In this document: positions 1 to 64,000 of the stretch, in pieces | Layout: each line of letters opens with the position of its first letter | Numbering within the stretch: the stretch's first letter is position 1 | Assembly: GCF_900129815.1 (NCBI RefSeq) | Contig: NZ_FQWX01000003.1 | Span: 62,001 to 126,000 of the forward strand | Direction: 5' to 3' | Length of the DNA: 64,000 nucleotides | From: Asaccharospora irregularis DSM 2635 | GTDB lineage: Bacteria > Bacillota > Clostridia > Peptostreptococcales > Peptostreptococcaceae | Program-made: the position numbers and the translations under genes | The notes under the pieces: model-generated | What the model was told of the DNA's origin: nothing | What the model saw: the letters and a program-made list of their open reading frames with translations, nothing else | Databases searched by the model: none

Positions 1-144
1 AGGTGATCGGGTTGAATATTTTGTGTATTTATAGTATCATATTTTTTAAAATTAAAAACTATTTTTGAGGTTTTTAAATATAAACTTTGAATTTTATATA
101 TGTAAAATATAAATAGTTTGTATAAGTTAAAGGAGATTATTAGC

Positions 145-702
145 ATGAAAAAAATAAATGAAATAAACAAAACCATGAATCTTCTAATTACTGTTAGTTT
201 AATATATGCAGTTATTGAAATGAGATTGGAGTTTTTAGCTCCAATAGCCACTATAATAATTCCGTATAAGTTTATGAAATATAAAGATAATGAAAGTATA
301 AGAAATGATAAATTAATAAATAATTTGTTTATATTCAATTTAATAGTATTTTTATCTGTTATATTTATTACAAAAAATGTAAATCATTTAGTTATTAGCA
401 TCATAGCTAATATATCTATAGCATTTATATATTATAAGATTTCATACTTTGTTGGAGTAAACAAGAAGGTTATGTACGAAGATCCTAAATTATTATATAA
501 TGAGCTTATGAAAAGGGTTATTATATTAGAAAAAGTATATTTGAATACGGAAGAAGAAATTAGAAATGCTAAAACAGAAAAGGCAAAAGAAGATTTAATG
601 GTTAGACTGAATTTAATAGGAGCTAAAATAGAAGAAATTAGGCTTCATATAAAAATCTTAGACAAACAGATAAAAGAGGATAACCTAGATAACAATAAGT
701 AA
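145..702 (+). CDS. Uncharacterised membrane protein with charged C-terminal coiled coil
   Basis: A 185-residue protein that I do not recognise. The N-terminal half (about residues 10-110) holds three or four hydrophobic, probably membrane-spanning, segments. The C-terminal third is rich in Glu, Lys and Ile with heptad-like spacing and is probably a cytoplasmic coiled coil. The start at 145 is chosen because AAAGGAGA lies 6-7 bases before it. An in-frame ATG at 118 has no ribosome binding site. It stands alone, with a strong terminator right after the stop. The function is unknown. Confidence 0.7.
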   Translation: MKKINEINKTMNLLITVSLIYAVIEMRLEFLAPIATIIIPYKFMKYKDNESIRNDKLINNLFIFNLIVFLSVIFITKNVNHLVISIIANISIAFIYYKISYFVGVNKKVMYEDPKLLYNELMKRVIILEKVYLNTEEEIRNAKTEKAKEDLMVRLNLIGAKIEEIRLHIKILDKQIKEDNLDNNK

Positions 703-711
703 AATTAGTTC

Positions 712-744
712 AAAAAACCAATAGATAATCTATTGGTTTTTTTG
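712..744 (+). terminator. Rho-independent terminator
   Basis: A perfect 10-bp stem AACCAATAGA / TCTATTGGTT with a 3-base loop is followed by a run of T. It ends the transcript of the membrane protein gene just upstream. Confidence 0.9.
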
Positions 745-793
745 CGTTAATAAAATGAATATAATAGATTTGATAATAAAAATATGATATCTA

Positions 794-820
794 TTGACAT
801 AGAAGAAAAGAAAGTATAAT
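794..820 (+). promoter_or_regulatory. Sigma-A-type promoter
   Basis: A perfect TTGACA at 794-799 and TATAAT at 815-820 are 15 bases apart. The overlapping TAATAT at 817 gives a 17-base spacer. It lies about 50 bases before the zinc-finger protein gene at 868. Confidence 0.6.
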
Positions 821-867
821 ATTGTAATATGATTTAAAATAAAAGTATTACAAAAATAGGAGAGAAG

Positions 868-1761
868 ATGGATAAGAATATAACTTTAACTGGAAACTTG
901 AGAACTGAATGGATTAAATATGAAGAATATGAAATAAAACTAACTAAGGAGAATGAGCATTATATATGCCCTAAGGAAGGGTCTAAGTTTACTATTTATG
1001 ATCCGTTTGAAAAATCTAATGAACTACTTCTTGATGTAATAGATTTAGGGGATAAGGCTATATCAGGAGAAATAGGGGAGGAAGATATAAATAATCTTGT
1101 AATAGAGTTTGCGAAAAAATACGGTTTACTAGGAGTAATAACTTCTAGTGTATATAATAGGGACATAATAGGAGAGTCAAAAGTCTTACTTACATCGACT
1201 AATATTTTGAAATCAAAGGATAAAATAATGGATGAAGATGATTATATAAGTATGTTTATACCTTTTGCCAAACAAGAAGAGGTTTATTTGAGAAAATTAG
1301 GTAAGCACATGACATTATTTAAGGCAGAAGATTCGCCTAAGTTTTATGGAAAAAGGCCTTTGATTTTGGATCTTGTATTTTCAAAATATTATTGTGAGAG
1401 AGTAGATTGGATAGTGGAATTTGCAAAGAACATATCTACCCACATAAACCAAACCTTAGTTTATAAAAATATTAAACTTACAGAAAGTGTCACTATAATG
1501 GCTGGGAAGTTTAAGGCTGAGAATATAGGTCTTAGTGTAGCAGTCCTAGATAGTCCGTATATAGAATGGGATTTTGATTCTCTTAAGGTGGCTATAGAAG
1601 TTATTTATTCTTTTACGGTAGCAGATAGCAAAAATACATTAAAAAGATGTGAAAACTGTAAGAAAGTATTTATAGCAAAAAATGATAATGAAAAATATTG
1701 CAGCAAGGTATGTAGGAATCGCTACAATGTAAATAAAAGCAGAAACAAAGCGAAAAGTTAA
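868..1761 (+). CDS. Protein with C-terminal treble-clef-like zinc finger
   Basis: A 297-residue soluble protein. The last 40 residues contain CENCKKVF, then CSKVC and a basic tail (RNRYNVNKSRNK). This is a CxxC...CxxxC zinc-binding motif like that at the C terminus of CGNR/ABATE-type regulators. The first 250 residues match no domain I can name. In known relatives this finger is thought to bind nucleic acid, so a regulatory or RNA/DNA-binding role is inferred, not shown. The start has AGGAGAGAAG directly before the ATG. A good promoter precedes it, and the GIY-YIG gene follows 55 bases later, probably on the same transcript. Confidence 0.65.
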   Translation: MDKNITLTGNLRTEWIKYEEYEIKLTKENEHYICPKEGSKFTIYDPFEKSNELLLDVIDLGDKAISGEIGEEDINNLVIEFAKKYGLLGVITSSVYNRDIIGESKVLLTSTNILKSKDKIMDEDDYISMFIPFAKQEEVYLRKLGKHMTLFKAEDSPKFYGKRPLILDLVFSKYYCERVDWIVEFAKNISTHINQTLVYKNIKLTESVTIMAGKFKAENIGLSVAVLDSPYIEWDFDSLKVAIEVIYSFTVADSKNTLKRCENCKKVFIAKNDNEKYCSKVCRNRYNVNKSRNKAKS

Positions 1762-1816
1762 AAATAAAAAGTTAAAAACAAAAAATAAATTTAATTTCTG
1801 GAGGATAAATATTAAG

Positions 1817-2179
1817 ATGAATAATGAAAAAAATCATAGAAAAGAAGTGGCTATGGAGTATAAGGAGAGAAAAGTTTCCGGGGGAGTTTTTAAAATAACT
1901 AATAAAATCAATGAAAAATACTTAATATTAAGTGATATTGACTTAAAAAGTTATCACAATAGGTTTAATTTTTCAGTTAAAACAGGTTCTGCAGTTCATC
2001 CTAGGTTGATAGATGATTGGAAAAAGTTCAAAGGAGAAAACTTTCAATTTGAAATACTTGAGGAAATAGATTTAAAAGAAGATCAAAGTATTAGTTTATT
2101 TAAAGAATCATTAAAGAAATTAGAAGAAAAATGGATTGAGAGATTCGACAAAGAAAAATCATACTTAAATAAGAGATAG
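1817..2179 (+). CDS. Small GIY-YIG nuclease family protein
   Basis: A 120-residue protein resembling the compact GIY-YIG domain proteins of Firmicutes. GGVFKITN stands for the GIY half, followed by a strand, a helix with NRFNFSVKTGSAVHPRL, and FQFEILEEI. The Tyr-x-Gly of the classic second motif is degenerate (KYLILSD), so activity on DNA is uncertain. The start used is the ATG at 1817 after TGGAGG, whose spacing of about 12 is long. An ATG at 1853 is an alternative and would remove 12 residues. It is probably co-transcribed with the zinc-finger gene upstream. Confidence 0.6.
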   Translation: MNNEKNHRKEVAMEYKERKVSGGVFKITNKINEKYLILSDIDLKSYHNRFNFSVKTGSAVHPRLIDDWKKFKGENFQFEILEEIDLKEDQSISLFKESLKKLEEKWIERFDKEKSYLNKR

Positions 2180-2257
2180 AATAATTTAAATTTAACATTT
2201 AATACTCATAATGTTTAAAGTGAATTTCCAGAAATTGAAATTTATATTAAAAAACTC

Positions 2258-2286
2258 TTGACTCATACACGCATATTGTATACAAT
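2258..2286 (+). promoter_or_regulatory. Strong promoter with overlapping palindromic operator
   Basis: TTGACT (2258-2263), a 17-base spacer and TACAAT (2281-2286) form a good sigma-A promoter. The perfect 16-base palindrome ATATTGTATACAATAT (2273-2288) covers the -10 element. A TTGTATACAA core is the kind of site bound by GntR-family repressors. No such regulator gene is nearby. Transcription would run into the terminator at 2352-2388, not into a normal gene. Confidence 0.6.
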
Positions 2287-2292
2287 ATACTC

Positions 2293-2388
2293 AAGAAGAA
2301 TGATTAGAAATATATTAATAAAAAACTCCTAAAATAGATGTAATAAACTTTAAAAAAGTGTGCTGTAAATTTAGCAGCACACTTTTTT
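2293..2388 (+). ncRNA. Candidate small RNA (about 95 nt) or micro-ORF transcript
   Basis: The interval between the promoter at 2258-2286 and the terminator at 2352-2388 would give a transcript of roughly 95 bases. The only reading frame seen in it is ATG at about 2300, coding for some 10 residues (MIRNILIKNS) with a poor ribosome binding site. A small RNA is therefore the simpler reading. It matches no RNA family I know. This fills the 330-base gap between the genes at 1817 and 2511. Confidence 0.4.
2352..2388 (+). terminator. Rho-independent terminator of the candidate small RNA
   Basis: The stem AGTGTGCTG / CAGCACACT has a 9-base loop, with A-run and T-run flanks that extend the pairing. 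Confidence 0.85.
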
Positions 2389-2510
2389 AATATAAATAAG
2401 TTAAATTACAGTATTCAATAGAAATTATTTAAAAATATGATAATATATATTTAAAGCATATGTTTATTCATAGTTTAATGAATAGAAAATATTTAGGGAG
2501 GAGATATTAA

Positions 2511-3152
2511 ATGGATAAAAACTTAAAGTATATAAATGAAAAAAGGGTAGAGAGAACAATAAAAGCTTTAGAAAGTAATAATATGAGTGGATATTTTGTT
2601 AAAAATGAAGAAGAACTTTTAGCTAAGATAGACGAGTTGATAGAAGAAGGAAGTTTAGTAGGTTGTGGAGGTTCAATGACTTTATTTGAAACAGGTATTA
2701 TAGATTTTATAAGAAATGGGAAATATAATTTTTTAGATAGATATGAAGAAGGAATTACTCCAGATGAAATGAAAGCGTTATTTAGAAAATCACTGTGTTC
2801 AGATGTTTATCTGACTAGTACCAATGCAATAACAGAAAGTGGTGAGCTTTATAATGTAGATGGAAATGGTAATAGAGTTGCTGCTATGCTTTATGGACCT
2901 GATAAAGTTGTAGTGGTTGTGGGTATAAACAAAATAGTAAGTGATGTAGATGAAGCTATAAATAGAACTAAAGTAATTTCTGGACCAACAAATGCTAAAA
3001 GATTAAATGTAAATACACCTTGTAAAACTACAGGCGTTTGCATGGACTGTTCAAGTCCAGACAGAATATGTTGTGAGTATACACTGATAAAAAGACAAAG
3101 GGCTAAGGGTAGGATACATGTAATATTCATAGATGGAAACTACGGATACTAG
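2511..3152 (+). CDS. LUD-domain (lactate utilisation-like) protein
   Basis: A 213-residue protein of the LUD (DUF162) superfamily, related to LutC/LldG. Visible signs are the N-terminal helix RVERTIKALESNNMSG, the GCGGSMTL loop, TSTNAITESGELYNVDGNGN and VVVVGINKIV. A Cys-rich C-terminal segment (TPCKTTGVCMDC, then ICC) is usual in the clostridial single-gene form and may bind metal. The other lut/lld genes (iron-sulphur subunits) are not next to it, so lactate oxidation cannot be assumed. AGGGAGGAGA precedes the ATG. The lipid kinase gene follows 81 bases later. Confidence 0.85.
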   Translation: MDKNLKYINEKRVERTIKALESNNMSGYFVKNEEELLAKIDELIEEGSLVGCGGSMTLFETGIIDFIRNGKYNFLDRYEEGITPDEMKALFRKSLCSDVYLTSTNAITESGELYNVDGNGNRVAAMLYGPDKVVVVVGINKIVSDVDEAINRTKVISGPTNAKRLNVNTPCKTTGVCMDCSSPDRICCEYTLIKRQRAKGRIHVIFIDGNYGY

Positions 3153-3233
3153 TAGATATTCCAATTATTATTGCCTATAGAACATGAGCTATATGTCTAG
3201 AGGTTTGTTCTTGGAAGGAGGACGCTGGGAATA

Positions 3234-4121
3234 ATGAAAAAGGTAAAATTTGTATATAATCCAAACTCAGGCGAAAAGAAAATAATAGGCCAACTTGATA
3301 ATATAATAAAAATTTATCAAGAAAATAATTACACGCTAATACCATATAGATTAAATATAGAGGAAAGCGTAAGTAAATCGCTAGAAGACATAGATGATAC
3401 ATATGACCATTTAATAGTGGCAGGAGGAGATGGTACTGCCGATATGGTACTAAATGCAATGAAGTCACTCGATATAAATATTCCTATTGGTATATTACCA
3501 ACAGGTACTGCAAATGACTTTGCAAGAGCTCTTCAGATACCATTTGATTTAGAAGAGGCAACAAAAAATATAATAAATTCAAGGCCAAAGAAAATAGATA
3601 TTGGCAAAATAAATCACAAGTATTTTATAAATGTCGCAAGTGCAGGTATGTTTACAGATGTATCTCAGCGTATAAATAAGGATTTTAAAAATTCTATTGG
3701 AAAGGTTTCATACTACATAAAAGGCATAGAAGAGGCATTATATATGAGGAAATTTGCTATAAATGTAACCTCAGATGAAATAAATTACAGTGGAGATATG
3801 TACCTTATGCTAATTTTCAATGGTAAAACTGCTGGAAACATAAACTTAGCCTATAAAGCTGAAGTAGATGATGGATATTTAGATGTTATTATTTTTAAAG
3901 CGATGCCAATCCCAAAATCAATACCAGTACTTATAAGTGTTCTAAGGGGAGAGCATCTAGATCATTATAATGAGAATGAGCTATTATATTTTAAAACTAA
4001 AAGATTAGAGATACAATGTGAAGATGATCTAATAACTGATATAGACGGTGAAAAGGGGCCTGATTTTCCTTTGACAGTGGAATGTATAAAGGATGGAATA
4101 GAAATACTAGGTATTATATAA
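3234..4121 (+). CDS. Diacylglycerol kinase-family lipid kinase (YegS/BmrU/DgkB type)
   Basis: A 295-residue soluble lipid kinase with the DAGK catalytic fold. The signature is VAGGDGTADMV near residues 60-70, and GILPTGTANDFARAL follows at about 85-100. The C-terminal beta-sandwich ends in DIDGEKGPDFPL. Family members phosphorylate diacylglycerol or related lipids at the membrane using ATP. DgkB recycles diacylglycerol from lipoteichoic acid synthesis, but which lipid this one uses cannot be read from sequence. The ATG follows GGAAGGAGGACGC. It ends at a bidirectional terminator shared with glnS. Confidence 0.85.
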   Translation: MKKVKFVYNPNSGEKKIIGQLDNIIKIYQENNYTLIPYRLNIEESVSKSLEDIDDTYDHLIVAGGDGTADMVLNAMKSLDINIPIGILPTGTANDFARALQIPFDLEEATKNIINSRPKKIDIGKINHKYFINVASAGMFTDVSQRINKDFKNSIGKVSYYIKGIEEALYMRKFAINVTSDEINYSGDMYLMLIFNGKTAGNINLAYKAEVDDGYLDVIIFKAMPIPKSIPVLISVLRGEHLDHYNENELLYFKTKRLEIQCEDDLITDIDGEKGPDFPLTVECIKDGIEILGII

Positions 4122-4168
4122 AAATAGAGTTGATTGAATGGTATTTTCCATACAATCAACTCTATTTT
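4121..4168. terminator. Bidirectional terminator between lipid kinase and glnS
   Basis: A 16-bp arm AAAATAGAGTTGATTG pairs perfectly with its complement at 4153-4168. The apical ATGG/CCAT extends it. A-rich and T-rich flanks on both sides suit termination of both convergent genes. Confidence 0.9.
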
Positions 4169-4217
4169 ATTTAAATTAGAGAATTTAGATTTAATCTAAA
4201 TAAAAAAACTCTGAAAT

Positions 4218-5882
4218 TTATTTTTGTGGTTTAAAAGAACTCTTTAGCGGAACAACTCTGTTAAATACTAACTTATCCTTAGTTGAGTATTTGCTGTCTA
4301 CACTGAAGAATCCATTTCTTACAAATTGGAATTTATCTAAAACCTTAGCATCTTTTATTTGAGTAGGTTCTGAAAAACCTTGTAATACTTCTATTGATTT
4401 AGGATTTATTTGTTCTAAGAAATGTTTGCCTTCATTTTCAGGATCATCATCAAGTATTAATGGTTCAAACAGTCTAAATTCACAAGCAACAGCATTTTTA
4501 GCGTCAACCCAGTGTATAGTGGATTTTACTTTACGTCCTGTAAAACCTGAACCACTTTTAGTTTCTGGATCATAAGTACAATGTATTTCAACTACATTTC
4601 CGTTTTCATCTTTAATGACATCATTACATTTTACAAAATAAGCACCTTTTAAACGAACTTCATTTCCAGGGAATAGTCTAAAATATTTTTTAACTGGTTC
4701 TTCCATAAAGTCATCTTGTTCTATATACAATTCTCTTGAGAAAGGAACAAGTCTAGTACCCTTAGATTCGTCTTTAGCGTTATTTTCTATTTCAAGCATC
4801 TCAACTTTATCTTCTGGGTAATTAGTTATAACTAATTTTAAAGGTCTTAAAACACCCATTGCAAGTGGAGCTTTAGGCTGTAAATCTTCTCTTAGGAAGT
4901 AGTCTAATAATTGACTGTCAACTGTAGAATCAGCCTTGGATACACCGATTTCTCTACAGAAGTTACGTATAGATTCAGAAGTGTACCCTCTACGTCTAAC
5001 ACCTGATATAGTTGGCATACGTGGGTCATCCCATCCATCTACTACACCTTCGTCAACCAATTGTTTTAGTTTTCTTTTGCTCATTACTGTATTTGTAAGG
5101 TTAAGTCTAGCAAATTCTATTTGTCTTGGAACATTTTCCATTTCACACTCTCTTACAAACCAATCGTATAGAGATCTTTGGTCTTCAAATTCAAGTGTAC
5201 ATATAGAATGAGTTATTCCCTCTATAGCGTCCTCTATAGGATGAGCAAATGCATACATTGGATATATGCACCACTTATCTCCAGTGTTGTGGTGAGTGGA
5301 ATGAGAAATTCTATATATTATAGGATCTCTAAAATTTATGTTAGGAGATGACATATCTATTTTCGCTCTTAAGACTTTTTCTCCATCCTCAAATTCTCCA
5401 TTTTTCATTTTTTCAAATAGCTCTAAGTTTTCCTCTATAGATCTGTTTCTATAAGGGCTTTCCACTCCGGGCTCAGTTAAAGTTCCTCTGTATTCTCTTA
5501 TTTGATCTTGATTTAAATCACAAACGTAAGCCTTTCCTTTTTTTATTAAAAGTATAGCTCTGTTATACATCTCATCAAAGTAATCCGATGCAAAGTATAG
5601 ATTGTTCCAGTTAAATCCTAACCATTTGACATCTTCTTTTATAGAGTTTACATACTCTACATCTTCTTTTAATGGGTTAGTATCATCAAATCTTAAATTA
5701 ACTCTGCCATTAAAATCTTCGGCAAGTCCAAAGTTAAGACATATACTTTTAGCGTGTCCAATATGTAGGTAACCATTTGGTTCTGGTGGAAAACGTGTTA
5801 TGATGCTGTCATGTTTTCCGGTTTCTAAGTCATTTATAATAATATTTCTTATAAAGTTAGATGAATTCATTTCATTTGACAT
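4218..5882 (-). CDS. glnS: Glutaminyl-tRNA synthetase
   Basis: A 554-residue class I aminoacyl-tRNA synthetase that charges tRNA-Gln with glutamine in the cytoplasm. [15 protein letters not shown] (HIGH at residues 40-43) and the KMSKS-type VMSKRKL are present. The C-terminal anticodon-binding beta-barrels are full length, matching the E. coli enzyme in size. [22 protein letters not shown] is typical of GlnRS and separates it from GluRS. The ATG follows GAGAGGTATAAGAT. No T-box is visible upstream. A near-palindrome TATAGTA/TACTATA sits at 5915-5934. Having GlnRS means glutaminyl-tRNA need not be made only by the amidotransferase route. Confidence 0.97.
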
Positions 5883-6148
5883 ATCTTATACCTCTCACTT
5901 AATTTATTTTGTGTATAGTAAAAATATACTATAATCCATACTATTAATTTTAATCTAATATTAGTAAAAAATCAAAGATAAATTAGGTAAATTAAATACA
6001 ACTGTTAATTACAGTATTATCCAAAAGATAAAATTTTATGTAAGTATGATAATTTTTTTGAAAATTGAGCAATAATATATAGAGAGTTAACAAAAAATAT
6101 GTATAATATTAGATGGCGTATAATAATAAGAAAGTGGAAGGGATAAAA

Positions 6149-6811
6149 ATGAAAAATATAACAAAAATTTTAGCAATAATAGCAATTATAATACTTATAC
6201 TTGTAGGTGCTATTTACTACTTCTTAACTCCGAGTGAAAAATTGGATTTAAGTAGTACAAATAAAGAGAATAGAGTAGTAACTACAGAGGATTTATTAAA
6301 GGGAGCATCTATAGATACATTCAAAGTTCTTAATAATCCCCTTAGATTAGAAGGAAAAATAAATGTATCAGATGAAACTGTTCAAAATTTAGTCTATACA
6401 ATTATGAAAAAATCTGATATGGAGAATGTAGAATACTCAGACATCCAAGTAGTAAAGAACAGAATAAAAATAGTTTCTCCATACAAGGTATTGGGATTTA
6501 TAGATAGTCAATACGAATTGTATTTAGATTTGGGTGTAGAAAAGGATAACTTAGTTGCAACTTTAAATGATTTTAAAATAGGTAAAATAAAGGTTAGCAA
6601 CACTATAATAAAAAATGTTCTTAAAAAGTATAAATCTACATCAGGATTAAAAGTAGAAGGCAATAAATTTATAGTTGATAAAAGCAATATTTACCCAATG
6701 TTAGTTAAAAAGGTTGATGTAAAGGATAATATTGTAATCTTAAATGTAGAGGTAGAAGCAGAAAATGTTATGGAATTTTTAAAAAATAGTAAAATAGGGG
6801 TTATAGGTTAG
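6149..6811 (+). CDS. Uncharacterised membrane-anchored extracellular protein
   Basis: A 220-residue protein with one N-terminal membrane segment (about residues 5-26, mostly Ile/Leu/Val) and a mixed alpha/beta extracellular part. The repeated pattern of short strands (VKNRIKIVSPYKVLGF, LDLGVEKDNLVATLNDFKIGKIKVS) recalls YpmS/DUF2140-like proteins, but the likeness is weak and I give no name. The start at 6149 is preferred because GAAGGG precedes it and a TATAAT at 6102-6107 would start the mRNA around 6114, too late for the in-frame ATG at 6113. It stands alone. Confidence 0.7.
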   Translation: MKNITKILAIIAIIILILVGAIYYFLTPSEKLDLSSTNKENRVVTTEDLLKGASIDTFKVLNNPLRLEGKINVSDETVQNLVYTIMKKSDMENVEYSDIQVVKNRIKIVSPYKVLGFIDSQYELYLDLGVEKDNLVATLNDFKIGKIKVSNTIIKNVLKKYKSTSGLKVEGNKFIVDKSNIYPMLVKKVDVKDNIVILNVEVEAENVMEFLKNSKIGVIG

Positions 6812-6893
6812 AAAGTGATTGAAATTGAGTTGTATTTATGATAAACTGATAAAGTTAATTATAAATTTATGATGCTTTTTAAGAGGGGGAAAA

Positions 6894-7457
6894 ATGAAGA
6901 AGATATATATAATAACTACTTATACAGGTACAGTCCTATCTTATCTAATAAGAAATATAAGTAAAACCCCGTATGCACATGTTTCTATAGCTTTAAATGA
7001 AGATTTAAAGCCAATGTATTCTTTTGGGAGATTGAATCCTAAGACGCCGCTATTTGCTGGATTTGTTGAGGAAAATATAAATCAGGGATTATATGCAATT
7101 AGAAAAAATACTATGTGTAGGGTTTACTCGCTGGACATAACGGATTTGCAGTACGAAAACTTATATGAAAATATAATGAAAGTAAGTAATAATAGAGAAA
7201 AATATGACTATGATGTAAAAGCACTTGTATATTTATGCGTAAATAGACCTAGATGTGCTGAATATAAATATGTATGTTCTCATTTTGTTGCAGATATGCT
7301 TCAAAAGAGTGATATTAAAATATTAGATAAACAATCTTATCAAGTAAGACCAAATGATTTTTATGATTTAAAAGCATTGACTTTAGAATATGAGGGATTA
7401 TTATCCCACTATTACATGGAAAGACATTCCTTTGTATCTGAGGTTTCAAACGCATAA
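6894..7457 (+). CDS. Permuted papain-like (YiiX/DUF830-type) hydrolase
   Basis: A 187-residue protein with the hallmarks of circularly permuted NlpC/P60-like cysteine hydrolases. The His is in TPYAHVSIAL near residue 30 and the Cys comes later, in KYVCSHFVADML near residue 128, the reverse of normal papain order. There is no signal peptide, so it is probably cytoplasmic. Family members are thought to cut amide or acyl bonds of peptides or lipids, but the substrate is unknown. AGAGGGGG lies just before the ATG. It is followed by a terminator, so it is a single-gene unit. Confidence 0.7.
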   Translation: MKKIYIITTYTGTVLSYLIRNISKTPYAHVSIALNEDLKPMYSFGRLNPKTPLFAGFVEENINQGLYAIRKNTMCRVYSLDITDLQYENLYENIMKVSNNREKYDYDVKALVYLCVNRPRCAEYKYVCSHFVADMLQKSDIKILDKQSYQVRPNDFYDLKALTLEYEGLLSHYYMERHSFVSEVSNA

Positions 7458-7515
7458 TACAGTATTTAGTAAGGCACAAAGTTGAATTTTATTTTAAATA
7501 TAAAGCCAAGTTTAA

Positions 7516-7557
7516 AATAAATACCTCTTATCATAGAAGGGTATTTATTTTTTTTTA
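7516..7557 (+). terminator. Rho-independent terminator
   Basis: The stem AATAAATACC / GGTATTTATT is followed by a long T run. It ends the papain-like gene transcript. Confidence 0.85.
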
Positions 7558-7609
7558 ATAAATATATATAATGGTAATAATAACTATTTATTATCGAAAG
7601 GGGTACTAA

Positions 7610-9265
7610 ATGAAAAGATATGTAAAAACATACTTTATATCATTTCTAGTAGTTGCTGTTTATGCATTTATAAAGTTACCTGTATTGAGATTAGATTTCG
7701 TATCTTTATTCTTTACTTTAGCCATATTCTTTGTGGTGGCAGGTTTACTAGATATGATGTTTGATAGGGCTGAAAAGACATCCAAAATTGCTAAGTATAA
7801 TTTTTCAATAGCAATAGCTTTAATTATTTATATTGTTGCTGTTCCTTTCATAACTTCAACACCTATACTTCATGCTAAAGCATATAGAAATTTAATTGGT
7901 GATGTTAAAGAAAGTGAATTTACAGAAGATGTAAGTCCAGTCAGTGTAAAAGATATACGTCTTGTAGACGAGGACATGGCTATGAAGTTAGGAGATAAAA
8001 AACTAGGTGAAAGCCCAGCATTAGGAAGTGTTTCAAAGCTAGGTAAATTTCATATTCAAAGTGTAAAAGGAGAACTATACTGGGTTGCACCATTAGTTCA
8101 TAGAGATATAGTTAAGTGGATAACATCACTAGAGGGTAGTAATGGATATGTAATGGTATCTGCAAGCAATCCTCAAGATGTCAGATTAGTACAATCAATA
8201 GACAATAAACCTGTAAAAATTGTATACCAACCAGATGCATACCTTCATCAGGATTTACAAAGACATATGTATATAAATGGCATATTAAATGTAGGTATTA
8301 CAGACTTGACTTTAGAGATAAATGATGAGGGAAGACCTTATTGGGTAGCTAGTTTATATGAGCATAAAGTAGGATATAGTGGAGCTAATTGCACAGGGAT
8401 TGCTATAGTAGATGCAGAAACAGGAAGCGTAAAAAGATATTCTATAAAAGATACTCCAAAATGGGTTGATAGAATACAACCACAAGATGTAGTTGCAAAC
8501 CAAATAGATAACTGGGGAAGATATATTAGAGGATTTTTAAACTCTGCTATTTCAGAAGAAGGAGTATTAATTCCTACTGAGGGAACATCTTTAGTCTATG
8601 GAAACGACAATAAGTCATATTGGTACACAGGAATAACATCTTCAGGAGGAGATGAGTCTACTATAGGTTTTATGTTAGTAGATTCGCGTACTAAAGAGGC
8701 AAAATTATATAAACAGCCTGGTGCAACTGAATCAGCTGCCATGAAGTCAGCAGAAGGTAAAGTACAACAAATGAATTATGAAGCTACATTCCCTGTAATG
8801 TATAATATATTAGGCAAACCTACCTATGTATCATCATTAAAGGACAAAGCTGGGCTTGTAAAAATGGTTGCATTTATATCTGTTGAGGATTTTAGTGTAT
8901 TAGGACTTGGAGAAACTAAAGAAGAGGCACTTAGAAACTATAGAGATTCACTAGAGTCTCAGGGAAATAATGTGAATTTAGAAAATGATACAACAAGAGA
9001 AGAAGTAGAAGGAACTATAACCAGAATTAATTCAGATGTTAAAAATGGGAATACTTCATATTATTTAACTATTGATTCTAAAAATGATGTCATTTTTAAG
9101 GGGGGTTCAAAGGTATCTAATGAACTTACACTATCTCAAATAGGAGATAAAGTAAAAATAGCCTTCCAAAAGGGAGAGCAAAATTTAGTTGATATTATAG
9201 AGTTTAACAACTTAAATATTGGAGAGACTGGTACTGTTTCAGACAAAGCAACTCTAGAACAATAA
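7610..9265 (+). CDS. Conserved membrane protein with large extracellular domain
   Basis: A 551-residue protein. About three hydrophobic segments lie within the first 90 residues (roughly 7-25, 30-50, 65-88). A large exported domain follows, with repeated strands such as GKFHIQSVKGELYWVAPLVH and EGRPYWVASLYEH, where the pattern (Y/P)YWV-A-L recurs. These read like PepSY-type tandem units. The last 80 residues look like a small beta-barrel (EVEGTITRINSD...). I do not recognise a function. AAGGGG precedes the ATG and a terminator follows the stop, so it is transcribed alone. Confidence 0.7.
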   Translation: MKRYVKTYFISFLVVAVYAFIKLPVLRLDFVSLFFTLAIFFVVAGLLDMMFDRAEKTSKIAKYNFSIAIALIIYIVAVPFITSTPILHAKAYRNLIGDVKESEFTEDVSPVSVKDIRLVDEDMAMKLGDKKLGESPALGSVSKLGKFHIQSVKGELYWVAPLVHRDIVKWITSLEGSNGYVMVSASNPQDVRLVQSIDNKPVKIVYQPDAYLHQDLQRHMYINGILNVGITDLTLEINDEGRPYWVASLYEHKVGYSGANCTGIAIVDAETGSVKRYSIKDTPKWVDRIQPQDVVANQIDNWGRYIRGFLNSAISEEGVLIPTEGTSLVYGNDNKSYWYTGITSSGGDESTIGFMLVDSRTKEAKLYKQPGATESAAMKSAEGKVQQMNYEATFPVMYNILGKPTYVSSLKDKAGLVKMVAFISVEDFSVLGLGETKEEALRNYRDSLESQGNNVNLENDTTREEVEGTITRINSDVKNGNTSYYLTIDSKNDVIFKGGSKVSNELTLSQIGDKVKIAFQKGEQNLVDIIEFNNLNIGETGTVSDKATLEQ

Positions 9266-9283
9266 AGTCGATAATTTTTATAT

Positions 9284-9333
9284 AAAAAAGCATTTGTAGA
9301 TTGATTTATAATCTTTTTACAGATGCTTTTTTT
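9284..9333 (+). terminator. Rho-independent terminator
   Basis: AAAAGCATTTGTA pairs with TACAGATGCTTTT (one mismatch), with a small inner GATT/AATC, and ends in T7. Confidence 0.85.
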
Positions 9334-9437
9334 AAAATTTTAATAATTATATCTATAATTTGTAAAGTTTCTATTCCTAAATTAATATAATGATAGTACA
9401 ACTTGGTAATTAAATAACTTCAAGGAGATTAGACATA

Positions 9438-10046
9438 ATGATAGGAATAGAAAAAGATATACTACTTTTAATTAGCAGAGTAAGATGTATAACAGAGACT
9501 CAGGTTGGAAAAGTTTTTGGAACAAGGAGAAGATATACTGTAAAACCATTTAAAAAAACTTTAAGAAAAATGTGTAATGACTACACATTAAAAAAATATC
9601 CATGCAATATAAATTATTGCGGGTATAGGGATAATTCATATGTTTATTATCTAAACGGAGGAAAAACCTACAAGGGGAAAGATCTTGAAAAAGTAATAAT
9701 AGGGTCTGAATTAGTCATCAAAATTAACCTTGCAGGAGGGCAAGTAAAGAGATTTTATAGGAATGTTAAGGTCGATAAAACAAATTATGATATATTTATA
9801 GAATATATAGATCCTTGTAATGTGATAAAACAAGTTTTGGTAGATATAGATTTGGACAATAGTTTTGATATTTCCAAGTATAGAGACTTAGATATAAAAA
9901 TTAAAAATTCTACAATTCCTTTTGTAAAGGTTCCTAAAGTTTTGATAATAACATCATCATGTATAAAACAAGATAGAATTTCAAATATAGATTGTGATCT
10001 AAGCTTTATAGATACAAGCTTGGATAAACTATTTAAAAATATATAA
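9438..10046 (+). CDS. Hypothetical protein, possibly winged-helix N terminus
   Basis: A 202-residue, strongly basic protein that I cannot assign. The first 60 residues (IEKDILLLISRVRCITETQVGKVFG, then RRRYTVKPFKKTLRKM) have the length and helix pattern of a winged helix-turn-helix like those of replication-relaxation proteins. This is a weak inference. The rest has alternating strands and no catalytic motif. AAGGAGATTAGACATA precedes the ATG. A hairpin terminator follows at once. It is transcribed alone, next to the efflux operon on the other strand. Confidence 0.6.
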   Translation: MIGIEKDILLLISRVRCITETQVGKVFGTRRRYTVKPFKKTLRKMCNDYTLKKYPCNINYCGYRDNSYVYYLNGGKTYKGKDLEKVIIGSELVIKINLAGGQVKRFYRNVKVDKTNYDIFIEYIDPCNVIKQVLVDIDLDNSFDISKYRDLDIKIKNSTIPFVKVPKVLIITSSCIKQDRISNIDCDLSFIDTSLDKLFKNI

Positions 10047-10086
10047 GAGATGTCCCGCTAACAAGGGATATCTCTTATATATTTTA
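10041..10086. terminator. Hairpin terminator after the basic hypothetical gene
   Basis: A 16-base arm at 10041-10056 pairs with 10065-10080 (ATATAAGAGA/TCTCTTATAT outside, TCCC/GGGA inside). The T tract is modest. The 5' arm overlaps the stop codon of the gene at 9438. Confidence 0.7.
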
Positions 10087-10151
10087 CTAAATTATATTGT
10101 AAAACTCAGAACAAAAAATCGCTTTTAAACTACGTGTTTTAGAATAAAAAT

Positions 10152-13100
10152 TTAATTTTTTCCAAATCTACTATATAATTTATTTTTCGTATCATCCAAG
10201 AAACTATAAACAACAGGAATTACTACTAAAGTAAGTATTGTTGAAAATATTAGGCCACCTGATACAGTTATAGCTAGAGGTAATTGTATTTCAGCGCCCT
10301 CTCCTATGCCTAAAGTCATTGGAAGGAGTCCTAAAATAGTTGTAAGACTCGTCATAAGTATAGGTTGAAGTCTTGTAGGCCCGGCTATTAGTATAGCTGC
10401 ATTTGTAGGTTTTCCTTCTAATCTTAGCCTATTTATTAAATCTACTAGCACAATACCGTTATTTACTATTATACCTGTTAGGATTACAAATCCAATCATG
10501 GCAGGCATACTTATTGGTATGTTGAGTATAAATAACGAAAGCACAGCACCTACAAATGCCAGTGGAACTGTAAACATTATTATAAATGGATTAAGTAGTG
10601 ATTCAAACTGAGCCGCCATTACCATATAAACTAAAGCCACAGCTAATACTAATGCAAGTAGTAAATTTGAAAAAGATTCGTTCATCTGTTTTACTTCGCC
10701 ACCAAAAGAGATTGAATATCCGTTTGGTAGTTTATAATCCTTTATTGATTTTTCAATATCGCTTACAACTTTTCCAAGAGATTTATCCTTTACATTTGCA
10801 TTAATTGTCATAGTTCTAACTTGGTTTGTTCTATTTATGCTATGATATCCTTCGTTTCTTTCAAGTGTAGCTATTTTTTTCAGCTCTATCTTTTCGTTTG
10901 TTTGTGTAAATATATTTATATTTAAAAGATCAGATAGCGTTGAGGATTTTGCTTCATTTGCATATATATTTACGTCGTAGTTCTTACCTTCTACTGAGAA
11001 GCTAGATACCTTTGAGCTTTGCAGTTGTTGCTTAATTGCTTGAGATACCATTTGGCTAGTTACACCATATTTAGCAGCCTTTTCTTTATTTATATTAACT
11101 CTTATTTCTTGTGCATTCTTTTCATCAGCAAGTTTTATATCTACAGCCCCATCTACACCCTTAACTTTTTTGATTATATCATTAGATATCTTTTCTAATG
11201 TATCAAACTCATAACCGGATACAGATATTGTTATTGGGCTTGATGATGGTGACATTGACATCATACTAGATGCACTATGTACATTTATCTTGCAACCTGA
11301 GATATTTCCTAATTTATTTCGTATTTCATCAGATACTTCTGAGTCTGATTTTTTTCTTTCCTTTTTATTTTTTAATACCAACATAATCGATGAGTTGGAC
11401 TCAGAGTCTGAAACTAAAGAAGCAGTAGTTTCAACTTCGGGGATAGCACCTATTTTTTTAGATACATTTGTCAGTGTTTTTTCTACGACATCTATATTAG
11501 TCCCTTTTGGTGATGTTACATCTACATAAATTATACCTTGGTCTGCTGTAGGGAAAAATTCAAATCCTACTTGAGTAAGAGATAGACCTCCAAATAATAA
11601 AGATAGTACTAATACAAGGGCTATGTATTTTCTATTTTCTAAGGACCATTTAAGTACAAAGAAGTATTTATCCTTTATCTTTTCTATTACTTTATTTTCC
11701 TTATTAAATGCATCATCCGTAATAAGCCTTGATGCTAACAGTGGAACTAATGTAAATGCAACTATAAGAGAACAAACTAAGGAGTATGTAACGGTTAATG
11801 CCATTTCCTTAAATATTGTTGCAGCTATACCATCAACAAACAAAATAGGTAAAAATACTGATACACTAGTAAGTGTAGAAGCTGTTATAGCTGAGGCTAC
11901 CTCTTTTGTCCCCTGTATAGCGGCGTCATAGCTAGATAAGCCTAGTTTTTTAAGTCTGTATATATTTTCAATAACAACTATTGAGTTGTCAACAAGCATA
12001 CCTATACCAAGTGCTAGACCGCCTAGTGATATCATATTAAGTGTCATATCGCTAAAATACATAGATACAAATGTGGCTATTATAGATATAGGAATAGATA
12101 TAGCCATAATTATAGTGGTTTTTAAATCCTTTAAGAACACTAATAAAACTAAAATAGATAAAACCGCACCAATTATAGCATTAGTTTTGACTGCATTTAG
12201 AGATAAATTAATAAATTCAGCTTGATCAAATACAGAATTAACTTTTAGATTTTTGTTAGTACTCATTAAATCGTCTAATGCTTTGTTTACTCCTTTAGAA
12301 ACTTTAGTGGTATTTGAACCACTTTCTTTTTGTATTGATAAAAGTAAACTATCCTCACCGTTTATTTTTACTACACCAGAGCTCTTATCTGAGCCTAGCT
12401 TAATTTTTGCCACGTCTTTAAGTTTTATTACATCCCCTGTTGGCGTAGGAATACGTATTTTCCTGATATCACGAATTGATTTAAAAGAGTTAGAAGTTCT
12501 AACTAGTATATTAAAATCACCTTCCTTTATTGTACCTCCAGGAACATTTATATTTTCACTAGCTATTAATTGTGCAAGTTGAGAAGGATTTATACCAAAA
12601 GATGACAACTTATCTGGGTTTATAATTACTTTTATTTCTTGATATCTAGAACCATTTAAATCTACTTTAGCTACTCCTTCTACACGTTCTAATGAAGGTA
12701 CCAAAGTATCGTTTGCCCATGATGATAGTGATGATAAGTCTTTTCCTTTCATGCTTATACCAATTTGCATAATAGGCATCATGTTAGGATTCATTTTCAT
12801 AATCATAGGGTTAGAAACCTCATCTGGAAGCATCCCTTTTACCATATCTATTTTTTCTCTTACTTCCATTGAAGCAAAGTCCATGTCCGTTTTATCTTCA
12901 AATTCAAGCATTATCATAGAAGACCCTTCAGATGATATTGAATTTACATTTTTTACATTGGATGTCGTAAGAAGAGCACTCTCAAAAGGAGAGGATAATA
13001 TACTCTCTACTTCCTGAGGTCCTGCTCCTGGGTAAGAGGTTGAAACCATTATCATTGGTAAATTAAATGAAGGTAGCATATCTACATTTAATTTAAAAAA

Positions 13101-13184
13101 AGACACGAAACCAAACATTATGACTGTTATAATAGCCATTAATATTGTTATTGGTCTCTTTATACTAAAGGCAGTTATCTTCAT
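10152..13184 (-). CDS. RND-family efflux transporter (AcrB/MMPL-like, HAE1 type)
   Basis: A 1010-residue proton-driven inner-membrane pump with the twelve-helix RND layout. An N-terminal helix (ITILMAIITVIMFGFVSFF) is followed by a large loop, helices 2-6, a second loop and helices 8-12. GMLVDNSIVVIENIYR in helix 4 carries the Asp of the proton relay. GIIVNNGIVLVDLINR is its counterpart in the second half. Gram-positive homologues (SwrC/YerP-like) export antibiotics or lipopeptides; the substrate here is unknown. Its ATG overlaps the stop of the adaptor gene by one base (TAATG), so the two are translationally coupled. Confidence 0.92.
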   Translation of the reverse strand: MKITAFSIKRPITILMAIITVIMFGFVSFFKLNVDMLPSFNLPMIMVSTSYPGAGPQEVESILSSPFESALLTTSNVKNVNSISSEGSSMIMLEFEDKTDMDFASMEVREKIDMVKGMLPDEVSNPMIMKMNPNMMPIMQIGISMKGKDLSSLSSWANDTLVPSLERVEGVAKVDLNGSRYQEIKVIINPDKLSSFGINPSQLAQLIASENINVPGGTIKEGDFNILVRTSNSFKSIRDIRKIRIPTPTGDVIKLKDVAKIKLGSDKSSGVVKINGEDSLLLSIQKESGSNTTKVSKGVNKALDDLMSTNKNLKVNSVFDQAEFINLSLNAVKTNAIIGAVLSILVLLVFLKDLKTTIIMAISIPISIIATFVSMYFSDMTLNMISLGGLALGIGMLVDNSIVVIENIYRLKKLGLSSYDAAIQGTKEVASAITASTLTSVSVFLPILFVDGIAATIFKEMALTVTYSLVCSLIVAFTLVPLLASRLITDDAFNKENKVIEKIKDKYFFVLKWSLENRKYIALVLVLSLLFGGLSLTQVGFEFFPTADQGIIYVDVTSPKGTNIDVVEKTLTNVSKKIGAIPEVETTASLVSDSESNSSIMLVLKNKKERKKSDSEVSDEIRNKLGNISGCKINVHSASSMMSMSPSSSPITISVSGYEFDTLEKISNDIIKKVKGVDGAVDIKLADEKNAQEIRVNINKEKAAKYGVTSQMVSQAIKQQLQSSKVSSFSVEGKNYDVNIYANEAKSSTLSDLLNINIFTQTNEKIELKKIATLERNEGYHSINRTNQVRTMTINANVKDKSLGKVVSDIEKSIKDYKLPNGYSISFGGEVKQMNESFSNLLLALVLAVALVYMVMAAQFESLLNPFIIMFTVPLAFVGAVLSLFILNIPISMPAMIGFVILTGIIVNNGIVLVDLINRLRLEGKPTNAAILIAGPTRLQPILMTSLTTILGLLPMTLGIGEGAEIQLPLAITVSGGLIFSTILTLVVIPVVYSFLDDTKNKLYSRFGKN

Positions 13185-14560
13185 TATTTATCACCCCTAT
13201 CTACGTTTACTTTTTCATTGACTGATACAAAATTCTTTCCTTTTGATATAATTTTAGTTCCAGGCTTTAGACCAGTAGCTATCTCTATTTCATCGTCATT
13301 TTCCATTCCAAGTGTTACATTTAATCTTTTTACTTCATTGTTTTTATTTAGTGTGTACACATATGAAGACTTATTTCTTCTAAATAAAGCGTTTTTAGGT
13401 ATAACTACAGCGTTATCTTTTCTTGCATATGGGATTTGTATTTCAGCAAAACTACCAGAACCTAATTTATTAGTATTTTTGATTATAATTTTTACAGTAT
13501 GACTTCTAGGCTCTGAGTCATAAATAGGTTCAATAGAATCTATTTTGCCAGAAGTTTTTGAACTCTTTCCATTTTTATCAGATATAAAAACAGTATATTC
13601 AGAACCTACATTAATTAAATTTATGTCTTCATCTAAAACATCAATTTCTAGACATAAAGAAGATATATCTGAAACTACAACAGGAGGATTTAATCCCATT
13701 GGTACTTCACCAACTTTTGCATTTAATGAAGATACATATCCATCAAAAGGTGCTTTTAGTGTAAAGGATTCCTTAGCTTCAAGTGTCGAATCATATGCAT
13801 TTTTCACCTGTTCAATCTGACCTTCCATATTTGTAGTGCTGGAAGAGGATAGGTTTTTTTCTAAGGCATCTCTTTGAACTGATAGTTGTGAAATTACCAT
13901 ACTTAGTTTAGGCAATTCCTGATTTAATGAAGAAATTTTTTCATTTAATGGTTTAGCCTTTTGTTGAAATTCATGTTCTGATATAGAATTATTTTGTTTA
14001 TCTTTATTTAATTGTTCAAGTTTGGTTGTACTTTTCTCAATTTCATTTTTAATTGATTTCAAATCGTCCTTTTTACTATTTATTTGAGTATTTAACTTTG
14101 ATAGCTGAGTTTTTGCCTCTGAAATACCAGAAGAAGCAGCACTAATTTGAGACTTAGCAGTTTCATATGCTTTTTTTGTTTGAGAAAGCTGTTCATCTAA
14201 ACTAGAACTATCTAATACCATTAATACTTGGTCTTTTTTTACATTATCTCCCTCTTTAACACTTATACTTTTAACCTCTGTAGGCATTTGAGGAGAAATA
14301 GTCTCTTCTTTGACCCCCTTAACACTACCAGAAAACTTTTTATAACTTTCAATTTTTTTTCTTTCAGCTGTGCATAATTCAACTGAAGTTTTATCATTAT
14401 CTTTTGTAACTTTATTATTATTTATAAATCTAAAGGTATATAGTCCTCCGAAAGCTATAGAAATAATTACTATAGATAGTAATAACCTATGATTTTTTTG
14501 ATGAAATATAATAATTCCCCCTTTACTGAATATTGAAAATTTACATACTAGAACAACCAA
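13184..14560 (-). CDS. Membrane-fusion (HlyD/AcrA-type) efflux adaptor
   Basis: Up to 458 residues. One N-terminal membrane helix (RLLLSIVIISIAFGGLYTF) is followed by a biotinyl-lipoyl-like half (VKSISVKEGDNVKKDQVLMVLD), a long coiled-coil hairpin (about 125-260), the second lipoyl half (SFTLKAPFDGYVSSLNAKVGEV) and beta-barrel domains. It links the RND pump to the cell envelope. The start is unclear. The in-frame TTG at 14560 has no ribosome binding site and sits beside a promoter-like TATACT. The only good site, AAAGGGGG about 36 bases in, is followed by ATT and ATA codons, not ATG, GTG or TTG. Confidence 0.9.
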   Translation of the reverse strand: MVVLVCKFSIFSKGGIIIFHQKNHRLLLSIVIISIAFGGLYTFRFINNNKVTKDNDKTSVELCTAERKKIESYKKFSGSVKGVKEETISPQMPTEVKSISVKEGDNVKKDQVLMVLDSSSLDEQLSQTKKAYETAKSQISAASSGISEAKTQLSKLNTQINSKKDDLKSIKNEIEKSTTKLEQLNKDKQNNSISEHEFQQKAKPLNEKISSLNQELPKLSMVISQLSVQRDALEKNLSSSSTTNMEGQIEQVKNAYDSTLEAKESFTLKAPFDGYVSSLNAKVGEVPMGLNPPVVVSDISSLCLEIDVLDEDINLINVGSEYTVFISDKNGKSSKTSGKIDSIEPIYDSEPRSHTVKIIIKNTNKLGSGSFAEIQIPYARKDNAVVIPKNALFRRNKSSYVYTLNKNNEVKRLNVTLGMENDDEIEIATGLKPGTKIISKGKNFVSVNEKVNVDRGDK

Positions 14561-14743
14561 TAATAGTATATCACTAAAGATAAATCAATAAAATAGAGGT
14601 ATTCTTTAATTTAACATAAAAATTTAAATTATTACTATTTTCAGTGCATTAGATAGAAATAAAAAGAATATTATAAAAAAGAGTTGAAATATTTTGGATA
14701 ATATGATAAAACTATGTTAACAAATTAAAGAATTAAAAGATAT

Positions 14744-14965
14744 TGAGCCTAGGGTAGAGGCGCTATAATTAAGAGTATCTAATTGGAGCTTGCAAGCTTA
14801 GATGATTAGAAAAAGGAATTATAGCCGAAGAAAATTTGTTGGCAGATGAATTTTCTGGTTTTACATATAATATGTGTAAAACTGTCACTTGAAAGTAATT
14901 TAAGTGGTGAGCTACAAGGTTACTTTGAGTATTTACGTCCAAAGTATACCTTTGGGCGTTTTTTA
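14744..14965 (+). promoter_or_regulatory. Lysine riboswitch (L box) with intrinsic terminator
   Basis: The leader of lysC shows the conserved lysine-aptamer blocks in order: GGGTAGAGGCGC (14752), AAGAGTATC (14771), AAAAAGGAATTATAGCCGAAG (14810-14830), CTGG (14855) and ACTGTCA (14881). P1 can form from AGCCT..GTAG (14747-14757) and CTAC..AGGTT (14913-14921). GGTTACTTTG (14918-14927) can instead pair with CAAAGTATACC (14940-14950) as an antiterminator. Otherwise the terminator ACGTCCAAAG / CTTTGGGCGT (14935-14959) plus T6 forms. The logic is transcription attenuation when lysine is bound, controlling lysC-lysA. Confidence 0.95.
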
Positions 14966-15007
14966 TTACCTTATTCTCTTTATTGATTAATAAGGAGGTT
15001 TTAAAAA

Positions 15008-16201
15008 TTGAGTATAATTGTTCAAAAGTATGGAGGAAGTTCAGTAGCAAGTACTGAAAAAATTAAATCAATTGCTGAAAATATAGCAAAAAGAAAGAAA
15101 GAAAATTCTAAGATTGTGGTAGTAGTGTCAGCTATGGGAAAAACTACAGACCAATATATTGACCTGGCAAAGGATATAAGTGATAATCCTGATAAAAGAG
15201 AACTAGACGTTTTAATGTCTACAGGAGAAATGATATCTGCATCACTATTATCTATGAGCTTAAATGCTATTGGATGTGACTCTATAAGTTATAGTGCATA
15301 TCAGTTAGATATAAAGACAAGTGGTTTACATGGAAAATCACTAATCGATGATATAAATACAGAAAGAATACAAAAAAGCTTAGATGAAGGAAAGGTTGTA
15401 ATAGTAACAGGATTTCAAGGTATAAACACAGACGGAGATATAACTACATTGGGGAGGGGTGGATCAGATACATCTGCTGTAGCTTTAGCAGTAAAACTAA
15501 ATGGTAAGTGCGAAATATATACAGATGTAGACGGGATTTACTCAACAGACCCTAGAAAATATGAAATGGCAAAAAAATTAGATGAGATAGAATATGAAGA
15601 AATGTTAGAGCTTGCTAGCCTAGGAGCACAAGTTATGCATTGTAGAAGTGTAGAACTTGCACAGAAGTATGGAGTAGAAATATATGTAGGGCGTTCATGT
15701 TCAAATGAAACAGGTACTTATATAAGAGGGGGAAATAAAATGAAATTAGAAGATAAAGTGATAACAGGATTGGCTACAAGTGATAACGATAGCTCTATAA
15801 CTATAAAGGATTTCGAATCAAAATATATATCAAGTCTATTTGAAGATATAGCAACTAAGGGTATAAGTGTAGATATGATAAGCCAAACAGCTCCTTTGGA
15901 TGGAAAGGTAGGAGTATCATTTACTGTTTTAAAAGAAGATTTAGATGAATGTAGAAAAATAGTTGGAGATTATTCAGATGAAAAGAATATTATAGTAGAT
16001 AATAATATCACTAAGTTTTCTTTGGTGGGATTAGGTATGAAAAATACTTCTGGAGTAGCCTCTAAAGTTTTTAAAATATTTAACAAAAATAGCATAGATG
16101 TAAAACTTATAACTACATCTGAAATAAGAATAACGTGTGCTATAAATTCACAAGATAAAATGATTGCTATAAACAAAATAGCTAAAGAATTTAATTTATA
16201 A
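15008..16201 (+). CDS. lysC: Aspartate kinase
   Basis: A 397-residue enzyme that phosphorylates aspartate, the first step to lysine, diaminopimelate, threonine and methionine. VQKYGGSSVAS at residues 5-15 is the kinase signature, and TTLGRGGSDTSAVALA forms the substrate loop. Two C-terminal ACT domains (about 265-397) carry feedback control; the length fits a class with a single chain type. The start is TTG at 15008, with AAGGAGG nine bases upstream. It follows the lysine riboswitch directly and is 16 bases from lysA, forming a dedicated lysine operon. The riboswitch argues that lysine is the main effector. Confidence 0.96.
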   Translation: MSIIVQKYGGSSVASTEKIKSIAENIAKRKKENSKIVVVVSAMGKTTDQYIDLAKDISDNPDKRELDVLMSTGEMISASLLSMSLNAIGCDSISYSAYQLDIKTSGLHGKSLIDDINTERIQKSLDEGKVVIVTGFQGINTDGDITTLGRGGSDTSAVALAVKLNGKCEIYTDVDGIYSTDPRKYEMAKKLDEIEYEEMLELASLGAQVMHCRSVELAQKYGVEIYVGRSCSNETGTYIRGGNKMKLEDKVITGLATSDNDSSITIKDFESKYISSLFEDIATKGISVDMISQTAPLDGKVGVSFTVLKEDLDECRKIVGDYSDEKNIIVDNNITKFSLVGLGMKNTSGVASKVFKIFNKNSIDVKLITTSEIRITCAINSQDKMIAINKIAKEFNL

Positions 16202-16217
16202 TTTGGGGGAGATTTAT

Positions 16218-17513
16218 ATGAAACTTCATGGAAGCATGACTGTAGAAAATAACACTTTAAGCATTGGAGGAGTAAGTTGTTTAGATCTTGCTCAAAAATA
16301 TTCAACACCTCTTTATGTATTTGATGAAGAGTTAATCAGAAATAATTGTAGAGAATATGTCAATTACTTTAAGGTAAATGAAAATAAAAATAAAGTTGCA
16401 TATGCGGGTAAAGCTTTTTTACCTATATATATGTGTAAACTTATAAACGAAGAAAATTTATGTTTAGATGTAGTCTCAGGAGGGGAATTATACACAGCAT
16501 ATAAGGCGGGATTTCCTATGGAAAATATACTTTTTCATGGAAACAATAAAACGATAGATGAAATAAAATTAGGTATAGACCTTGGAGTAGGAAGATTTGT
16601 AGTAGACAACTTCTATGAGTTAGACTTAATAGAAAAAATATGCATTGAAAACAACAAAACTCAAAAAATATACTTTAGAATAACTCCGGGTATAGAAGCT
16701 CATACGCATGACTATATAAAAACTGGCCAAATAGATTCTAAGTTTGGGTTTACTCTTACAAATGGTGAATTATATGATGCAATAAAAAAAATATTAAATT
16801 ATAAGAATATAAAATTAGTTGGGCTACATGCACATATAGGATCTCAAATATTTGATATAGAACCTTTTTTGGATGAAGTTGATATTATGTTAAACTTAGT
16901 AAAAGAAATAAAAGAAAAGTACAATGTAGATTTAACCGAAATAGACTTAGGTGGAGGAATTGGAGTATATTATAGCAAAAATGACAAACCCAAAACTATA
17001 AAGGACTTCTGTGAGGCTATTATCTCAAAGGCTGATGAAACATGTAAAAAATTAAATATAGAACTCCCTACTTTAATAATAGAACCAGGTAGATCAATAA
17101 TTGCAAATGCAGGAAGTACTTTGTACACTGTAGGCTCAATAAAAGATATAAAAGATATCAGAACTTATGTAAGTGTAGATGGAGGAATGACAGATAATAT
17201 AAGACCATCATTATATCAGGCAAAGTACGAATGTAGTGTTGTAAATAAAATTGGGAATAATAAAGGCAACAATGTAACTATAGCAGGGAAATGTTGTGAA
17301 AGCGGTGATATACTGATAGGTGATATTGATATCATGAAAATTGAAAGTGGAGATATACTAATAACTACATCAACAGGAGCTTATGGGTACTCAATGTCTT
17401 CAAACTATAATAAAATACCTAAAGCAGCAGTAGTTTCAGTGATTAATGGAGAAGAAAAATTAATTTGTAAAAGACAAAGCTATGAAGATTTATTGCTATT
17501 GGAAATGCAATAA
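16218..17513 (+). CDS. lysA: Diaminopimelate decarboxylase
   Basis: A 431-residue PLP enzyme that turns meso-diaminopimelate into lysine, the last step of the pathway. VAYAGKAFLP holds the Schiff-base Lys near residue 60. HAHIGSQI, the glycine loop EIDLGGGIGVYY and IIEPGRSII bind PLP phosphate. CCESGDIL carries the active-site Cys from the partner subunit. The true start is the ATG at 16218 preceded by GGGGGAGA, 16 bases after the lysC stop. It shares the lysine riboswitch with lysC. No clear terminator follows. Confidence 0.96.
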   Translation: MKLHGSMTVENNTLSIGGVSCLDLAQKYSTPLYVFDEELIRNNCREYVNYFKVNENKNKVAYAGKAFLPIYMCKLINEENLCLDVVSGGELYTAYKAGFPMENILFHGNNKTIDEIKLGIDLGVGRFVVDNFYELDLIEKICIENNKTQKIYFRITPGIEAHTHDYIKTGQIDSKFGFTLTNGELYDAIKKILNYKNIKLVGLHAHIGSQIFDIEPFLDEVDIMLNLVKEIKEKYNVDLTEIDLGGGIGVYYSKNDKPKTIKDFCEAIISKADETCKKLNIELPTLIIEPGRSIIANAGSTLYTVGSIKDIKDIRTYVSVDGGMTDNIRPSLYQAKYECSVVNKIGNNKGNNVTIAGKCCESGDILIGDIDIMKIESGDILITTSTGAYGYSMSSNYNKIPKAAVVSVINGEEKLICKRQSYEDLLLLEMQ

Positions 17514-17625
17514 TAATTAAATACAACACTCCTTGATTTAAATCTTTACATTTATTTTCGATATTTTATCCTAAAAAAATGCTAATTATGATAAAATCTA
17601 TACTAGATAAACAAGGAGGGATTTA

Positions 17626-18246
17626 ATGAAGAAAAAAATAATTCTGATCATCACAGCATTATCTATGTTTCTTGTAGGGTGCTCATTTAAATCAGATAAT
17701 GATTCAACAGAACATGGTAAAGAACTGTTAGAAAAGCATCAATATAAAGAAGCTATGAAAGTATTATCTGATGCCTTAGAAGAAGATAGTAATAATGATC
17801 ATGCTAGGGCTATGTATATGCAGGCTATGAGAATGCTAAAGGTATCTAAATATGAAGAAAGTGCCAACTACGATAAAGCAATTGAAGAACTTGAACTTAT
17901 AGAGAAAATAAGAGATGGATCATCAGATATAAAAGACGAAGCTTCTAAAAGAAAATCTGAATTAAAAAAGATTAGTGAAGAAGCTAAAAAAGCAAAATTA
18001 GAAAGAAAACAAAAGGCCAAATATTCAGCTAGTCAAGACAAAGGTAGAATTGAATCTGATGCTGAAAGTGAATATATAAAAGAAAATAAAAAAGAAGAAG
18101 TAGAGTTAGAAGTCAAAGAGGAAACTAATCAAGGTACAGAGAATAATAACAATCAAAATAATAACCAAAAACCACAAGGTACTGAGCAGCCTAATCCAGA
18201 TACACAACCCGAGCCTACTAATCCAAAAGAAGAGGGTGCCCAGTAG
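17626..18246 (+). CDS. Lipoprotein with TPR-like helices and Pro/Asn/Gln-rich tail
   Basis: A 206-residue exported lipoprotein. A signal peptide ends in the lipobox LVGC (Cys 19). HGKELLEKHQYKEAMKVLSDALEE is one tetratricopeptide-like helix pair, followed by a charged helical stretch rich in Lys and Glu (about 95-165). A low-complexity tail rich in Asn, Gln, Pro, Glu and Thr could cross the cell wall. Small TPR lipoproteins serve as scaffolds, but the partner here is unknown. AAGGAGG precedes the ATG. It is a single-gene unit with a very strong terminator. Confidence 0.8.
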   Translation: MKKKIILIITALSMFLVGCSFKSDNDSTEHGKELLEKHQYKEAMKVLSDALEEDSNNDHARAMYMQAMRMLKVSKYEESANYDKAIEELELIEKIRDGSSDIKDEASKRKSELKKISEEAKKAKLERKQKAKYSASQDKGRIESDAESEYIKENKKEEVELEVKEETNQGTENNNNQNNNQKPQGTEQPNPDTQPEPTNPKEEGAQ

Positions 18247-18261
18247 GATATATATTAATTA

Positions 18262-18306
18262 AAAAATAACCTTACTGATTTATATAAATCAGTAAGGTTA
18301 TTTTTA
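18262..18306. terminator. Bidirectional terminator
   Basis: AAAAATAACCTTACTGATTT pairs perfectly with its complement up to 18305, with a tiny loop. It serves both the lipoprotein gene and the convergent transporter gene ending at 18304. Confidence 0.92.
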
Positions 18307-19398
18307 GTTAGAATCTTCTACATGAAGTCTTTTTTCAACGTATTTATCTAAGCAAGATTTTATAACAGCTGCTATAGGAACAGATAAGAATACTCCTATA
18401 ATTCCAAATAAGCTTCCTCCAATCATTACTGCCGAAATTATCCAAAGAGGACTAAGCCCTACTTGATCCCCCATAACTTTAGGACCTATGAAGTTTCCAT
18501 CTACCTGTTGAAGTATCAGTATAAATATCGCAACCCAAAAGGCTTTTACAGGATCGTAAATAAGTGTCATGATTATAGGAGGAACAGCACCTATAAATGG
18601 ACCAAAGTAAGGAATTATATTTGTCAAGAATACAATAAATGATAAGAATAAAACATTATCTATTCTTATAATAAATTCAAATCCAATAAATGCAATCACA
18701 CCAATTATAAGTGAATCAATTATTTTTCCTATTATATAATTGTAAAATATATCATGAGATATTCTAAAAAACTCAACTGTTTCATCTGCCAGATGTTTTG
18801 GTAGTGCTGCAAAAAGTAATTTTTTAAACCCTAAAGCAATTTTTTCTTTATCAAACAGCATGTATATTGATAATATAACTCCCATTAGTATATTAAATAA
18901 TAAAGAAGTTATACTAAGAGCGTATACAACGACATTTGTTGAAAATGTCGTAAGAACATCGAGAACTTGCTTTAATATACTGTTTAAGTTATGCTGGATA
19001 TGTGGCATGATAGCCTCTAAGAATTCTGCCTGTGATACATACCTAGATGCAAAACGATTTAAGAGATTTATATATTCTGGAACTTCTTTTATTAATCGGT
19101 TTAGAGTATCAACTATAGCAGGTACGATTAATTTAAATCCAACAGTAACCAACACAAATACTATTATATAAGATATAAGAATATTTATTAATCTGTGTTT
19201 TTTGAACTTACGCTCGAATATCATAACCAATGGATTTAATAAAAGTGCGAATAGTATACCTATTAAAAAAGGACTAAAGAATTTTGCTAATCCACCTATA
19301 CCCCCTATAAACTTTAAAGGATTATCAATCATTTTGTATAATAAAATAGAAACAAACACTACAAAAATGTAGTACTTAATATTTTCTTTTGAAATCAT
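18304..19398 (-). CDS. AI-2E family transporter (YtvI/PerM-like)
   Basis: A 364-residue integral membrane protein with about eight helices and the family layout. Two pairs of N-terminal helices, a soluble stretch (VPEYINLLNRFASRYVSQ), then the C-terminal block with VFLTNIIPYFGPFIGAVPPIIMTL and QQVDGNFIGPKVMGDQVGLSPLWII are visible. Members export small molecules or act as ion antiporters; the AI-2 link holds for only a few, so the substrate is open. AAGGAGGTAAC precedes the ATG. It is transcribed alone and convergent with the lipoprotein gene. Confidence 0.88.
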   Translation of the reverse strand: MISKENIKYYIFVVFVSILLYKMIDNPLKFIGGIGGLAKFFSPFLIGILFALLLNPLVMIFERKFKKHRLINILISYIIVFVLVTVGFKLIVPAIVDTLNRLIKEVPEYINLLNRFASRYVSQAEFLEAIMPHIQHNLNSILKQVLDVLTTFSTNVVVYALSITSLLFNILMGVILSIYMLFDKEKIALGFKKLLFAALPKHLADETVEFFRISHDIFYNYIIGKIIDSLIIGVIAFIGFEFIIRIDNVLFLSFIVFLTNIIPYFGPFIGAVPPIIMTLIYDPVKAFWVAIFILILQQVDGNFIGPKVMGDQVGLSPLWIISAVMIGGSLFGIIGVFLSVPIAAVIKSCLDKYVEKRLHVEDSN

Positions 19399-19717
19399 GT
19401 TACCTCCTTAGGATTTTACAATATTATTAATGCTAAATATATATTAGTATAAATATAAAATAAAAACAAAGATTATTTTATAATAATTATAAGTTTATGT
19501 CTATCTTATTTTGTTCAATAAATAAATTTCTAACCTATTTGATTTATACAGATAGATATATTTGCTGTTAAATAAATATGTAAAGTTTTAAGGCTATAAG
19601 AAATAAGAAGCATACTTTTTATTTTTATATATCCTCAATATGTATTATAATATAAAGATAAAACAAAAACTGTTTATTTTACAAAAAACTTATAAAATAA
19701 TAAAAGAAGGTGAATTT
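19399..19717. other. Intergenic region, divergent promoters only
   Basis: About 320 very AT-rich bases between two divergent genes. It should hold the promoters of both. I see no hairpin, riboswitch motif or coding frame that I could support. An in-frame upstream extension of the next gene back to 19640 is not supported by a ribosome binding site. Confidence 0.5.
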
Positions 19718-20431
19718 ATGAGAATAAATAAATACATAGCTTCTTGTGGAATTGCATCCAGAAGGAAGTCAGAAGAACTTATATTAGAAAAAAGAGTCAG
19801 GGTAAATGGTAAAATAGTGGAAGAGTTATCTTTTAATATAGATGAAAATAATGATATTGTTGAAGTTGATAATAAAAAAATAAGTCTTGCTAATAACTAT
19901 ATTTATATACTGCTAAATAAACCAGAGGGTTACATTACAACTGTGAAGGATCAATTTAATAGGCCTAGTGTAATTGATTTATTAGATATAAAAGATAGAG
20001 TATATCCTATAGGAAGACTAGACTATGAAACTAGTGGATTTTTGCTGCTTACAAATGATGGGGATTTAACCTATAAGCTAACCCATCCAAAGCATGAAGT
20101 GGATAAGACTTATATTGCAAAGGTTAAGGGAACACCAACTCAAGATGAGATTAACAATTTTAAAAACGGACTTACAATAGAGGATTATAAGACAGCTCCA
20201 GCTAAAATAAGAATACTAAAAGAAAACAAGGAAAAAAATTACTCATTGTGTGAGATTAAAATACATGAGGGAAGAAATAGACAAGTTAGAAAAATGTGTA
20301 GAGCTATAAATCATCCTGTATTAAATTTAAGAAGAACAGCTATGGGAAAAATAAGACTTCAGGGCTTAGAAATAGGAAAATACAGATACTTGACAGAAGA
20401 AGAAATATCGTATTTAAAAGGAATAAAATAG
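19718..20431 (+). CDS. rluB: Pseudouridine synthase, RsuA/RluB family
   Basis: A 237-residue RNA-modifying enzyme. An N-terminal S4 RNA-binding domain (MRINKYIASCGIASRRKSEELI) is followed by the catalytic domain with the Asp motif PIGRLDYETSGFLLLTNDG, where Asp is the nucleophile. KIHEGRNRQVRKMCRAI is a second family motif. RluB of Bacillus modifies U2633 of 23S rRNA, while RsuA acts on 16S, so the exact target is inferred. The start at 19718 has AGAAGGTG upstream. It is nine bases from the methyltransferase gene, which suggests one RNA-modification operon. Confidence 0.9.
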   Translation: MRINKYIASCGIASRRKSEELILEKRVRVNGKIVEELSFNIDENNDIVEVDNKKISLANNYIYILLNKPEGYITTVKDQFNRPSVIDLLDIKDRVYPIGRLDYETSGFLLLTNDGDLTYKLTHPKHEVDKTYIAKVKGTPTQDEINNFKNGLTIEDYKTAPAKIRILKENKEKNYSLCEIKIHEGRNRQVRKMCRAINHPVLNLRRTAMGKIRLQGLEIGKYRYLTEEEISYLKGIK

Positions 20432-20440
20432 AGGTGGAAC

Positions 20441-21022
20441 ATGGTAAGAGCTAAATATTTAACTAAAATTACTGATATAAATAAGATGTATATAGACAAA
20501 ATATTAAAAGAAGGCGATATTGTTGTAGATGCGACTATGGGAAATGGTTATGATACAAAGTACCTAGCAGAGAAGGTCGGAAGTAGCGGTTTTGTATATA
20601 GTTTTGATATTCAAGAAGAAGCTATAAGTTCTACAAAAAAGAGATTATTAGAGTCTAACTTAGAAAATAGGGTAAAGCTAATCTTAGATGGACATGAAAA
20701 TATGGGCCAATATGTAGATGAGGAAGTTTCTTGTGTTTTATTTAATTTGGGATATTTACCTGGATTTAAGCATATGGTTGTAACAAAACCCCAGACTACT
20801 ATCAAAGCTATAGAGGCTAGCTTAAAAATATTAAAGCCTCATGGCATAGTAAGTATAGCGATTTATACAGGTCATCCTGGGGGAGAAGATGAAAAAAATA
20901 GTGTATATGACTTTGTCAGTACGTTAGATCAAAAAGAGTTTAATGTTTTAGAAAGTTCATTTTTAAATCAAATCAATAACCCTCCGAGATTAATTTTAAT
21001 TGAAAAGAAAAAAATATACTAA
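20441..21022 (+). CDS. mnmM: SAM-dependent methyltransferase, MnmM (YtqB) type
   Basis: A 193-residue class I methyltransferase. VVDATMGNGYDTKYLA at 30-45 binds S-adenosylmethionine, and NLGYLPGFKH near 105 is characteristic of the YtqB family (formerly called rRNA methylase). The Bacillus and Staphylococcus members were shown to be MnmM, which methylates 5-aminomethyl-2-thiouridine at tRNA position 34. I name it on family likeness. AGAGGTGG precedes the ATG. It follows rluB by nine bases and ends the transcript at a hairpin terminator. Confidence 0.82.
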   Translation: MVRAKYLTKITDINKMYIDKILKEGDIVVDATMGNGYDTKYLAEKVGSSGFVYSFDIQEEAISSTKKRLLESNLENRVKLILDGHENMGQYVDEEVSCVLFNLGYLPGFKHMVVTKPQTTIKAIEASLKILKPHGIVSIAIYTGHPGGEDEKNSVYDFVSTLDQKEFNVLESSFLNQINNPPRLILIEKKKIY

Positions 21023-21048
21023 AATCATAAATAAATATGTTTACATTT

Positions 21049-21096
21049 ACTCCCTATAAGGGTTTACTAAAAAGTTTACTGTATAGGGAGTTTTTA
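21049..21096 (+). terminator. Rho-independent terminator
   Basis: The stem ACTCCCTATA / TATAGGGAGT has a 23-base loop and is followed by TTTTT. It ends the rluB-mnmM transcript. Confidence 0.85.
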
Positions 21097-21116
21097 TGAA
21101 TAATCTATAAATAAAC

Positions 21117-21144
21117 TTGACAAGAATAATATAAAAGATATTAT
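21117..21144 (+). promoter_or_regulatory. Candidate promoter
   Basis: TTGACA at 21117-21122, a 16-base spacer and TATTAT at 21139-21144. It lies 260 bases before the RpiR regulator gene, so the transcript would carry a long leader. A second -10 like TATAAT at 21238-21243 is closer to the gene. Confidence 0.45.
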
Positions 21145-21267
21145 TATATATGTACATTGAATACTATAAGCTTTTTTAATATGATTATTTATTTATGAAA
21201 AATTAATTATTATATTAAAAAACATAAACAAAAGTGTTATAATTGAAATGGTTATTCTATAGGGGTT

Positions 21268-21282
21268 AAAAGTCAGAAAATT
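21268..21282 (+). promoter_or_regulatory. CodY-like box upstream of the RpiR regulator gene
   Basis: AAAAGTCAGAAAATT matches the CodY consensus AATTTTCWGAAAATT at 12 of 15 positions. It lies about 25 bases downstream of the TATAAT at 21238, where bound CodY would block transcription. CodY is the GTP/branched-chain amino-acid sensor of Firmicutes. Control of a regulator beside a peptide importer would make sense, but this is inference from one site. Confidence 0.45.
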
Positions 21283-21403
21283 TAGAACCTTAATTGTTTT
21301 GTTTCATATTATGGAGTGAAAGTAGCATATAATAATTGGGAGGGATAACAAGTTATATTTATCTAGAAAAATTCAAATGGTTTATATTTAAAAGGAGATA
21401 GGA

Positions 21404-22276
21404 ATGGAAGATTCAAAAGAAATAAAAGATAGTAAACACTTAATATCGAATATACAATCACAGTATCCGAGGCTAAGTAAGGGACAAAAACTTATAGCGC
21501 AGTATATTTTAAAAAATTATGACAAAGTTGCCTTCATGACAGCGTGTAAATTAGGGGAAACAGTTGGAGTTAGTGAGTCTACAGTTGTTAGATTTGCAAA
21601 TGCACTGGGGTATTCAGGTTATCCGAAATTGCAGTCTGCACTTCAAGAACTTATAAAAAACAAACTTACTACCGTACAAAGAGTTGACATGGCTCATGAA
21701 TATTCTGATGATTCAACTATTTTAAATAAAGTTCTTAAAAGTGATATAGACAATATAAGAGGTACGCTTGAAGAAGTAGACGAAATTGCCTTTGAAGAAG
21801 CTTCTAATAAATTGTTAAATGCAAGAAAGATATATATTTTAGGTATGAGAAGTTCATTTGTAGTTGCACAATACTTAGGATTTTATTTGGATATAATACT
21901 AGATAGTGTGCATATAATTAGAATGGATATGGGAGATGCATTTGAGCAAATAGTTAGAATATCAGAAGACGATGTTGTTGTAGCAATTAGCTTCCCTAGA
22001 TACTCTAAAAAATCTTATCAGGTTGTAAAATATGCAAAAGAAAAAGGGGCTCATGTAATTTCTTTAACTGATAGTTTGTTTGCACCTGTTGCATCAATTG
22101 CAGATAATACTCTTTTAGTTAAGAGTAGTATGGCATCATTTGTTGACTCTTTAGTACCTGCTTTTAGTGTAGCGAATGCACTTGTAATATCTGTTGGTAT
22201 GAAAGAAAAAGAAGATATCAAGCAACATTTTGATGATTTAGAACAAATATGGACTAAATACTCTGTATATGAGTAG
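21404..22276 (+). CDS. MurR/RpiR family transcriptional regulator
   Basis: A 290-residue regulator. The N-terminal helix-turn-helix (CKLGETVGVSESTVVRFANALGY, about 45-70) is followed by a SIS sugar-phosphate-binding domain (about 120-260) with KIYILGMRSSFVVAQYLGFYL and SFPRYSKKSYQVV. RpiR proteins sense sugar or amino-sugar phosphates. No sugar gene is adjacent. The next units are a secreted protein and a peptide ABC transporter, which are possible targets. AAAGGAGATAGGA precedes the ATG. It ends at its own terminator. Confidence 0.9.
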   Translation: MEDSKEIKDSKHLISNIQSQYPRLSKGQKLIAQYILKNYDKVAFMTACKLGETVGVSESTVVRFANALGYSGYPKLQSALQELIKNKLTTVQRVDMAHEYSDDSTILNKVLKSDIDNIRGTLEEVDEIAFEEASNKLLNARKIYILGMRSSFVVAQYLGFYLDIILDSVHIIRMDMGDAFEQIVRISEDDVVVAISFPRYSKKSYQVVKYAKEKGAHVISLTDSLFAPVASIADNTLLVKSSMASFVDSLVPAFSVANALVISVGMKEKEDIKQHFDDLEQIWTKYSVYE

Positions 22277-22278
22277 GC

Positions 22279-22320
22279 TAAAAAGGCTGTTAGAATTAAA
22301 AATTCTAATAGCCTTTTATA
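22279..22320 (+). terminator. Rho-independent terminator
   Basis: AAAAGGCTGTTAGAATT pairs with AATTCTAATAGCCTTTT with a 3-base loop and one G-T-type mismatch. It ends the RpiR transcript. Confidence 0.88.
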
Positions 22321-22415
22321 ATGCCAAAAATCTATAAAAAATTTACCACGATATAATATATTTCATTGAAATCCATATAATATATCTAATTACAAATTGG
22401 TTAGGAGGGGTTTGT

Positions 22416-22826
22416 GTGAAATGTATAAAAAAATTAGGAATTATTTTTTTATTAGTGTCAATATCAACATTTGGTGGACTAACTACAAAATATATATATG
22501 CTAGAGAACCTATAATGGAGTACAGATACACAATAGAAGAAGCGAAAATAAAAAGAGCTCAATTTATTTGGACATCATGTCTAGAAGAAATGAGAAGAGA
22601 CAATTTATTAAAGAGTGAAGATATAAAAGAAATAAATAATTATATCAATAAATTAAAAGATATTAAAAATTCACAAAATAAAGAAAAAAGATATTTAAAA
22701 GAAAAAAGCGCCTTAAAAGTATCTACTGTTGATAAGTTAGTTAAAGAAGGATTGATAAATAGTAGTCAGGGGAATATATTAAGAAAAAAACTCAATAAAT
22801 ATGACTTATCAAATTTAGAAAATTAA
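22416..22826 (+). CDS. Small secreted protein of unknown function
   Basis: A 136-residue protein with an N-terminal signal peptide (about residues 1-30, CIKKLGIIFLLVSISTFGG, cleavage possible near YAREP). The rest is charged, helical and contains no Cys-rich or catalytic motif. The last 35 residues (VDKLVKEGLINSSQGNILRKKL) form a helical hairpin similar in length to SHOCT-like tails, but this likeness is weak. The start is GTG at 22416 with AGGAGGGG upstream. It has its own perfect terminator and lies between the RpiR gene and the opp operon. Confidence 0.7.
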   Translation: MKCIKKLGIIFLLVSISTFGGLTTKYIYAREPIMEYRYTIEEAKIKRAQFIWTSCLEEMRRDNLLKSEDIKEINNYINKLKDIKNSQNKEKRYLKEKSALKVSTVDKLVKEGLINSSQGNILRKKLNKYDLSNLEN

Positions 22827-22881
22827 ATGTATATTTATTATTGTTTCAAAATAGTAAAATTTAAATTAGTCATAAAATCTG

Positions 22882-22924
22882 AATAGTAAAAAACTATTTA
22901 AAATATAGTTTTTTACTATTTTAC
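22882..22924 (+). terminator. Rho-independent terminator
   Basis: A perfect 16-bp stem AATAGTAAAAAACTAT with its complement at 22905-22920 and a 7-base loop, ending in T-rich sequence. Confidence 0.85.
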
Positions 22925-22992
22925 CTTTAGCTGTTATATACTGTAGAATAGTGGAGAAATAAACTTTTTAATAGTTGAGAGGGGTAGGAATT

Positions 22993-24567
22993 ATGAGTTT
23001 AAAGAAAAAAATTTTGACGCTAACTGTAATTAGTACGCTAATTTTATCGGTTGGATGTTCACAAAAAAAGGCTAGTGAAGATAAGAAAGATAGCACTAAA
23101 GCATCAGCAATAACTATAGTAGCTGGGAGTGATTTAACAAACCCAAACCCATTATTTGCAAATGATAGACTTTCTATGACAGTTATGAATTCATTATATT
23201 CTCCGCTATATGTAGTAGAAGAAACAGGGGAAAAAACATTCTACTTAGCTGATAGTGTAGATGTTTCAGATGACTTTTTAACATACAAAGTTAAATTAAA
23301 AGACAACCTAAAGTGGCATGACGGAAAACCTTTAACTGCTGATGATGTTGTATTCACAGTAAATACTATACTAGATAAAAATCAAAATTGCATGAGTAGA
23401 GAAGATTTTATAATAAATGATAATCCAGTTGAAGTTAAAAAGGTAGATGACACTACTGTAGAATTTAAACTTTCAAGTATTTCAACACCATTTGAATATA
23501 TATTAGGTGATATAAGACCTATACCTAAACACATATATGAAGGTGAAAAAGATTTAGAAAAAAGCGAAGAAAATAGAAATCCAATAGGTTCAGGGGCATA
23601 CAAATTTAAAGAACATAAATCAGGGGAACTGATAACACTAGAAAAATTTGATGATTTCTACGGAGAAAAGGCTAACTTAGATACAGTAAACTATAGAGTT
23701 ATAGCTGATGCTAATTCAGCTAATACAGCTTTACAAAATGGTGAAGTAAACGTTAAATATGTTTCTGCAGATGATGTTGAAAACGTAAAATCTAAGGATA
23801 ATGTAAATATAATTACTTTCGATGAAGGTATGGTTGATAATATAATATTCCTTCAACAACACAACAAAGATTTAGCTAAAAAGGAAGTAAGACAAGCTTT
23901 AGCTTATGCAATAAATAAAGAGGAAATTATAAAAGCTTCATATAAATCAGAAGAATATGCTACAAAAGCAGACTCATTATTTGCTCCTAATACAGTAGGG
24001 TATACTGGAGAAGTTGAAAAGTATGAACAAGACAAAGAAAAAGCTAAACAGCTATTAGAAAAAGCAGGAGTTAAGGATTTAAAATTAAAATTCGGATACT
24101 CTACACACAAACCTTCGCTTGAAGCTACAGCATTAGTTGTACAAAACAATTTAAAGGATATAGGTGTAGAAGTAGAGTTAGTTCCTCTTGAAAGTAGTGC
24201 TTTTATAAACAAAATACTTAATCCAGAAGAATACTCATTTGACATGGCTTTAAATGGGTATGTAATGGGAACTAACCCAGCTTCTTATGCTTCATTATTT
24301 GTAGAAGATGGATCAAACAATTTCAATAAATATAAAAACGAAAAAGTAGAAGAGTTATTTAATAAGGCTTTATCAGAAACAAATGAAGCTAAGAGAACTG
24401 AATTATACAAAGAAGCACAAAAATTAGTAATAGATGATATGACTTGCTACCCAATTGCATACTCTAAGTCAATTGTTGCAATAGATAAGGCTTATGACGG
24501 AGTAGAAGATGCTACACCAGCACCAATATTTATGTTTAGAGATTTACATAAATTAAAACTAAAATAA
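22993..24567 (+). CDS. oppA: Oligopeptide ABC transporter, substrate-binding lipoprotein
   Basis: A 524-residue extracellular lipoprotein of the SBP_bac_5 family. The lipobox LSVGC gives lipid-modified Cys 22. The family signature LKDNLKWHDGKPLTADDVVFTVNTI is near residues 95-120, and the protein has the two-lobed length usual for OppA/AppA/DppA. It captures peptides and hands them to the two permeases downstream. Nickel or other ligands bind some relatives, so peptide is the likely, not proven, ligand. The start at 22993 has GAGAGGGG upstream; an in-frame start at 22975 is less likely. A terminator separates it from oppB. Confidence 0.92.
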   Translation: MSLKKKILTLTVISTLILSVGCSQKKASEDKKDSTKASAITIVAGSDLTNPNPLFANDRLSMTVMNSLYSPLYVVEETGEKTFYLADSVDVSDDFLTYKVKLKDNLKWHDGKPLTADDVVFTVNTILDKNQNCMSREDFIINDNPVEVKKVDDTTVEFKLSSISTPFEYILGDIRPIPKHIYEGEKDLEKSEENRNPIGSGAYKFKEHKSGELITLEKFDDFYGEKANLDTVNYRVIADANSANTALQNGEVNVKYVSADDVENVKSKDNVNIITFDEGMVDNIIFLQQHNKDLAKKEVRQALAYAINKEEIIKASYKSEEYATKADSLFAPNTVGYTGEVEKYEQDKEKAKQLLEKAGVKDLKLKFGYSTHKPSLEATALVVQNNLKDIGVEVELVPLESSAFINKILNPEEYSFDMALNGYVMGTNPASYASLFVEDGSNNFNKYKNEKVEELFNKALSETNEAKRTELYKEAQKLVIDDMTCYPIAYSKSIVAIDKAYDGVEDATPAPIFMFRDLHKLKLK

Positions 24568-24601
24568 AAAATATATCAAGATAATAAAATATATCAAAAT
24601 T

Positions 24602-24633
24602 AAAAAATAGCCGTATTAAAGCGGCTATTTTTT
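24602..24633 (+). terminator. Internal terminator between oppA and oppB
   Basis: AAAAAATAGCCG / CGGCTATTTTTT is a perfect 12-bp stem with an 8-base loop. It lies 35 bases after oppA and 25 before oppB in a same-strand operon. Partial read-through would make the binding protein more abundant than the membrane parts, as is common in such operons. Confidence 0.88.
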
Positions 24634-24657
24634 GGTATTAAGTCTAAGAGGTGAAAT

Positions 24658-25602
24658 ATGAAAGAAAAAATAGTAAAAAGATTATTTAATGTAATACCTA
24701 TGTTATTTTTTATATCTATAATTTCATTTTTACTTATGCATCTGGCTCCAGGGGATCCTATACAAGCATATATAACTCCTAAAATGAGTGCAGTAGACAT
24801 AGAGAGAGTAAGACATAATATGGGACTTGATCAACCTATATATATTCAATATTTTAAGTGGTTAATTAATGCTGTTCAGGGTAATTTAGGATACTCTTTA
24901 ATTAATCATAGACCAGTAGCAACTGTTATATTTGATAGAATACCCAATACTATATTGATAACACTGACTGCGTTGATACTATCGCTGATTATAGCTATAC
25001 CTGTAGGTTTGATATCTGGTTATAATAAAAACTCAGTACTTGACAATGTATTAAATGTAATTGCATATATAGGTATTTCTATACCGAGTTTTTGGTTTGC
25101 CATGATGATTATATATATCTTTTCCTTAAAGTTAAATCTGCTCCCTAGTATAGGAATGAGGACTATCGGAGTTGATACTACGGTTGATTTAATAAAACAT
25201 ATGATAATGCCTGTAATAGTTCTTAGTTATTATAACGTATGTGTATTCACAAGGTATATTAGATCTAGCACAATAGGTCAACTAAATGAGGACTATGTCC
25301 TAACTCAGTATGCATATGGAGCTAGTGCTAAAGAGGTACTTTTCAAACACGTTTTCAAAAATACCTTACTTCCTATAATAACTATATTTGCTATGTCACT
25401 TCCACAGCTTGTGACAGGTGCATTTATAACAGAGACGATATTTGGGTGGCCGGGTATGGGTCAGCTTGGTGTAACAGCAATATTTGGTTATGATTATCCC
25501 GTTGTTATGGGTATAACTATGATTTCCTCAGTAGTGCTGATAATTGGCAATTTGATAGCTGATATTTTGTATCAGGTTGTAGACCCTAGAATAAAGCATT
25601 AA
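24658..25602 (+). CDS. oppB: Oligopeptide ABC transporter permease (OppB/DppB)
   Basis: A 314-residue membrane subunit with six predicted helices. The binding-protein-dependent transport motif is present: AYGASAKEVLFKHVFKNTLLPII near residue 225, the EAA loop that contacts the ATPases. AFITETIFGWPGMGQLGVTAI is the typical OppB end block. AAGAGGTGAAAT precedes the ATG. The next permease follows after 11 bases. Confidence 0.93.
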   Translation: MKEKIVKRLFNVIPMLFFISIISFLLMHLAPGDPIQAYITPKMSAVDIERVRHNMGLDQPIYIQYFKWLINAVQGNLGYSLINHRPVATVIFDRIPNTILITLTALILSLIIAIPVGLISGYNKNSVLDNVLNVIAYIGISIPSFWFAMMIIYIFSLKLNLLPSIGMRTIGVDTTVDLIKHMIMPVIVLSYYNVCVFTRYIRSSTIGQLNEDYVLTQYAYGASAKEVLFKHVFKNTLLPIITIFAMSLPQLVTGAFITETIFGWPGMGQLGVTAIFGYDYPVVMGITMISSVVLIIGNLIADILYQVVDPRIKH

Positions 25603-25613
25603 AGGAGGAAGAA

Positions 25614-26447
25614 ATGATAGAAAAATTAAAACGCAATTTTAAGGAAAATAAACTAGCACTAGCTGCTTTGATAACAATAATTATATTTGTGCTTATATCA
25701 ATATTTGCATTTTTAATGCCTTTTGACCCAAACCAGATAGATCCTGTAAATAGGCTTAAACTACCAGGAGGTAAAAACTATTTTGGTACTGATAGTATGG
25801 GAAGAGATTACCTGACAAGGGCATTATATGGTGGTAGGGTGTCCTTGACTGTAGGGTTTATGTCTATGATCATATCTACATCGGTAGGAACGTTAGTTGG
25901 GGCAATAAGTGGATATTTTGGCGGTAAGGTAGATAACTTTATAATGAGATTAATAGATATACTTATGAGCATACCTACTTTCTTTTTAATACTTGTAATA
26001 AACTCTTACCTAGGATCTAGCATAAAAAATATTATATTGGTAATAGGATTGTTAGGTTGGATGGGAGTTGCAAGAATAGTTAGATCAGAAACATTGTCTA
26101 TAAAGGAAAGAGAATATGTATTATATGCAAAATCATCTGGACAAAGCTGGGGTAAAATAATAATAAAACATATAATACCGAGTATGCTTCCTACGATAAT
26201 AGTGTCTTCTAGTATAGATATAGCTAACTCAATACTTATGGAATCCTCACTAAGCTTTTTAGGATTAGGAGTTAAACAGCCAAATGCATCGTGGGGTAGC
26301 ATGCTTAAAGATGCACAAGCTTTTTTAGGAGATGCACCACACCTAGCTATACTTCCAGGTATTTTTATACTTTTTACAGTACTTAGTTTTAATCTAATAG
26401 GAGATACTTTAAGATTAACATTTGAGGCAAAGTCTAACAATAGGTAG
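25614..26447 (+). CDS. oppC: Oligopeptide ABC transporter permease (OppC/DppC)
   Basis: A 277-residue membrane subunit, partner of OppB. An N-terminal helix (LALAALITIIIFVLISIFAFL) is followed by the short extracellular stretch GTDSMGRDYLTRALYGGRVSL found in all OppC proteins. The EAA loop is AKSSGQSWGKIIIKHIIPSMLPTII. LGLGVKQPNASWGSMLKDA closes the domain. AAAGGAGGAAGAA precedes the ATG. It is followed by the ATPase genes at eight bases. Confidence 0.93.
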   Translation: MIEKLKRNFKENKLALAALITIIIFVLISIFAFLMPFDPNQIDPVNRLKLPGGKNYFGTDSMGRDYLTRALYGGRVSLTVGFMSMIISTSVGTLVGAISGYFGGKVDNFIMRLIDILMSIPTFFLILVINSYLGSSIKNIILVIGLLGWMGVARIVRSETLSIKEREYVLYAKSSGQSWGKIIIKHIIPSMLPTIIVSSSIDIANSILMESSLSFLGLGVKQPNASWGSMLKDAQAFLGDAPHLAILPGIFILFTVLSFNLIGDTLRLTFEAKSNNR

Positions 26448-26455
26448 GTGTAATT

Positions 26456-27448
26456 ATGGAAAAAATAATACAAATAGAAAATTTAAAAACATCCTTTTTT
26501 ACTGAAGCAGGTGAGGTACAGGCAGTTAGAGGTATAAGTTTTGATGTATATAAAAATGAAATAGTAGGAATAGTCGGAGAAAGTGGAAGTGGTAAAAGTA
26601 TAGCTTCTAAATCTATAATGGGTCTTATAAAAGACCCTGGAAAAATTGTAGATGGTACTATAATGTTTCTAGGTCAAGATTTGACAAAGTTAAATGAAAA
26701 GCAGATGCTAAAAATAAGAGGAAATGAAATAGCTATGGTATTTCAAGATCCCATGACTGCTTTAAATCCCCTGATAAAAATTGGGAATCAGATGAGTGAA
26801 GTAATAATAAGGCACAGTAAACTAACTAAAAAAGAGGCGAGAAATAAAGCTATAGAACTGCTAAAATTGGTCGGAATACCTTCCCCAGAAAAAAGAATAG
26901 ATAGTTATCCTCATGAGTTTAGTGGTGGAATGAGACAGAGGGTATGTATTGCAATGGCTATAAGCTCATCTCCAAAACTATTAATAGCAGACGAACCAAC
27001 GACGGCTTTGGATGTAACTATACAGGCTCAAATCTTAAGGTTGATAAAGAAATTAAACAGTGACAATGAAAATTCAACTATATTAATAACCCATGATTTA
27101 GGTATAGTTTACAATGTCTGTGATAGAGTTATAGTAATGTACGGTGGAATGATTATGGAGATTGGTAGTGTAAAAGAAATATTTGAAAATCCTAAACATC
27201 CATATACTATAGGTCTCCTAAGATCTATACCAAAGATGAAAAATTCTAAAGGAGATAGGCTTATTCCTATAGAAGGGAATACACCTAGTTTACTTATGCC
27301 AAAGAATGGTTGTCCGTTTTATGATAGGTGTGACTTGAGGGTAGAAAAATGTAAGCTAAGACAGGATTTTATAGAGATTAGTAGTACACATAAAGTTGCT
27401 TGCAATCTAATATCTAGGGAGGCTAACAATGAACTTAATAGAGGTTAA
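26456..27448 (+). CDS. oppD: Oligopeptide ABC transporter ATPase (OppD/DppD)
   Basis: A 330-residue cytoplasmic ATPase. Walker A is GESGSGKS, the Q-loop VFQDPMTALNP, the ABC signature SGGMRQR and Walker B LLIADEPTTALD, with ITHD as the switch His. The C-terminal extension has the Cys cluster of peptide transporters (CPFYDRCDLRVEKC, then VAC), which may bind an iron-sulphur cluster as shown for some Dpp ATPases. Its end overlaps the oppF start by 20 bases, so translation is coupled. Confidence 0.94.
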   Translation: MEKIIQIENLKTSFFTEAGEVQAVRGISFDVYKNEIVGIVGESGSGKSIASKSIMGLIKDPGKIVDGTIMFLGQDLTKLNEKQMLKIRGNEIAMVFQDPMTALNPLIKIGNQMSEVIIRHSKLTKKEARNKAIELLKLVGIPSPEKRIDSYPHEFSGGMRQRVCIAMAISSSPKLLIADEPTTALDVTIQAQILRLIKKLNSDNENSTILITHDLGIVYNVCDRVIVMYGGMIMEIGSVKEIFENPKHPYTIGLLRSIPKMKNSKGDRLIPIEGNTPSLLMPKNGCPFYDRCDLRVEKCKLRQDFIEISSTHKVACNLISREANNELNRG

Positions 27449-28382
27449 AAATCTAAAAAAGTATTTTGTAGAAAAAGATGGACTTATCAAAAAAAATATC
27501 AAAGAAGTTAAGGCAGTTGATGATGTAAGTTTTTATATAAAAAAGGGAGAGACCCTTGGCCTTGTTGGAGAGAGTGGATGTGGGAAGTCGACTTTAGGAA
27601 GAACCTTAATAAGACTCTACGATGTTACAGATGGAGAGATAATTTTTGATGGAGTTGATATATCTAAAAATAAAGAAAAAGATTTAAAACAATTTAGAAA
27701 AAGAGTTCAGACAATATTTCAGGACCCTTATGCATCTTTAAATCCAAACATGACGGCTAGAGATATAATAAAAGAGCCCTTAGATATACACACAAAGTTA
27801 AGTAATGCACAAAAAAATGAAGTTGCATATGAGATGTTAGAAAAGGTTGGACTTAGTAGAGAACATGCTGATAGATATCCTCATGAATTTAGTGGTGGTC
27901 AAAGACAGAGAATAGGAATAGCAAGAGCATTATCTGTAAAACCAGACTTTATATTTTGTGATGAGCCTATTTCAGCACTAGACGTGTCTATACAGGCACA
28001 GGTGATAAATCTTTTAGATGACTTAAAAGATGAATTTAAAATAACTTATTTGTTTATTGCTCATGATTTATCTATGGTAAGGTATATATCTGATAGAGTA
28101 TGTGTTATGTATTTAGGTAGTATAGTAGAGATCGGAAATAGTAGTGATATATATGAGAATCCAAGACATCCTTATACTAAAGCTCTTTTGAGTAGTATAC
28201 CAAGTATTTATTCAAGCGTTAAAGAAGAGATACTCGAAGGGGATGTTCCGAGTCCTATAAATCCTCCTTCAGGTTGTAAATTTAGGACTAGATGTAAATA
28301 TGCAGAAAAAATATGCGAAGAACAAGCACCTAAGGCTAAAGACTTAGGTGATAATCACCTAGTATATTGTCACATGGTATAA
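27429..28382 (+). CDS. oppF: Oligopeptide ABC transporter ATPase (OppF/DppF)
   Basis: A 317-residue ATPase that pairs with OppD. Walker A GESGCGKST, signature SGGQRQR and Walker B FIFCDEPISALD are intact. The C-terminal extension again has spaced Cys (CKFRTRCKYAEKIC, then YCH). AGGGAGGCTAACA precedes the ATG inside the end of oppD. It closes the operon. No clear terminator lies between it and clpB, 134 bases away. Confidence 0.94.
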   Translation: MNLIEVKNLKKYFVEKDGLIKKNIKEVKAVDDVSFYIKKGETLGLVGESGCGKSTLGRTLIRLYDVTDGEIIFDGVDISKNKEKDLKQFRKRVQTIFQDPYASLNPNMTARDIIKEPLDIHTKLSNAQKNEVAYEMLEKVGLSREHADRYPHEFSGGQRQRIGIARALSVKPDFIFCDEPISALDVSIQAQVINLLDDLKDEFKITYLFIAHDLSMVRYISDRVCVMYLGSIVEIGNSSDIYENPRHPYTKALLSSIPSIYSSVKEEILEGDVPSPINPPSGCKFRTRCKYAEKICEEQAPKAKDLGDNHLVYCHMV

Positions 28383-28516
28383 AACAAATAAACATATTTA
28401 AAAAGTATAAAAATCCTAGTAGAAATTAAATTTCAAAAGCTTTATAATATAATAAAGTATATTAAATCTAATATATTTTATATTTATGGATATAATACAA
28501 ATTGGAGGGATTTTAT

Positions 28517-31111
28517 ATGGACGTAGAAAAAATGACTGTAAGAGTTCAAAAAAGTTTAAATGATGCATTTAGCGAAGCAGTAAACAATAACAATCAACAG
28601 GTAGATGCCATCCATCTTTTTTCAGCACTTATAAAACAAGAAGATGGACTAATCCCAAATATATTTGAAAAAATGAATATTCCTGTTGAATCATTAAAGA
28701 ATTCTGTAGATTCTGAGTTAGATAAATTACCTAAAATCTACGGAGAAGGTATAAGTTCACAAGGTGTAACAGCTACTAGAAAAATAAATGAGATACTTCT
28801 AAAGGCAGAAAATATTTCTAAGGAGTTTAGAGATGATTATATAAGTGTCGAACACGTGATGCTTGCGATTATGGACTTAGAAAAAGACTCAAATATAGGT
28901 AAAATATTAAAACAATATAATATAAATAAAAATGATTTTCTAAATGTTTTATATCAAGTTAGAGGAAACCAAAGAGTAGAAACTCAGGACCCAGAAGGGA
29001 CTTATGAGGCTTTAGCCAGATATGGGACAAACTTAGTAGACTTAGCAAAAAAACATAAATTAGACCCAGTAATAGGAAGAGATGAAGAAATTAGAAGGGT
29101 TATAAGAATTCTTTCAAGAAGAACAAAAAATAATCCAGTTCTTATAGGTGAACCGGGAGTGGGTAAAACTGCAATCGTAGAAGGATTAGCAGAAAGAATA
29201 GTAAGAGGAGATGTTCCTGAAGGGCTAAAAGATAAAATTGTATTTTCACTTGATATGGGTGCCTTAATTGCAGGTGCAAAATATAGAGGTGAATTTGAGG
29301 AAAGATTAAAAGCAGTCTTAAAAGAAGTTCAAAGTTCTGATGGAAAAATAATACTATTTATAGATGAAATTCATACTATTGTTGGAGCAGGTAAAACAGA
29401 AGGCTCTATGGATGCTGGAAACTTAATTAAACCTATGCTTGCAAGAGGAGAATTAAACTGTATAGGTGCAACTACTTTTGATGAATATAGAAAGTATATA
29501 GAAAAAGATAAGGCTTTAGAAAGACGTTTCCAACCTGTAATAGCAGAAGAACCTAGTGTAAGTGATACAATATCAATTTTAAGAGGTCTAAAGGAAAGAT
29601 TTGAAATACATCATGGTGTAAGAATACATGATAGTGCAATAGTAGCAGCTGCAAAACTTTCTAATAGATATATACAGGATAGATTTTTACCTGATAAGGC
29701 TATAGATTTAATAGATGAAGCAGGGGCTATGATTCGTAGTGAAATAGATTCTCTTCCTACAGAACTAGATATGGTAAGAAGAAAGTTATTTACACTAGAA
29801 ACAGAAAGAGAAGCTTTGCTCAAAGAAAATGATGATAAAAGTAAAGCTAGATTAGATGTAATTCAAAAAGAAATCTCTGAATTGAAATCTAAAAATGACG
29901 AGATGACGGCTAAATATGATAAGGAAAAAAATCAAATATTAGAAATTAAAAATTTAAAATCTCAACTAGATGAAGCAAAAGGTAATGTAGAAAAATACGA
30001 AAGAGAGTATGATTTTAATAAAGTTGCAGAAATTAAATACGGTGTTATACCTAAATTAGAAGAACAAATAAAATCTCTTGAAGAAAAGATACAACAAAGC
30101 TACGAAAATGCATTGTTAAAAGAGGAAGTTACTGAAAATGAAATATCAAGTATTGTTTCTAAGTGGACAGGTATTCCTGTTACAAAATTAGTTGAGGGTG
30201 AAAGAGAAAAATTAATTAAATTAGAAGATGAACTTCATAAGAGAGTAATAGGTCAAGATGAAGCAGTAACAGCAGTTTCAAACGCAGTAATTAGAGCTCG
30301 TGCTGGTCTTAAGGATGAGAAAAAACCTATAGGATCATTTATATTCCTAGGACCTACAGGAGTTGGTAAAACAGAACTTGCAAAAACACTCGCTCGTAAC
30401 CTATTTGACAGTGAGGACAATATAATTAGAATAGATATGTCTGAGTATATGGAAAAACATGCTGTATCTAGACTTATAGGTCCTCCTCCTGGTTATGTTG
30501 GATATGAAGAGGGAGGTCAGCTTACTGAATCAGTGAGACGTTCACCTTATTCTGTAATATTATTTGATGAAATAGAAAAGGCACATGAAGACGTGTTCAA
30601 TTTATTTTTACAAATATTAGATGATGGTAGACTTACTGATAACAAAGGAAAGACAGTGGACTTCAAAAATACATTAATAATAATGACTTCAAATATTGGT
30701 AGCAAATATTTATTAGAAGACTATGAAAACAATAAAAAAGAGGCTGATAATCTAGTTATGAATGAACTAAAATACAGATTTAAGCCAGAGTTTTTAAATA
30801 GAATAGACGATATAATAATGTTTAAACCTTTAAGTGAAGAAGATATAAAGAAAATAATAGATATATTTATGCAAGACTTAAAAAATAAACTAGAAGAAAA
30901 AAATATAAGTCTAGAATTAACTGAAACAGCTAAAAAAGTATTAGTTAAGGAAGGTTATGATCCTATATATGGAGCGAGACCTCTTAAGAGATATATAGGA
31001 AATACATTAGAAACTATGATAGCTAAACGACTTATAACAGGTGAAATCTATAGTGGTTCTACAGTAATAGTAGATGGAGAAGAAGACAATATAAAAATAA
31101 TAGTAAAATAA
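28517..31111 (+). CDS. clpB: Chaperone ClpB (Hsp100 disaggregase)
   Basis: A 864-residue AAA+ disaggregase that, with DnaK, pulls proteins out of aggregates. It has an N-terminal Clp repeat domain, a first ATPase with GEPGVGKTA and LFIDEIHT, a long coiled-coil middle domain (about 405-525) that marks ClpB rather than ClpC, and a second ATPase with GPTGVGKTE and VILFDEIEKAH. The start at 28517 follows TTGGAGGGATTTTAT. The upstream region has no CIRCE element, so HrcA control is not visible. A CtsR-type heptanucleotide repeat was not found either. Confidence 0.96.
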   Translation: MDVEKMTVRVQKSLNDAFSEAVNNNNQQVDAIHLFSALIKQEDGLIPNIFEKMNIPVESLKNSVDSELDKLPKIYGEGISSQGVTATRKINEILLKAENISKEFRDDYISVEHVMLAIMDLEKDSNIGKILKQYNINKNDFLNVLYQVRGNQRVETQDPEGTYEALARYGTNLVDLAKKHKLDPVIGRDEEIRRVIRILSRRTKNNPVLIGEPGVGKTAIVEGLAERIVRGDVPEGLKDKIVFSLDMGALIAGAKYRGEFEERLKAVLKEVQSSDGKIILFIDEIHTIVGAGKTEGSMDAGNLIKPMLARGELNCIGATTFDEYRKYIEKDKALERRFQPVIAEEPSVSDTISILRGLKERFEIHHGVRIHDSAIVAAAKLSNRYIQDRFLPDKAIDLIDEAGAMIRSEIDSLPTELDMVRRKLFTLETEREALLKENDDKSKARLDVIQKEISELKSKNDEMTAKYDKEKNQILEIKNLKSQLDEAKGNVEKYEREYDFNKVAEIKYGVIPKLEEQIKSLEEKIQQSYENALLKEEVTENEISSIVSKWTGIPVTKLVEGEREKLIKLEDELHKRVIGQDEAVTAVSNAVIRARAGLKDEKKPIGSFIFLGPTGVGKTELAKTLARNLFDSEDNIIRIDMSEYMEKHAVSRLIGPPPGYVGYEEGGQLTESVRRSPYSVILFDEIEKAHEDVFNLFLQILDDGRLTDNKGKTVDFKNTLIIMTSNIGSKYLLEDYENNKKEADNLVMNELKYRFKPEFLNRIDDIIMFKPLSEEDIKKIIDIFMQDLKNKLEEKNISLELTETAKKVLVKEGYDPIYGARPLKRYIGNTLETMIAKRLITGEIYSGSTVIVDGEEDNIKIIVK

Positions 31112-31115
31112 TAAA

Positions 31116-31157
31116 TAGAAAGGAACTAGAATGGTTATATGCTCTAGTTCCTTTCTA
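31116..31157. terminator. Bidirectional terminator between clpB and the YitT gene
   Basis: A perfect 15-bp stem TAGAAAGGAACTAGA with its complement at 31143-31157 and a 12-base loop. The T tract is better on the minus strand. Confidence 0.8.
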
Positions 31158-31159
31158 AA

Positions 31160-32017
31160 TTAATTATCTATAACTTTGAAACCGTTTCCAAGAGCTTCGT
31201 GTACATCTGAAATTATTACGAATGCATCTGGATCAATCTCTTTGACAAGCTTCTTAAGCTTAACAACTTCTTTTTTCATAACTACAACTAAAAGAATTTT
31301 TTTATCATTTCCAGTATAAGCTCCTTCCCCTTTTAGGATAGTAGCTCCTCTGTCTAGTTCTTCCATTATTTCTAGTTTAATCTCATCAGACTTATCTGAT
31401 ATTATAGTAAATGATTTTGAATAATCAAGTCCTTGAATCACTAAGTCACTTACCTTTACTATTATATATAAAGAAATTGCAGAGTAAAGTCCAATTTCAA
31501 TTTCTTTGTTTACTATTCCTGATAAGGTAACTACTATACAATCGACTATTCCCATCAATATAGGAACGCTTACTGAAGGGAAGTAGCTATTAAGCAAAAG
31601 ACCTATTAAGTCAGTTCCACCAGTTGTCCCATTAATTCTAAATATAAGACCTAAGCCCAATCCCATCAAAATGGCTCCTACTATAATTGCAAGAAATACA
31701 TCTTCTGTAACATTGAGAATAGCTAAATTTTCTGTAAGTTTAAGTGCTAAAGTAAGAAAAACTATTCCTAATATTGTTTTTATACAATCTTTTTTAGTTA
31801 ATATTTTATATGCAAATAAGAAAATAGGAACATTTAGTACTAAGTTTATAACCCAAAGAGGTACATGAATTAGTGTGTTGACTACTATTGCGAATCCTGT
31901 CAATCCACCTGGTGCGATAGAGTGTGGGTCGAAAAATAAGTTAAGTGAAATAGACATTAATATACAACCCAACATCAAAATTAGTATTTCTGATAAAGTT
32001 AGTGCGTTTTTTTTCAA
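31160..32017 (-). CDS. YitT family membrane protein (DUF161 + DUF2179)
   Basis: A 285-residue protein. The first 195 residues form five or six membrane helices with FDPHSIAPGGLTGFAIV and FRINGTTGGTDLIGLLLNSYFPS, the two inverted-repeat glycine motifs of the family. The last 80 residues are the soluble DUF2179 domain (LDRGATILKGEGAYTGNDKKILLVVV). The function is unsettled; some relatives are thought to move small molecules. The start is TTG at 32017 behind AGGGAGGGATATTA. A paralogue lies at 47595-48455 in this same window. Confidence 0.85.
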   Translation of the reverse strand: MKKNALTLSEILILMLGCILMSISLNLFFDPHSIAPGGLTGFAIVVNTLIHVPLWVINLVLNVPIFLFAYKILTKKDCIKTILGIVFLTLALKLTENLAILNVTEDVFLAIIVGAILMGLGLGLIFRINGTTGGTDLIGLLLNSYFPSVSVPILMGIVDCIVVTLSGIVNKEIEIGLYSAISLYIIVKVSDLVIQGLDYSKSFTIISDKSDEIKLEIMEELDRGATILKGEGAYTGNDKKILLVVVMKKEVVKLKKLVKEIDPDAFVIISDVHEALGNGFKVIDN

Positions 32018-32098
32018 TAATATCCCTCCCTAGAGCAGTTCTAATATATATAATTTTTATAACTACAAAAATGAGTTTAACTACTTATCTTATTAGTA

Positions 32099-32923
32099 CT
32101 ATAGTATGCCAACTTTATACAAATCAGTTCTTCTATGATTAAGTAACGGAAGCTGTTGTCTAATTTTACCAATCAAACTTCTATCAATATCTACATAAAT
32201 AATATTTTCGTCTTTTCCAGCAGCACCTATAATTCTTCCCCAAGGGTCTGAGACCATAGAGTTTGCATAGGAAATGTATGAAGCATTTTCATCTCTAGCT
32301 GGAGATACACCTGCAAAGAATATTTGGTTATCAAGAGCACGCATACGAATAGATAACTCCCAGTGTGCAGGACCTGTAGTCATATTAAAGGCTGCCGGTA
32401 GTATCACAATTTCTGCTCCCTTTAATGCCATCAATCTAGATAATTCAGGGAAACGTACATCATAGCAAATAGCGACACCTATTTTCCCGTACTCAGTGTC
32501 AATTACTGTAATGTCATTGCCTCTAGATAGAGTATCTGATTCCTTGAATGAAACTCCATCCTTTACATCAATATCAAATAAATGTACTTTTCTATGTCTT
32601 CCTATTAGTATACCCGATTTATCAAAAACATATGAAGTGTTGTAGATTTTGCCGTCTTCAAACTCAGGTATACTTCCTCCTATTAGATATACACCACAAT
32701 CAAAAGCTATCTTACTTAAAGCTTTTGATGTTTCTCCTGGATATTCTTCAGCAAATTCTTTAAAAAATCTATTTTCATAAGGACAGTTAAACATCTCAGG
32801 AAGGGCAACTACATCTGCACCATTTTTAGATGCTTCTGCTATCATTTCTATAGCATGTTGGATGTTCACTGTTTTATTATTACTAGTTTTCATTTGACAT
32901 ATAGCAAGTTTATATGAATTCAT
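32099..32923 (-). CDS. Nitrilase-superfamily hydrolase, omega-amidase-like
   Basis: A 274-residue carbon-nitrogen hydrolase with the catalytic triad in order: Glu in ALPEMFNCPYE, Lys in GRHRKVHLFDID, and Cys in GVAICYDVRFPEL. Sequence around the Cys and the FNCPYENRFF segment match the Nit2 omega-amidase group, which turns alpha-ketoglutaramate or ketosuccinamate into keto acids plus ammonia. That substrate is inferred. The start at 32923 is preferred because GGGGGTT lies upstream. It has its own promoter region, divergent from the phosphatase gene. Confidence 0.88.
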   Translation of the reverse strand: MNSYKLAICQMKTSNNKTVNIQHAIEMIAEASKNGADVVALPEMFNCPYENRFFKEFAEEYPGETSKALSKIAFDCGVYLIGGSIPEFEDGKIYNTSYVFDKSGILIGRHRKVHLFDIDVKDGVSFKESDTLSRGNDITVIDTEYGKIGVAICYDVRFPELSRLMALKGAEIVILPAAFNMTTGPAHWELSIRMRALDNQIFFAGVSPARDENASYISYANSMVSDPWGRIIGAAGKDENIIYVDIDRSLIGKIRQQLPLLNHRRTDLYKVGIL

Positions 32924-33069
32924 AAGATTAACCCCCAAAGCCTTTTACCATATTATACCATAATATATCTTTGCCTATACTATAAAATAGTACAATTGGC
33001 TAACTTTATGATATAATAAAATTTTGATGAAGGATATAATATAAATTCATAATACTTTAGGAGGATACT

Positions 33070-33711
33070 ATGGCAAATACATTTTATATAGTTAGACACG
33101 GACAAACTAATTGGAATATTCTAGGTAAAACTCAAGGTCATGGAAATTCAGATTTAACAGAACAAGGAATAGTTCAGGCTAGAGAACTTGCAGAAGATAT
33201 TACAAAATACCCTATAGATTATATATATAGTAGCGACTTAGGAAGAGCAATTCAAACTGCAGAAATTTTAGGGGAAAAGTTAAATCTAGAGGTTCAAAAA
33301 ACTGAAGGTTTAAGAGAGATGGGGTTTGGTGTTTGGGAAGGACTTCTAATAGATGAAATAAAGAAAGACTACTCAGATATATATGATATATGGAGAAATG
33401 ATCCACACCTAGTAAACATTCCTAAAGGAGAAACTCTTCAAGTAATAAAGGAAAGAGTTGATAATTTTATAGAAGAAATAAATAAAAAACATGAAAATAA
33501 GCATATAATATTTGTAACTCATTCAATTACATTAAGAGTTATGCTACTTTCATTTTTAGGATCAGGAATGGAAAATATATATAGAATAAAGCAGGATAAT
33601 ACAGCTTTAAATATAGTTGAGTATAGGGATTATGGCCCAGTTGTTATAAAAATGAATGATACCAGTCATATAAAAAATCATACAAAGATAAATAATTCAG
33701 CACTGGAATAA
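33070..33711 (+). CDS. Histidine phosphatase family protein (phosphoglycerate mutase-like)
   Basis: A 213-residue phosphatase. VRHGQTNW puts the catalytic His at residue 10. LREMGFGVWEG, the partner Glu region, and VTHSITLRVML with the second His complete the site. Related proteins are GpmB, CobC (alpha-ribazole phosphatase) and broad phosphatases; no cobalamin gene is near, so the substrate is open. AGGAGGATACT precedes the ATG. It starts a plus-strand run through ispH with gaps of 11-34 bases. Confidence 0.88.
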   Translation: MANTFYIVRHGQTNWNILGKTQGHGNSDLTEQGIVQARELAEDITKYPIDYIYSSDLGRAIQTAEILGEKLNLEVQKTEGLREMGFGVWEGLLIDEIKKDYSDIYDIWRNDPHLVNIPKGETLQVIKERVDNFIEEINKKHENKHIIFVTHSITLRVMLLSFLGSGMENIYRIKQDNTALNIVEYRDYGPVVIKMNDTSHIKNHTKINNSALE

Positions 33712-33722
33712 GGAGAATTTTT

Positions 33723-34955
33723 ATGTCTAAAATAATAGTTATAGGAGGTGGACCATCTGGGATGATGGCAGCACTCCAAGCTTCAAAAAATAATCACCAG
33801 GTTACACTTATAGAAAGAAATGGAGAACTAGGAAGAAAACTTAAATTTACAGGCGGAGGAAGATGTAACATCACCAACAATAGGGATATAGAAGATTTTT
33901 TTGAAAAAATAGTAAATAACAGAAAATTTTTGTATAGTAGTCTGTATTCATTTACAAATAGAGATTTGTTAGATTATTTTTCAAATAATAATCTTGAGTA
34001 CAAGGTTGAAATAGATAATGACTATAAAGTTTATACAAAAAATGATAAATCTATAGAAGTTATTGAAGCACTAAATAAAGATTTAATACAAAATAAAGTA
34101 AAAGTATTATACAATAAAAAGGTAGTAGACATTATAGTTGAGGAATGTGAAAATTATAATTTACCTACTGTAAAAGGCGTAGTTCTAGAAAATGGCGATA
34201 AGTTGTTTTGTGACAAGGTAATAGTGTCAACTGGAGGTATGAGTTATTCTCATACTGGTTCTGATGGAAGTATGTATAAAATACTAAACAAATACAACCA
34301 TACAATAAATAAAATATACCCAGCACTAACTCCACTGACAATAAAAGAGAGTTGGGTAAAAAATCTTCAAGGGATATCTATTAAACAAGTAGAAATATCA
34401 TGTAAGATTAAAAATAAAAAAATATCTAAGGTAGGAGATATTCTATTTGCCCATTTTGGAATTACAGGACCAGTTGTACTTATAATGTCATCATATATAA
34501 ATAAAGTCCTAGAAAACCAAGATATTGCACTAAAAATAGATTTTTTACCACAAATAACTGAAGAGGAAATTTCTAAGGCTATAAGAGAAAATCCAAATAA
34601 AAATGTTTTAAATAATATAAAATCTCTACTCCCTCAAAACTTCCTAAAAGAAATTTTTAATATTTTATCTTTAAGTGATAAAAAGGCAAATGAATTATCA
34701 AAATCAGATGAACTAAAAATAATTAAGTATATAAAGAGTATGGAACTTACTTGTAATGGAACAAAAGGAATAAACACATCTATGGTAACTAGTGGAGGTG
34801 TATCTGTAAAGGAAATAAACTCTTCTAATTTAGAGTCTAAGTTAATAAAAAATCTATTTTTAACAGGAGAGGTTATAGACGTAGATGCAGAAACTGGAGG
34901 ATACAATTTACAAATAGCATTTTCAACTGGATACCTTGCAGGAATAAGTGTTTAA
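33723..34955 (+). CDS. HI0933/YhiN family NAD(P)/FAD-dependent oxidoreductase
   Basis: A 410-residue flavoprotein. An N-terminal FAD-binding Rossmann motif VIGGGPSGMMAALQA is followed by GELGRKLKFTGGGRCNITN, the hallmark of the HI0933 (BaiN-like) family. The C-terminal GEVIDVDAETGGYNLQIAFSTG closes the FAD site. Some members reduce bile-acid intermediates, but most have no known substrate and the name BaiN should not be taken as function. AAGGAGAATTTTT precedes the ATG. It is in the cmk-plsC-ispH run. Confidence 0.9.
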   Translation: MSKIIVIGGGPSGMMAALQASKNNHQVTLIERNGELGRKLKFTGGGRCNITNNRDIEDFFEKIVNNRKFLYSSLYSFTNRDLLDYFSNNNLEYKVEIDNDYKVYTKNDKSIEVIEALNKDLIQNKVKVLYNKKVVDIIVEECENYNLPTVKGVVLENGDKLFCDKVIVSTGGMSYSHTGSDGSMYKILNKYNHTINKIYPALTPLTIKESWVKNLQGISIKQVEISCKIKNKKISKVGDILFAHFGITGPVVLIMSSYINKVLENQDIALKIDFLPQITEEEISKAIRENPNKNVLNNIKSLLPQNFLKEIFNILSLSDKKANELSKSDELKIIKYIKSMELTCNGTKGINTSMVTSGGVSVKEINSSNLESKLIKNLFLTGEVIDVDAETGGYNLQIAFSTGYLAGISV

Positions 34956-34989
34956 GATAAAATAATATAAAACAACAGGAGTAAATAAT

Positions 34990-35640
34990 ATGAACAATTT
35001 AATTATAGCTATAGATGGTCCAGCAGGTGCTGGCAAGAGTACAATAGCAAAGATAATATCTAAAGAACTTAATATAAATTATATAGATACAGGGGCTATG
35101 TACAGAGCAATTACATATAAGTGTTTAAAAAATAATATAGATATTAATAATACAGAAGAAGTTATAAATATGGCAAAAGACACCGAAATAGACTTTAGAG
35201 ATAATAATATATATCTAGATAATGAAGTGGTAAATGAAGAAATAAGAACTGTTGAGGTAAGTAACAACGTATCAAATGTAGCAAAAATAAAAGAAGTTAG
35301 ATATTTAATGGTTGATGTCCAAAGAAAAATTGGTGAAAATAACTCAGTTGTATTAGATGGTAGAGATATAGGATCTTATGTTTTCCCAAATGCTGATTAT
35401 AAATTCTTTTTAGTTGCTACTCCAGAAGAAAGGGGAAGTAGACGCTATAAAGAGCTTTTAGAGAAAGGCTATGAAGTTGATCTAGATGAAATAATAAATG
35501 ATATAATAAAAAGAGATAAAATAGATTCAAACAGAGAATTTGCACCGTTAGTTAAGGCTGAAGATGCTTTAGAAATAGATACAACAGGCAAAAGTATAGA
35601 AGAAGTGGTATCAGAAGTTGTATCAAAAATAAGAAGGTAG
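34990..35640 (+). CDS. cmk: Cytidylate kinase
   Basis: A 216-residue nucleoside monophosphate kinase converting CMP and dCMP to the diphosphates with ATP. The P-loop GPAGAGKST is at residues 10-18, YIDTGAMYRAIT binds the nucleotide, and LDGRDIGSYVFPNADYKFFL is the central NMP-binding block. The length is typical. In many Clostridia it sits with plsC and ispH, as here, and sometimes with ribosomal protein S1 (absent here). CAGGAG precedes the ATG. Confidence 0.96.
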   Translation: MNNLIIAIDGPAGAGKSTIAKIISKELNINYIDTGAMYRAITYKCLKNNIDINNTEEVINMAKDTEIDFRDNNIYLDNEVVNEEIRTVEVSNNVSNVAKIKEVRYLMVDVQRKIGENNSVVLDGRDIGSYVFPNADYKFFLVATPEERGSRRYKELLEKGYEVDLDEIINDIIKRDKIDSNREFAPLVKAEDALEIDTTGKSIEEVVSEVVSKIRR

Positions 35641-35656
35641 TTGAGAGGAGATAGAC

Positions 35657-36253
35657 GTGAGTTTCTATAAATTTGTAATTGGAGTTTTTGAGGGTTTTTC
35701 AAGGATATTTTTTAAGTATAGGGTAATAGGTGCCGAAAATATTCCGGATGATGGAAATATAGTAATAGCGTGTAATCACAAATCAAATTTAGATCCTATA
35801 TTTCTAGCTGCATCTATAAAAAATAGAGAAGTTGCAGCAGTGGCAAAAAAAGAGCTATTTAATATAAAAATATTAGGTTATATTTTAAAAAAGTTAAACG
35901 TAATTCCTATAAATAGAGAAAAACCTGATGTATCTACAATAAAAAACATTTTAAAGTCTATCAAAGATGGATATGTACTAGGAATATTCCCAGAGGGGAC
36001 AAGAGTAAAAGATCCTGGATTTGGAAAAGCTAAAGCAGGTCTTGCGCTATTTGCTATAAAAGGTAAAGCAAATGTTATTCCTATATCAATAATATCTGAT
36101 TATAAATTGTTTAATAGGGTAACAATCTATATAGATAAACCAATATCCTTTGAGGAGTATTACAAACAAAAACTTACTAATGAAGATTATGAAAGACTTT
36201 CACAAAACGTATTAGAAGTAATAAAGGAAAATTATTATAAATACTCAAAATAG
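35657..36253 (+). CDS. plsC: 1-acyl-sn-glycerol-3-phosphate acyltransferase
   Basis: A 198-residue membrane-associated enzyme that adds the second acyl chain to make phosphatidic acid. The acyltransferase motifs are CNHKSNLDPIF (NHx4D type, residues 37-43), INREKPD, FPEGTRVKD and NVIPISI. An amphipathic N terminus anchors it to the inner face of the membrane. The start is GTG at 35657 behind AGAGGAGATAGAC, 16 bases after cmk. It is part of the conserved cmk-plsC-ispH cluster. Confidence 0.92.
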   Translation: MSFYKFVIGVFEGFSRIFFKYRVIGAENIPDDGNIVIACNHKSNLDPIFLAASIKNREVAAVAKKELFNIKILGYILKKLNVIPINREKPDVSTIKNILKSIKDGYVLGIFPEGTRVKDPGFGKAKAGLALFAIKGKANVIPISIISDYKLFNRVTIYIDKPISFEEYYKQKLTNEDYERLSQNVLEVIKENYYKYSK

Positions 36254-36264
36254 GAGATACAATT

Positions 36265-37104
36265 ATGAACGTTAAAATATCAAAAAATGCTGGTTTTTGC
36301 TTTGGTGTAAAGAGAGCTATGAAGATGGCATGGAATGAACTAGAGAATAGTGAAGAATCAATATATGCATTAGGTCCTCTTATTCATAATAAGCAAGCAG
36401 TAGAAAAATATGAGGAAAAAGGACTTAAAACTGTAGATGAAGTTGAGTCTGTTCCAGAAAGTAAAAACATGATAATAAGGTCACATGGTGTATCAGAGTC
36501 TGTATATAAGAGTGCAAGTGATAAAAACATAAATATAATAGATACAACATGTCCTTTCGTAAAAAAGATACATAATATAGTTAACACATATCACAATGAA
36601 GGGTATCAAATAATTGTTATAGGCGATATGAATCACCCAGAAGTTATCGGTATAAATGGATGGTGTGATAATTCAGCAATAATAATAAAGACTCCACAGC
36701 AAATGGATTCTATTGAACTAGATAAATCTAAAAAATACTGTGTAGTGTCGCAAACCACTATGAACTTAGACCTACACAAACAAATAACAGATAAACTTTC
36801 TAAAGATCTAGACACTGTAGTATTTAATAACACTATATGCTCTGCTACAAAAGAAAGACAAGAAGCTGCAAAAGATCTATCAAGAGAAGTCGATTGTATG
36901 ATAGTCATAGGTGGAAAACATAGTTCGAATACTCAAAAACTTGTCAATATATGCAAAGAAATAGTCCCTACCTTTGCTATAGAGACAAAAGAAGAGCTAG
37001 ATGGAGAAGAACTAAATAAATATAAGACAATAGGCGTTACAGCAGGAGCTTCTACTCCTGATTGGATAATAGATGATGTTATAGACTTTATTGACAGTAT
37101 ATAA
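36265..37104 (+). CDS. ispH: 4-hydroxy-3-methylbut-2-enyl diphosphate reductase
   Basis: A 279-residue iron-sulphur enzyme catalysing the last step of the MEP isoprenoid pathway, yielding IPP and DMAPP. The three cluster ligands are Cys 12 in NAGFCFGVKRA, the Cys in DTTCPFVKKIHN and that in TICSATKERQ. The Glu of PE in MNHPEVIGI and the TSTPD-type end GASTPDWIID are present. No S1 domain is fused to it, unlike in several other clostridia. It ends the operon at a terminator. Confidence 0.96.
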   Translation: MNVKISKNAGFCFGVKRAMKMAWNELENSEESIYALGPLIHNKQAVEKYEEKGLKTVDEVESVPESKNMIIRSHGVSESVYKSASDKNINIIDTTCPFVKKIHNIVNTYHNEGYQIIVIGDMNHPEVIGINGWCDNSAIIIKTPQQMDSIELDKSKKYCVVSQTTMNLDLHKQITDKLSKDLDTVVFNNTICSATKERQEAAKDLSREVDCMIVIGGKHSSNTQKLVNICKEIVPTFAIETKEELDGEELNKYKTIGVTAGASTPDWIIDDVIDFIDSI

Positions 37105-37119
37105 TTTAATACTAATCAT

Positions 37120-37170
37120 AACCCTAAAAGTGTGTAGCTTAATTGTTTAAGGTGCACATTTTTAGGGTTT
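37120..37170 (+). terminator. Rho-independent terminator after ispH
   Basis: AACCCTAAAAGTGTG pairs with GCACATTTTTAGGGTT across an 18-base loop, with small mismatches. Confidence 0.75.
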
Positions 37171-37213
37171 AAAATACTTAAAAAAATATAAAATAGTTAG
37201 ATCGGAGGTAAAT

Positions 37214-38356
37214 ATGGTGGAAATATTTTTATCATCAGCAGAGGACTCATTTTTACATGTGGGGTCATTAGTTGGATTTTTTATATTACTATTTGGATAT
37301 ATAAATTATAAAACGAGCGGAAATTTCACAAATTCTTTAGCAAGAAATAAAAAAATACAGCCATTAGTAGGTGCTATTGTAGGTGCCATACCTGGGTGCG
37401 GAGGAAGCTTAGCTATAATGCCTTTGTATATAAAAGGGCAGCTTAGTTTTGGAACTATAATAGCTAGTTTAATATCCAGTATGGGAGATGCAGCATTTGT
37501 ATTAATATCTTCTAATATAGAAATGTACATATTTGTAACTATAATAGGTACTATAACTGGTATAATAACTGGTTATATTGTAGATTTTATGAATCTAGAA
37601 GAAAAATTAAAACTAAGAAAAGTTAAAACTTCAGGACTTACTAGAGGTCAAGCTTCTTTGATTAAACATGAAGACAATCACTCTACATTAGATGATATAG
37701 CACATAACCATGGCAATTCAGGTAGACTTGCTTATGCTATAACACACGGTGTAGGTTATAAGATTTACTTGGCTACACTATTTGTGGGATTTGTATTTAT
37801 GCTTATATCACATTCAGGCCTTCACTATGAATGGATAGAACAAATTCATGAGTTAGAGGAGATTATTGCGATAACTGGAGTAGTATTCTCAGTAATATAT
37901 ATGATATTTTTCAAAAAAGTATTTAAAAACTCAAATATAACCGAGGAAGAAAATAAAAAAACTTCTCTAAAAGAAATGTTAATCCACTCTGTAGGCGAAA
38001 TATCCTTTGTAATTACATGGATATATATAGCTTATTTAATTTATGATTTAATTATAATAATAATTGGAGGAGATGAGTACCTGGCACAAATTATACTATC
38101 AACAGGTGTTGCCAGTGTATTTATAGGTGCAATTTTAGGATTAATCCCTGGATGTGGGGTACAAATCGTAATAATGTCTTTCTACTTAAAGGGAGCAATA
38201 CCCCTAGGAGCTGTGATAGCGAATTCAATATCACAAGATGGTGATGCACTTTTCCCTCTTCTAGCATTAGATAAAAAATCATCTATCTGGTCTATGATTA
38301 TTACTACTATACCTGCCATAGTTGTAGGACTTATTGTATACATGTTCTTCGGATAA
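37214..38356 (+). CDS. Putative 10-TM metal transporter (manganese transporter-like, ArsP_2 family)
   Basis: A 380-residue membrane protein with about ten helices and an internal repeat. AIPGCGGSLAIMPLYIKGQLSFGTIIASLISSMGDAAFVL in the N half is mirrored by LIPGCGVQIVIMSFYLKG and ANSISQDGDALFPLL in the C half. The repeated P-G-C-G and D-A/D residues are likely in the transport path. A cytoplasmic loop around residues 140-180 is His-rich (KHEDNHSTLDDIAHNHGN). The family is annotated as heavy-metal or manganese export, but the ion is not settled. No yybP-ykoY riboswitch precedes it. CGGAGGTAAAT lies before the ATG. Confidence 0.78.
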   Translation: MVEIFLSSAEDSFLHVGSLVGFFILLFGYINYKTSGNFTNSLARNKKIQPLVGAIVGAIPGCGGSLAIMPLYIKGQLSFGTIIASLISSMGDAAFVLISSNIEMYIFVTIIGTITGIITGYIVDFMNLEEKLKLRKVKTSGLTRGQASLIKHEDNHSTLDDIAHNHGNSGRLAYAITHGVGYKIYLATLFVGFVFMLISHSGLHYEWIEQIHELEEIIAITGVVFSVIYMIFFKKVFKNSNITEEENKKTSLKEMLIHSVGEISFVITWIYIAYLIYDLIIIIIGGDEYLAQIILSTGVASVFIGAILGLIPGCGVQIVIMSFYLKGAIPLGAVIANSISQDGDALFPLLALDKKSSIWSMIITTIPAIVVGLIVYMFFG

Positions 38357-38400
38357 TAAAAAAATTATATAATCCAAAATACAACTGCTAAATCTATATA

Positions 38401-38442
38401 AAAGAACTTATTTATACTCTTAAAATAAATAAGTTCTTTTAT
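38401..38442 (+). terminator. Rho-independent terminator
   Basis: AAAGAACTTATTTA pairs with TAAATAAGTTCTTTT across an 11-base loop, ending in T4-A-T. It separates the transporter gene from the MATE gene. Confidence 0.82.
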
Positions 38443-38555
38443 TAAAATTAATATTATATTTATAATATTTAAATATAATATGGGTTCTGATATAATTGAT
38501 TAAAGCTGTTAAAACAGTTGTTATTAATTCACAGTTTTTATATAAGAGGTGCATA

Positions 38556-39920
38556 ATGGAAAATAGAATCGATTTAACTAAAGGTGGGATTACAGAAAAA
38601 CTAATCAAACTTTCCCTACCGATAATGGGAACATCATTTATACAAATGGCTTATAATATGACAGATATGATGTGGGTTGGAAGAATAGGAAGTAGAGCTG
38701 TTGCAGCAGTTGGGACAGCAGGTTTTTATCCATGGTTAGCCATGGCTTTTGTAATGATTTCTAAAATAGGTGGAGAAGTAAAGGTATCACAAAGTATTGG
38801 TAAAAATAATATAAGTGATACTAAAAACTACATAAAATCTGCAATAGAGATAAATATTATACTTTCTTGTTTGTATACTTTGGCCCTAATATTATTTAAA
38901 GATAATTTAATAGGATTTTTTAGACTGACAGATACTGGTGTGGTATCTATGTCTAAGAACTATTTAGTTATAATTGCTTTTGGTATGATATTTTATTTTA
39001 TCAATCCGGTATTTACAGCTATATTCAATGGGCTAGGAAACAGTAAGACTCCGTTTTTAATTAATACTATAGGTCTAATTACTAATATTATACTGGATCC
39101 TATATTGATATTTGGTATAGGATTTATACCAAGACTTGGAGTTGCAGGGGCAGCAATTGCCACTGTATCCGCTCAGATGATAGTATCGTTTTGTTTTTTA
39201 TTTATGATTATTAAAAGTAAAGAAGAATATTTCAAAATTAAGTTATTTAGAAATATTAACATAAATTATTATAAAATACTGTATAAATTAGGTATTCCAG
39301 TGGCATTCCAAAGCGGACTGTTTACAGCATTTTCAATGATACTGGGTGTAATAGTGGCTTCCTGGGGACCAGTTGGAGTTGCAGCACAAAAGGTTGGCTC
39401 CCAAATAGAGGCAATTTCATGGATGACTTCAGAAGGGTTTGCTGTTGCCCTCTCAAGTTTCGTAGGTCAAAACTACGGTGCAAAAGAATACTTTAGAGTA
39501 AATAAAGGATCTAAAATCGCAATAATTATAGCTGCACTTTGGGGTGTACTTACTACTTTAATTTTAGTTTTCGGTGGAAATAAGATATTTTCATTGTTTA
39601 TAGCAGAAAGCGATGCTATACAAAAGGGTGGCATGTATTTAAAAATAATAGGATATTCTCAATTATTCTCTTGTTTAGAAATAGTAATAGGTGGAGCATT
39701 CAAAGGACTTGGCAGGACTTATATACCTTCTATAGTAAGTATTACTTTAACTGGAGCTAGAATACCACTTGCCTATATAATTTCAAAACCTGAGTTTTTA
39801 GGATTAAATGGTGTTTGGTGGAGTATAAGTATATCTTCTGTATTAAAAGGAATATTAATGATATGTATATTTACATACTTATTAAAACACAAAAAATTAT
39901 ATACGGTTTCTGATGAATAG
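38556..39920 (+). CDS. MATE family efflux transporter
   Basis: A 454-residue, twelve-helix antiporter of the NorM/DinF superfamily. The N-terminal repeat starts KGGITEKLIKLSLPIMGTSFIQMAYNMTDMMWVGRIG, with the Asp in helix 1 and the W-G family block. The second half restarts at LGIPVAFQSGLFTAFSMIL with the FVGQNYGAKEYFRVNKG motif. It exports cationic compounds using sodium or protons; the substrate is unknown. The start at 38556 has AAGAGGTGCATA upstream. An in-frame TTG at 38496 has none. Confidence 0.92.
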   Translation: MENRIDLTKGGITEKLIKLSLPIMGTSFIQMAYNMTDMMWVGRIGSRAVAAVGTAGFYPWLAMAFVMISKIGGEVKVSQSIGKNNISDTKNYIKSAIEINIILSCLYTLALILFKDNLIGFFRLTDTGVVSMSKNYLVIIAFGMIFYFINPVFTAIFNGLGNSKTPFLINTIGLITNIILDPILIFGIGFIPRLGVAGAAIATVSAQMIVSFCFLFMIIKSKEEYFKIKLFRNININYYKILYKLGIPVAFQSGLFTAFSMILGVIVASWGPVGVAAQKVGSQIEAISWMTSEGFAVALSSFVGQNYGAKEYFRVNKGSKIAIIIAALWGVLTTLILVFGGNKIFSLFIAESDAIQKGGMYLKIIGYSQLFSCLEIVIGGAFKGLGRTYIPSIVSITLTGARIPLAYIISKPEFLGLNGVWWSISISSVLKGILMICIFTYLLKHKKLYTVSDE

Positions 39921-39938
39921 TATTATATGATTTAATAC

Positions 39939-39980
39939 AATAGGGGGATAAGCTTTAGTTTATCCCCCTATTATTATTAA
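39939..39980. terminator. Bidirectional terminator between MATE gene and yeiH
   Basis: A perfect 13-bp stem AATAGGGGGATAA with its complement at 39960-39972 and an 8-base loop, placed between convergent stops. Confidence 0.9.
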
Positions 39981-40996
39981 ATTTGACCTAAGAACATTTG
40001 TACAATAAATGATACCACTACAACAAGAGCTGATATAATAAATCCGTGTAGCATAGGTTTGAACCCTGATTTAGATAATTCTCTAAAGTTTGTATTCAAG
40101 CCTATCGCACCTAAAGCCATAATCATAAAAAATTTACTTAAACTAGATACATTAGAACTAACATATTCGGAAACTATGCCTGTACTTTTTATTGTAACCA
40201 TAGCCAAAAACATTAATATAAACCAAGGGAATATTTTTTTAATATTAACCTTTTTACATCCATCTATATTTTGAGTACTATTTTTAGCTATCAAGCGTTC
40301 ATTTATAAATGAAAATATAAGAACAACAGGTACTATAGAAAGGGTTCTTGTAAGTTTTACAATCATAGCAAAACTTCCTGCTGCATCAGAAAAAGCATAT
40401 CCTGCTGCTACAACTGATGATGTATCATTTACAGCTGTACCTGCCCACAAACCAAATCCTAAATCACTCATTCCAAAATATTTTCCCATAATAGGAAATA
40501 AGATAATCATTATTATATCAAATATAAAAGTAGCAGAAATAGCATATGCAATAGTACTATCTTCGGCATCTATAGTTGGAGCTATTGCAGCTATTGCAGA
40601 CCCTCCGCATATTCCAGTTCCGGCTGAGATAAGTCCTGATAATTTCCAATCCATACCAAATACTTTTCCAAGTAGATACCCACCACCAAAGGCTGCAATC
40701 AATGTAAATGTCATAACTATTAATGAATATTTACCAACTTGCAACACCTGAGAGAAGCTAAGAGTTAACCCCATCAAAACTATTGCAAATTTTAATACCT
40801 TTTTAGATACAAAAGTTAATCCTTTCTTGAAAAAGTCATACTTAGATATAATAGGATTTAAAATCATTCCTATTAAGAGAGCAAATACACCTGCACTTAT
40901 TAAGTGATAGGGTATAAACCCACTAATAAAAGTAGATACAATTGCTAGAAGTATAGTCATTAATACTCCTGTAAAATAATTTTTAATAACGCTCAT
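39977..40996 (-). CDS. yeiH: YeiH family putative sulfate/sulfonate exporter
   Basis: A 339-residue membrane protein (Cons_hypoth698) with nine to ten helices. It carries SAGTGICGGSAIAAIAPTIDAEDSTIAYAI and LWAGTAVNDTSSVVAAGYAFSDAAG, the two glycine-rich blocks with conserved Asp. Homologues are linked to sulfite/sulfonate or sulfate release, but direct proof is limited. AGGGAGGATTTATT precedes the ATG. It is divergent from a LysR regulator, the same arrangement as yeiE-yeiH of enterobacteria, so that LysR probably controls it. Confidence 0.85.
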   Translation of the reverse strand: MSVIKNYFTGVLMTILLAIVSTFISGFIPYHLISAGVFALLIGMILNPIISKYDFFKKGLTFVSKKVLKFAIVLMGLTLSFSQVLQVGKYSLIVMTFTLIAAFGGGYLLGKVFGMDWKLSGLISAGTGICGGSAIAAIAPTIDAEDSTIAYAISATFIFDIIMIILFPIMGKYFGMSDLGFGLWAGTAVNDTSSVVAAGYAFSDAAGSFAMIVKLTRTLSIVPVVLIFSFINERLIAKNSTQNIDGCKKVNIKKIFPWFILMFLAMVTIKSTGIVSEYVSSNVSSLSKFFMIMALGAIGLNTNFRELSKSGFKPMLHGFIISALVVVVSFIVQMFLGQI

Positions 40997-41026
40997 AATA
41001 AATCCTCCCTTTTATAAATTTACATT

Positions 41027-41062
41027 ATTGATTTTATACTTAATATTGATTTTATACTTAAT
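41027..41062. repeat. Perfect tandem 18-bp repeat in the yeiH-LysR intergenic region
   Basis: ATTGATTTTATACTTAAT occurs twice without a gap, at 41027-41044 and 41045-41062. On the minus strand each copy contains TATAAA, so it also duplicates a -10-like element for yeiH. Direct repeats here could be LysR half-sites or slippage. Confidence 0.85.
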
Positions 41063-41124
41063 TTATAATAAACTCAAATTATAAATAATTATAAATATAT
41101 AAATTTAACTTATAGGAGGAATTT

Positions 41125-42018
41125 ATGCTAGACTTTAGGCTCGAGACTTTTTTAACACTATGTAAACTTAAAAGCTATACAAAAACAGCTGAATATCTTC
41201 ATATCACTCAACCTGCTGTATCACAACACATTAGATACTTAGAGGAACATTATAAAATAAAGCTATTTACATATAAAAAAAGATCTCTAACTCTAACCGA
41301 GGAAGGAGAAATGTTAAAATCTTTTGCTATGACTATGCAAGCTGGTTCAAATAAAATAAAGTTGATGTTGTCAGATGTCAACAAAATACATCCACTTACC
41401 TTTGGTGCAACGTTGACAATAGCTGAATATACAATGCCACCTATTTTAGCTAAAACATTATTAGATTATCCTACAATAGATTTAACTATGGAAGTTGATA
41501 ATACACAGGTACTTCTTGAAAAACTTATAGATGGTAAAATAGACTTCGCACTTTTGGAGGGGCATTTTGATAAATCTAAATATGAATCAAAAATATTCTC
41601 TATAGAAAGGTTTATCCCTGTATGTTCGCCAAAGAATCCACTAGCCTATAATGTAGTAAATTTTACAGATTTTTTCAATGAACGTCTTATACTTCGTGAA
41701 AAGGGGTCTGGTACAAGGGAAGTATTTGAACAAACTTTGTATGAACACAATCTTACAATAAGTAATTTTAGAAGTGTTTCTAAAATGGGTAATATGAGCG
41801 TGATAAAAAATTTAGTAAAACAAAACTTAGGAATAACATTTTTATATGAAGAAGCTGTATTAGAAGAGCTAGCAAACGGTAAATTATGTGAGATACAAAT
41901 ACCAGATTTTAAAGTAAATCGTGAGTTTAACTTTGTATTTCTAAAAAATAGTGTACATGAAGAAGAGTATTTAAGATGGTTTAGATATTTTAAAACGAAA
42001 AAACCTGTCTCAGTGTAA
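41125..42018 (+). CDS. LysR family transcriptional regulator (YeiE-like position)
   Basis: A 297-residue regulator. The N-terminal winged helix (FLTLCKLKSYTKTAEYLHITQPAVSQHIRYLEEHYKIKLF, residues 9-50) has the standard LysR helix-turn-helix. The C-terminal periplasmic-binding-like domain has FGATLTIAEYTMPPILAK and LREKGSGTREVFE, where Ser and Thr probably bind an anion. It is divergent from yeiH and is likely its activator. Inference from YeiE suggests a sulfur oxyanion or related ligand. AGGAGGAATTT precedes the ATG. The end of the gene overlaps its terminator. Confidence 0.9.
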   Translation: MLDFRLETFLTLCKLKSYTKTAEYLHITQPAVSQHIRYLEEHYKIKLFTYKKRSLTLTEEGEMLKSFAMTMQAGSNKIKLMLSDVNKIHPLTFGATLTIAEYTMPPILAKTLLDYPTIDLTMEVDNTQVLLEKLIDGKIDFALLEGHFDKSKYESKIFSIERFIPVCSPKNPLAYNVVNFTDFFNERLILREKGSGTREVFEQTLYEHNLTISNFRSVSKMGNMSVIKNLVKQNLGITFLYEEAVLEELANGKLCEIQIPDFKVNREFNFVFLKNSVHEEEYLRWFRYFKTKKPVSV

Positions 42019-42033
42019 AAGACAGGTTTTTTC
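41998..42033 (+). terminator. Rho-independent terminator overlapping the end of the LysR gene
   Basis: AAAAAACCTGTC pairs with GACAGGTTTTTT with an 11-base loop. The 5' arm codes for the last residues and the stop lies in the loop. Confidence 0.88.
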
Positions 42034-42042
42034 GCTTTAAAA

Positions 42043-43497
42043 CTAGCTAGCTTTTTTATTTATATCAACATTTGATGTTTTAGCTATGTATGGTAGAATC
42101 AACCCTATACCCATTAATACTAGTGGAGTAGCAACATTCATTCCAACTAGGAATATCCATTCTGATGTGAATGCTGGAATATCTGAAGGAAACATACCCA
42201 TTATACAGGCAAATGCTGTAAATGCAAAACACCATAGTCCAACCATAAAACCAATTTTAGGATTTTTTATAAATTTGTAATCAGAACCAAATTTGTCAAT
42301 TGATTTCTTAAGTCCCATATAAGCTAAGAATACCCATAAATATCTCATTGGCATAACTACAGAGTTTAATTTTAACAACCAGTTAAATAGGTCAGTAGTG
42401 TTTCCTATTCCTAATGCTGGAACTATTATCAAAGTACCAACTAATACAGAGGTCATTATATAACCATTAACGAAAACGCCATTTTTATTAGTTTTAGATA
42501 GTTTATGAGGTATAAACTTACTATCAGCATCTCCTAATAAAACTCTTAAAGGAGCATCTATAGAAAATACCAGAGCAGATACTTGAGTAGCTGTGTTAGC
42601 AAAAGCATATACTACAACCAATGACTTTCCTAGTCCGTAGTATTCACCAAGTAGTTGGAATGCATAGTATTGTCCATTCATCATTAGGTCTTTTGGAATA
42701 TTATTAGAGTCAAACATCATTCCCATTGCTATAGAACCTAAAAGAGCACAAATAGCAACCATACCCGCTAAAATTAACATTCCTTTAGGGAAGTTTTTAG
42801 ATGGATCTTTAGTTTCATTTACATATGGAGATATTTTTTCACATCCACCAAGTGCAAACACTAACATAGATAGAGTAGTTAAATATGCAAAGTCAAACTT
42901 AGGTATAAATGAGCCAAATGTTATATTTGGTGTAGCTACAGGTCTGCCTGTTATCGCAGGAGCACTTACACCTAATACTATATACAATATAGACATTATA
43001 AACATGGATGTGCCTGCTACACTACCTATAACTTTTAATATTTTTACACCTTTTGTTGAAACATATAAAAATACAAAGAATACTGCTAAAACCATTGATT
43101 GTAATATTAAAGGATTTAAAGCTTTGATTACCTCGGCCAATTCTCCGGATGGATTAACAACCCATGATAGAGCTATAAGTATTGCTTGAGGTTTTTGAGC
43201 TAGATAAGGAATATGTACAACCCAATAAGTCCAACCTGCCATAAATGCAAGCATTGGAGTAGTAGTAGAGCGTATCCATGTTGAAACTCCACCCTTTCCA
43301 TCACTAAATGATGAACCTAATTCTCCTACCATAAGTGCATACGGTACAAAGTAGCAGGCTACCATGAATATCCATGAGAATACAACAGTAAGCCCTTGGT
43401 TTGCGAAATTGTTAACTACATTACCAAATCCCCAGACCATAACAAAGCCTGTCAAGGCAATGTTTTTCCAAGTTAATTTTCTGTTCTGTTCCGACAT
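42043..43497 (-). CDS. APC superfamily amino-acid permease
   Basis: A 484-residue, twelve-helix permease. Helix 1 contains GFVMVWGFGNVVNNFANQG, the unwound glycine segment that binds the amino-acid carboxylate. FALGGCEKISPYVNETKDPSKNFPKGM after helix 6 is like that of the YjeM/glutamate-GABA-antiporter branch. The substrate is uncertain. CTTAGGAGGAAAATA precedes the ATG. The strong minus-strand promoter at 43558-43585 and a weak CodY-like sequence suggest nutrient control. It is transcribed alone. Confidence 0.88.
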   Translation of the reverse strand: MSEQNRKLTWKNIALTGFVMVWGFGNVVNNFANQGLTVVFSWIFMVACYFVPYALMVGELGSSFSDGKGGVSTWIRSTTTPMLAFMAGWTYWVVHIPYLAQKPQAILIALSWVVNPSGELAEVIKALNPLILQSMVLAVFFVFLYVSTKGVKILKVIGSVAGTSMFIMSILYIVLGVSAPAITGRPVATPNITFGSFIPKFDFAYLTTLSMLVFALGGCEKISPYVNETKDPSKNFPKGMLILAGMVAICALLGSIAMGMMFDSNNIPKDLMMNGQYYAFQLLGEYYGLGKSLVVVYAFANTATQVSALVFSIDAPLRVLLGDADSKFIPHKLSKTNKNGVFVNGYIMTSVLVGTLIIVPALGIGNTTDLFNWLLKLNSVVMPMRYLWVFLAYMGLKKSIDKFGSDYKFIKNPKIGFMVGLWCFAFTAFACIMGMFPSDIPAFTSEWIFLVGMNVATPLVLMGIGLILPYIAKTSNVDINKKAS

Positions 43498-43557
43498 TAT
43501 TTTCCTCCTAAGAAATTTTCAAAATAGATTTATAAAATTACATTTGTTACAGGTATA

Positions 43558-43585
43558 ATTATACATTATCTGAAAAGAGTGTCAA
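43558..43585 (-). promoter_or_regulatory. Strong sigma-A promoter of the amino-acid permease
   Basis: On the minus strand, TTGACA (43585-43580), 16 bases, TATAAT (43563-43558). Both hexamers are perfect. Inside the spacer, TCTTTTCAGATAATG matches the CodY box at 11 of 15, a weak candidate. Confidence 0.8.
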
Positions 43586-43914
43586 CGATTTTGTTAAAAT
43601 TTTATGAAAGTTATAATTAAATAGTATTGAAAATTTTAGTAAATATTAGCTATATATACTATATATGGCTAACTTTATATAATATGATTATTTTCGAAAT
43701 TTATATATATAAAATAAAGTTTATAGAAATTTTGTATTATAAAAATAAATATAAAATTCATTATATATATACTTTAAAAAGAAGGAATAAAAATAAACAT
43801 TGCATATTATTATATTAATTACTTGTTTATAGATAGTAATTTGAAGATTATATACTATAACCTTGTATTTTTCAGATAAATATCGTTAAATATATATCTA
43901 TAGCTATCGATCGA

Positions 43915-43940
43915 TATATATCTATAATTATAGATATATA
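43915..43940. repeat. Perfect 26-bp palindrome upstream of the MFS gene
   Basis: The 26 bases read the same on both strands, centred between 43927 and 43928 (half-site TATATATCTATAA). A partial copy, TATATATCTATAGCTAT, lies just before it at about 43891-43907. It ends about 30 bases before the TATAAT at 43971 and may be an operator. The AT richness makes chance more likely than for a mixed sequence. Confidence 0.6.
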
Positions 43941-43995
43941 CTTTGTTAAGAGTTATTTATTTAATGTGCTATAATAGTCTTGTAGGGGGGACAAA

Positions 43996-45243
43996 ATGAA
44001 GAATCTTAATATCATGAGTAAGGTAAATAAAAATATTCGTCTATTTCTCACAGTGAATATAATAGCATCTTTTGCAATGGGTATATTTAATATGTTAATT
44101 GGAATATACTTAAAAGAACTAGGCTATAAAGAGCACTTCGTAGGTATGGTATTATCTATAAATACATTTTCTATAGCGTTATCGTCTATTCCGAGTGCTT
44201 ACCTACTAGAGAAAATAGGCAGAAAAAAGAGTTTAGCTATTGGTTTTTTATGTATAGCTATCGGCAGTAGTTTTATAGTATTACTTAATAATAAGCTCTT
44301 AATAATAGCGATGTCTATACTTGTAGGAACTGGGCTTAGTGTAAAAACCACAGCAGAGGGGATGTATATAACAGAGAATACAACAGAAGAAGAAAGAGTA
44401 TTTGCATTTAGCGTAAACTTCATCATATTTAATGCTGGAATGATGATAGCTTCATTTATAGGAGGAGTTTTATCCTCTTACATCAGCAATTTCTTGACAT
44501 CGGCACAGTCTATAACATTAATATTCATATCATCAGCCATATTATCTATGACAGGACTAATACCAATTCAGTTTATGAAAGAACCCGAAAGTTTAAAACC
44601 AAGAAGCCTAAAATCTTGTATTAAAGGGTATATAAAAATTTTAAATAAAAAGGTTCTCGAATTTATGACCTATAATTTTCTGATCGGTTTAGGAGCAGGA
44701 GTTGTAGTTCCATTTTTTAGTGTATATTTAAAGTACTCCATGAACATAGAGGATAATATTGTAGGAACAATACTTTCTATATCTCAATTTGGTTGTATCG
44801 TTTGTGGTGGATTAGTTCCTTTTCTTTCAAACAAACTCGGCAAAGTTAAAACAGTTATCTTGTGTCAAATATTATCTATTCCTTTTTTGGTATCAATAGC
44901 ATTTCCTCAAGGATTGATTTTAGTTACTATATCTTTTTTTATAAGAAATGGTCTTATGAATATGGCAATACCTCTAACTCAAAATTTATCAATGGAACTT
45001 GTAGATAAATCAGAAAGAACAAATCTAAGCAGTTTTTTATCTTTGTCATCTAATATTAGTAGGGCAATGGGAATAGCAATTGGTGGATTTATGATGGAAA
45101 AAATATCTTATAACTCACCTTATTATTTAACAATAGTACTTTATGTAATGGGAATAATAATTTTTAGTTTTATATATAAGGATGATTTAAAAAAGGAAAA
45201 AATTAAAACTCATAGTTGTAAAAAAGTTAACTCGATAGGATAG
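43996..45243 (+). CDS. MFS transporter
   Basis: A 415-residue, twelve-helix major-facilitator protein, probably a proton-driven exporter. The A-motif after helix 2 is LEKIGRKKSLAIGF, in the loop between helices 2 and 3. Twelve hydrophobic segments can be counted, with the central loop around 190-215 (FMKEPESLKPRSLKSC). The family branch (YqjV/multidrug) is a guess. The ATG at 43996 follows TAGGGGGGACAAA. It lies beside the integrase remnant and has no related gene next to it. Confidence 0.88.
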   Translation: MKNLNIMSKVNKNIRLFLTVNIIASFAMGIFNMLIGIYLKELGYKEHFVGMVLSINTFSIALSSIPSAYLLEKIGRKKSLAIGFLCIAIGSSFIVLLNNKLLIIAMSILVGTGLSVKTTAEGMYITENTTEEERVFAFSVNFIIFNAGMMIASFIGGVLSSYISNFLTSAQSITLIFISSAILSMTGLIPIQFMKEPESLKPRSLKSCIKGYIKILNKKVLEFMTYNFLIGLGAGVVVPFFSVYLKYSMNIEDNIVGTILSISQFGCIVCGGLVPFLSNKLGKVKTVILCQILSIPFLVSIAFPQGLILVTISFFIRNGLMNMAIPLTQNLSMELVDKSERTNLSSFLSLSSNISRAMGIAIGGFMMEKISYNSPYYLTIVLYVMGIIIFSFIYKDDLKKEKIKTHSCKKVNSIG

Positions 45244-45573
45244 AGTGTATTATACTCTTTAAAAGTTTACATAATATAGTTATAGTAAACTAAATTTAAA
45301 AATAGCGTCAAAAATTTCGCTATAAGCTCTACGATGGGTTTTAAAGAATTTTGACTGTTTTTAGTATTAATAGTCGATAAAAAATAAATAGACCCCTTAA
45401 ATCGGAATTTAATGGGTCTATTTTTCGGCTTTATTGAAATTCATGTAGAATTTTATTAGAATATTTACACAATTCATTAAGGTTCTAATTAAAAAATATA
45501 TAGTTTACAATAATTTAATTATGTATACTGATTGTGCATCCTTACCAAAATCTAACTTTAAAATATTCTAAGG
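45244..45573. other. Intergenic region between MFS and integrase genes
   Basis: About 330 bases without a coding frame. It holds a hairpin terminator at 45386-45426 and a weaker inverted repeat AGAGT/ACTCT right after the MFS stop. If the integrase element once used a nearby attachment site, it would be in or near this stretch. I could not find a matching repeat at the other side. Confidence 0.5.
45386..45427. terminator. Hairpin terminator
   Basis: AATAGACCCcTTAAAT pairs with ATTTAAtGGGTCTATT with one mismatch and a 4-base loop; T5 follows on the plus strand and A-rich sequence precedes it. Confidence 0.8.
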
Positions 45574-46689
45574 TTATCCTTGATTAAATAAGCTTTCAGA
45601 AATCTTATCAGAAGCTTCTTTATCCATTTCTTTAAGTACATGAGAGTAAATATTAAGAGTTGTATTAATGTTTGAATGTCCAACTCTTTCAGAAATAACT
45701 TTTATAGGTACTTTAGAGTTTATAAGTAATGTTACATGAGAGTGTCTCAAATCATGAAATCTTATATGAGGTAAATTATTTTCGTTTAAAAACCTTGAAA
45801 ACTTTTTACTTATAACATCTTGTGCTATAGGTTGCTGATTTTTGTCAACGAATATTAAGTTGTTTATATTTCTAGTACCGTTTTTTAATCTATTTTCAAT
45901 AGCTTTTTTCTTGTACTCTTTTAATAAACTCATGACTTCAGATGGTGCTGATATTGTTCTTCTTGAACTATCTGTTTTAGGCTCTTTAAGTATGACCTTA
46001 CCTTCATGTCTAACAGTTATATTTTCAACTGTTACAGTATTATTATTGAAGTCTATATTATTCCAGGTTAGGCCGAGTATCTCTGATATTCTAAGTCCCA
46101 GTCCTATAGCAAGATTTATTGGCAACTCCATATATGTATTTTTACAAGCTTCTAAAAGTTTTATCATATCTTTATTGTCGTAGATTCTATTTTTAAATTT
46201 TTTATTTCTAGGAATTTCTATACAATCAACTATATTTTCTCTAATTAGTCTAAGTTTATATGCTCTTTTGATAGCTAAATTTAATATATTTATATGAATC
46301 TTTATGGTTTGAGGAGTTAGTATTCCTACTAAATCGTCTACATAATTTTGGATATGTATAGGTCTCATTTCCACCACTTTAAGTTTTCCTATACTTGGAA
46401 TTATATGTTTTTTGCAAATTCTAAGATAACAATTATAAGTTGTTATTGATAGATTTTCTTTGTATTTTTCTAGAAAATCAAGAAGAAAATCTTTTAGTAT
46501 AAGGTTATTGGGAACCAAAAATTCATCCTTATATAACTCGTCTTTTATTTCGATAAGCTTTTTATTAGCGTCCCTTTTTTTATCGAAAGAACCCATATTC
46601 TTTTGTATTTTCTTTCCTGTATCCTCGTCCTTATATTCTAAATAAACTATATAGTTTTTACTCCTTTTTCGTATGAACACATAACTCAT
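45574..46689 (-). CDS. Phage-type tyrosine integrase (orphan)
   Basis: A 371-residue site-specific recombinase. The N-terminal AP2-like arm-binding domain (YVFIRKRSKNYIVYLEYKD...) is followed by a SAM-like core-binding domain (LSITTYNCYLRICKKHIIPSIG) and the catalytic domain with Arg in GLGLRISEILGLTW, HDLRHSHVT and the GHSNINTTLNIYSHV block with nucleophile Tyr. This is a Tn916/phage-like integrase. No excisionase, replication or structural phage genes are beside it, so it seems to be a remnant. The start at 46689 has GCGGGGGTATAAA upstream. Confidence 0.92.
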   Translation of the reverse strand: MSYVFIRKRSKNYIVYLEYKDEDTGKKIQKNMGSFDKKRDANKKLIEIKDELYKDEFLVPNNLILKDFLLDFLEKYKENLSITTYNCYLRICKKHIIPSIGKLKVVEMRPIHIQNYVDDLVGILTPQTIKIHINILNLAIKRAYKLRLIRENIVDCIEIPRNKKFKNRIYDNKDMIKLLEACKNTYMELPINLAIGLGLRISEILGLTWNNIDFNNNTVTVENITVRHEGKVILKEPKTDSSRRTISAPSEVMSLLKEYKKKAIENRLKNGTRNINNLIFVDKNQQPIAQDVISKKFSRFLNENNLPHIRFHDLRHSHVTLLINSKVPIKVISERVGHSNINTTLNIYSHVLKEMDKEASDKISESLFNQG

Positions 46690-46951
46690 TTTATACCCCC
46701 GCAAATTTATAAATTATACATATATTGTAACATAAAATCAAAATAAAAATATGAAAAACTTCTGACCTATTACTGACATAAACTCAATATATACAATTAT
46801 ATAGATTGAAAACACTAGATTTATAAATTTTGGCATAAAATAATATATTTTATGTTAAGCATCAATCTATTTGCAGTAACCTAGAGCTAAATTTAATCAT
46901 AATTTATATAGACAACTACTATTAATATAAATCTAAAGGGGCGTAAATTAA

Positions 46952-47503
46952 TTGAGAGTTTTAGAAACAAAAAAATGTATATTAAGAGCTGCAACAATGG
47001 ATGATGCAAAAGATTTATTTGAGTGTTACAAAAATGATGTGACGGTCAAGTATCTTCCTTTTTATAAACATAGAACGATAAAAGATACTAATAGATTTAT
47101 AAGGTCATTTTTTTTAAACAACTATAAAAAGGGTAGAATTGGTCACTTTGTTATAGTATTTAAAGATGCAAATAAAGTAATAGGAAATATAGGATTTAAT
47201 AATATATCATCTAATTCTAGAGAAGGGGAGATAGGAATCTGTATAAACCCTGATTATTGGGGAAAAAACATATCTAATGAACTCGCATTAGCAATTATTA
47301 AATATGGGTTTGAAGATTTAAATTTAGAGAAAATCATAGCTATTACATTTGAGGAAAATAAATTTTCACAAAAACCTTTAAATGATATCGGTTTTATATA
47401 CACAGAGACTTTCAAGAGAAAATCTCCAAAGTTTACAAAAGGGTATATAAACTGCTACAAATATGAATTAACTAAAGACGGCTATAGATTCTCACTAGAG
47501 TAA
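46952..47503 (+). CDS. GNAT-family N-acetyltransferase (RimJ/RimL-like)
   Basis: A 183-residue acetyltransferase with the acetyl-CoA site. LRAATMDDAKDLFECYKNDVTVKYLP is the N-terminal RimJ block, EGEIGICINPDYWGKNISNELALAIIKYGFEDLNLEKIIAITFEEN is the acetyl-CoA-binding and following strand region. RimJ/RimL relatives acetylate ribosomal proteins or antibiotics; the target is unknown. The start is TTG at 46952 with AAAGGGGCG upstream. It sits between the orphan integrase and the YitT gene. Confidence 0.85.
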   Translation: MRVLETKKCILRAATMDDAKDLFECYKNDVTVKYLPFYKHRTIKDTNRFIRSFFLNNYKKGRIGHFVIVFKDANKVIGNIGFNNISSNSREGEIGICINPDYWGKNISNELALAIIKYGFEDLNLEKIIAITFEENKFSQKPLNDIGFIYTETFKRKSPKFTKGYINCYKYELTKDGYRFSLE

Positions 47504-47528
47504 TTATAAAAAATAAGTAGTTCATATT

Positions 47529-47575
47529 AAAAAACTCATATATCCGTATCCTATACGAGTATATGAGTTTTAATT
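47529..47575. terminator. Bidirectional terminator
   Basis: AAAACTCATATA pairs with TATATGAGTTTT, and an inner GTAT/ATAC extends the arm. It lies between the acetyltransferase and the convergent YitT gene. Confidence 0.85.
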
Positions 47576-47594
47576 AAATATATATAAATTTATA

Positions 47595-48455
47595 TTAATT
47601 ATTTAAAGTTTTAAATCCTTGACCTAGAACCTCGTGTACGCTACTTACTATTATAAAGGCAGTCGGATCAGTCCCATTTACTAATTTCTTAAGATAAGTT
47701 TCTTGTTTTTTAGGTAAAACAACTAAAAGTATTTCTTTTTTATCTTTAGTATACCCACCTCTTCCTTCTAAAATAGTAACACCTCTATTTAGATCATCAG
47801 TTATAACTTCTCTTAATTTTTCTGGCTGATTAGATATTATTAAAAAAGCCTTAGAGTAATCAAATCCTGCCATTATTGCATCAGCTATTTTTACTATTAC
47901 ATAAAGAGCAATTGCTGAATAAAGACCTATTTCTAAGTTATTACTAGCTATACCTGCGGATATAACTACCATACCGTCTAGGAAAGTCATGAACTTTGTA
48001 GGTTTTATGCTAGGGAACTTCTTACTTAGTATAAGAGCTATCAAATCTGTTCCTCCAGTAGATGCATCAACCCTAAACATTATTCCTATACCTGACCCTA
48101 ATAAAATACCACCAGATATTGCGGATAATAGTAAATCATCAGTCAATCTTAAATTAGATAAGGGTGATGTAACACCAACTATGAAAGAAAATAATACCGT
48201 TCCAAACAACGTTTTCAAAGAATTTTTAGTTCCCATTATTCTAAAAGAAAAAATAACTAAAGGAATTCCTATAACAAGCATTATTGTAGAAACTTCTAAA
48301 CCAGTAATTTTACTTATTACTAAGGCTAAACCACTCATTCCCCCTGGAGCGATAGTATGTGGTTTAAAGAACATATTGATACCAACAGCCATTATTATGC
48401 TCCCTACAAATAGCCCTAACAATTCTATTAGAGCAGATGATTTCTGTTTTTTCAT
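47595..48455 (-). CDS. YitT family membrane protein (second copy)
   Basis: A 286-residue paralogue of the protein at 31160-32017 with the same layout: MFFKPHTIAPGGMSGLALVIS, FRVDASTGGTDLIALILSKKFPS in the membrane part and DLNRGVTILEGRGGYTKDKKEILLVVL in the soluble DUF2179 domain. It is roughly 45-50 percent identical by eye. The true start is 48455, behind GGAGGTGCTTAT; an in-frame start at 48479 lacks this. It is transcribed alone. Two family members so close may have separate substrates or conditions. Confidence 0.87.
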   Translation of the reverse strand: MKKQKSSALIELLGLFVGSIIMAVGINMFFKPHTIAPGGMSGLALVISKITGLEVSTIMLVIGIPLVIFSFRIMGTKNSLKTLFGTVLFSFIVGVTSPLSNLRLTDDLLLSAISGGILLGSGIGIMFRVDASTGGTDLIALILSKKFPSIKPTKFMTFLDGMVVISAGIASNNLEIGLYSAIALYVIVKIADAIMAGFDYSKAFLIISNQPEKLREVITDDLNRGVTILEGRGGYTKDKKEILLVVLPKKQETYLKKLVNGTDPTAFIIVSSVHEVLGQGFKTLNN

Positions 48456-48709
48456 ATAAGCACCTCCATAAGTTTTCACAATTAACTATTATAACAATAA
48501 ATACGTGTTTTTTGAAGTTATTTTGAGGATATATTTTATTCTTTAATTATAGATTATATAAATATGTTTATTTTTTAAGCAAAGAGGGTAAATTAACTAA
48601 TACAATAGATTTACTTATTTTAGCAAAAAAGTAAAATTCCATTGCTTATATATACTATAAGGGTATATAATATATATGTTTTAATAAAATATTGAAAGGA
48701 AATGATTTT

Positions 48710-49033
48710 ATGAAAATTACTTTACCAGAAACAGCAGTTGATACATTGAAAGATATATTAAAAGATAACCAAGATAAACCTAATAGCATAAGAGTTTACT
48801 TCGCAGGAGTTGCATGCTCTGGGCCATCATTTGGACTTGCTTTAGATGAGAAAAAAGATGATGACTTAACTTATGAATTCGAAGGATTAGAATTCGTAAT
48901 GAACACTAATGAATATAATACCTATGGCGATATAGTTATAGAAGATACTGGTTTTGGATTTAGAGTTGTTCCTGAAAACATGAAAGATCAAGGCGGTTGT
49001 GACGGAGGTTGCTCTGGTTGTGGCGGTCATTAA
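48710..49033 (+). CDS. HesB-like (IscA/ErpA-fold) iron-sulphur-type protein, Cys form
   Basis: A 107-residue small protein of the HesB/IscA-like fold. VYFAGVACSGPSFGLALDEKKDDD with Cys 36 replaces the usual first Cys of IscA, and the C terminus carries GGCDGGCSGCGGH with three Cys. Some relatives in anaerobes are encoded as selenoproteins at the Cys-rich sites; here the codon is TGC, so the residue is Cys. Function in iron-sulphur or redox handling is inferred. The ATG follows GAAAGGAAATGATTTT. A hairpin follows. Confidence 0.8.
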   Translation: MKITLPETAVDTLKDILKDNQDKPNSIRVYFAGVACSGPSFGLALDEKKDDDLTYEFEGLEFVMNTNEYNTYGDIVIEDTGFGFRVVPENMKDQGGCDGGCSGCGGH

Positions 49034-49040
49034 TAACCAA

Positions 49041-49089
49041 TAAACAAAAGGGGGGTATCAGTAAATACTGATGCTCCTTATTTGTTTAA
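49041..49089 (+). terminator. Hairpin terminator (T-poor)
   Basis: TAAACAAA and TTTGTTTA pair outside, with GGGG/CTCC and ATCAGT/ACTGAT inside. It overlaps the upstream part of the trmB leader. The T tract is weak, so read-through to trmB is likely. Confidence 0.6.
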
Positions 49090-49135
49090 AATAAATTTTT
49101 ATTTAAATCAATTTTTAGATAATGAGGAGACATTT

Positions 49136-49780
49136 ATGAGGAGAAGAAGAAAAAAGGGTGCAGATGAAAAGCTTTTAAGTTATGAAAACTATGTCATAAA
49201 AAATAATATAGAGTTATTAAAAGGAAAGTGGAAAAAAAGATTTAATAATGAAAATCCTATACATGCTGAATTTGGTACAGGTAGAGGTAAATTTATAACT
49301 ACACTAGCTAAACAAAACCCTGATATCAATTATATAGCTATGGAAATCAAAGAAGAGGTTTTATTAAAAGCTGTTGAAAAAGCTGCTGAAGATAACCTAA
49401 GCAATATATTATTTGTTTGGGGGGATGTTAGCAACATACTAGACTATTTTGACAAAGGCGAGCTGGACAGAGTATTTGTTAATTTCTGTGATCCTTGGCC
49501 TAAAAAAAGATGGGCTAAAAGAAGATTAACTCACTCTAATTTTTTAGAAATGTATAAAACTATACTAAAAGAAAATGGAGAGCTTCATTTTAAAACAGAC
49601 AATGAAAAGCTATTTGAATTTAGCTTAAATGAAATAGCATCTAACAACTGGCTGCTTAAAAATATATCACTTGATTTAGCAAACAGCGATTACACCGAAA
49701 ATGTCACAACAGAATACGAAGACAAATTTATGTCGCAAGGCATAAAAATATTTAGATGTGAGGCCGAAAAACGTAATTAA
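49136..49780 (+). CDS. trmB: tRNA (guanine-N7)-methyltransferase
   Basis: A 214-residue SAM enzyme that makes m7G46 in the variable loop of tRNA. AEFGTGRGKFITTLAK at about 47-62 binds SAM, and FVNFCDPWPKKRWAKRRLTHSNFLE is the TrmB signature with the catalytic Asp. The end TEYEDKFMSQGIKIFR is the usual family finish. The start at 49136 has GAGGAGACATTT upstream; an earlier in-frame ATG at 49082 lies in the hairpin and is unlikely. It may be co-transcribed with the HesB-like gene by read-through. Confidence 0.95.
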   Translation: MRRRRKKGADEKLLSYENYVIKNNIELLKGKWKKRFNNENPIHAEFGTGRGKFITTLAKQNPDINYIAMEIKEEVLLKAVEKAAEDNLSNILFVWGDVSNILDYFDKGELDRVFVNFCDPWPKKRWAKRRLTHSNFLEMYKTILKENGELHFKTDNEKLFEFSLNEIASNNWLLKNISLDLANSDYTENVTTEYEDKFMSQGIKIFRCEAEKRN

Positions 49781-49907
49781 TTATAAAATAATATACTTAA
49801 TTATAGAAATTTGCACTATTAAATCACATAAAACTAAGGCTGGGTAACAAGGAAACTATAATATATCATAGAAGATAATAATATACCATTTATATCGGAG
49901 GTTATTA

Positions 49908-50660
49908 TTGAATATGAAAATAGTTACTTTGTTGCCATTTTTATTAATTATTACAATTTTTAGTTTTGGAAGTATATCTGTAGCACATGAAAGCTTAAGT
50001 AGTAATGATGTTTTAAGTGAGAGCCAGCTTAAAGAGATTTTCCCCGACTATAATTTTAGAAACGCCGTGAAGGAAAGGGTTAGTCCTAATGAAATAACGT
50101 TAAATAATATAAAATCACTCGATGGAGTGTTCGACGCTACAAATGAAAAAATTTCAGACTTAAAGGGAATTTCTACACTAGAAAATATAGACAGTTTTAT
50201 TTTTTGGAATAATAATATAAAAACCATACCAAATGAGATATTATTATTAAATGATTTAGATTATATAAATATAGCTAATAACTATATAACTACAGATAAT
50301 ATTTTAAATTTACTGTCTAGAAAAGGTGTGAAAATTAATTATGATCTCAACTTTATTGATAGTAACAAAAACCAATATTTATTAGAAGCTAAGTATAAAA
50401 ACTTAAGTATATCCAAAAATGAAAGTATAGATCTAAGAAAAGTTATCGAAAAAAATATTGATAATTATTATAAGTATTGGGAAGTTTCAACTGAAATACC
50501 AAAGGACCTAGATCTAGTAGTATACATAGAAGATAAAAATATAGTTTCTGAAAACGATATGATTATAACGGGTAAAAATAAAGGAACTACTGTAGTTAAG
50601 ATTGGTTTGAATAATAAAAATTTAAATCAAATCGCAAATATTTCTATAACTGTAGATTAA
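49908..50660 (+). CDS. Secreted protein with a leucine-rich-repeat-like segment
   Basis: A 250-residue exported protein. An N-terminal signal peptide (residues 3-27, KIVTLLPFLLIITIFSFGS) is followed by about four short leucine-rich-repeat-like units (LDGVFDATNEKISDLKGISTLENIDSF, NNIKTIPNEILLLNDLDYINIANN), then a beta-rich domain ending in KGTTVVKIGLN, like a bacterial Ig-like fold. Such proteins bind surfaces or partners; no target is evident. The start is TTG at 49908 (six bases after GGAGG) or ATG at 49914. It is a single-gene unit with a terminator. Confidence 0.75.
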   Translation: MNMKIVTLLPFLLIITIFSFGSISVAHESLSSNDVLSESQLKEIFPDYNFRNAVKERVSPNEITLNNIKSLDGVFDATNEKISDLKGISTLENIDSFIFWNNNIKTIPNEILLLNDLDYINIANNYITTDNILNLLSRKGVKINYDLNFIDSNKNQYLLEAKYKNLSISKNESIDLRKVIEKNIDNYYKYWEVSTEIPKDLDLVVYIEDKNIVSENDMIITGKNKGTTVVKIGLNNKNLNQIANISITVD

Positions 50661-50686
50661 TCTATAACTTTAGTATAGATTAGTTA

Positions 50687-50732
50687 AATGGGACTGGTAC
50701 ACTATGTTTAGTGTGCCAGTCCCATTTTAATT
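50687..50732. terminator. Bidirectional terminator
   Basis: AATGGGACTGGTACACTA pairs with TAGTGTGCCAGTCCCATT with one mismatch and a 4-base loop. It lies between the LRR-like gene and the convergent small membrane gene. Confidence 0.9.
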
Positions 50733-50735
50733 GTC

Positions 50736-51011
50736 TTAAAAGAACCCATTCTTTTTATTTATAGAGTATAATCCTAATAAAACTATAAATGAATAAATAC
50801 TATATAATGCAATTCTTATATACTGTACATCTACACCTAAAAATTCTCTCCCATGACCTTGTGTCAACATTACCAAGATAGATGATATAAGAATAAGAAG
50901 AGGGTTTATTACTATTTGTTTATCTGTTCTTAAAACTATTATTTTTTCTGCCCAAATAATAGACAATATGAAAAATAAAATTTTAAGTATAAATTCTACA
51001 GTATCTAACAT
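50736..51011 (-). CDS. Small three-helix membrane protein, unknown
   Basis: A 91-residue protein with three hydrophobic segments (about 5-25, 37-52 and 65-85) and few charged residues, ending in KKNG. I do not recognise it. The start at 51011 is preferred, with AAGGGGAGTTTGAAT upstream; an in-frame TTG two codons earlier is possible. It is next to a terminator and divergent from the small gene at 51271. Confidence 0.6.
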   Translation of the reverse strand: MLDTVEFILKILFFILSIIWAEKIIVLRTDKQIVINPLLILISSILVMLTQGHGREFLGVDVQYIRIALYSIYSFIVLLGLYSINKKNGFF

Positions 51012-51270
51012 ATTCAAACTCCCCTTTACTCAGTGGATTTAATAGTATTATCTCCTTAAAAAATCAAACTTAATCAGAATATACTAAATTTACCACATCA
51101 AAAGTATACACAACTAATAACTTTAATACAATATATATATTATAAATAATTTAGTACTAAATTCATAATAAATGGATATAATAATCTAATATTATATACT
51201 TTTGTCCGTTTGAGTATTAAGTGTATAGTTAAAGATATTTATATTTATAAAAGACTAAGGAGGTATAATT

Positions 51271-51474
51271 ATGTGCATGTATAATCACAGTTTTAATGAT
51301 AAATTTGATTTAACAAATCTAAGTGAAGACGAATACAAATTATTAAAAAAAATCTACGATTCAATAGAAGCTAATGATGTGGATAGTGCAAAACATCTGA
51401 CAGAAAATCTAATAGCTCTTCAATCCTCAGATGAAAGCATAAAAATATTAAATGAAGCAATATCTTTCCTATAA
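51271..51474 (+). CDS. Small acidic protein, unknown
   Basis: A 67-residue acidic, mostly helical protein (FDLTNLSEDEYKLLKKIYDSIEANDVDSAKHLTENLIALQSS). It has no signal peptide or known motif. A good ribosome binding site, TAAGGAGGTATAATT, and an ATG support that it is real. The helix-rich, Asp/Glu-rich make-up recalls small regulatory or adaptor proteins, but that is only a guess. The gene at 51567 follows after a long hairpin. Confidence 0.6.
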   Translation: MCMYNHSFNDKFDLTNLSEDEYKLLKKIYDSIEANDVDSAKHLTENLIALQSSDESIKILNEAISFL

Positions 51475-51512
51475 ATTCTATAAATTATAATAAGTTCTAT
51501 ATCTAAGATATA

Positions 51513-51560
51513 TTTTCCTCTCAAAATACATATTAATTTAATATATGTTTTGGAGAGGAG
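51513..51560 (+). promoter_or_regulatory. Hairpin sequestering the ribosome binding site of the next gene
   Basis: TCCTCTCAAAATACATATTAA (from 51516) can pair with TTAATATATGTTTTGGAGAGGA (to 51559), about 18-20 pairs with few mismatches. The lower part of the 3' arm, GGAGAGGAG at 51552-51560, is the Shine-Dalgarno site for the ATG at 51567. No T run follows, so it is not a plain terminator. It may be a translational switch, or simply hide the site until translation opens it. Confidence 0.55.
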
Positions 51561-51566
51561 AGTGCT

Positions 51567-52217
51567 ATGAATTCTAAATTTCTAAGCTGGTATACACAAT
51601 CCTTAGGTGGTACCCTTGGCATTGTAGCATGTGTATATGCATACTTAAACGGTTATATGCATATTTACGGGAATATAGTTAAATTTTTCGACTATATAGG
51701 TATGTCTGGAGTTATAGGCAGTTGTTTTTTACTTCCTCTATGCATTATAACTTTATTATTTGGAGTTATTAAATCTTATACCGAGGACTTATCACAAAAG
51801 AATTTTTTAGGTATTCCTCTATCAAATATCAATCAAATTGTAATAGTCTCTACAGTTGTAGTAGGTTTTCTAGGGGCTAGAATTTCTTTTATCATACCTA
51901 CTATTTTCATTTTATTTGACAATTACACCCAAACTGAGGCTTTTAACAACTTTAAAGACAAATTGCTAAATAGTAAGGCTACAGCTATACCTCAAGGTCT
52001 AGAGAAAACTCTAGTAATTGATGAGAAAACATGCGAAGATAAAACAATGTCTTTGATAGAGGATGATAAATACTTAAAAGTATTAAAAACAAAAGAGACG
52101 ATTGCAATAGATCTTTTACATAAAAACTCAAGCAAAAAATTTATTATGGATATAACAGGATTCTCACTAGAAGAAATAGAACATCTTGAAAAAAGACTGA
52201 AGACGAAGGCATTTTAA
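51567..52217 (+). CDS. Uncharacterised membrane protein with cytoplasmic tail
   Basis: A 216-residue protein. Three or four hydrophobic segments lie in the first 120 residues (LGIVACVYAYLN, MSGVIGSCFLLPLCIITLLFGVI, IVIVSTVVVGFLGARISFIIPTIFILF). A soluble tail of about 95 residues (LLNSKATAIPQGLEKTLVIDEKTCE...) follows. I do not recognise it. GGAGAGGAG precedes the ATG but can be sequestered in the hairpin described at 51513. It is upstream of, but not coupled to, the acc operon. Confidence 0.65.
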   Translation: MNSKFLSWYTQSLGGTLGIVACVYAYLNGYMHIYGNIVKFFDYIGMSGVIGSCFLLPLCIITLLFGVIKSYTEDLSQKNFLGIPLSNINQIVIVSTVVVGFLGARISFIIPTIFILFDNYTQTEAFNNFKDKLLNSKATAIPQGLEKTLVIDEKTCEDKTMSLIEDDKYLKVLKTKETIAIDLLHKNSSKKFIMDITGFSLEEIEHLEKRLKTKAF

Positions 52218-52277
52218 TAGGCAAGAGACTTTTATTATATTTGCCTGATTATAATTTAATGAAAAAGTTAATACATT

Positions 52278-52314
52278 AAAAGTGTTGATGATTTTCATCA
52301 GCACTTTTTCTTTT
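52278..52314 (+). terminator. Rho-independent terminator
   Basis: AAAGTGTTGATGA / TCATCAGCACTTT with a 4-base loop (one G-T pair) is followed by TTCTTTT. It closes the unit before the acc operon. Confidence 0.85.
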
Positions 52315-52339
52315 ATAAAATAATTTTTTATGATATAAT
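52311..52339 (+). promoter_or_regulatory. Promoter of the acc operon
   Basis: A perfect TATAAT at 52334-52339 has a weak -35, TTTTAT at 52311-52316, 17 bases upstream. The FapR-like site starts one base after the -10. Confidence 0.55.
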
Positions 52340-52358
52340 ATTAGCACCAGGTAATAAT
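52340..52358 (+). promoter_or_regulatory. FapR-like operator at the acc transcription start
   Basis: ATTAGCACCAGGTAATAAT is a near-perfect inverted repeat (ATTA-GCACC-A-GGTAA-TAAT). It matches the known FapR site WTTAGTACCTRRTACTAAW at all but about three positions. FapR is a Firmicute repressor of lipid synthesis released by malonyl-CoA, the product of this operon. The site overlaps the predicted transcription start, where it would block RNA polymerase. The fapR gene is not in the window. Confidence 0.7.
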
Positions 52359-52374
52359 ACAAGGGGGTAACAAT

Positions 52375-52842
52375 ATGAAAATCGATGAAATAAGAGAGTT
52401 ATTAAAGATTATAGATTCAACAGATTTAGACTATGTAAAACTTCAAACTGATGATTTAAAATTAGAGGCATCTAAAAAGTGTAAATCTACAGATGCAACT
52501 TCCCCTGCAACAATAAAAGATGCAACAAAGGATGATATATCTGAGATAGCAGTAGAGAAGTTAACAACAAAAGACAATGATGAAGAAAATTTTGATAAAT
52601 TACATACAGTGGCAGCTCCTTTGATGGGCACTTTTTATGCATCACCAAATCCAGATTCAGATAACTTCGTAAAAGTAGGAGATATTGTAAATAAGGGCGA
52701 AACTCTGTGTATACTAGAAGCAATGAAGCTTATGAATGAAATTACAAGTGAAATTAAGGGCGAAATAATTGAAATTTTGACTAAAAATGAAGAGCTAGTA
52801 GAGTATAATCAGCCTCTTTTCAAAATAAAACCAATAAAGTAG
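52375..52842 (+). CDS. accB: Acetyl-CoA carboxylase biotin carboxyl carrier protein
   Basis: A 155-residue carrier. An N-terminal helix that binds AccC and a long charged linker (about 30-75) lead to the biotinyl domain with LEAMKLMNEI, where Lys 118 takes biotin. ILTKNEELVEYNQPLFKI closes the domain. It carries carboxyl-biotin between the two half-reactions of malonyl-CoA synthesis. AAGGGGGTAACAAT precedes the ATG. It opens the accBCDA operon, under the FapR-like site. Confidence 0.95.
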   Translation: MKIDEIRELLKIIDSTDLDYVKLQTDDLKLEASKKCKSTDATSPATIKDATKDDISEIAVEKLTTKDNDEENFDKLHTVAAPLMGTFYASPNPDSDNFVKVGDIVNKGETLCILEAMKLMNEITSEIKGEIIEILTKNEELVEYNQPLFKIKPIK

Positions 52843-52853
52843 GAGGAAGTAAT

Positions 52854-54212
52854 ATGATAAATAAGATACTAGTTGCAAATAGAGGAGATATAGCAGTTAG
52901 GATAATTAGAACCTGCAAAGAATTAGGAATAAAAACTGTTGCTATATACTCAGATGCAGATAGAGATTCCTTTCATAGATATATAGCGGATGAATCTATT
53001 TGCATAGGACCAAATAATATAAGCAAAAGTTATAACAATATAGAAAATATAATATACCTTGCACTAAAGCTAAGTTGTGATGCTATACATCCAGGATTTG
53101 GATTTTTATCTGAAAACCCTCAGCTTGCCGAAGAATGCGAAAAAAATAATATTATATTAATAGGACCAACCAAGGAACAAATGCTTCTAATGGGTGATAA
53201 ATCACGAGCAAGAGAAACCATGGTTAATTTAGGTGTGCCTGTTGTACAGGGTTCTGAATCCGTCTTAAAAACAAAAGAAGAAGCGTTAGAAGTAGCAAAT
53301 AAAATTGGATACCCAGTTATGATAAAAGCCTCTAATGGTGGGGGAGGGAAAGGAATGAGAATAATAAACTGTAAAGAAGAATTATTCTCAAGTTTTGATA
53401 TAGCGAGTTCTGAAGCTCTATCTGCCTTTTCTAATAGCGACCTATATATGGAAAAATTTATAGAAAACCCTAGACATATTGAGGTTCAAGTGTTCGGAGA
53501 TAAACATTCAAATGCTATACACCTCGGGGATAGAGATTGCTCTATGCAAAGAAGAAATCAAAAAGTAATAGAGGAATCGTTAAGTCCATTTCTTTCTGAT
53601 GATCAAAGAAAGAATATATATAAAACAGCTTTGGATATAGTAAAGGGAATTGGCTATATAGGTGCCGGAACTATCGAATTTATAGTAGATAAGGATAAGA
53701 ATTTTTATTTTATAGAAATGAATACAAGAATTCAGGTAGAACATACTGTAACAGAGATGATTACAGGCTTGGATCTTATAAAACTTCAAATTTTAATAGC
53801 TAATGGAGATGAAATACCTTTTAAACAAGATGATATAGTCTTTAGAGGTCATGCAATAGAATGTAGAATAAATGCTGAAGATCCTTCAAACGATTTTACT
53901 CCGTGTCCAGGAAGAATAGAGTCAATAAATATCCCTGGGGGATTTGGGGTTAGATTTGATACATTTATTTACTGTGGATATACAATCCCACCAATTTACG
54001 ATTCTATGATAGGTAAGCTAGTTTGTTGGGCAGAAACTAGGGAAGAGTGCATAAGTAGAATGAATCGAGCTTTGGATGAGTTTATAGTAGAGGGTATAAA
54101 AACAAATGTAGATTTTCAAAGAGAGCTTGTGACTAGTGAAGCATTTAAAAACAATACCCATCATACTAAATTTATAGAAAATGTGTTTATAAATGAAGCG
54201 AGTACAATGTAA
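52854..54212 (+). CDS. accC: Acetyl-CoA carboxylase, biotin carboxylase subunit
   Basis: A 452-residue ATP-grasp enzyme that carboxylates the biotin on AccB using ATP and bicarbonate. KILVANRGDIAVRIIRTCKELGI starts the N-terminal domain, KASNGGGGKGMRI is the glycine-rich ATP loop, and EMNTRIQVEHTVTE is the catalytic block. The length fits the stand-alone subunit. TAGGAGGAAGTAAT precedes the ATG. It is 11 bases after accB and 15 bases before accD. Confidence 0.97.
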   Translation: MINKILVANRGDIAVRIIRTCKELGIKTVAIYSDADRDSFHRYIADESICIGPNNISKSYNNIENIIYLALKLSCDAIHPGFGFLSENPQLAEECEKNNIILIGPTKEQMLLMGDKSRARETMVNLGVPVVQGSESVLKTKEEALEVANKIGYPVMIKASNGGGGKGMRIINCKEELFSSFDIASSEALSAFSNSDLYMEKFIENPRHIEVQVFGDKHSNAIHLGDRDCSMQRRNQKVIEESLSPFLSDDQRKNIYKTALDIVKGIGYIGAGTIEFIVDKDKNFYFIEMNTRIQVEHTVTEMITGLDLIKLQILIANGDEIPFKQDDIVFRGHAIECRINAEDPSNDFTPCPGRIESINIPGGFGVRFDTFIYCGYTIPPIYDSMIGKLVCWAETREECISRMNRALDEFIVEGIKTNVDFQRELVTSEAFKNNTHHTKFIENVFINEASTM

Positions 54213-54227
54213 GGGAGTAAATAGATT

Positions 54228-55079
54228 ATGATAAAAAAATTTCTATCATCTAAGGAATCTAAATACGTCACGATTTCTCTAGATGACAATTTTAAAGAAA
54301 ATAGTGTAGACGATAAGTTTTGGATTTACTGTAAGGGATGCGATAAACATGTGTTTAGAAAAAATATAGAAGAAAATTTAAACATATGTCCTAGCTGTTC
54401 TTATCATTATAAATTTAAAGCAAGGGATAGAATAGATTTACTTATAGATAAGGGAAGTTTTGTTGAGTTTAATTCAAATATAGAAACTCAGGATCCTCTA
54501 AACTTTCCAAACTATAAAGAAAAATTAGAAAAATATAAAGAAAGTACTAATGAGTCAGAAGCTGTTATAACAGGCTATGGAAGAGTAAACGGCATAAAAA
54601 CAGTTATTAGTGTAATGAATCCTGACTTTATGATGGGTAGTATGGGTTCTATTGTAGGAGATAAGATAACATATTCAATCGAGTATGCAGCAAAAAATAA
54701 TTTACCTGTAATAATATGTTCGGCTTCTGGAGGCGCTAGAATGCAAGAAGGAATGGTATCTCTTATGCAGATGGCTAAGACGTCTCAAGCACTTTCTAAG
54801 CTAGAAGAAAAAGCTTTACCTTATATATCAATACTAACAGACCCTACGACTGGAGGAGTAACTGCTAGCTTTGCAATGCTTGGTGATATTATAATTTCTG
54901 AACCAAATACCTTAATAGGATTTGCCGGTCCTAGGGTAATAGAACAAACTATAAATCAGAAGTTGCCAGAGGGATTCCAAACATCAGAATTTTTACTTGA
55001 AAATGGATTTATTGATATGATAGTAGACAGAAAAAGAATGAAAGAAGTACTTTATAAAATTTTGAGTATCCACTCATAA
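54228..55079 (+). CDS. accD: Acetyl-CoA carboxylase, carboxyltransferase beta subunit
   Basis: A 283-residue subunit that, with AccA, moves CO2 from biotin to acetyl-CoA. An N-terminal zinc finger with YCKGCDKHVF and ICPSCSYHY holds four Cys. ICSASGGARMQEGMVSLMQM and TDPTTGGVTASFAMLGDI form the crotonase-like active site with its oxyanion loops. AAGGGAGTAAATAGATT precedes the ATG. It is followed closely by accA, as expected for a 2:2 complex. Confidence 0.96.
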   Translation: MIKKFLSSKESKYVTISLDDNFKENSVDDKFWIYCKGCDKHVFRKNIEENLNICPSCSYHYKFKARDRIDLLIDKGSFVEFNSNIETQDPLNFPNYKEKLEKYKESTNESEAVITGYGRVNGIKTVISVMNPDFMMGSMGSIVGDKITYSIEYAAKNNLPVIICSASGGARMQEGMVSLMQMAKTSQALSKLEEKALPYISILTDPTTGGVTASFAMLGDIIISEPNTLIGFAGPRVIEQTINQKLPEGFQTSEFLLENGFIDMIVDRKRMKEVLYKILSIHS

Positions 55080-55105
55080 GTTCAAATGCACGAGGAGGTG
55101 ATATT

Positions 55106-56068
55106 TTGGCTAGTAGAGCTATATCTAAAGATGTAATAAAAGATAAAATAAAAGAATTAGAAAATGATATAAAACAGTTGATCTACATTTCTGAAAATAA
55201 CAGCCTAGATTTAACTGATAAGATAAACTCACTCAAAGATAAATTAAGTAATCTTAAGGAAGAAGAGTTCTCAAATTTATCTCCATATGAAAAAGTTTGC
55301 ATAAGTAGAGATATAAAAAGACCCACAACGAAGGATTATATAGATAATATATGTACACATTTTTTAGAATTACATGGAGATAGGTTATTTAAAGATGATC
55401 CATCGATAATAGGAGGAATAGGTCAAATTGATGAATATAAAGTTACCATCATAGGACATCAAAAAGGAACTGATGTAAAAGAAAATATAAAGAGAAACTT
55501 CGGAATGCCTCACCCTGAAGGTTATAGAAAAGCCCTAAGATTGATGAAACAGGCAGAGAAGTTTGGTAGACCAATAATAACGTTTATAGATACTCCTGGA
55601 GCATTTTGTGGTTTAGAAGCTGAGAAGAGAGGTCAGGGAGAAGCTATTGCAAGAAATTTACTAGAAATGAGTAAACTTTCAGTACCCATAATTGTATTTG
55701 TAATTGGAGAAGGGGGTAGTGGAGGTGCACTAGCAATAGGTGTAGGAAATGACATATGTATGTTGGAGAACTCTGTTTACTCAGTTATAAGCCCAGAGGG
55801 GTTATCTAGTATATTATTTAAAGATGCATCAAAATCTAAAGAAGCTAGTGATGTAATGAAACTTACAAGTGAAGATCTATATAACCTAAATATTATAGAT
55901 AATATAATAAAAGAACCTCTTGGAGGAGCTCAAAAAGATCCAGCTTCAGTATCGAAAGAAATAAAATCTTATATAGTTGATAGATTAAATTATTACAAAA
56001 ACTTTTCGAAAGAGGAGATTATAAAACAAAGATATGATAAATTTAGAGAAATAGGGAAGTGCTTATAA
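55106..56068 (+). CDS. accA: Acetyl-CoA carboxylase, carboxyltransferase alpha subunit
   Basis: A 320-residue partner of AccD. The N-terminal helix-rich part (about 1-75) is followed by the crotonase-like domain with RPTTKDYIDNICTHFLELHGDRLF, TFIDTPGAFCGLEAEKRGQGEAIARN and FVIGEGGSGGALAIGVGN. The two glycine pairs form the oxyanion hole. The start is TTG at 55106 behind CGAGGAGGTGATATT. It is the last gene of the operon; no clear terminator follows before spoVS. Confidence 0.96.
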   Translation: MASRAISKDVIKDKIKELENDIKQLIYISENNSLDLTDKINSLKDKLSNLKEEEFSNLSPYEKVCISRDIKRPTTKDYIDNICTHFLELHGDRLFKDDPSIIGGIGQIDEYKVTIIGHQKGTDVKENIKRNFGMPHPEGYRKALRLMKQAEKFGRPIITFIDTPGAFCGLEAEKRGQGEAIARNLLEMSKLSVPIIVFVIGEGGSGGALAIGVGNDICMLENSVYSVISPEGLSSILFKDASKSKEASDVMKLTSEDLYNLNIIDNIIKEPLGGAQKDPASVSKEIKSYIVDRLNYYKNFSKEEIIKQRYDKFREIGKCL

Positions 56069-56227
56069 GGTAGACTATATCTAATTTGTAGATAATGTTA
56101 AATTTTATAGATAAATAGTAGATAAATAAAGGTTTTTTTTCTTACTTATAGAACTATATTGTAAACGACAATAACTTATTCGTAGTAGATAATTTATTAA
56201 GTATATAGTTTAAAAGGAGATGTTGAA

Positions 56228-56497
56228 ATGGAAGTACTAAAGGTTTCCTCAAAATCTAATCCTAACTCTGTAGCTGGAGCTTTAGCTGGAATAATAAGAG
56301 AAAAAGGAAGTGCCGAAATGCAAGCTATAGGTGCGGGTGCATTGAATCAGGCCATAAAGGCAATTGCAATTGCCAGAGGTTTTGTTGCCCCAAGTGGAAT
56401 GGATCTTGTATGTGTTCCGGCATTTACAGACATAATTATAGATGAAGAGAAAAAAACTGCAATAAAATTACTTGTTGAACAAAATAAGGCAAAATAA
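56228..56497 (+). CDS. spoVS: Stage V sporulation protein S
   Basis: An 89-residue protein (canonical 86) of the Alba-like SpoVS family, needed for efficient spore coat and cortex formation in Bacillus. VSSKSNPNSVAGALAGIIREKGSAEMQAIGAGALNQAIKAIAIARGFVAPSGMDLVCVPAF covers the conserved fold. AAAAGGAGATGTTGAA precedes the ATG. A sigma-H-like AGGTTTT ... GAAC pair lies upstream at about 56131-56151, but this is weak. It has its own terminator. It supports a spore-forming host. Confidence 0.95.
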   Translation: MEVLKVSSKSNPNSVAGALAGIIREKGSAEMQAIGAGALNQAIKAIAIARGFVAPSGMDLVCVPAFTDIIIDEEKKTAIKLLVEQNKAK

Positions 56498-56545
56498 ATA
56501 GTTAAAAACAAGTTTATGATTGAATTATGATTAATATTTAAATTG

Positions 56546-56578
56546 AACGTATAGATTAAACTATACGTTTTTTATTTT
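56546..56578 (+). terminator. Rho-independent terminator after spoVS
   Basis: AACGTATAG / CTATACGTT with a 6-base loop is followed by TTTTT. Confidence 0.88.
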
Positions 56579-56767
56579 TCCTATTTTTACAATATATTGT
56601 AATTTCAAGCCTAAGAAGTGTTATATATAACTAGTCTTTAAATGTATATTTAGGGAATAGTTAAACTAAAACTTATTTATATCTACTTTTTTCTGTTAAT
56701 AACAGAAATATTTCTAAATTGCTTATACTTTCTTATTTTTAAAAAATTTACATATTCCCTTACCTTG

Positions 56768-56809
56768 TATCTAATTATTTATTAAATGTATCTAATTATT
56801 TGTTAAGTT
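56768..56809. repeat. Tandem 21-bp imperfect repeat
   Basis: TATCTAATTATTTATTAAATG and TATCTAATTATTTGTTAAGTT follow one another and match at 18 of 21 positions. This is in the long non-coding stretch before the recombinase gene. Confidence 0.8.
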
Positions 56810-57140
56810 AAATAAAAACAAAAATTTATTATCTTTTTAGATATATTATTTATTTAGGATTAATTACAACTTATATAGATTTATTCGTATTATATTAATA
56901 ACCTAATTAATATAATTACTTTTATTTTGTAAAGCTACTTCTAATTCAATTATATTTAAATAACTATGTTTATATCTATATACCTCATATCTTAATACTG
57001 CTTTTAATACTGCTAACCTTTAATGCTCTTAATAATCTCTTTGTTTATCGGTCTACCTAAAATATATAGTTTTAAGGAATAGTTGAACTTAAAAAAACTA
57101 TATGTTATTTTATATTTAAGCTAACTATGGAGGTGATATT

Positions 57141-58283
57141 TTGAGTGACAAGAAAATAATAAAAATACATAATAAATCAGACAAGCCAGATAATATCGTG
57201 ATCAGAGACAATACCCTTATAGAGCGATGTATTAATATAGAAAATAAACTTCCAAAGTTTATGAAGGACTATTTCATCTATTTAAAGGGATCTGTGGCAG
57301 TTTCTACGAGACTTGCCTACCTAGAAGACATACACTTCTTCTGTTCCTATTTGGTTGAATCACAAGAGCTTACAAATGCATCTGACATTAAAGATATTAC
57401 CCAAAGTGAATTTGATAGAATTAGTGCAAGGGATGTAAACTTATTCTTGGGGGACTATTGTAGCAGGTATTATAGGCAAACTGACAAAAATACCCTAATA
57501 TTTGAAAATAACAATAGAGCTTTAGCTAGAAAAAAATCTTCTATCTCTACTCTATTTAAGTTTTTATTTAGAAATGAACAAATAAAAAACAATATTACTG
57601 ATGGATTTAACCCAATAAAGCTTCCAAAGCCTCAGCCAGATGCCATAAAACGTCTTGAAATCGATGAAGTCGCCAAAATGTTAGATGCTGTTGACACAGG
57701 AGAAGGTCTAACTGAAAAGGAAAAGGTATATTGGAAAAAGACTAAGCTTCGTGATAAAGCTATCTTAGCCCTATTTGTAACATATGGATTAAGGCTTAAT
57801 GAACTTAGAGAATTAAATATTTCTTCATTTAACTTCTCAAGAGGTGAATTTAAAATATACAGAAAAAGAGGCAAAGAAGTTTTGATGCCTATTAACCATA
57901 CCTGCGAATCTGTAATAAAGGATTATATTCTAAATGAAAGACCTCAATCTGAACTATTAGAAGAAGACGTAAGAGATGCCCTGTTTTTATCGTTACAGAA
58001 AAAAAGACTTACTCCAAAAGCAATAAGATCTTTAGTTAAAAAGTATACATCAATCTCTATGGAAACATCTAGAGAAAGCGGATATAGCCCGCATAAACTA
58101 AGAGCCACTGCTGCTACATCCTTAATCCAAACTGGTTTTTCTATTTATGATGTTCAAAATCTACTAGACCATGATAATGTAACTACTACCCAGTTATACG
58201 CTGCACATAAGAAAAATGTTAAACGAGACATTGTAAACAACTTTGAATGGATTGATGATGATAACGACAACAAAGAAATATAA
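57141..58283 (+). CDS. XerC/XerD-like tyrosine recombinase
   Basis: A 380-residue recombinase of the Xer branch. The SAM-like core-binding domain (about 30-150, LPKFMKDYFIYLKGSVAVSTRLAYLEDIHFFCSYL) is followed by the catalytic domain with Arg in YGLRLNELRELNI, SPHKLRATAATSL, and LLDHDNVTTTQLYAAHKKNV, which holds the nucleophile Tyr. There is no arm-binding domain, which separates it from the phage-type integrase at 45574. Such genes near lexA are conserved in Peptostreptococcaceae. The start is TTG at 57141 behind GGAGGTGATATT. Its role in chromosome dimer resolution is possible but not shown. Confidence 0.88.
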   Translation: MSDKKIIKIHNKSDKPDNIVIRDNTLIERCINIENKLPKFMKDYFIYLKGSVAVSTRLAYLEDIHFFCSYLVESQELTNASDIKDITQSEFDRISARDVNLFLGDYCSRYYRQTDKNTLIFENNNRALARKKSSISTLFKFLFRNEQIKNNITDGFNPIKLPKPQPDAIKRLEIDEVAKMLDAVDTGEGLTEKEKVYWKKTKLRDKAILALFVTYGLRLNELRELNISSFNFSRGEFKIYRKRGKEVLMPINHTCESVIKDYILNERPQSELLEEDVRDALFLSLQKKRLTPKAIRSLVKKYTSISMETSRESGYSPHKLRATAATSLIQTGFSIYDVQNLLDHDNVTTTQLYAAHKKNVKRDIVNNFEWIDDDNDNKEI

Positions 58284-58353
58284 TTTAATCTATTTTTATA
58301 TAGTATACAATAATGCAATTATGTAAACTACATTAGACTATATATAAAAATAT

Positions 58354-58418
58354 AAAAAGTGCTAAAAATGCGACCTCCGAACAGATGTTCGCGAAGGCTG
58401 TTTTTGGCATTTTTTTAT
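58354..58418 (+). terminator. Terminator hairpin containing a LexA box
   Basis: AAAAAGTGCTAAAAA pairs with TTTTTGGCATTTTTT (with G-T pairs), enclosing CCT/AGG and CGAAC/GTTCG. The T run ends at 58417. It stops the recombinase transcript and holds the LexA site at 58378-58391 in its loop region. Confidence 0.78.
58378..58391. promoter_or_regulatory. lexA: LexA box 1
   Basis: CGAACAGATGTTCG fits the Gram-positive LexA consensus CGAACRNRYGTTYG at every position. It is 250 bases before lexA. Confidence 0.82.
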
Positions 58419-58539
58419 TAAATAAATAAATTTTTTCATCAAATAACAGTAAATCAAACAATTTCTCACTCTATATTAACTAAGTATTTATAAACTATAC
58501 TCTAAGTATTGACCGTATATATGCCTTTAATTCAGCTAA

Positions 58540-58553
58540 AGAACAAATGTTTG
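58540..58553. promoter_or_regulatory. lexA: LexA box 2 at the lexA promoter
   Basis: AGAACAAATGTTTG fits the consensus at 13 of 14 positions. It overlaps the start of the -35 element at 58551, where bound LexA would block the promoter. This is the expected autoregulatory site. Confidence 0.85.
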
Positions 58554-58579
58554 TATAAATATTTGTATTATGTTACAAT
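58551..58579 (+). promoter_or_regulatory. lexA: lexA promoter
   Basis: TTGTAT at 58551-58556, 17 bases, TACAAT at 58574-58579. It gives a short leader before the lexA start. Confidence 0.7.
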
Positions 58580-58643
58580 ATATAGTAATAAGGTATTTAT
58601 CTACCCTTATTAAGCTAAATTAAGTTTGGAAATGAGTGATTTT

Positions 58644-59282
58644 ATGTATTTAGATTTAACTGATAAACAAGTTTTAATATTAGAATTTATAAAGTCTCAA
58701 ATTATTGAAAAAGGATACCCACCTGCTGTAAGGGAGATTTGTGATGCCGTAGGATTAAAATCTACATCTACTGTCCATTCTCATCTAAATAAGCTAGAAA
58801 AACTAGGATATATAAGAAAGGACCCTACTAAACCTAGAGCTATTGAAGTTCTGGATGGAGGTAACTCTAATAGTGTTTCTGGAATAAACCAAGAAATATT
58901 AAATCTACCTTTAGTAGGCCAAATAACTGCTGGAGAACCTATATTAGCAGAACAGAATATAGAAGAATATATTCCCCTTCCAGCTAGTATAGTAAAAGGT
59001 ACTAACAACTTTGTATTAAAAGTCAAAGGTGAAAGTATGATAAAAGCAGGTATTTTAGATAAAGATTATGTTATAGTTGATAAGAAAAATACAGCTTCAA
59101 ACTCTCAAATAGTTGTCGCCCTTATAAATGGAGAAGCTGCTACTGTAAAGAGATTTTTTAAAGAAGAAGACAATACTATAAGGTTACAACCTGAAAATGA
59201 TTTTATGAGTCCTATGATATTAGATGCTCGAAATGTTGAAATCATAGGTGTTGTTACAGGTGTATTCAGAGTAATAAAGTAA
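58644..59282 (+). CDS. lexA: SOS-response repressor LexA
   Basis: A 212-residue repressor and self-cleaving protease. The N-terminal winged helix has LTDKQVLILEFIKSQIIEKGYPPAVREIC and STSTVHSHLNKLEKLGYI. The cleavage site is Ala 96-Gly 97 in GQITAGEPI, with Ser 131 in KGESMIKAG and Lys 169 in AATVKRFF as the catalytic pair. RecA-ssDNA triggers cleavage on DNA damage. The start at 58644 fits other LexA N termini; an upstream in-frame ATG at 58632 is possible, and neither site is strong. Two LexA boxes lie upstream. Confidence 0.96.
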   Translation: MYLDLTDKQVLILEFIKSQIIEKGYPPAVREICDAVGLKSTSTVHSHLNKLEKLGYIRKDPTKPRAIEVLDGGNSNSVSGINQEILNLPLVGQITAGEPILAEQNIEEYIPLPASIVKGTNNFVLKVKGESMIKAGILDKDYVIVDKKNTASNSQIVVALINGEAATVKRFFKEEDNTIRLQPENDFMSPMILDARNVEIIGVVTGVFRVIK

Positions 59283-59283
59283 A

Positions 59284-59316
59284 TAAAAAAAGATATGGAT
59301 TTCCATATCTTTTTTA
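59284..59316. terminator. Bidirectional terminator between lexA and deoD
   Basis: AAAAAAGATATGGA / TCCATATCTTTTTT with a 2-base loop. Runs of A and T on both flanks serve the two convergent genes. Confidence 0.9.
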
Positions 59317-59327
59317 TTTATAACGAT

Positions 59328-60044
59328 TTATTTTACTACGTTTAAAGCTATCTCCATCATCTTTGTAAATGTTTCTTGTCTTTCTTGTGCTGAGCATTCT
59401 TCTCCTGTAAAAATACAATCTGATATTGTAAGTATACTCAATGCATTAACTCCTGCTCTTGCAGCATTCATATATAAAGCAGCTGATTCCATTTCTGTGC
59501 ATAGAACTCCCATTTTTTTCCATCTCTTATAACTTTCTAAACCTTCATCTCCATAGAATATATCGCTAGATAATATATTACCTACAGTTACTTCTACTCC
59601 TTGTTCTCTAGCTACATTAACAGCGCTCTCTAATAAAGTGTAGCTTGCTGTTGGAGCAAATGTTCCTGGTAAGTTATATTGATGTGCATAGTTTGAATCT
59701 GTGCATGCACCCATTCCTATTACTACATCAAGCATTTTTAATTTGTCACTTATTGCACCTGCAGAACCTACTCTGATAAGGTTTTTAACTCCATAAAAAT
59801 GTATAAGCTCATAAGAGTATATTCCCATAGATGGCATACCCATTCCAGACCCTTGAACTGATATTTTCTTTCCTTTATAATAACCTGTATATCCAAGCAT
59901 ACCTCTAACAGTATTGTACTGAACTACATCTTCTAAAAAGTTTTCTGCTATAAATTTAGCTCTTAAAGGATCTCCTGGAAGTAGTATTGTTTCTGCTATA
60001 TCTCCTACTTTTGCATTATTATGTGGTGTTGGTGTTTTACTCAT
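59328..60044 (-). CDS. deoD: Purine nucleoside phosphorylase, DeoD type
   Basis: A 238-residue hexameric enzyme that splits purine (deoxy)ribonucleosides with phosphate into base and sugar phosphate. [35 protein letters not shown] and IRVGSAGAI bind phosphate and nucleoside. [12 protein letters not shown] holds the base-binding Glu, and [20 protein letters not shown] is the C-terminal block with the conserved Asp. The length is typical. AAGGAGATTTATAAT precedes the ATG. It is a single-gene unit. Confidence 0.96.
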
Positions 60045-60113
60045 ATTATAAATCTCCTTACTATAATCTATTTATTTAATTTAACTTAACTTAAAATAGT
60101 ATCCCCTTAATTA

Positions 60114-61253
60114 TTATTTTCCATAACATCTATCGCATGGATCGAGTTTATTACTTTCTTTTATTGTTCCTGAGAGGATAGTTTTACTTCTAATAAGTGC
60201 ACTACAATCTCTTCTTGAATGATAACTTTTTCCTTTAGGAGTGTAATACACTATTTCATCATTTTGACCACTTTGCTGATTATTAATTTGCTGGTCGTTA
60301 TTTTGAATATCTGAGTTGCTACTTTCTCTTTTACCTGGAGTGTAACTTCCCGCTTTACAGTTTGTTGAGACTCCATCGCCAGTTGAGATAAATATTATAT
60401 CAGAACATTCATCATTTCTATGTACTTCTATTCCTAGTCTTTTTAACTTATCCATGGTCTCTTTATGTGGGTGTCCATAGGAGTTACCCTTTCCTACTTG
60501 AATTACAGCATATTCAGGAGTTGTTTTTTGTAAGAGTTCATCTGTTGAACTACTACGAGAGCCATGATGACCTACTTTTAAAAGGTCTATATCACAAAGT
60601 TTAGGCATAATTTCTTTTTCTGTTCCTGCTTCTGCGTCTCCTGTAAATAATATTTTATCATTTTTATTGGTAAAAAGTAAGACTAAAGATTGTTCATTGG
60701 TTGTACTTCCACCATTAGTGTTTAAAACCTCAAAATAAGAGTTTTCTAAGAAAAATTTATTATTTTCTAGTGGTACACTTGGAGATAGGCCTTTGTCTGA
60801 CAAAGCATTTATAAAGTCTCTATAGCTTTTAGAATCTGCTGATCCATTAGATACGAATGCATTTTCAACCGCAAAGTTTTTTACTACCGCATCTAATCCA
60901 CCTAAATGATCTGCATGTGCATGAGTAGATATAAGATATTTGATATTCTTTACACCCTGATTATTTAAATATCTTACCATAGAAGCTTCATCATCATTGT
61001 CTCCCCCATCTATTAGTGTGAAGGTTTCTCCTTCTTTAATTAGTATTGCATCACTATTTCCTGTATCTATAAAGTGTATTTCAGCGTTATTCAAGCTAGA
61101 AACTTGCGAATTAGAAATACTCTCAGATTCAATGTTTTCTTTTGAGGTAACTTGTTTTGGATTTTCAGTGTTATTACACCCATTTAAAAACAATGAAGTC
61201 GATACCAAAAGTAATGTCAATAAACTTTTAAATTTGGTGATTTTTTTATGCAT
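60114..61253 (-). CDS. ComEC/Rec2-like secreted metallo-beta-lactamase lipoprotein
   Basis: A 379-residue exported protein. A lipobox LNGC follows the signal peptide. The metallo-beta-lactamase domain (about 55-270) shows the metal motif STHAHADHLGG, then LLKVGHHGSRSSS and the late His in SYGHPHKETMDKL. This is the ComEC-type hydrolase domain without its membrane channel. A Gln/Asn-rich linker follows, then a C-terminal Cys domain (YHSRRDCSALIRS, PCDRCYGK), as in other Gram-positive surface nucleases. Nucleic acid or nucleotide may be the substrate. The start at 61253 has GGAGGGAATATTT upstream. Confidence 0.85.
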   Translation of the reverse strand: MHKKITKFKSLLTLLLVSTSLFLNGCNNTENPKQVTSKENIESESISNSQVSSLNNAEIHFIDTGNSDAILIKEGETFTLIDGGDNDDEASMVRYLNNQGVKNIKYLISTHAHADHLGGLDAVVKNFAVENAFVSNGSADSKSYRDFINALSDKGLSPSVPLENNKFFLENSYFEVLNTNGGSTTNEQSLVLLFTNKNDKILFTGDAEAGTEKEIMPKLCDIDLLKVGHHGSRSSSTDELLQKTTPEYAVIQVGKGNSYGHPHKETMDKLKRLGIEVHRNDECSDIIFISTGDGVSTNCKAGSYTPGKRESSNSDIQNNDQQINNQQSGQNDEIVYYTPKGKSYHSRRDCSALIRSKTILSGTIKESNKLDPCDRCYGK

Positions 61254-61358
61254 AAATATTCCCTCCATAACAATATCAATTATATCATCATAGAGGGAAT
61301 ATAACAATTTTTTACCTTTATCTACATTTATTTTAACAAGCTAACATATTTATCTAAT

Positions 61359-61982
61359 TTAGTCTATTTTAATCTCATACTTTATCTCTACTCTTCTAGA
61401 TGCATCTCTATTTACCTCTCCATTACTTTCTTTTATAAGCTCAGCTTGTGATCTCCCAACAGCTATTATGTCTTTTCTTAACTTATCTTTGTATTTATAA
61501 TCTCCTATTTCATCTCCAACCATATACTGTGCAACACTGTATGCTCTTCTTTGAGATAAATCAAGGTTGTATAAATAAGTTCCCACATCGTCTGTATGTC
61601 CTTCTATAACTATTTTGGATATATTTTTACCGTAATCCTTGTAAATAGTTTCTACATACTTAGGGATAAAAGTCTTTAGTATTTCTTTAGCTTCCGGCTT
61701 TAATTCTGAACTATCTACATCAAACATAGTTTTTTCTCCAAATGTTATCTCACCAGTGTTTTTATCTACCTCAACTGGAATTTTATTTTTATCTAGTGTT
61801 TCCTTTACTGAGATATTTACATTTTTGGCTAGGTCCTTTTCAACTGATCCTGCTATACTCTCTGAACTAAATAAAATTAGTATTACAACCATCAACACCG
61901 TTGATATTAAATCTGTAAATGTAGGCCAGAAACCACTTTGTTCAGATTCCTTATTTATAGTTCTTCTATATTTATTAATCAT
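61359..61982 (-). CDS. MotB/ZorB-like stator protein with OmpA domain
   Basis: A 207-residue protein. The N terminus holds one membrane helix, FWPTFTDLISTVLMVVILILF, with Asp 24 in the position of the proton-carrying Asp of MotB and ZorB. After a short linker, the OmpA-type peptidoglycan-binding domain has VIEGHTDDVGTYLYNLDLSQRRAYSVAQYM and NRDASRRVEIKY. It therefore looks like the wall-anchoring half of an ion-driven motor. The gene overlaps the motor partner gene upstream by 8 bases (ATGATTAA). It is shorter than flagellar MotB and lacks other flagellar neighbours. Confidence 0.9.
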   Translation of the reverse strand: MINKYRRTINKESEQSGFWPTFTDLISTVLMVVILILFSSESIAGSVEKDLAKNVNISVKETLDKNKIPVEVDKNTGEITFGEKTMFDVDSSELKPEAKEILKTFIPKYVETIYKDYGKNISKIVIEGHTDDVGTYLYNLDLSQRRAYSVAQYMVGDEIGDYKYKDKLRKDIIAVGRSQAELIKESNGEVNRDASRRVEIKYEIKID

Positions 61983-63285
61983 TTAAATCATCCTCATCTA
62001 TATCTTTTATAATTGAGTATTCTTTTTCTATTTCATAAATTTCTTCATTAGAAGGTACTATATAATTTTTATCTTTTATTGAAGATATACCTGAAGCTTC
62101 TTTATATAAATCAAGGTAATTAAACATCATATCTAGTTTATCCTCTATATCCTTTGATGCATTTGATATTATATTACTAAGATTGTTTAAGTCTTCTTCT
62201 AGGCTTATCTTTCTGTCGTAAATATCTCTTTGGTTATCTATTATATTATCCTCTCTATCCACTAGCTTTAATAGTAAATCCTGTGCACTTCTTTCATATA
62301 ATCCAAAAGTTGCACTTAGATTTCTCATATATTCACTAACTCTATATTGATTTTCTGTTAAATCATAGATTGATTTTGCAGACTCTTTTATATCGAGAAG
62401 AATTTCCTTATTTATATCCTCTTGCTTATCGTAATTCTCAAATAATCTATTAAATTTTATATTTAAAATATTGAATTGTTTATCTAGCTTTCTTATATTT
62501 TGATCAAATGTTTTAATAGAGTTTTGAGATCCTTCTAGTAATCCCTTTAAAACTTCTATTCCACCTATAAATTCCTCGTTAAATTCAGTTAAATCCTTAG
62601 ATATTTTATCAAATCTTTCTATAGCTTCAATAGATTTACTTATCTGTTTTATAGTATTTTTCACTTCTTCTATTTTTGAATCAACACGTTCTGATTTAAC
62701 ATGTGTGACATCTGAAGTTATTAAATTTTCAAGTTTTAGCATAATTTGTACCATTACATGCTCGCAATTATTAATTTTTGTTGAGAAATTTATTATCATT
62801 GAACAAATTATACCAAATATACTAGTCGTGAATGCAGTTTGCATACTACTTATTGTACTTGGTAGAGAGTCTATAATATTTTTAGTATCTACATTTAAGA
62901 GCATCATAGAAAGTCCTACAAATGTACCTAACACCCCTAATAATATACATGTTGAAGATGATCCTTTTATACTTCTTATTTCCTCTATCATAGGCTTATT
63001 TTTATGTCTAAAATCTGAAGCCACCTCTTCAATAAAGGAAGTCATATTAATTTCTAAGTAAGGATTTTCCTGTTGATATACACTGTACTTACTTTTAGCG
63101 TTTATGTATAGTTTGCTATTTTTGTAATTGCTATTTAACTCTATTAACTCGGTATTTATGAAATTGTATAAATTTCTATTTTCTAAAATTCTTACCAACA
63201 TATATAGAGTTATCGCAATTAAAAATATTACTGTTATGGAGTTTGTAAATATTGAACTAATTAAATTAGAACTTATATTACTCAT
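61975..63285 (-). CDS. MotA/TolQ/ZorA-like motor protein with long coiled tail
   Basis: A 436-residue protein. TM1 is about 14-33, TM2 about 111-131 with the family motif GVLGTFVGLSMML, and TM3 about 150-167 with TAFTTSIFGIICSMI. The last 265 residues are charged and helical with heptads (SKSIEAIERFDKISKDLTEFNEEF, YDRKISLEEDLNNLSNII), a long cytoplasmic tail. This layout, TolQ-like channel plus tail, is that of ZorA of Zorya rather than of flagellar MotA. The start at 63285 has AGGGTGATGATA before the ATG. The MotB-like gene follows with an 8-base overlap. No ZorC, ZorD or ZorE is visible. Confidence 0.87.
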   Translation of the reverse strand: MSNISSNLISSIFTNSITVIFLIAITLYMLVRILENRNLYNFINTELIELNSNYKNSKLYINAKSKYSVYQQENPYLEINMTSFIEEVASDFRHKNKPMIEEIRSIKGSSSTCILLGVLGTFVGLSMMLLNVDTKNIIDSLPSTISSMQTAFTTSIFGIICSMIINFSTKINNCEHVMVQIMLKLENLITSDVTHVKSERVDSKIEEVKNTIKQISKSIEAIERFDKISKDLTEFNEEFIGGIEVLKGLLEGSQNSIKTFDQNIRKLDKQFNILNIKFNRLFENYDKQEDINKEILLDIKESAKSIYDLTENQYRVSEYMRNLSATFGLYERSAQDLLLKLVDREDNIIDNQRDIYDRKISLEEDLNNLSNIISNASKDIEDKLDMMFNYLDLYKEASGISSIKDKNYIVPSNEEIYEIEKEYSIIKDIDEDDLND

Positions 63286-63352
63286 TATCATCACCCTGCC
63301 TTATAATTTATTTATCAATAAATTTATATGTACTAGTTGCTAATAAAATACA

Positions 63353-63391
63353 AAATAAAAGTAGCCTAGTTAAATTTAACAGGCTACTTTA
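63353..63391 (-). terminator. Rho-independent terminator (minus strand)
   Basis: Minus-strand AAAGTAGCCT / AGGCTACTTT with a loop of about 13 bases is followed by TATTTT. It ends the RsiV-like gene before the motor genes, so those are a separate transcription unit. Confidence 0.85.
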
Positions 63392-63394
63392 CTT

Positions 63395-64000
63395 TTATTT
63401 TATAGTAATTTCCATATAATCACCAAGTGCATGTTGTATAGGAATTATAAGAGTTAAAGAATTTTTATCTCTATAACTAAATACTTCAGGATATACAAAC
63501 TCTCCATTATTGTTAGAAAAATCGGCTTTTAATAATGAATCTTTTATCCATGCTTCATCCTTTTGTTTTATATAATCCTTTTGTACCTTAGCTAAGTTTT
63601 TATCCTTTGTTTTTAATTCGTACTTATCATCACTTAGTAATACTTGAGTAACTATATCTACATCCTCATAGTCTTTAAGTCTTATTTTAGACTCTTTTTC
63701 TAAGTCTATATTAGTTGTACAAGCAAAGCTAGTCGGATATGCATTGTTTGAATTATTATAATATCCCTTATACAGTATAGATATCATGTTATCATTTAGA
63801 AGTTTTATTTCATAATTAACTTCTAATGTAAAATCTTTAGAATCAGAAGTATAGTGTTTCTTTATATTAGATATGTCATCTTTTATTATAGTGTTTATCT
63901 TTTTACTTTTATCTTTATTATCCTTTAACTCTATTTGAGGATACTTTATTAATATGTCATCCATTTCGTATACCACTTCTTTTACACTCTTATCACTACT
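63395..64000 (-). CDS. RsiV/DUF3298-like extracellular protein, 5' end cut by window edge
   Basis: The open frame continues to the last base of the window, so the N terminus lies outside. At least 201 residues are visible. IKYPQIELKDNKDKSKKINTIIKDDI, FTLEVNYEIKLLNDNMISILYKGYYNNSNNAYPTSFACTTNIDL and FVYPEVFSYRDKNSLTLIIPIQHALGDYMEI match the DUF4163/DUF3298 fold of RsiV and PdaC-like proteins. Some anchor anti-sigma factors or bind lysozyme; without the N terminus this cannot be judged. It ends at the terminator at 63353-63391. Confidence 0.75.
   Translation of the reverse strand, partial: SSDKSVKEVVYEMDDILIKYPQIELKDNKDKSKKINTIIKDDISNIKKHYTSDSKDFTLEVNYEIKLLNDNMISILYKGYYNNSNNAYPTSFACTTNIDLEKESKIRLKDYEDVDIVTQVLLSDDKYELKTKDKNLAKVQKDYIKQKDEAWIKDSLLKADFSNNNGEFVYPEVFSYRDKNSLTLIIPIQHALGDYMEITIK

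Follow-up and report, generated by a model that had tools for sequence, protein, structure and literature searches.

A ZorA/ZorB-like gene pair without Zorya effectors at a conserved chromosomal place in the Peptostreptococcaceae

What might two genes resembling the ZorAB motor of the Zorya anti-phage systems be doing where no Zorya effector accompanies them? The question is raised by Asaccharospora irregularis DSM 2635 (GCF_900129815.1), in which a stretch of 64,000 nucleotides (NZ_FQWX01000003.1, positions 62,001-126,000 of the forward strand, hereafter the window) harbours two overlapping genes, here termed A and B. We consider it rather probable (roughly 0.6) that the pair constitutes a vertically inherited, effector-less ZorAB-type motor of 5:2 composition, anchored to peptidoglycan, with a housekeeping role in the envelope and a partner encoded elsewhere.

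An earlier, sequence-only reading of the window had described an ORF pair with an 8-base overlap, and both ORFs and the overlap were recovered at the positions given in Table 1. Gene A starts with an ATG at 63285 and stops at 61975, and in-frame codons at 63288-63294 provide alternative starts, so that the product would comprise 436-439 aa; the start codon of B is the ATG at 61982. In nearly all orthologues the two genes overlap by 8-26 bases when the longest ORFs are taken. In an AlphaFold model built with 39 homologues (pLDDT 76 on average and about 90 for the membrane core), A has three membrane helices, within residues 16-52, 99-131 and 137-171, and between the first two a small cytoplasmic part with helices at 58-73 and 81-90 and two very short, two-residue strands (93-94 and 97-98). 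The tail is modelled as helices 174-251 and 257-404, followed by an unstructured, low-confidence end (405-436). The long helical tail proposed earlier is thereby retained, while its length is nearer 230 than the 265 residues first suggested. The model of B (pLDDT 81) consists of a single long helix (22-66) and an OmpA fold, and the Pfam OmpA match of 58.3 bits, together with an Asp24 that is invariant across 27 diverse homologues, agrees with the one-helix partner that had been described. The surroundings of the presumed peptidoglycan site, residues H129, T130, D131, R146 and R197, show little or no variation in the same 27 homologues, and G120-T121 and T154-S155 of A are invariant over 39.

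Table 1. Features of the A/B locus, with positions in the window
Feature	Position	Strand	Basis
Promoter-like block 5' of A (TATTTT ... TACATATAAATT)	63321..63353	-	by-eye sequence comparison
Gene A (436 aa), ZorA-type channel protein of the 3-TM MotA/TolQ/ExbB kind, long tail in the cytoplasm	61975..63285	-	ORF, profiles, model
TM1 of A, about residues 15-37	63175..63243	-	AlphaFold model and positive-inside pattern
Channel core of A (TM2 and TM3, residues 99-171); Thr121 and Thr154-Ser155 invariant	62773..62991	-	model, alignment
Helical cytoplasmic tail of A, residues 173-404	62074..62769	-	AlphaFold model, conservation
A/B overlap, 8 bases (translational coupling)	61975..61982	-	ORF coordinates
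Gene B (207 aa), ZorB-type, with one helix and an OmpA-like peptidoglycan-binding domain	61359..61982	-	ORF, profiles, model
Codon of B Asp24, predicted ion-carrying residue	61911..61913	-	invariant in 27 homologues
OmpA-like domain of B, residues 79-207	61362..61748	-	Pfam, AlphaFold model, fold comparison

Profiles and folds of known families place the pair closest to ZorA and ZorB. The strongest profile match was that of the PADLOC ZorB1 profile to B (1.5e-56), while the ZorA2 profile matched A at 5.6e-13 over residues 107-380, tail included. Among the NCBIfam models, those of ZorA matched A best and those of ZorB belonged to the best for B, all of them under the curated cut-offs. By sequence, the closest solved chains were ZorA 8vvi for A (1.4e-4) and ZorB 8qyd for B (2.4e-12), and five ZorA chains ranked first in the Foldseek search with A (8e-5 to 9e-4). 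The best full-length fold match of B was ZorB type II (8vvi_A, Z 18.7 over 196 residues, rmsd 4.7), with which the MotS periplasmic domains tied. The Asp and the GHTD motif lie 105 residues apart in B, as against 106-119 for ZorB I and 140-144 for flagellar MotB. In a tree of 60 B proteins the Peptostreptococcaceae sequences formed one clade (100/100) that joined Bacillaceae and genome G272 (94/96), and the pairs fell inside the ZorB radiation, beside Bacillota Zorya I, with flagellar MotB separate. In the channel-core tree of A, support was 99/98 for a single clade of the stand-alone pairs and 98/88 for one holding nearly all Zorya I, and Zorya II stood apart; the stand-alone clade also included G344, G034 and G014, which the B tree placed elsewhere, and several long branches leave the exact order uncertain. 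Judged from these sequences and models, A and B are both of the ZorAB branch and distinct from flagellar stators. The ZorA/ZorB-like motor pair of the sequence-only reading is supported in this respect, and no profile or structure search placed both proteins clearly inside flagellar MotAB or TolQR.

Some observations nevertheless count against the preferred reading. The Pfam MotA_ExbB match of A (23.3 bits) barely passes the cut-off of 22.9, and A is far under the NCBIfam cut-offs for ZorA. Moreover, in the VIA fold alignment, in which long helices score high in any case, ZorA, TolQ and ExbB were inseparable as matches to A (Z 11-13, with TolQ and ExbB tying with ZorA at about 13). The tie would suit a Gram-positive energy transducer of the TolQR/ExbBD kind, in which the moving part would be extracytoplasmic instead of cytoplasmic, and the 3-TM topology and channel core of A are shared with these systems. 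TolR and ExbD are devoid of an OmpA-type domain, whereas B carries a clear one; further, there is neither an outer membrane nor TolA/TonB, the long cytoplasmic tail of A is as conserved as the channel, and Foldseek and sequence favour ZorA, so that this explanation appears improbable.

An accessory flagellar stator of the MotAB or MotPS type is a still weaker candidate and is already contradicted. Members of the MotAB/PomAB/MotPS group combine an Asp with a peptidoglycan-binding domain as B does, the MotS periplasmic domain is structurally near B, and flagellar MotA is also present in 25 of the 27 holders of the pair within the family. However, the host genome and G051 are without MotA at E<=0.001, and neither a MotA_N protein nor, at E<=1, a second OmpA-type relative of B was found in the host genome. 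The combination expected of a flagellar stator, a MotA_N-domain MotA with a host flagellar motor and a B in the MotB clade, was not found: A has a TolQ-like 3-TM topology and matches PomA less well (Z 8.8 vs 11-13 for ZorA and TolQ), the linker of B is shorter than that of MotB, and flagellar MotB forms a separate clade. The earlier observation that no flagellar gene lies nearby can accordingly be extended, for flagellar MotA, to the whole genome. The pair also bears a likeness to the 'generic ion transporters', non-flagellar MotA homologues with added C-terminal parts whose function is not known. The B subunits of these transporters are without OmpA homology, and Zorya is treated as more distant from them (Puente-Lelievre et al. 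2025, PMC12505986), while the present pair has a clear OmpA domain in B and an affinity to Zorya.

Zorya I and II ZorAB (PDB 8QYD, 8VVN, 8VVI) resemble the pair in several features: a 3-TM MotA/TolQ/ExbB channel subunit with a long helical cytoplasmic tail, a one-helix partner with an ion-carrying Asp and an OmpA-like domain, the gene order A-B, the spacing from the Asp to the peptidoglycan site, and the closest profiles and folds. The pair differs from them in being without ZorC/D, ZorE or another conserved third gene, in its fixed core-genome place and vertical inheritance, and in the separate clade of its A. Effectors were sought by tblastn, with the ZorCD and ZorE proteins of plasmid loci of Zorya I and II as queries, and the controls were positive: ZorD was recovered from five Bacillota loci of Zorya I (L112-L116), and ZorE from L050, L111 and, in truncated form, L049. 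No Zorya effector was detected beside any of 37 stand-alone loci, and neither ZorD nor ZorE at the Peptostreptococcaceae orthologues, at 19 Bacillaceae loci, or in G272 and G344; ZorF/G was covered only through the absence of any conserved neighbour gene. Adjacent ZorCD, ZorE or, within this scope, ZorFG were found neither here nor at the orthologous loci. Genome-wide, ZorE was absent from the host and from 26 of the 27 family holders, and matches to ZorD were confined to the generic SNF2 core, with generic SNF2 helicases but no full-length ZorD in the host. The claim that the pair is without Zorya effectors, previously made for its vicinity, therefore holds for ZorE and full-length ZorD across the genome.

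Some further loci were seen in the course of these searches. A ZorE-like stretch with two in-frame stops in G052 (C1:2431111-2431743), which lies some 1 Mb away from that genome's A/B pair, is probably a decayed, separate Zorya II. In the Peptostreptococcaceae genome G014 (L119, 1-8140), a ZorAB-like pair is followed on the same strand by a gene of 424 aa and one of at least 1571 aa, neither with a PADLOC match; the longer is without a Pfam family and the shorter has one weak, sub-cut-off Pfam match. This is possibly an undescribed Zorya variant. A pair type whose B has a far longer linker, with 189 residues between Asp and GHTD, occurs at L110:6631-8640 and L118:6164-8334, with no Zorya effector found alongside.

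The distribution of the pair is that of a chromosomal gene unit. The host genome (2.62 Mb, 98.9% complete) has a single copy of A, and orthologues (E<1e-100) were found in 27 of 71 Peptostreptococcaceae genomes, including those of Clostridioides difficile, Romboutsia, Paraclostridium and Metaclostridioides, with the pair present in all eight Clostridioides genomes examined. Within 18 holder neighbourhoods it forms a two-gene unit, in 16 of them beside a block of a xerD-like gene and lexA, mostly with acc genes beyond; of the two exceptions, L041 is truncated where its contig ends, and L048 has been relocated, still near acc genes. The survey of homologous loci for a conserved third gene, as proposed with the sequence-only reading, returned none in 20 family neighbourhoods or 19 Bacillaceae loci, where the relatives stand alone as well and A has about 609 aa. 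The neighbouring genes are metabolic or unassigned, an operon for riboflavin with an FMN riboswitch is found a few genes off, and there is no defence island. The pairwise distances of A and B follow those of XerD, LexA, AccA and AccD (Mantel r 0.72-0.95) as the latter follow each other (0.63-0.93). Among Clostridioides lineages dN/dS is about 0.03-0.1 and is lowest in the tail of A (0.025-0.06), and family-wide conservation of tail residues 173-345 is 63-69% vs 67-70% for TM2/TM3. The pair is an old, vertically inherited, single-copy chromosomal unit of the Peptostreptococcaceae with relatives in the Bacillaceae, and the tail of A is under purifying selection. The 27 orthologues, their synteny and the low dN/dS indicate that A and B are not a chance arrangement of ORFs.

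Twelve genomes without an orthologue keep xerD and lexA, adjacent in most and in several with deoD, and at the threshold used no A or B match was found near them. A relic of A lies beside lexA in G023 (L123:6753-7451), where a TM1-like start is fused to the end of the tail and the channel helices and B are missing. Losses such as this one are seen, and only 27 of 54 spore-forming family members have the pair, so that it is dispensable, which counts against the preferred reading.

Absence from some lineages is also what would be expected of dispensable defence genes, and A and B do belong to the Zorya branch, with ZorB1 as the strongest profile. The pair could hence be a reduced anti-phage Zorya, in which either the motor alone suffices, for instance by depolarising the cell, or an effector is encoded elsewhere. 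We regard this as unlikely. In the genome-wide searches above ZorE was missing from the host and from all but one (G052) of the 27 holders, no ZorD match went beyond the SNF2 core, and a patchy, mobile or defence-island distribution was not found; the inheritance is vertical and the place is fixed amid metabolic genes. In E. coli, deleting any single component of Zorya I or II abolishes protection; the Asp of ZorB, the peptidoglycan domain and the tail of ZorA are likewise required (PMC11890865). ZorAB by itself is described as not sufficing (PMC8565338). As the pair is effector-less, vertically inherited and under strong purifying selection, and Zorya protection in E. coli needs every component, a household machine is likelier than a defence system. 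None of the papers searched gives a description of an orphan ZorAB pair in Bacillota, or of Zorya in C. difficile.

Several adjacent genes were considered as partners of the motor. A gene for a ComEC-like secreted lipoprotein of the metallo-beta-lactamase fold (60114-61307) follows B on the same strand and had been named earlier as a conceivable partner. It occupies this position at 6 of 20 loci, those of the window, Clostridioides and Metaclostridioides, but it has a promoter-like site of its own (61307-61279), is missing next to most orthologues and adjoins lexA in G031 (L125), a genome without the pair; there is accordingly very little likelihood that the two work together. On the other side, the gene 5' of A (63395-64000; L031:10395-11120) is lipoprotein-like with a weak PdaC-domain match and is followed by a terminator-like hairpin (63360-63389). 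In G018 a Ser/Thr kinase gene (L048:11429-12433, Pfam 137 bits) starts 40 bases after B, and in Bacillus FJAT-29814 a gene for a weakly kinase-like membrane protein (L069:10222-11982) starts 27 bases after B. A kinase partner was rejected and is kept as a lead only; the kinase orthologue resides in a conserved cluster of its own at another place, whether or not the genome holds the pair, and none of the eight Clostridioides and three Metaclostridioides holders has it.

What the 43 checked holders of the pair have in common is SpoIVA. It is encoded in 27 of 27 family holders vs 27 of the 44 other genomes, the pair is missing from all 17 genomes that lack spoIVA, and SpoIVA is found also in 16 of 16 Bacillaceae holders tested and in G272. 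The association has a one-sided p of 7e-5 per genome and is modest per genus (0.024), with lineages that are not independent, and the link of the pair to spore formers is thus a lead, not proof. The main texts of two papers on the C. difficile sporulation regulon do not mention OmpA or MotA. By eye, variant forms of the promoter-like block 5' of A (Table 1) are seen in most Peptostreptococcaceae orthologues, and in Clostridioides and Metaclostridioides the part resembling a -10 element reads CGTATA. Comparison of the block with spoIVA promoters allowed no assignment to a sporulation sigma factor. About 40-100 bases 5' of A, Bacillaceae orthologues have ATGATT-N11-12-GAATA followed by TATA-like letters, a block common to L071, L073, L076-L078, L080, L084 and L086.

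Taken as an effector-less housekeeping motor, the pair may work as follows. By analogy with homologues, five A subunits would encircle two B helices, ions would pass at Asp24 of B and a Thr/Ser ring of A, the OmpA-like domain would bind peptidoglycan and so anchor the motor, and the assembly would rotate. The tails of A would bundle into a cytoplasmic rod. The cell wall may set the torque or conformational change, which the conserved tail would then hand on to the partner encoded elsewhere; that the tail carries a signal, as first proposed from the sequence, fits with its strong conservation. The most likely role, at the level of a guess, is a housekeeping one in the envelope of spore-forming Bacillota. 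A household job is probable in view of the fixed chromosomal place across many spore formers, C. difficile included, while its nature, the partner and any link to sporulation are guesses.

A broader and more tentative proposal is that the pair represents a third branch of the ZorAB motors, one without effectors. It would be part of the core genome of endospore-forming Bacillota, a rotary machine anchored to the wall whose task is not immune and may lie in sporulation or envelope growth. In the literature examined, ZorAB-type motors are described solely as the membrane part of Zorya defence systems. A conserved, effector-less and vertically inherited version would extend the use of such motors to ordinary cell biology, and if the proposal of a third branch is true, Zorya defence would be a single specialisation within a wider family of motors. 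Automatic defence finders may flag the pair as a partial Zorya in C. difficile and its relatives. For the study of these motors, the pair would be a simple system of two genes for probing the function of the tail.
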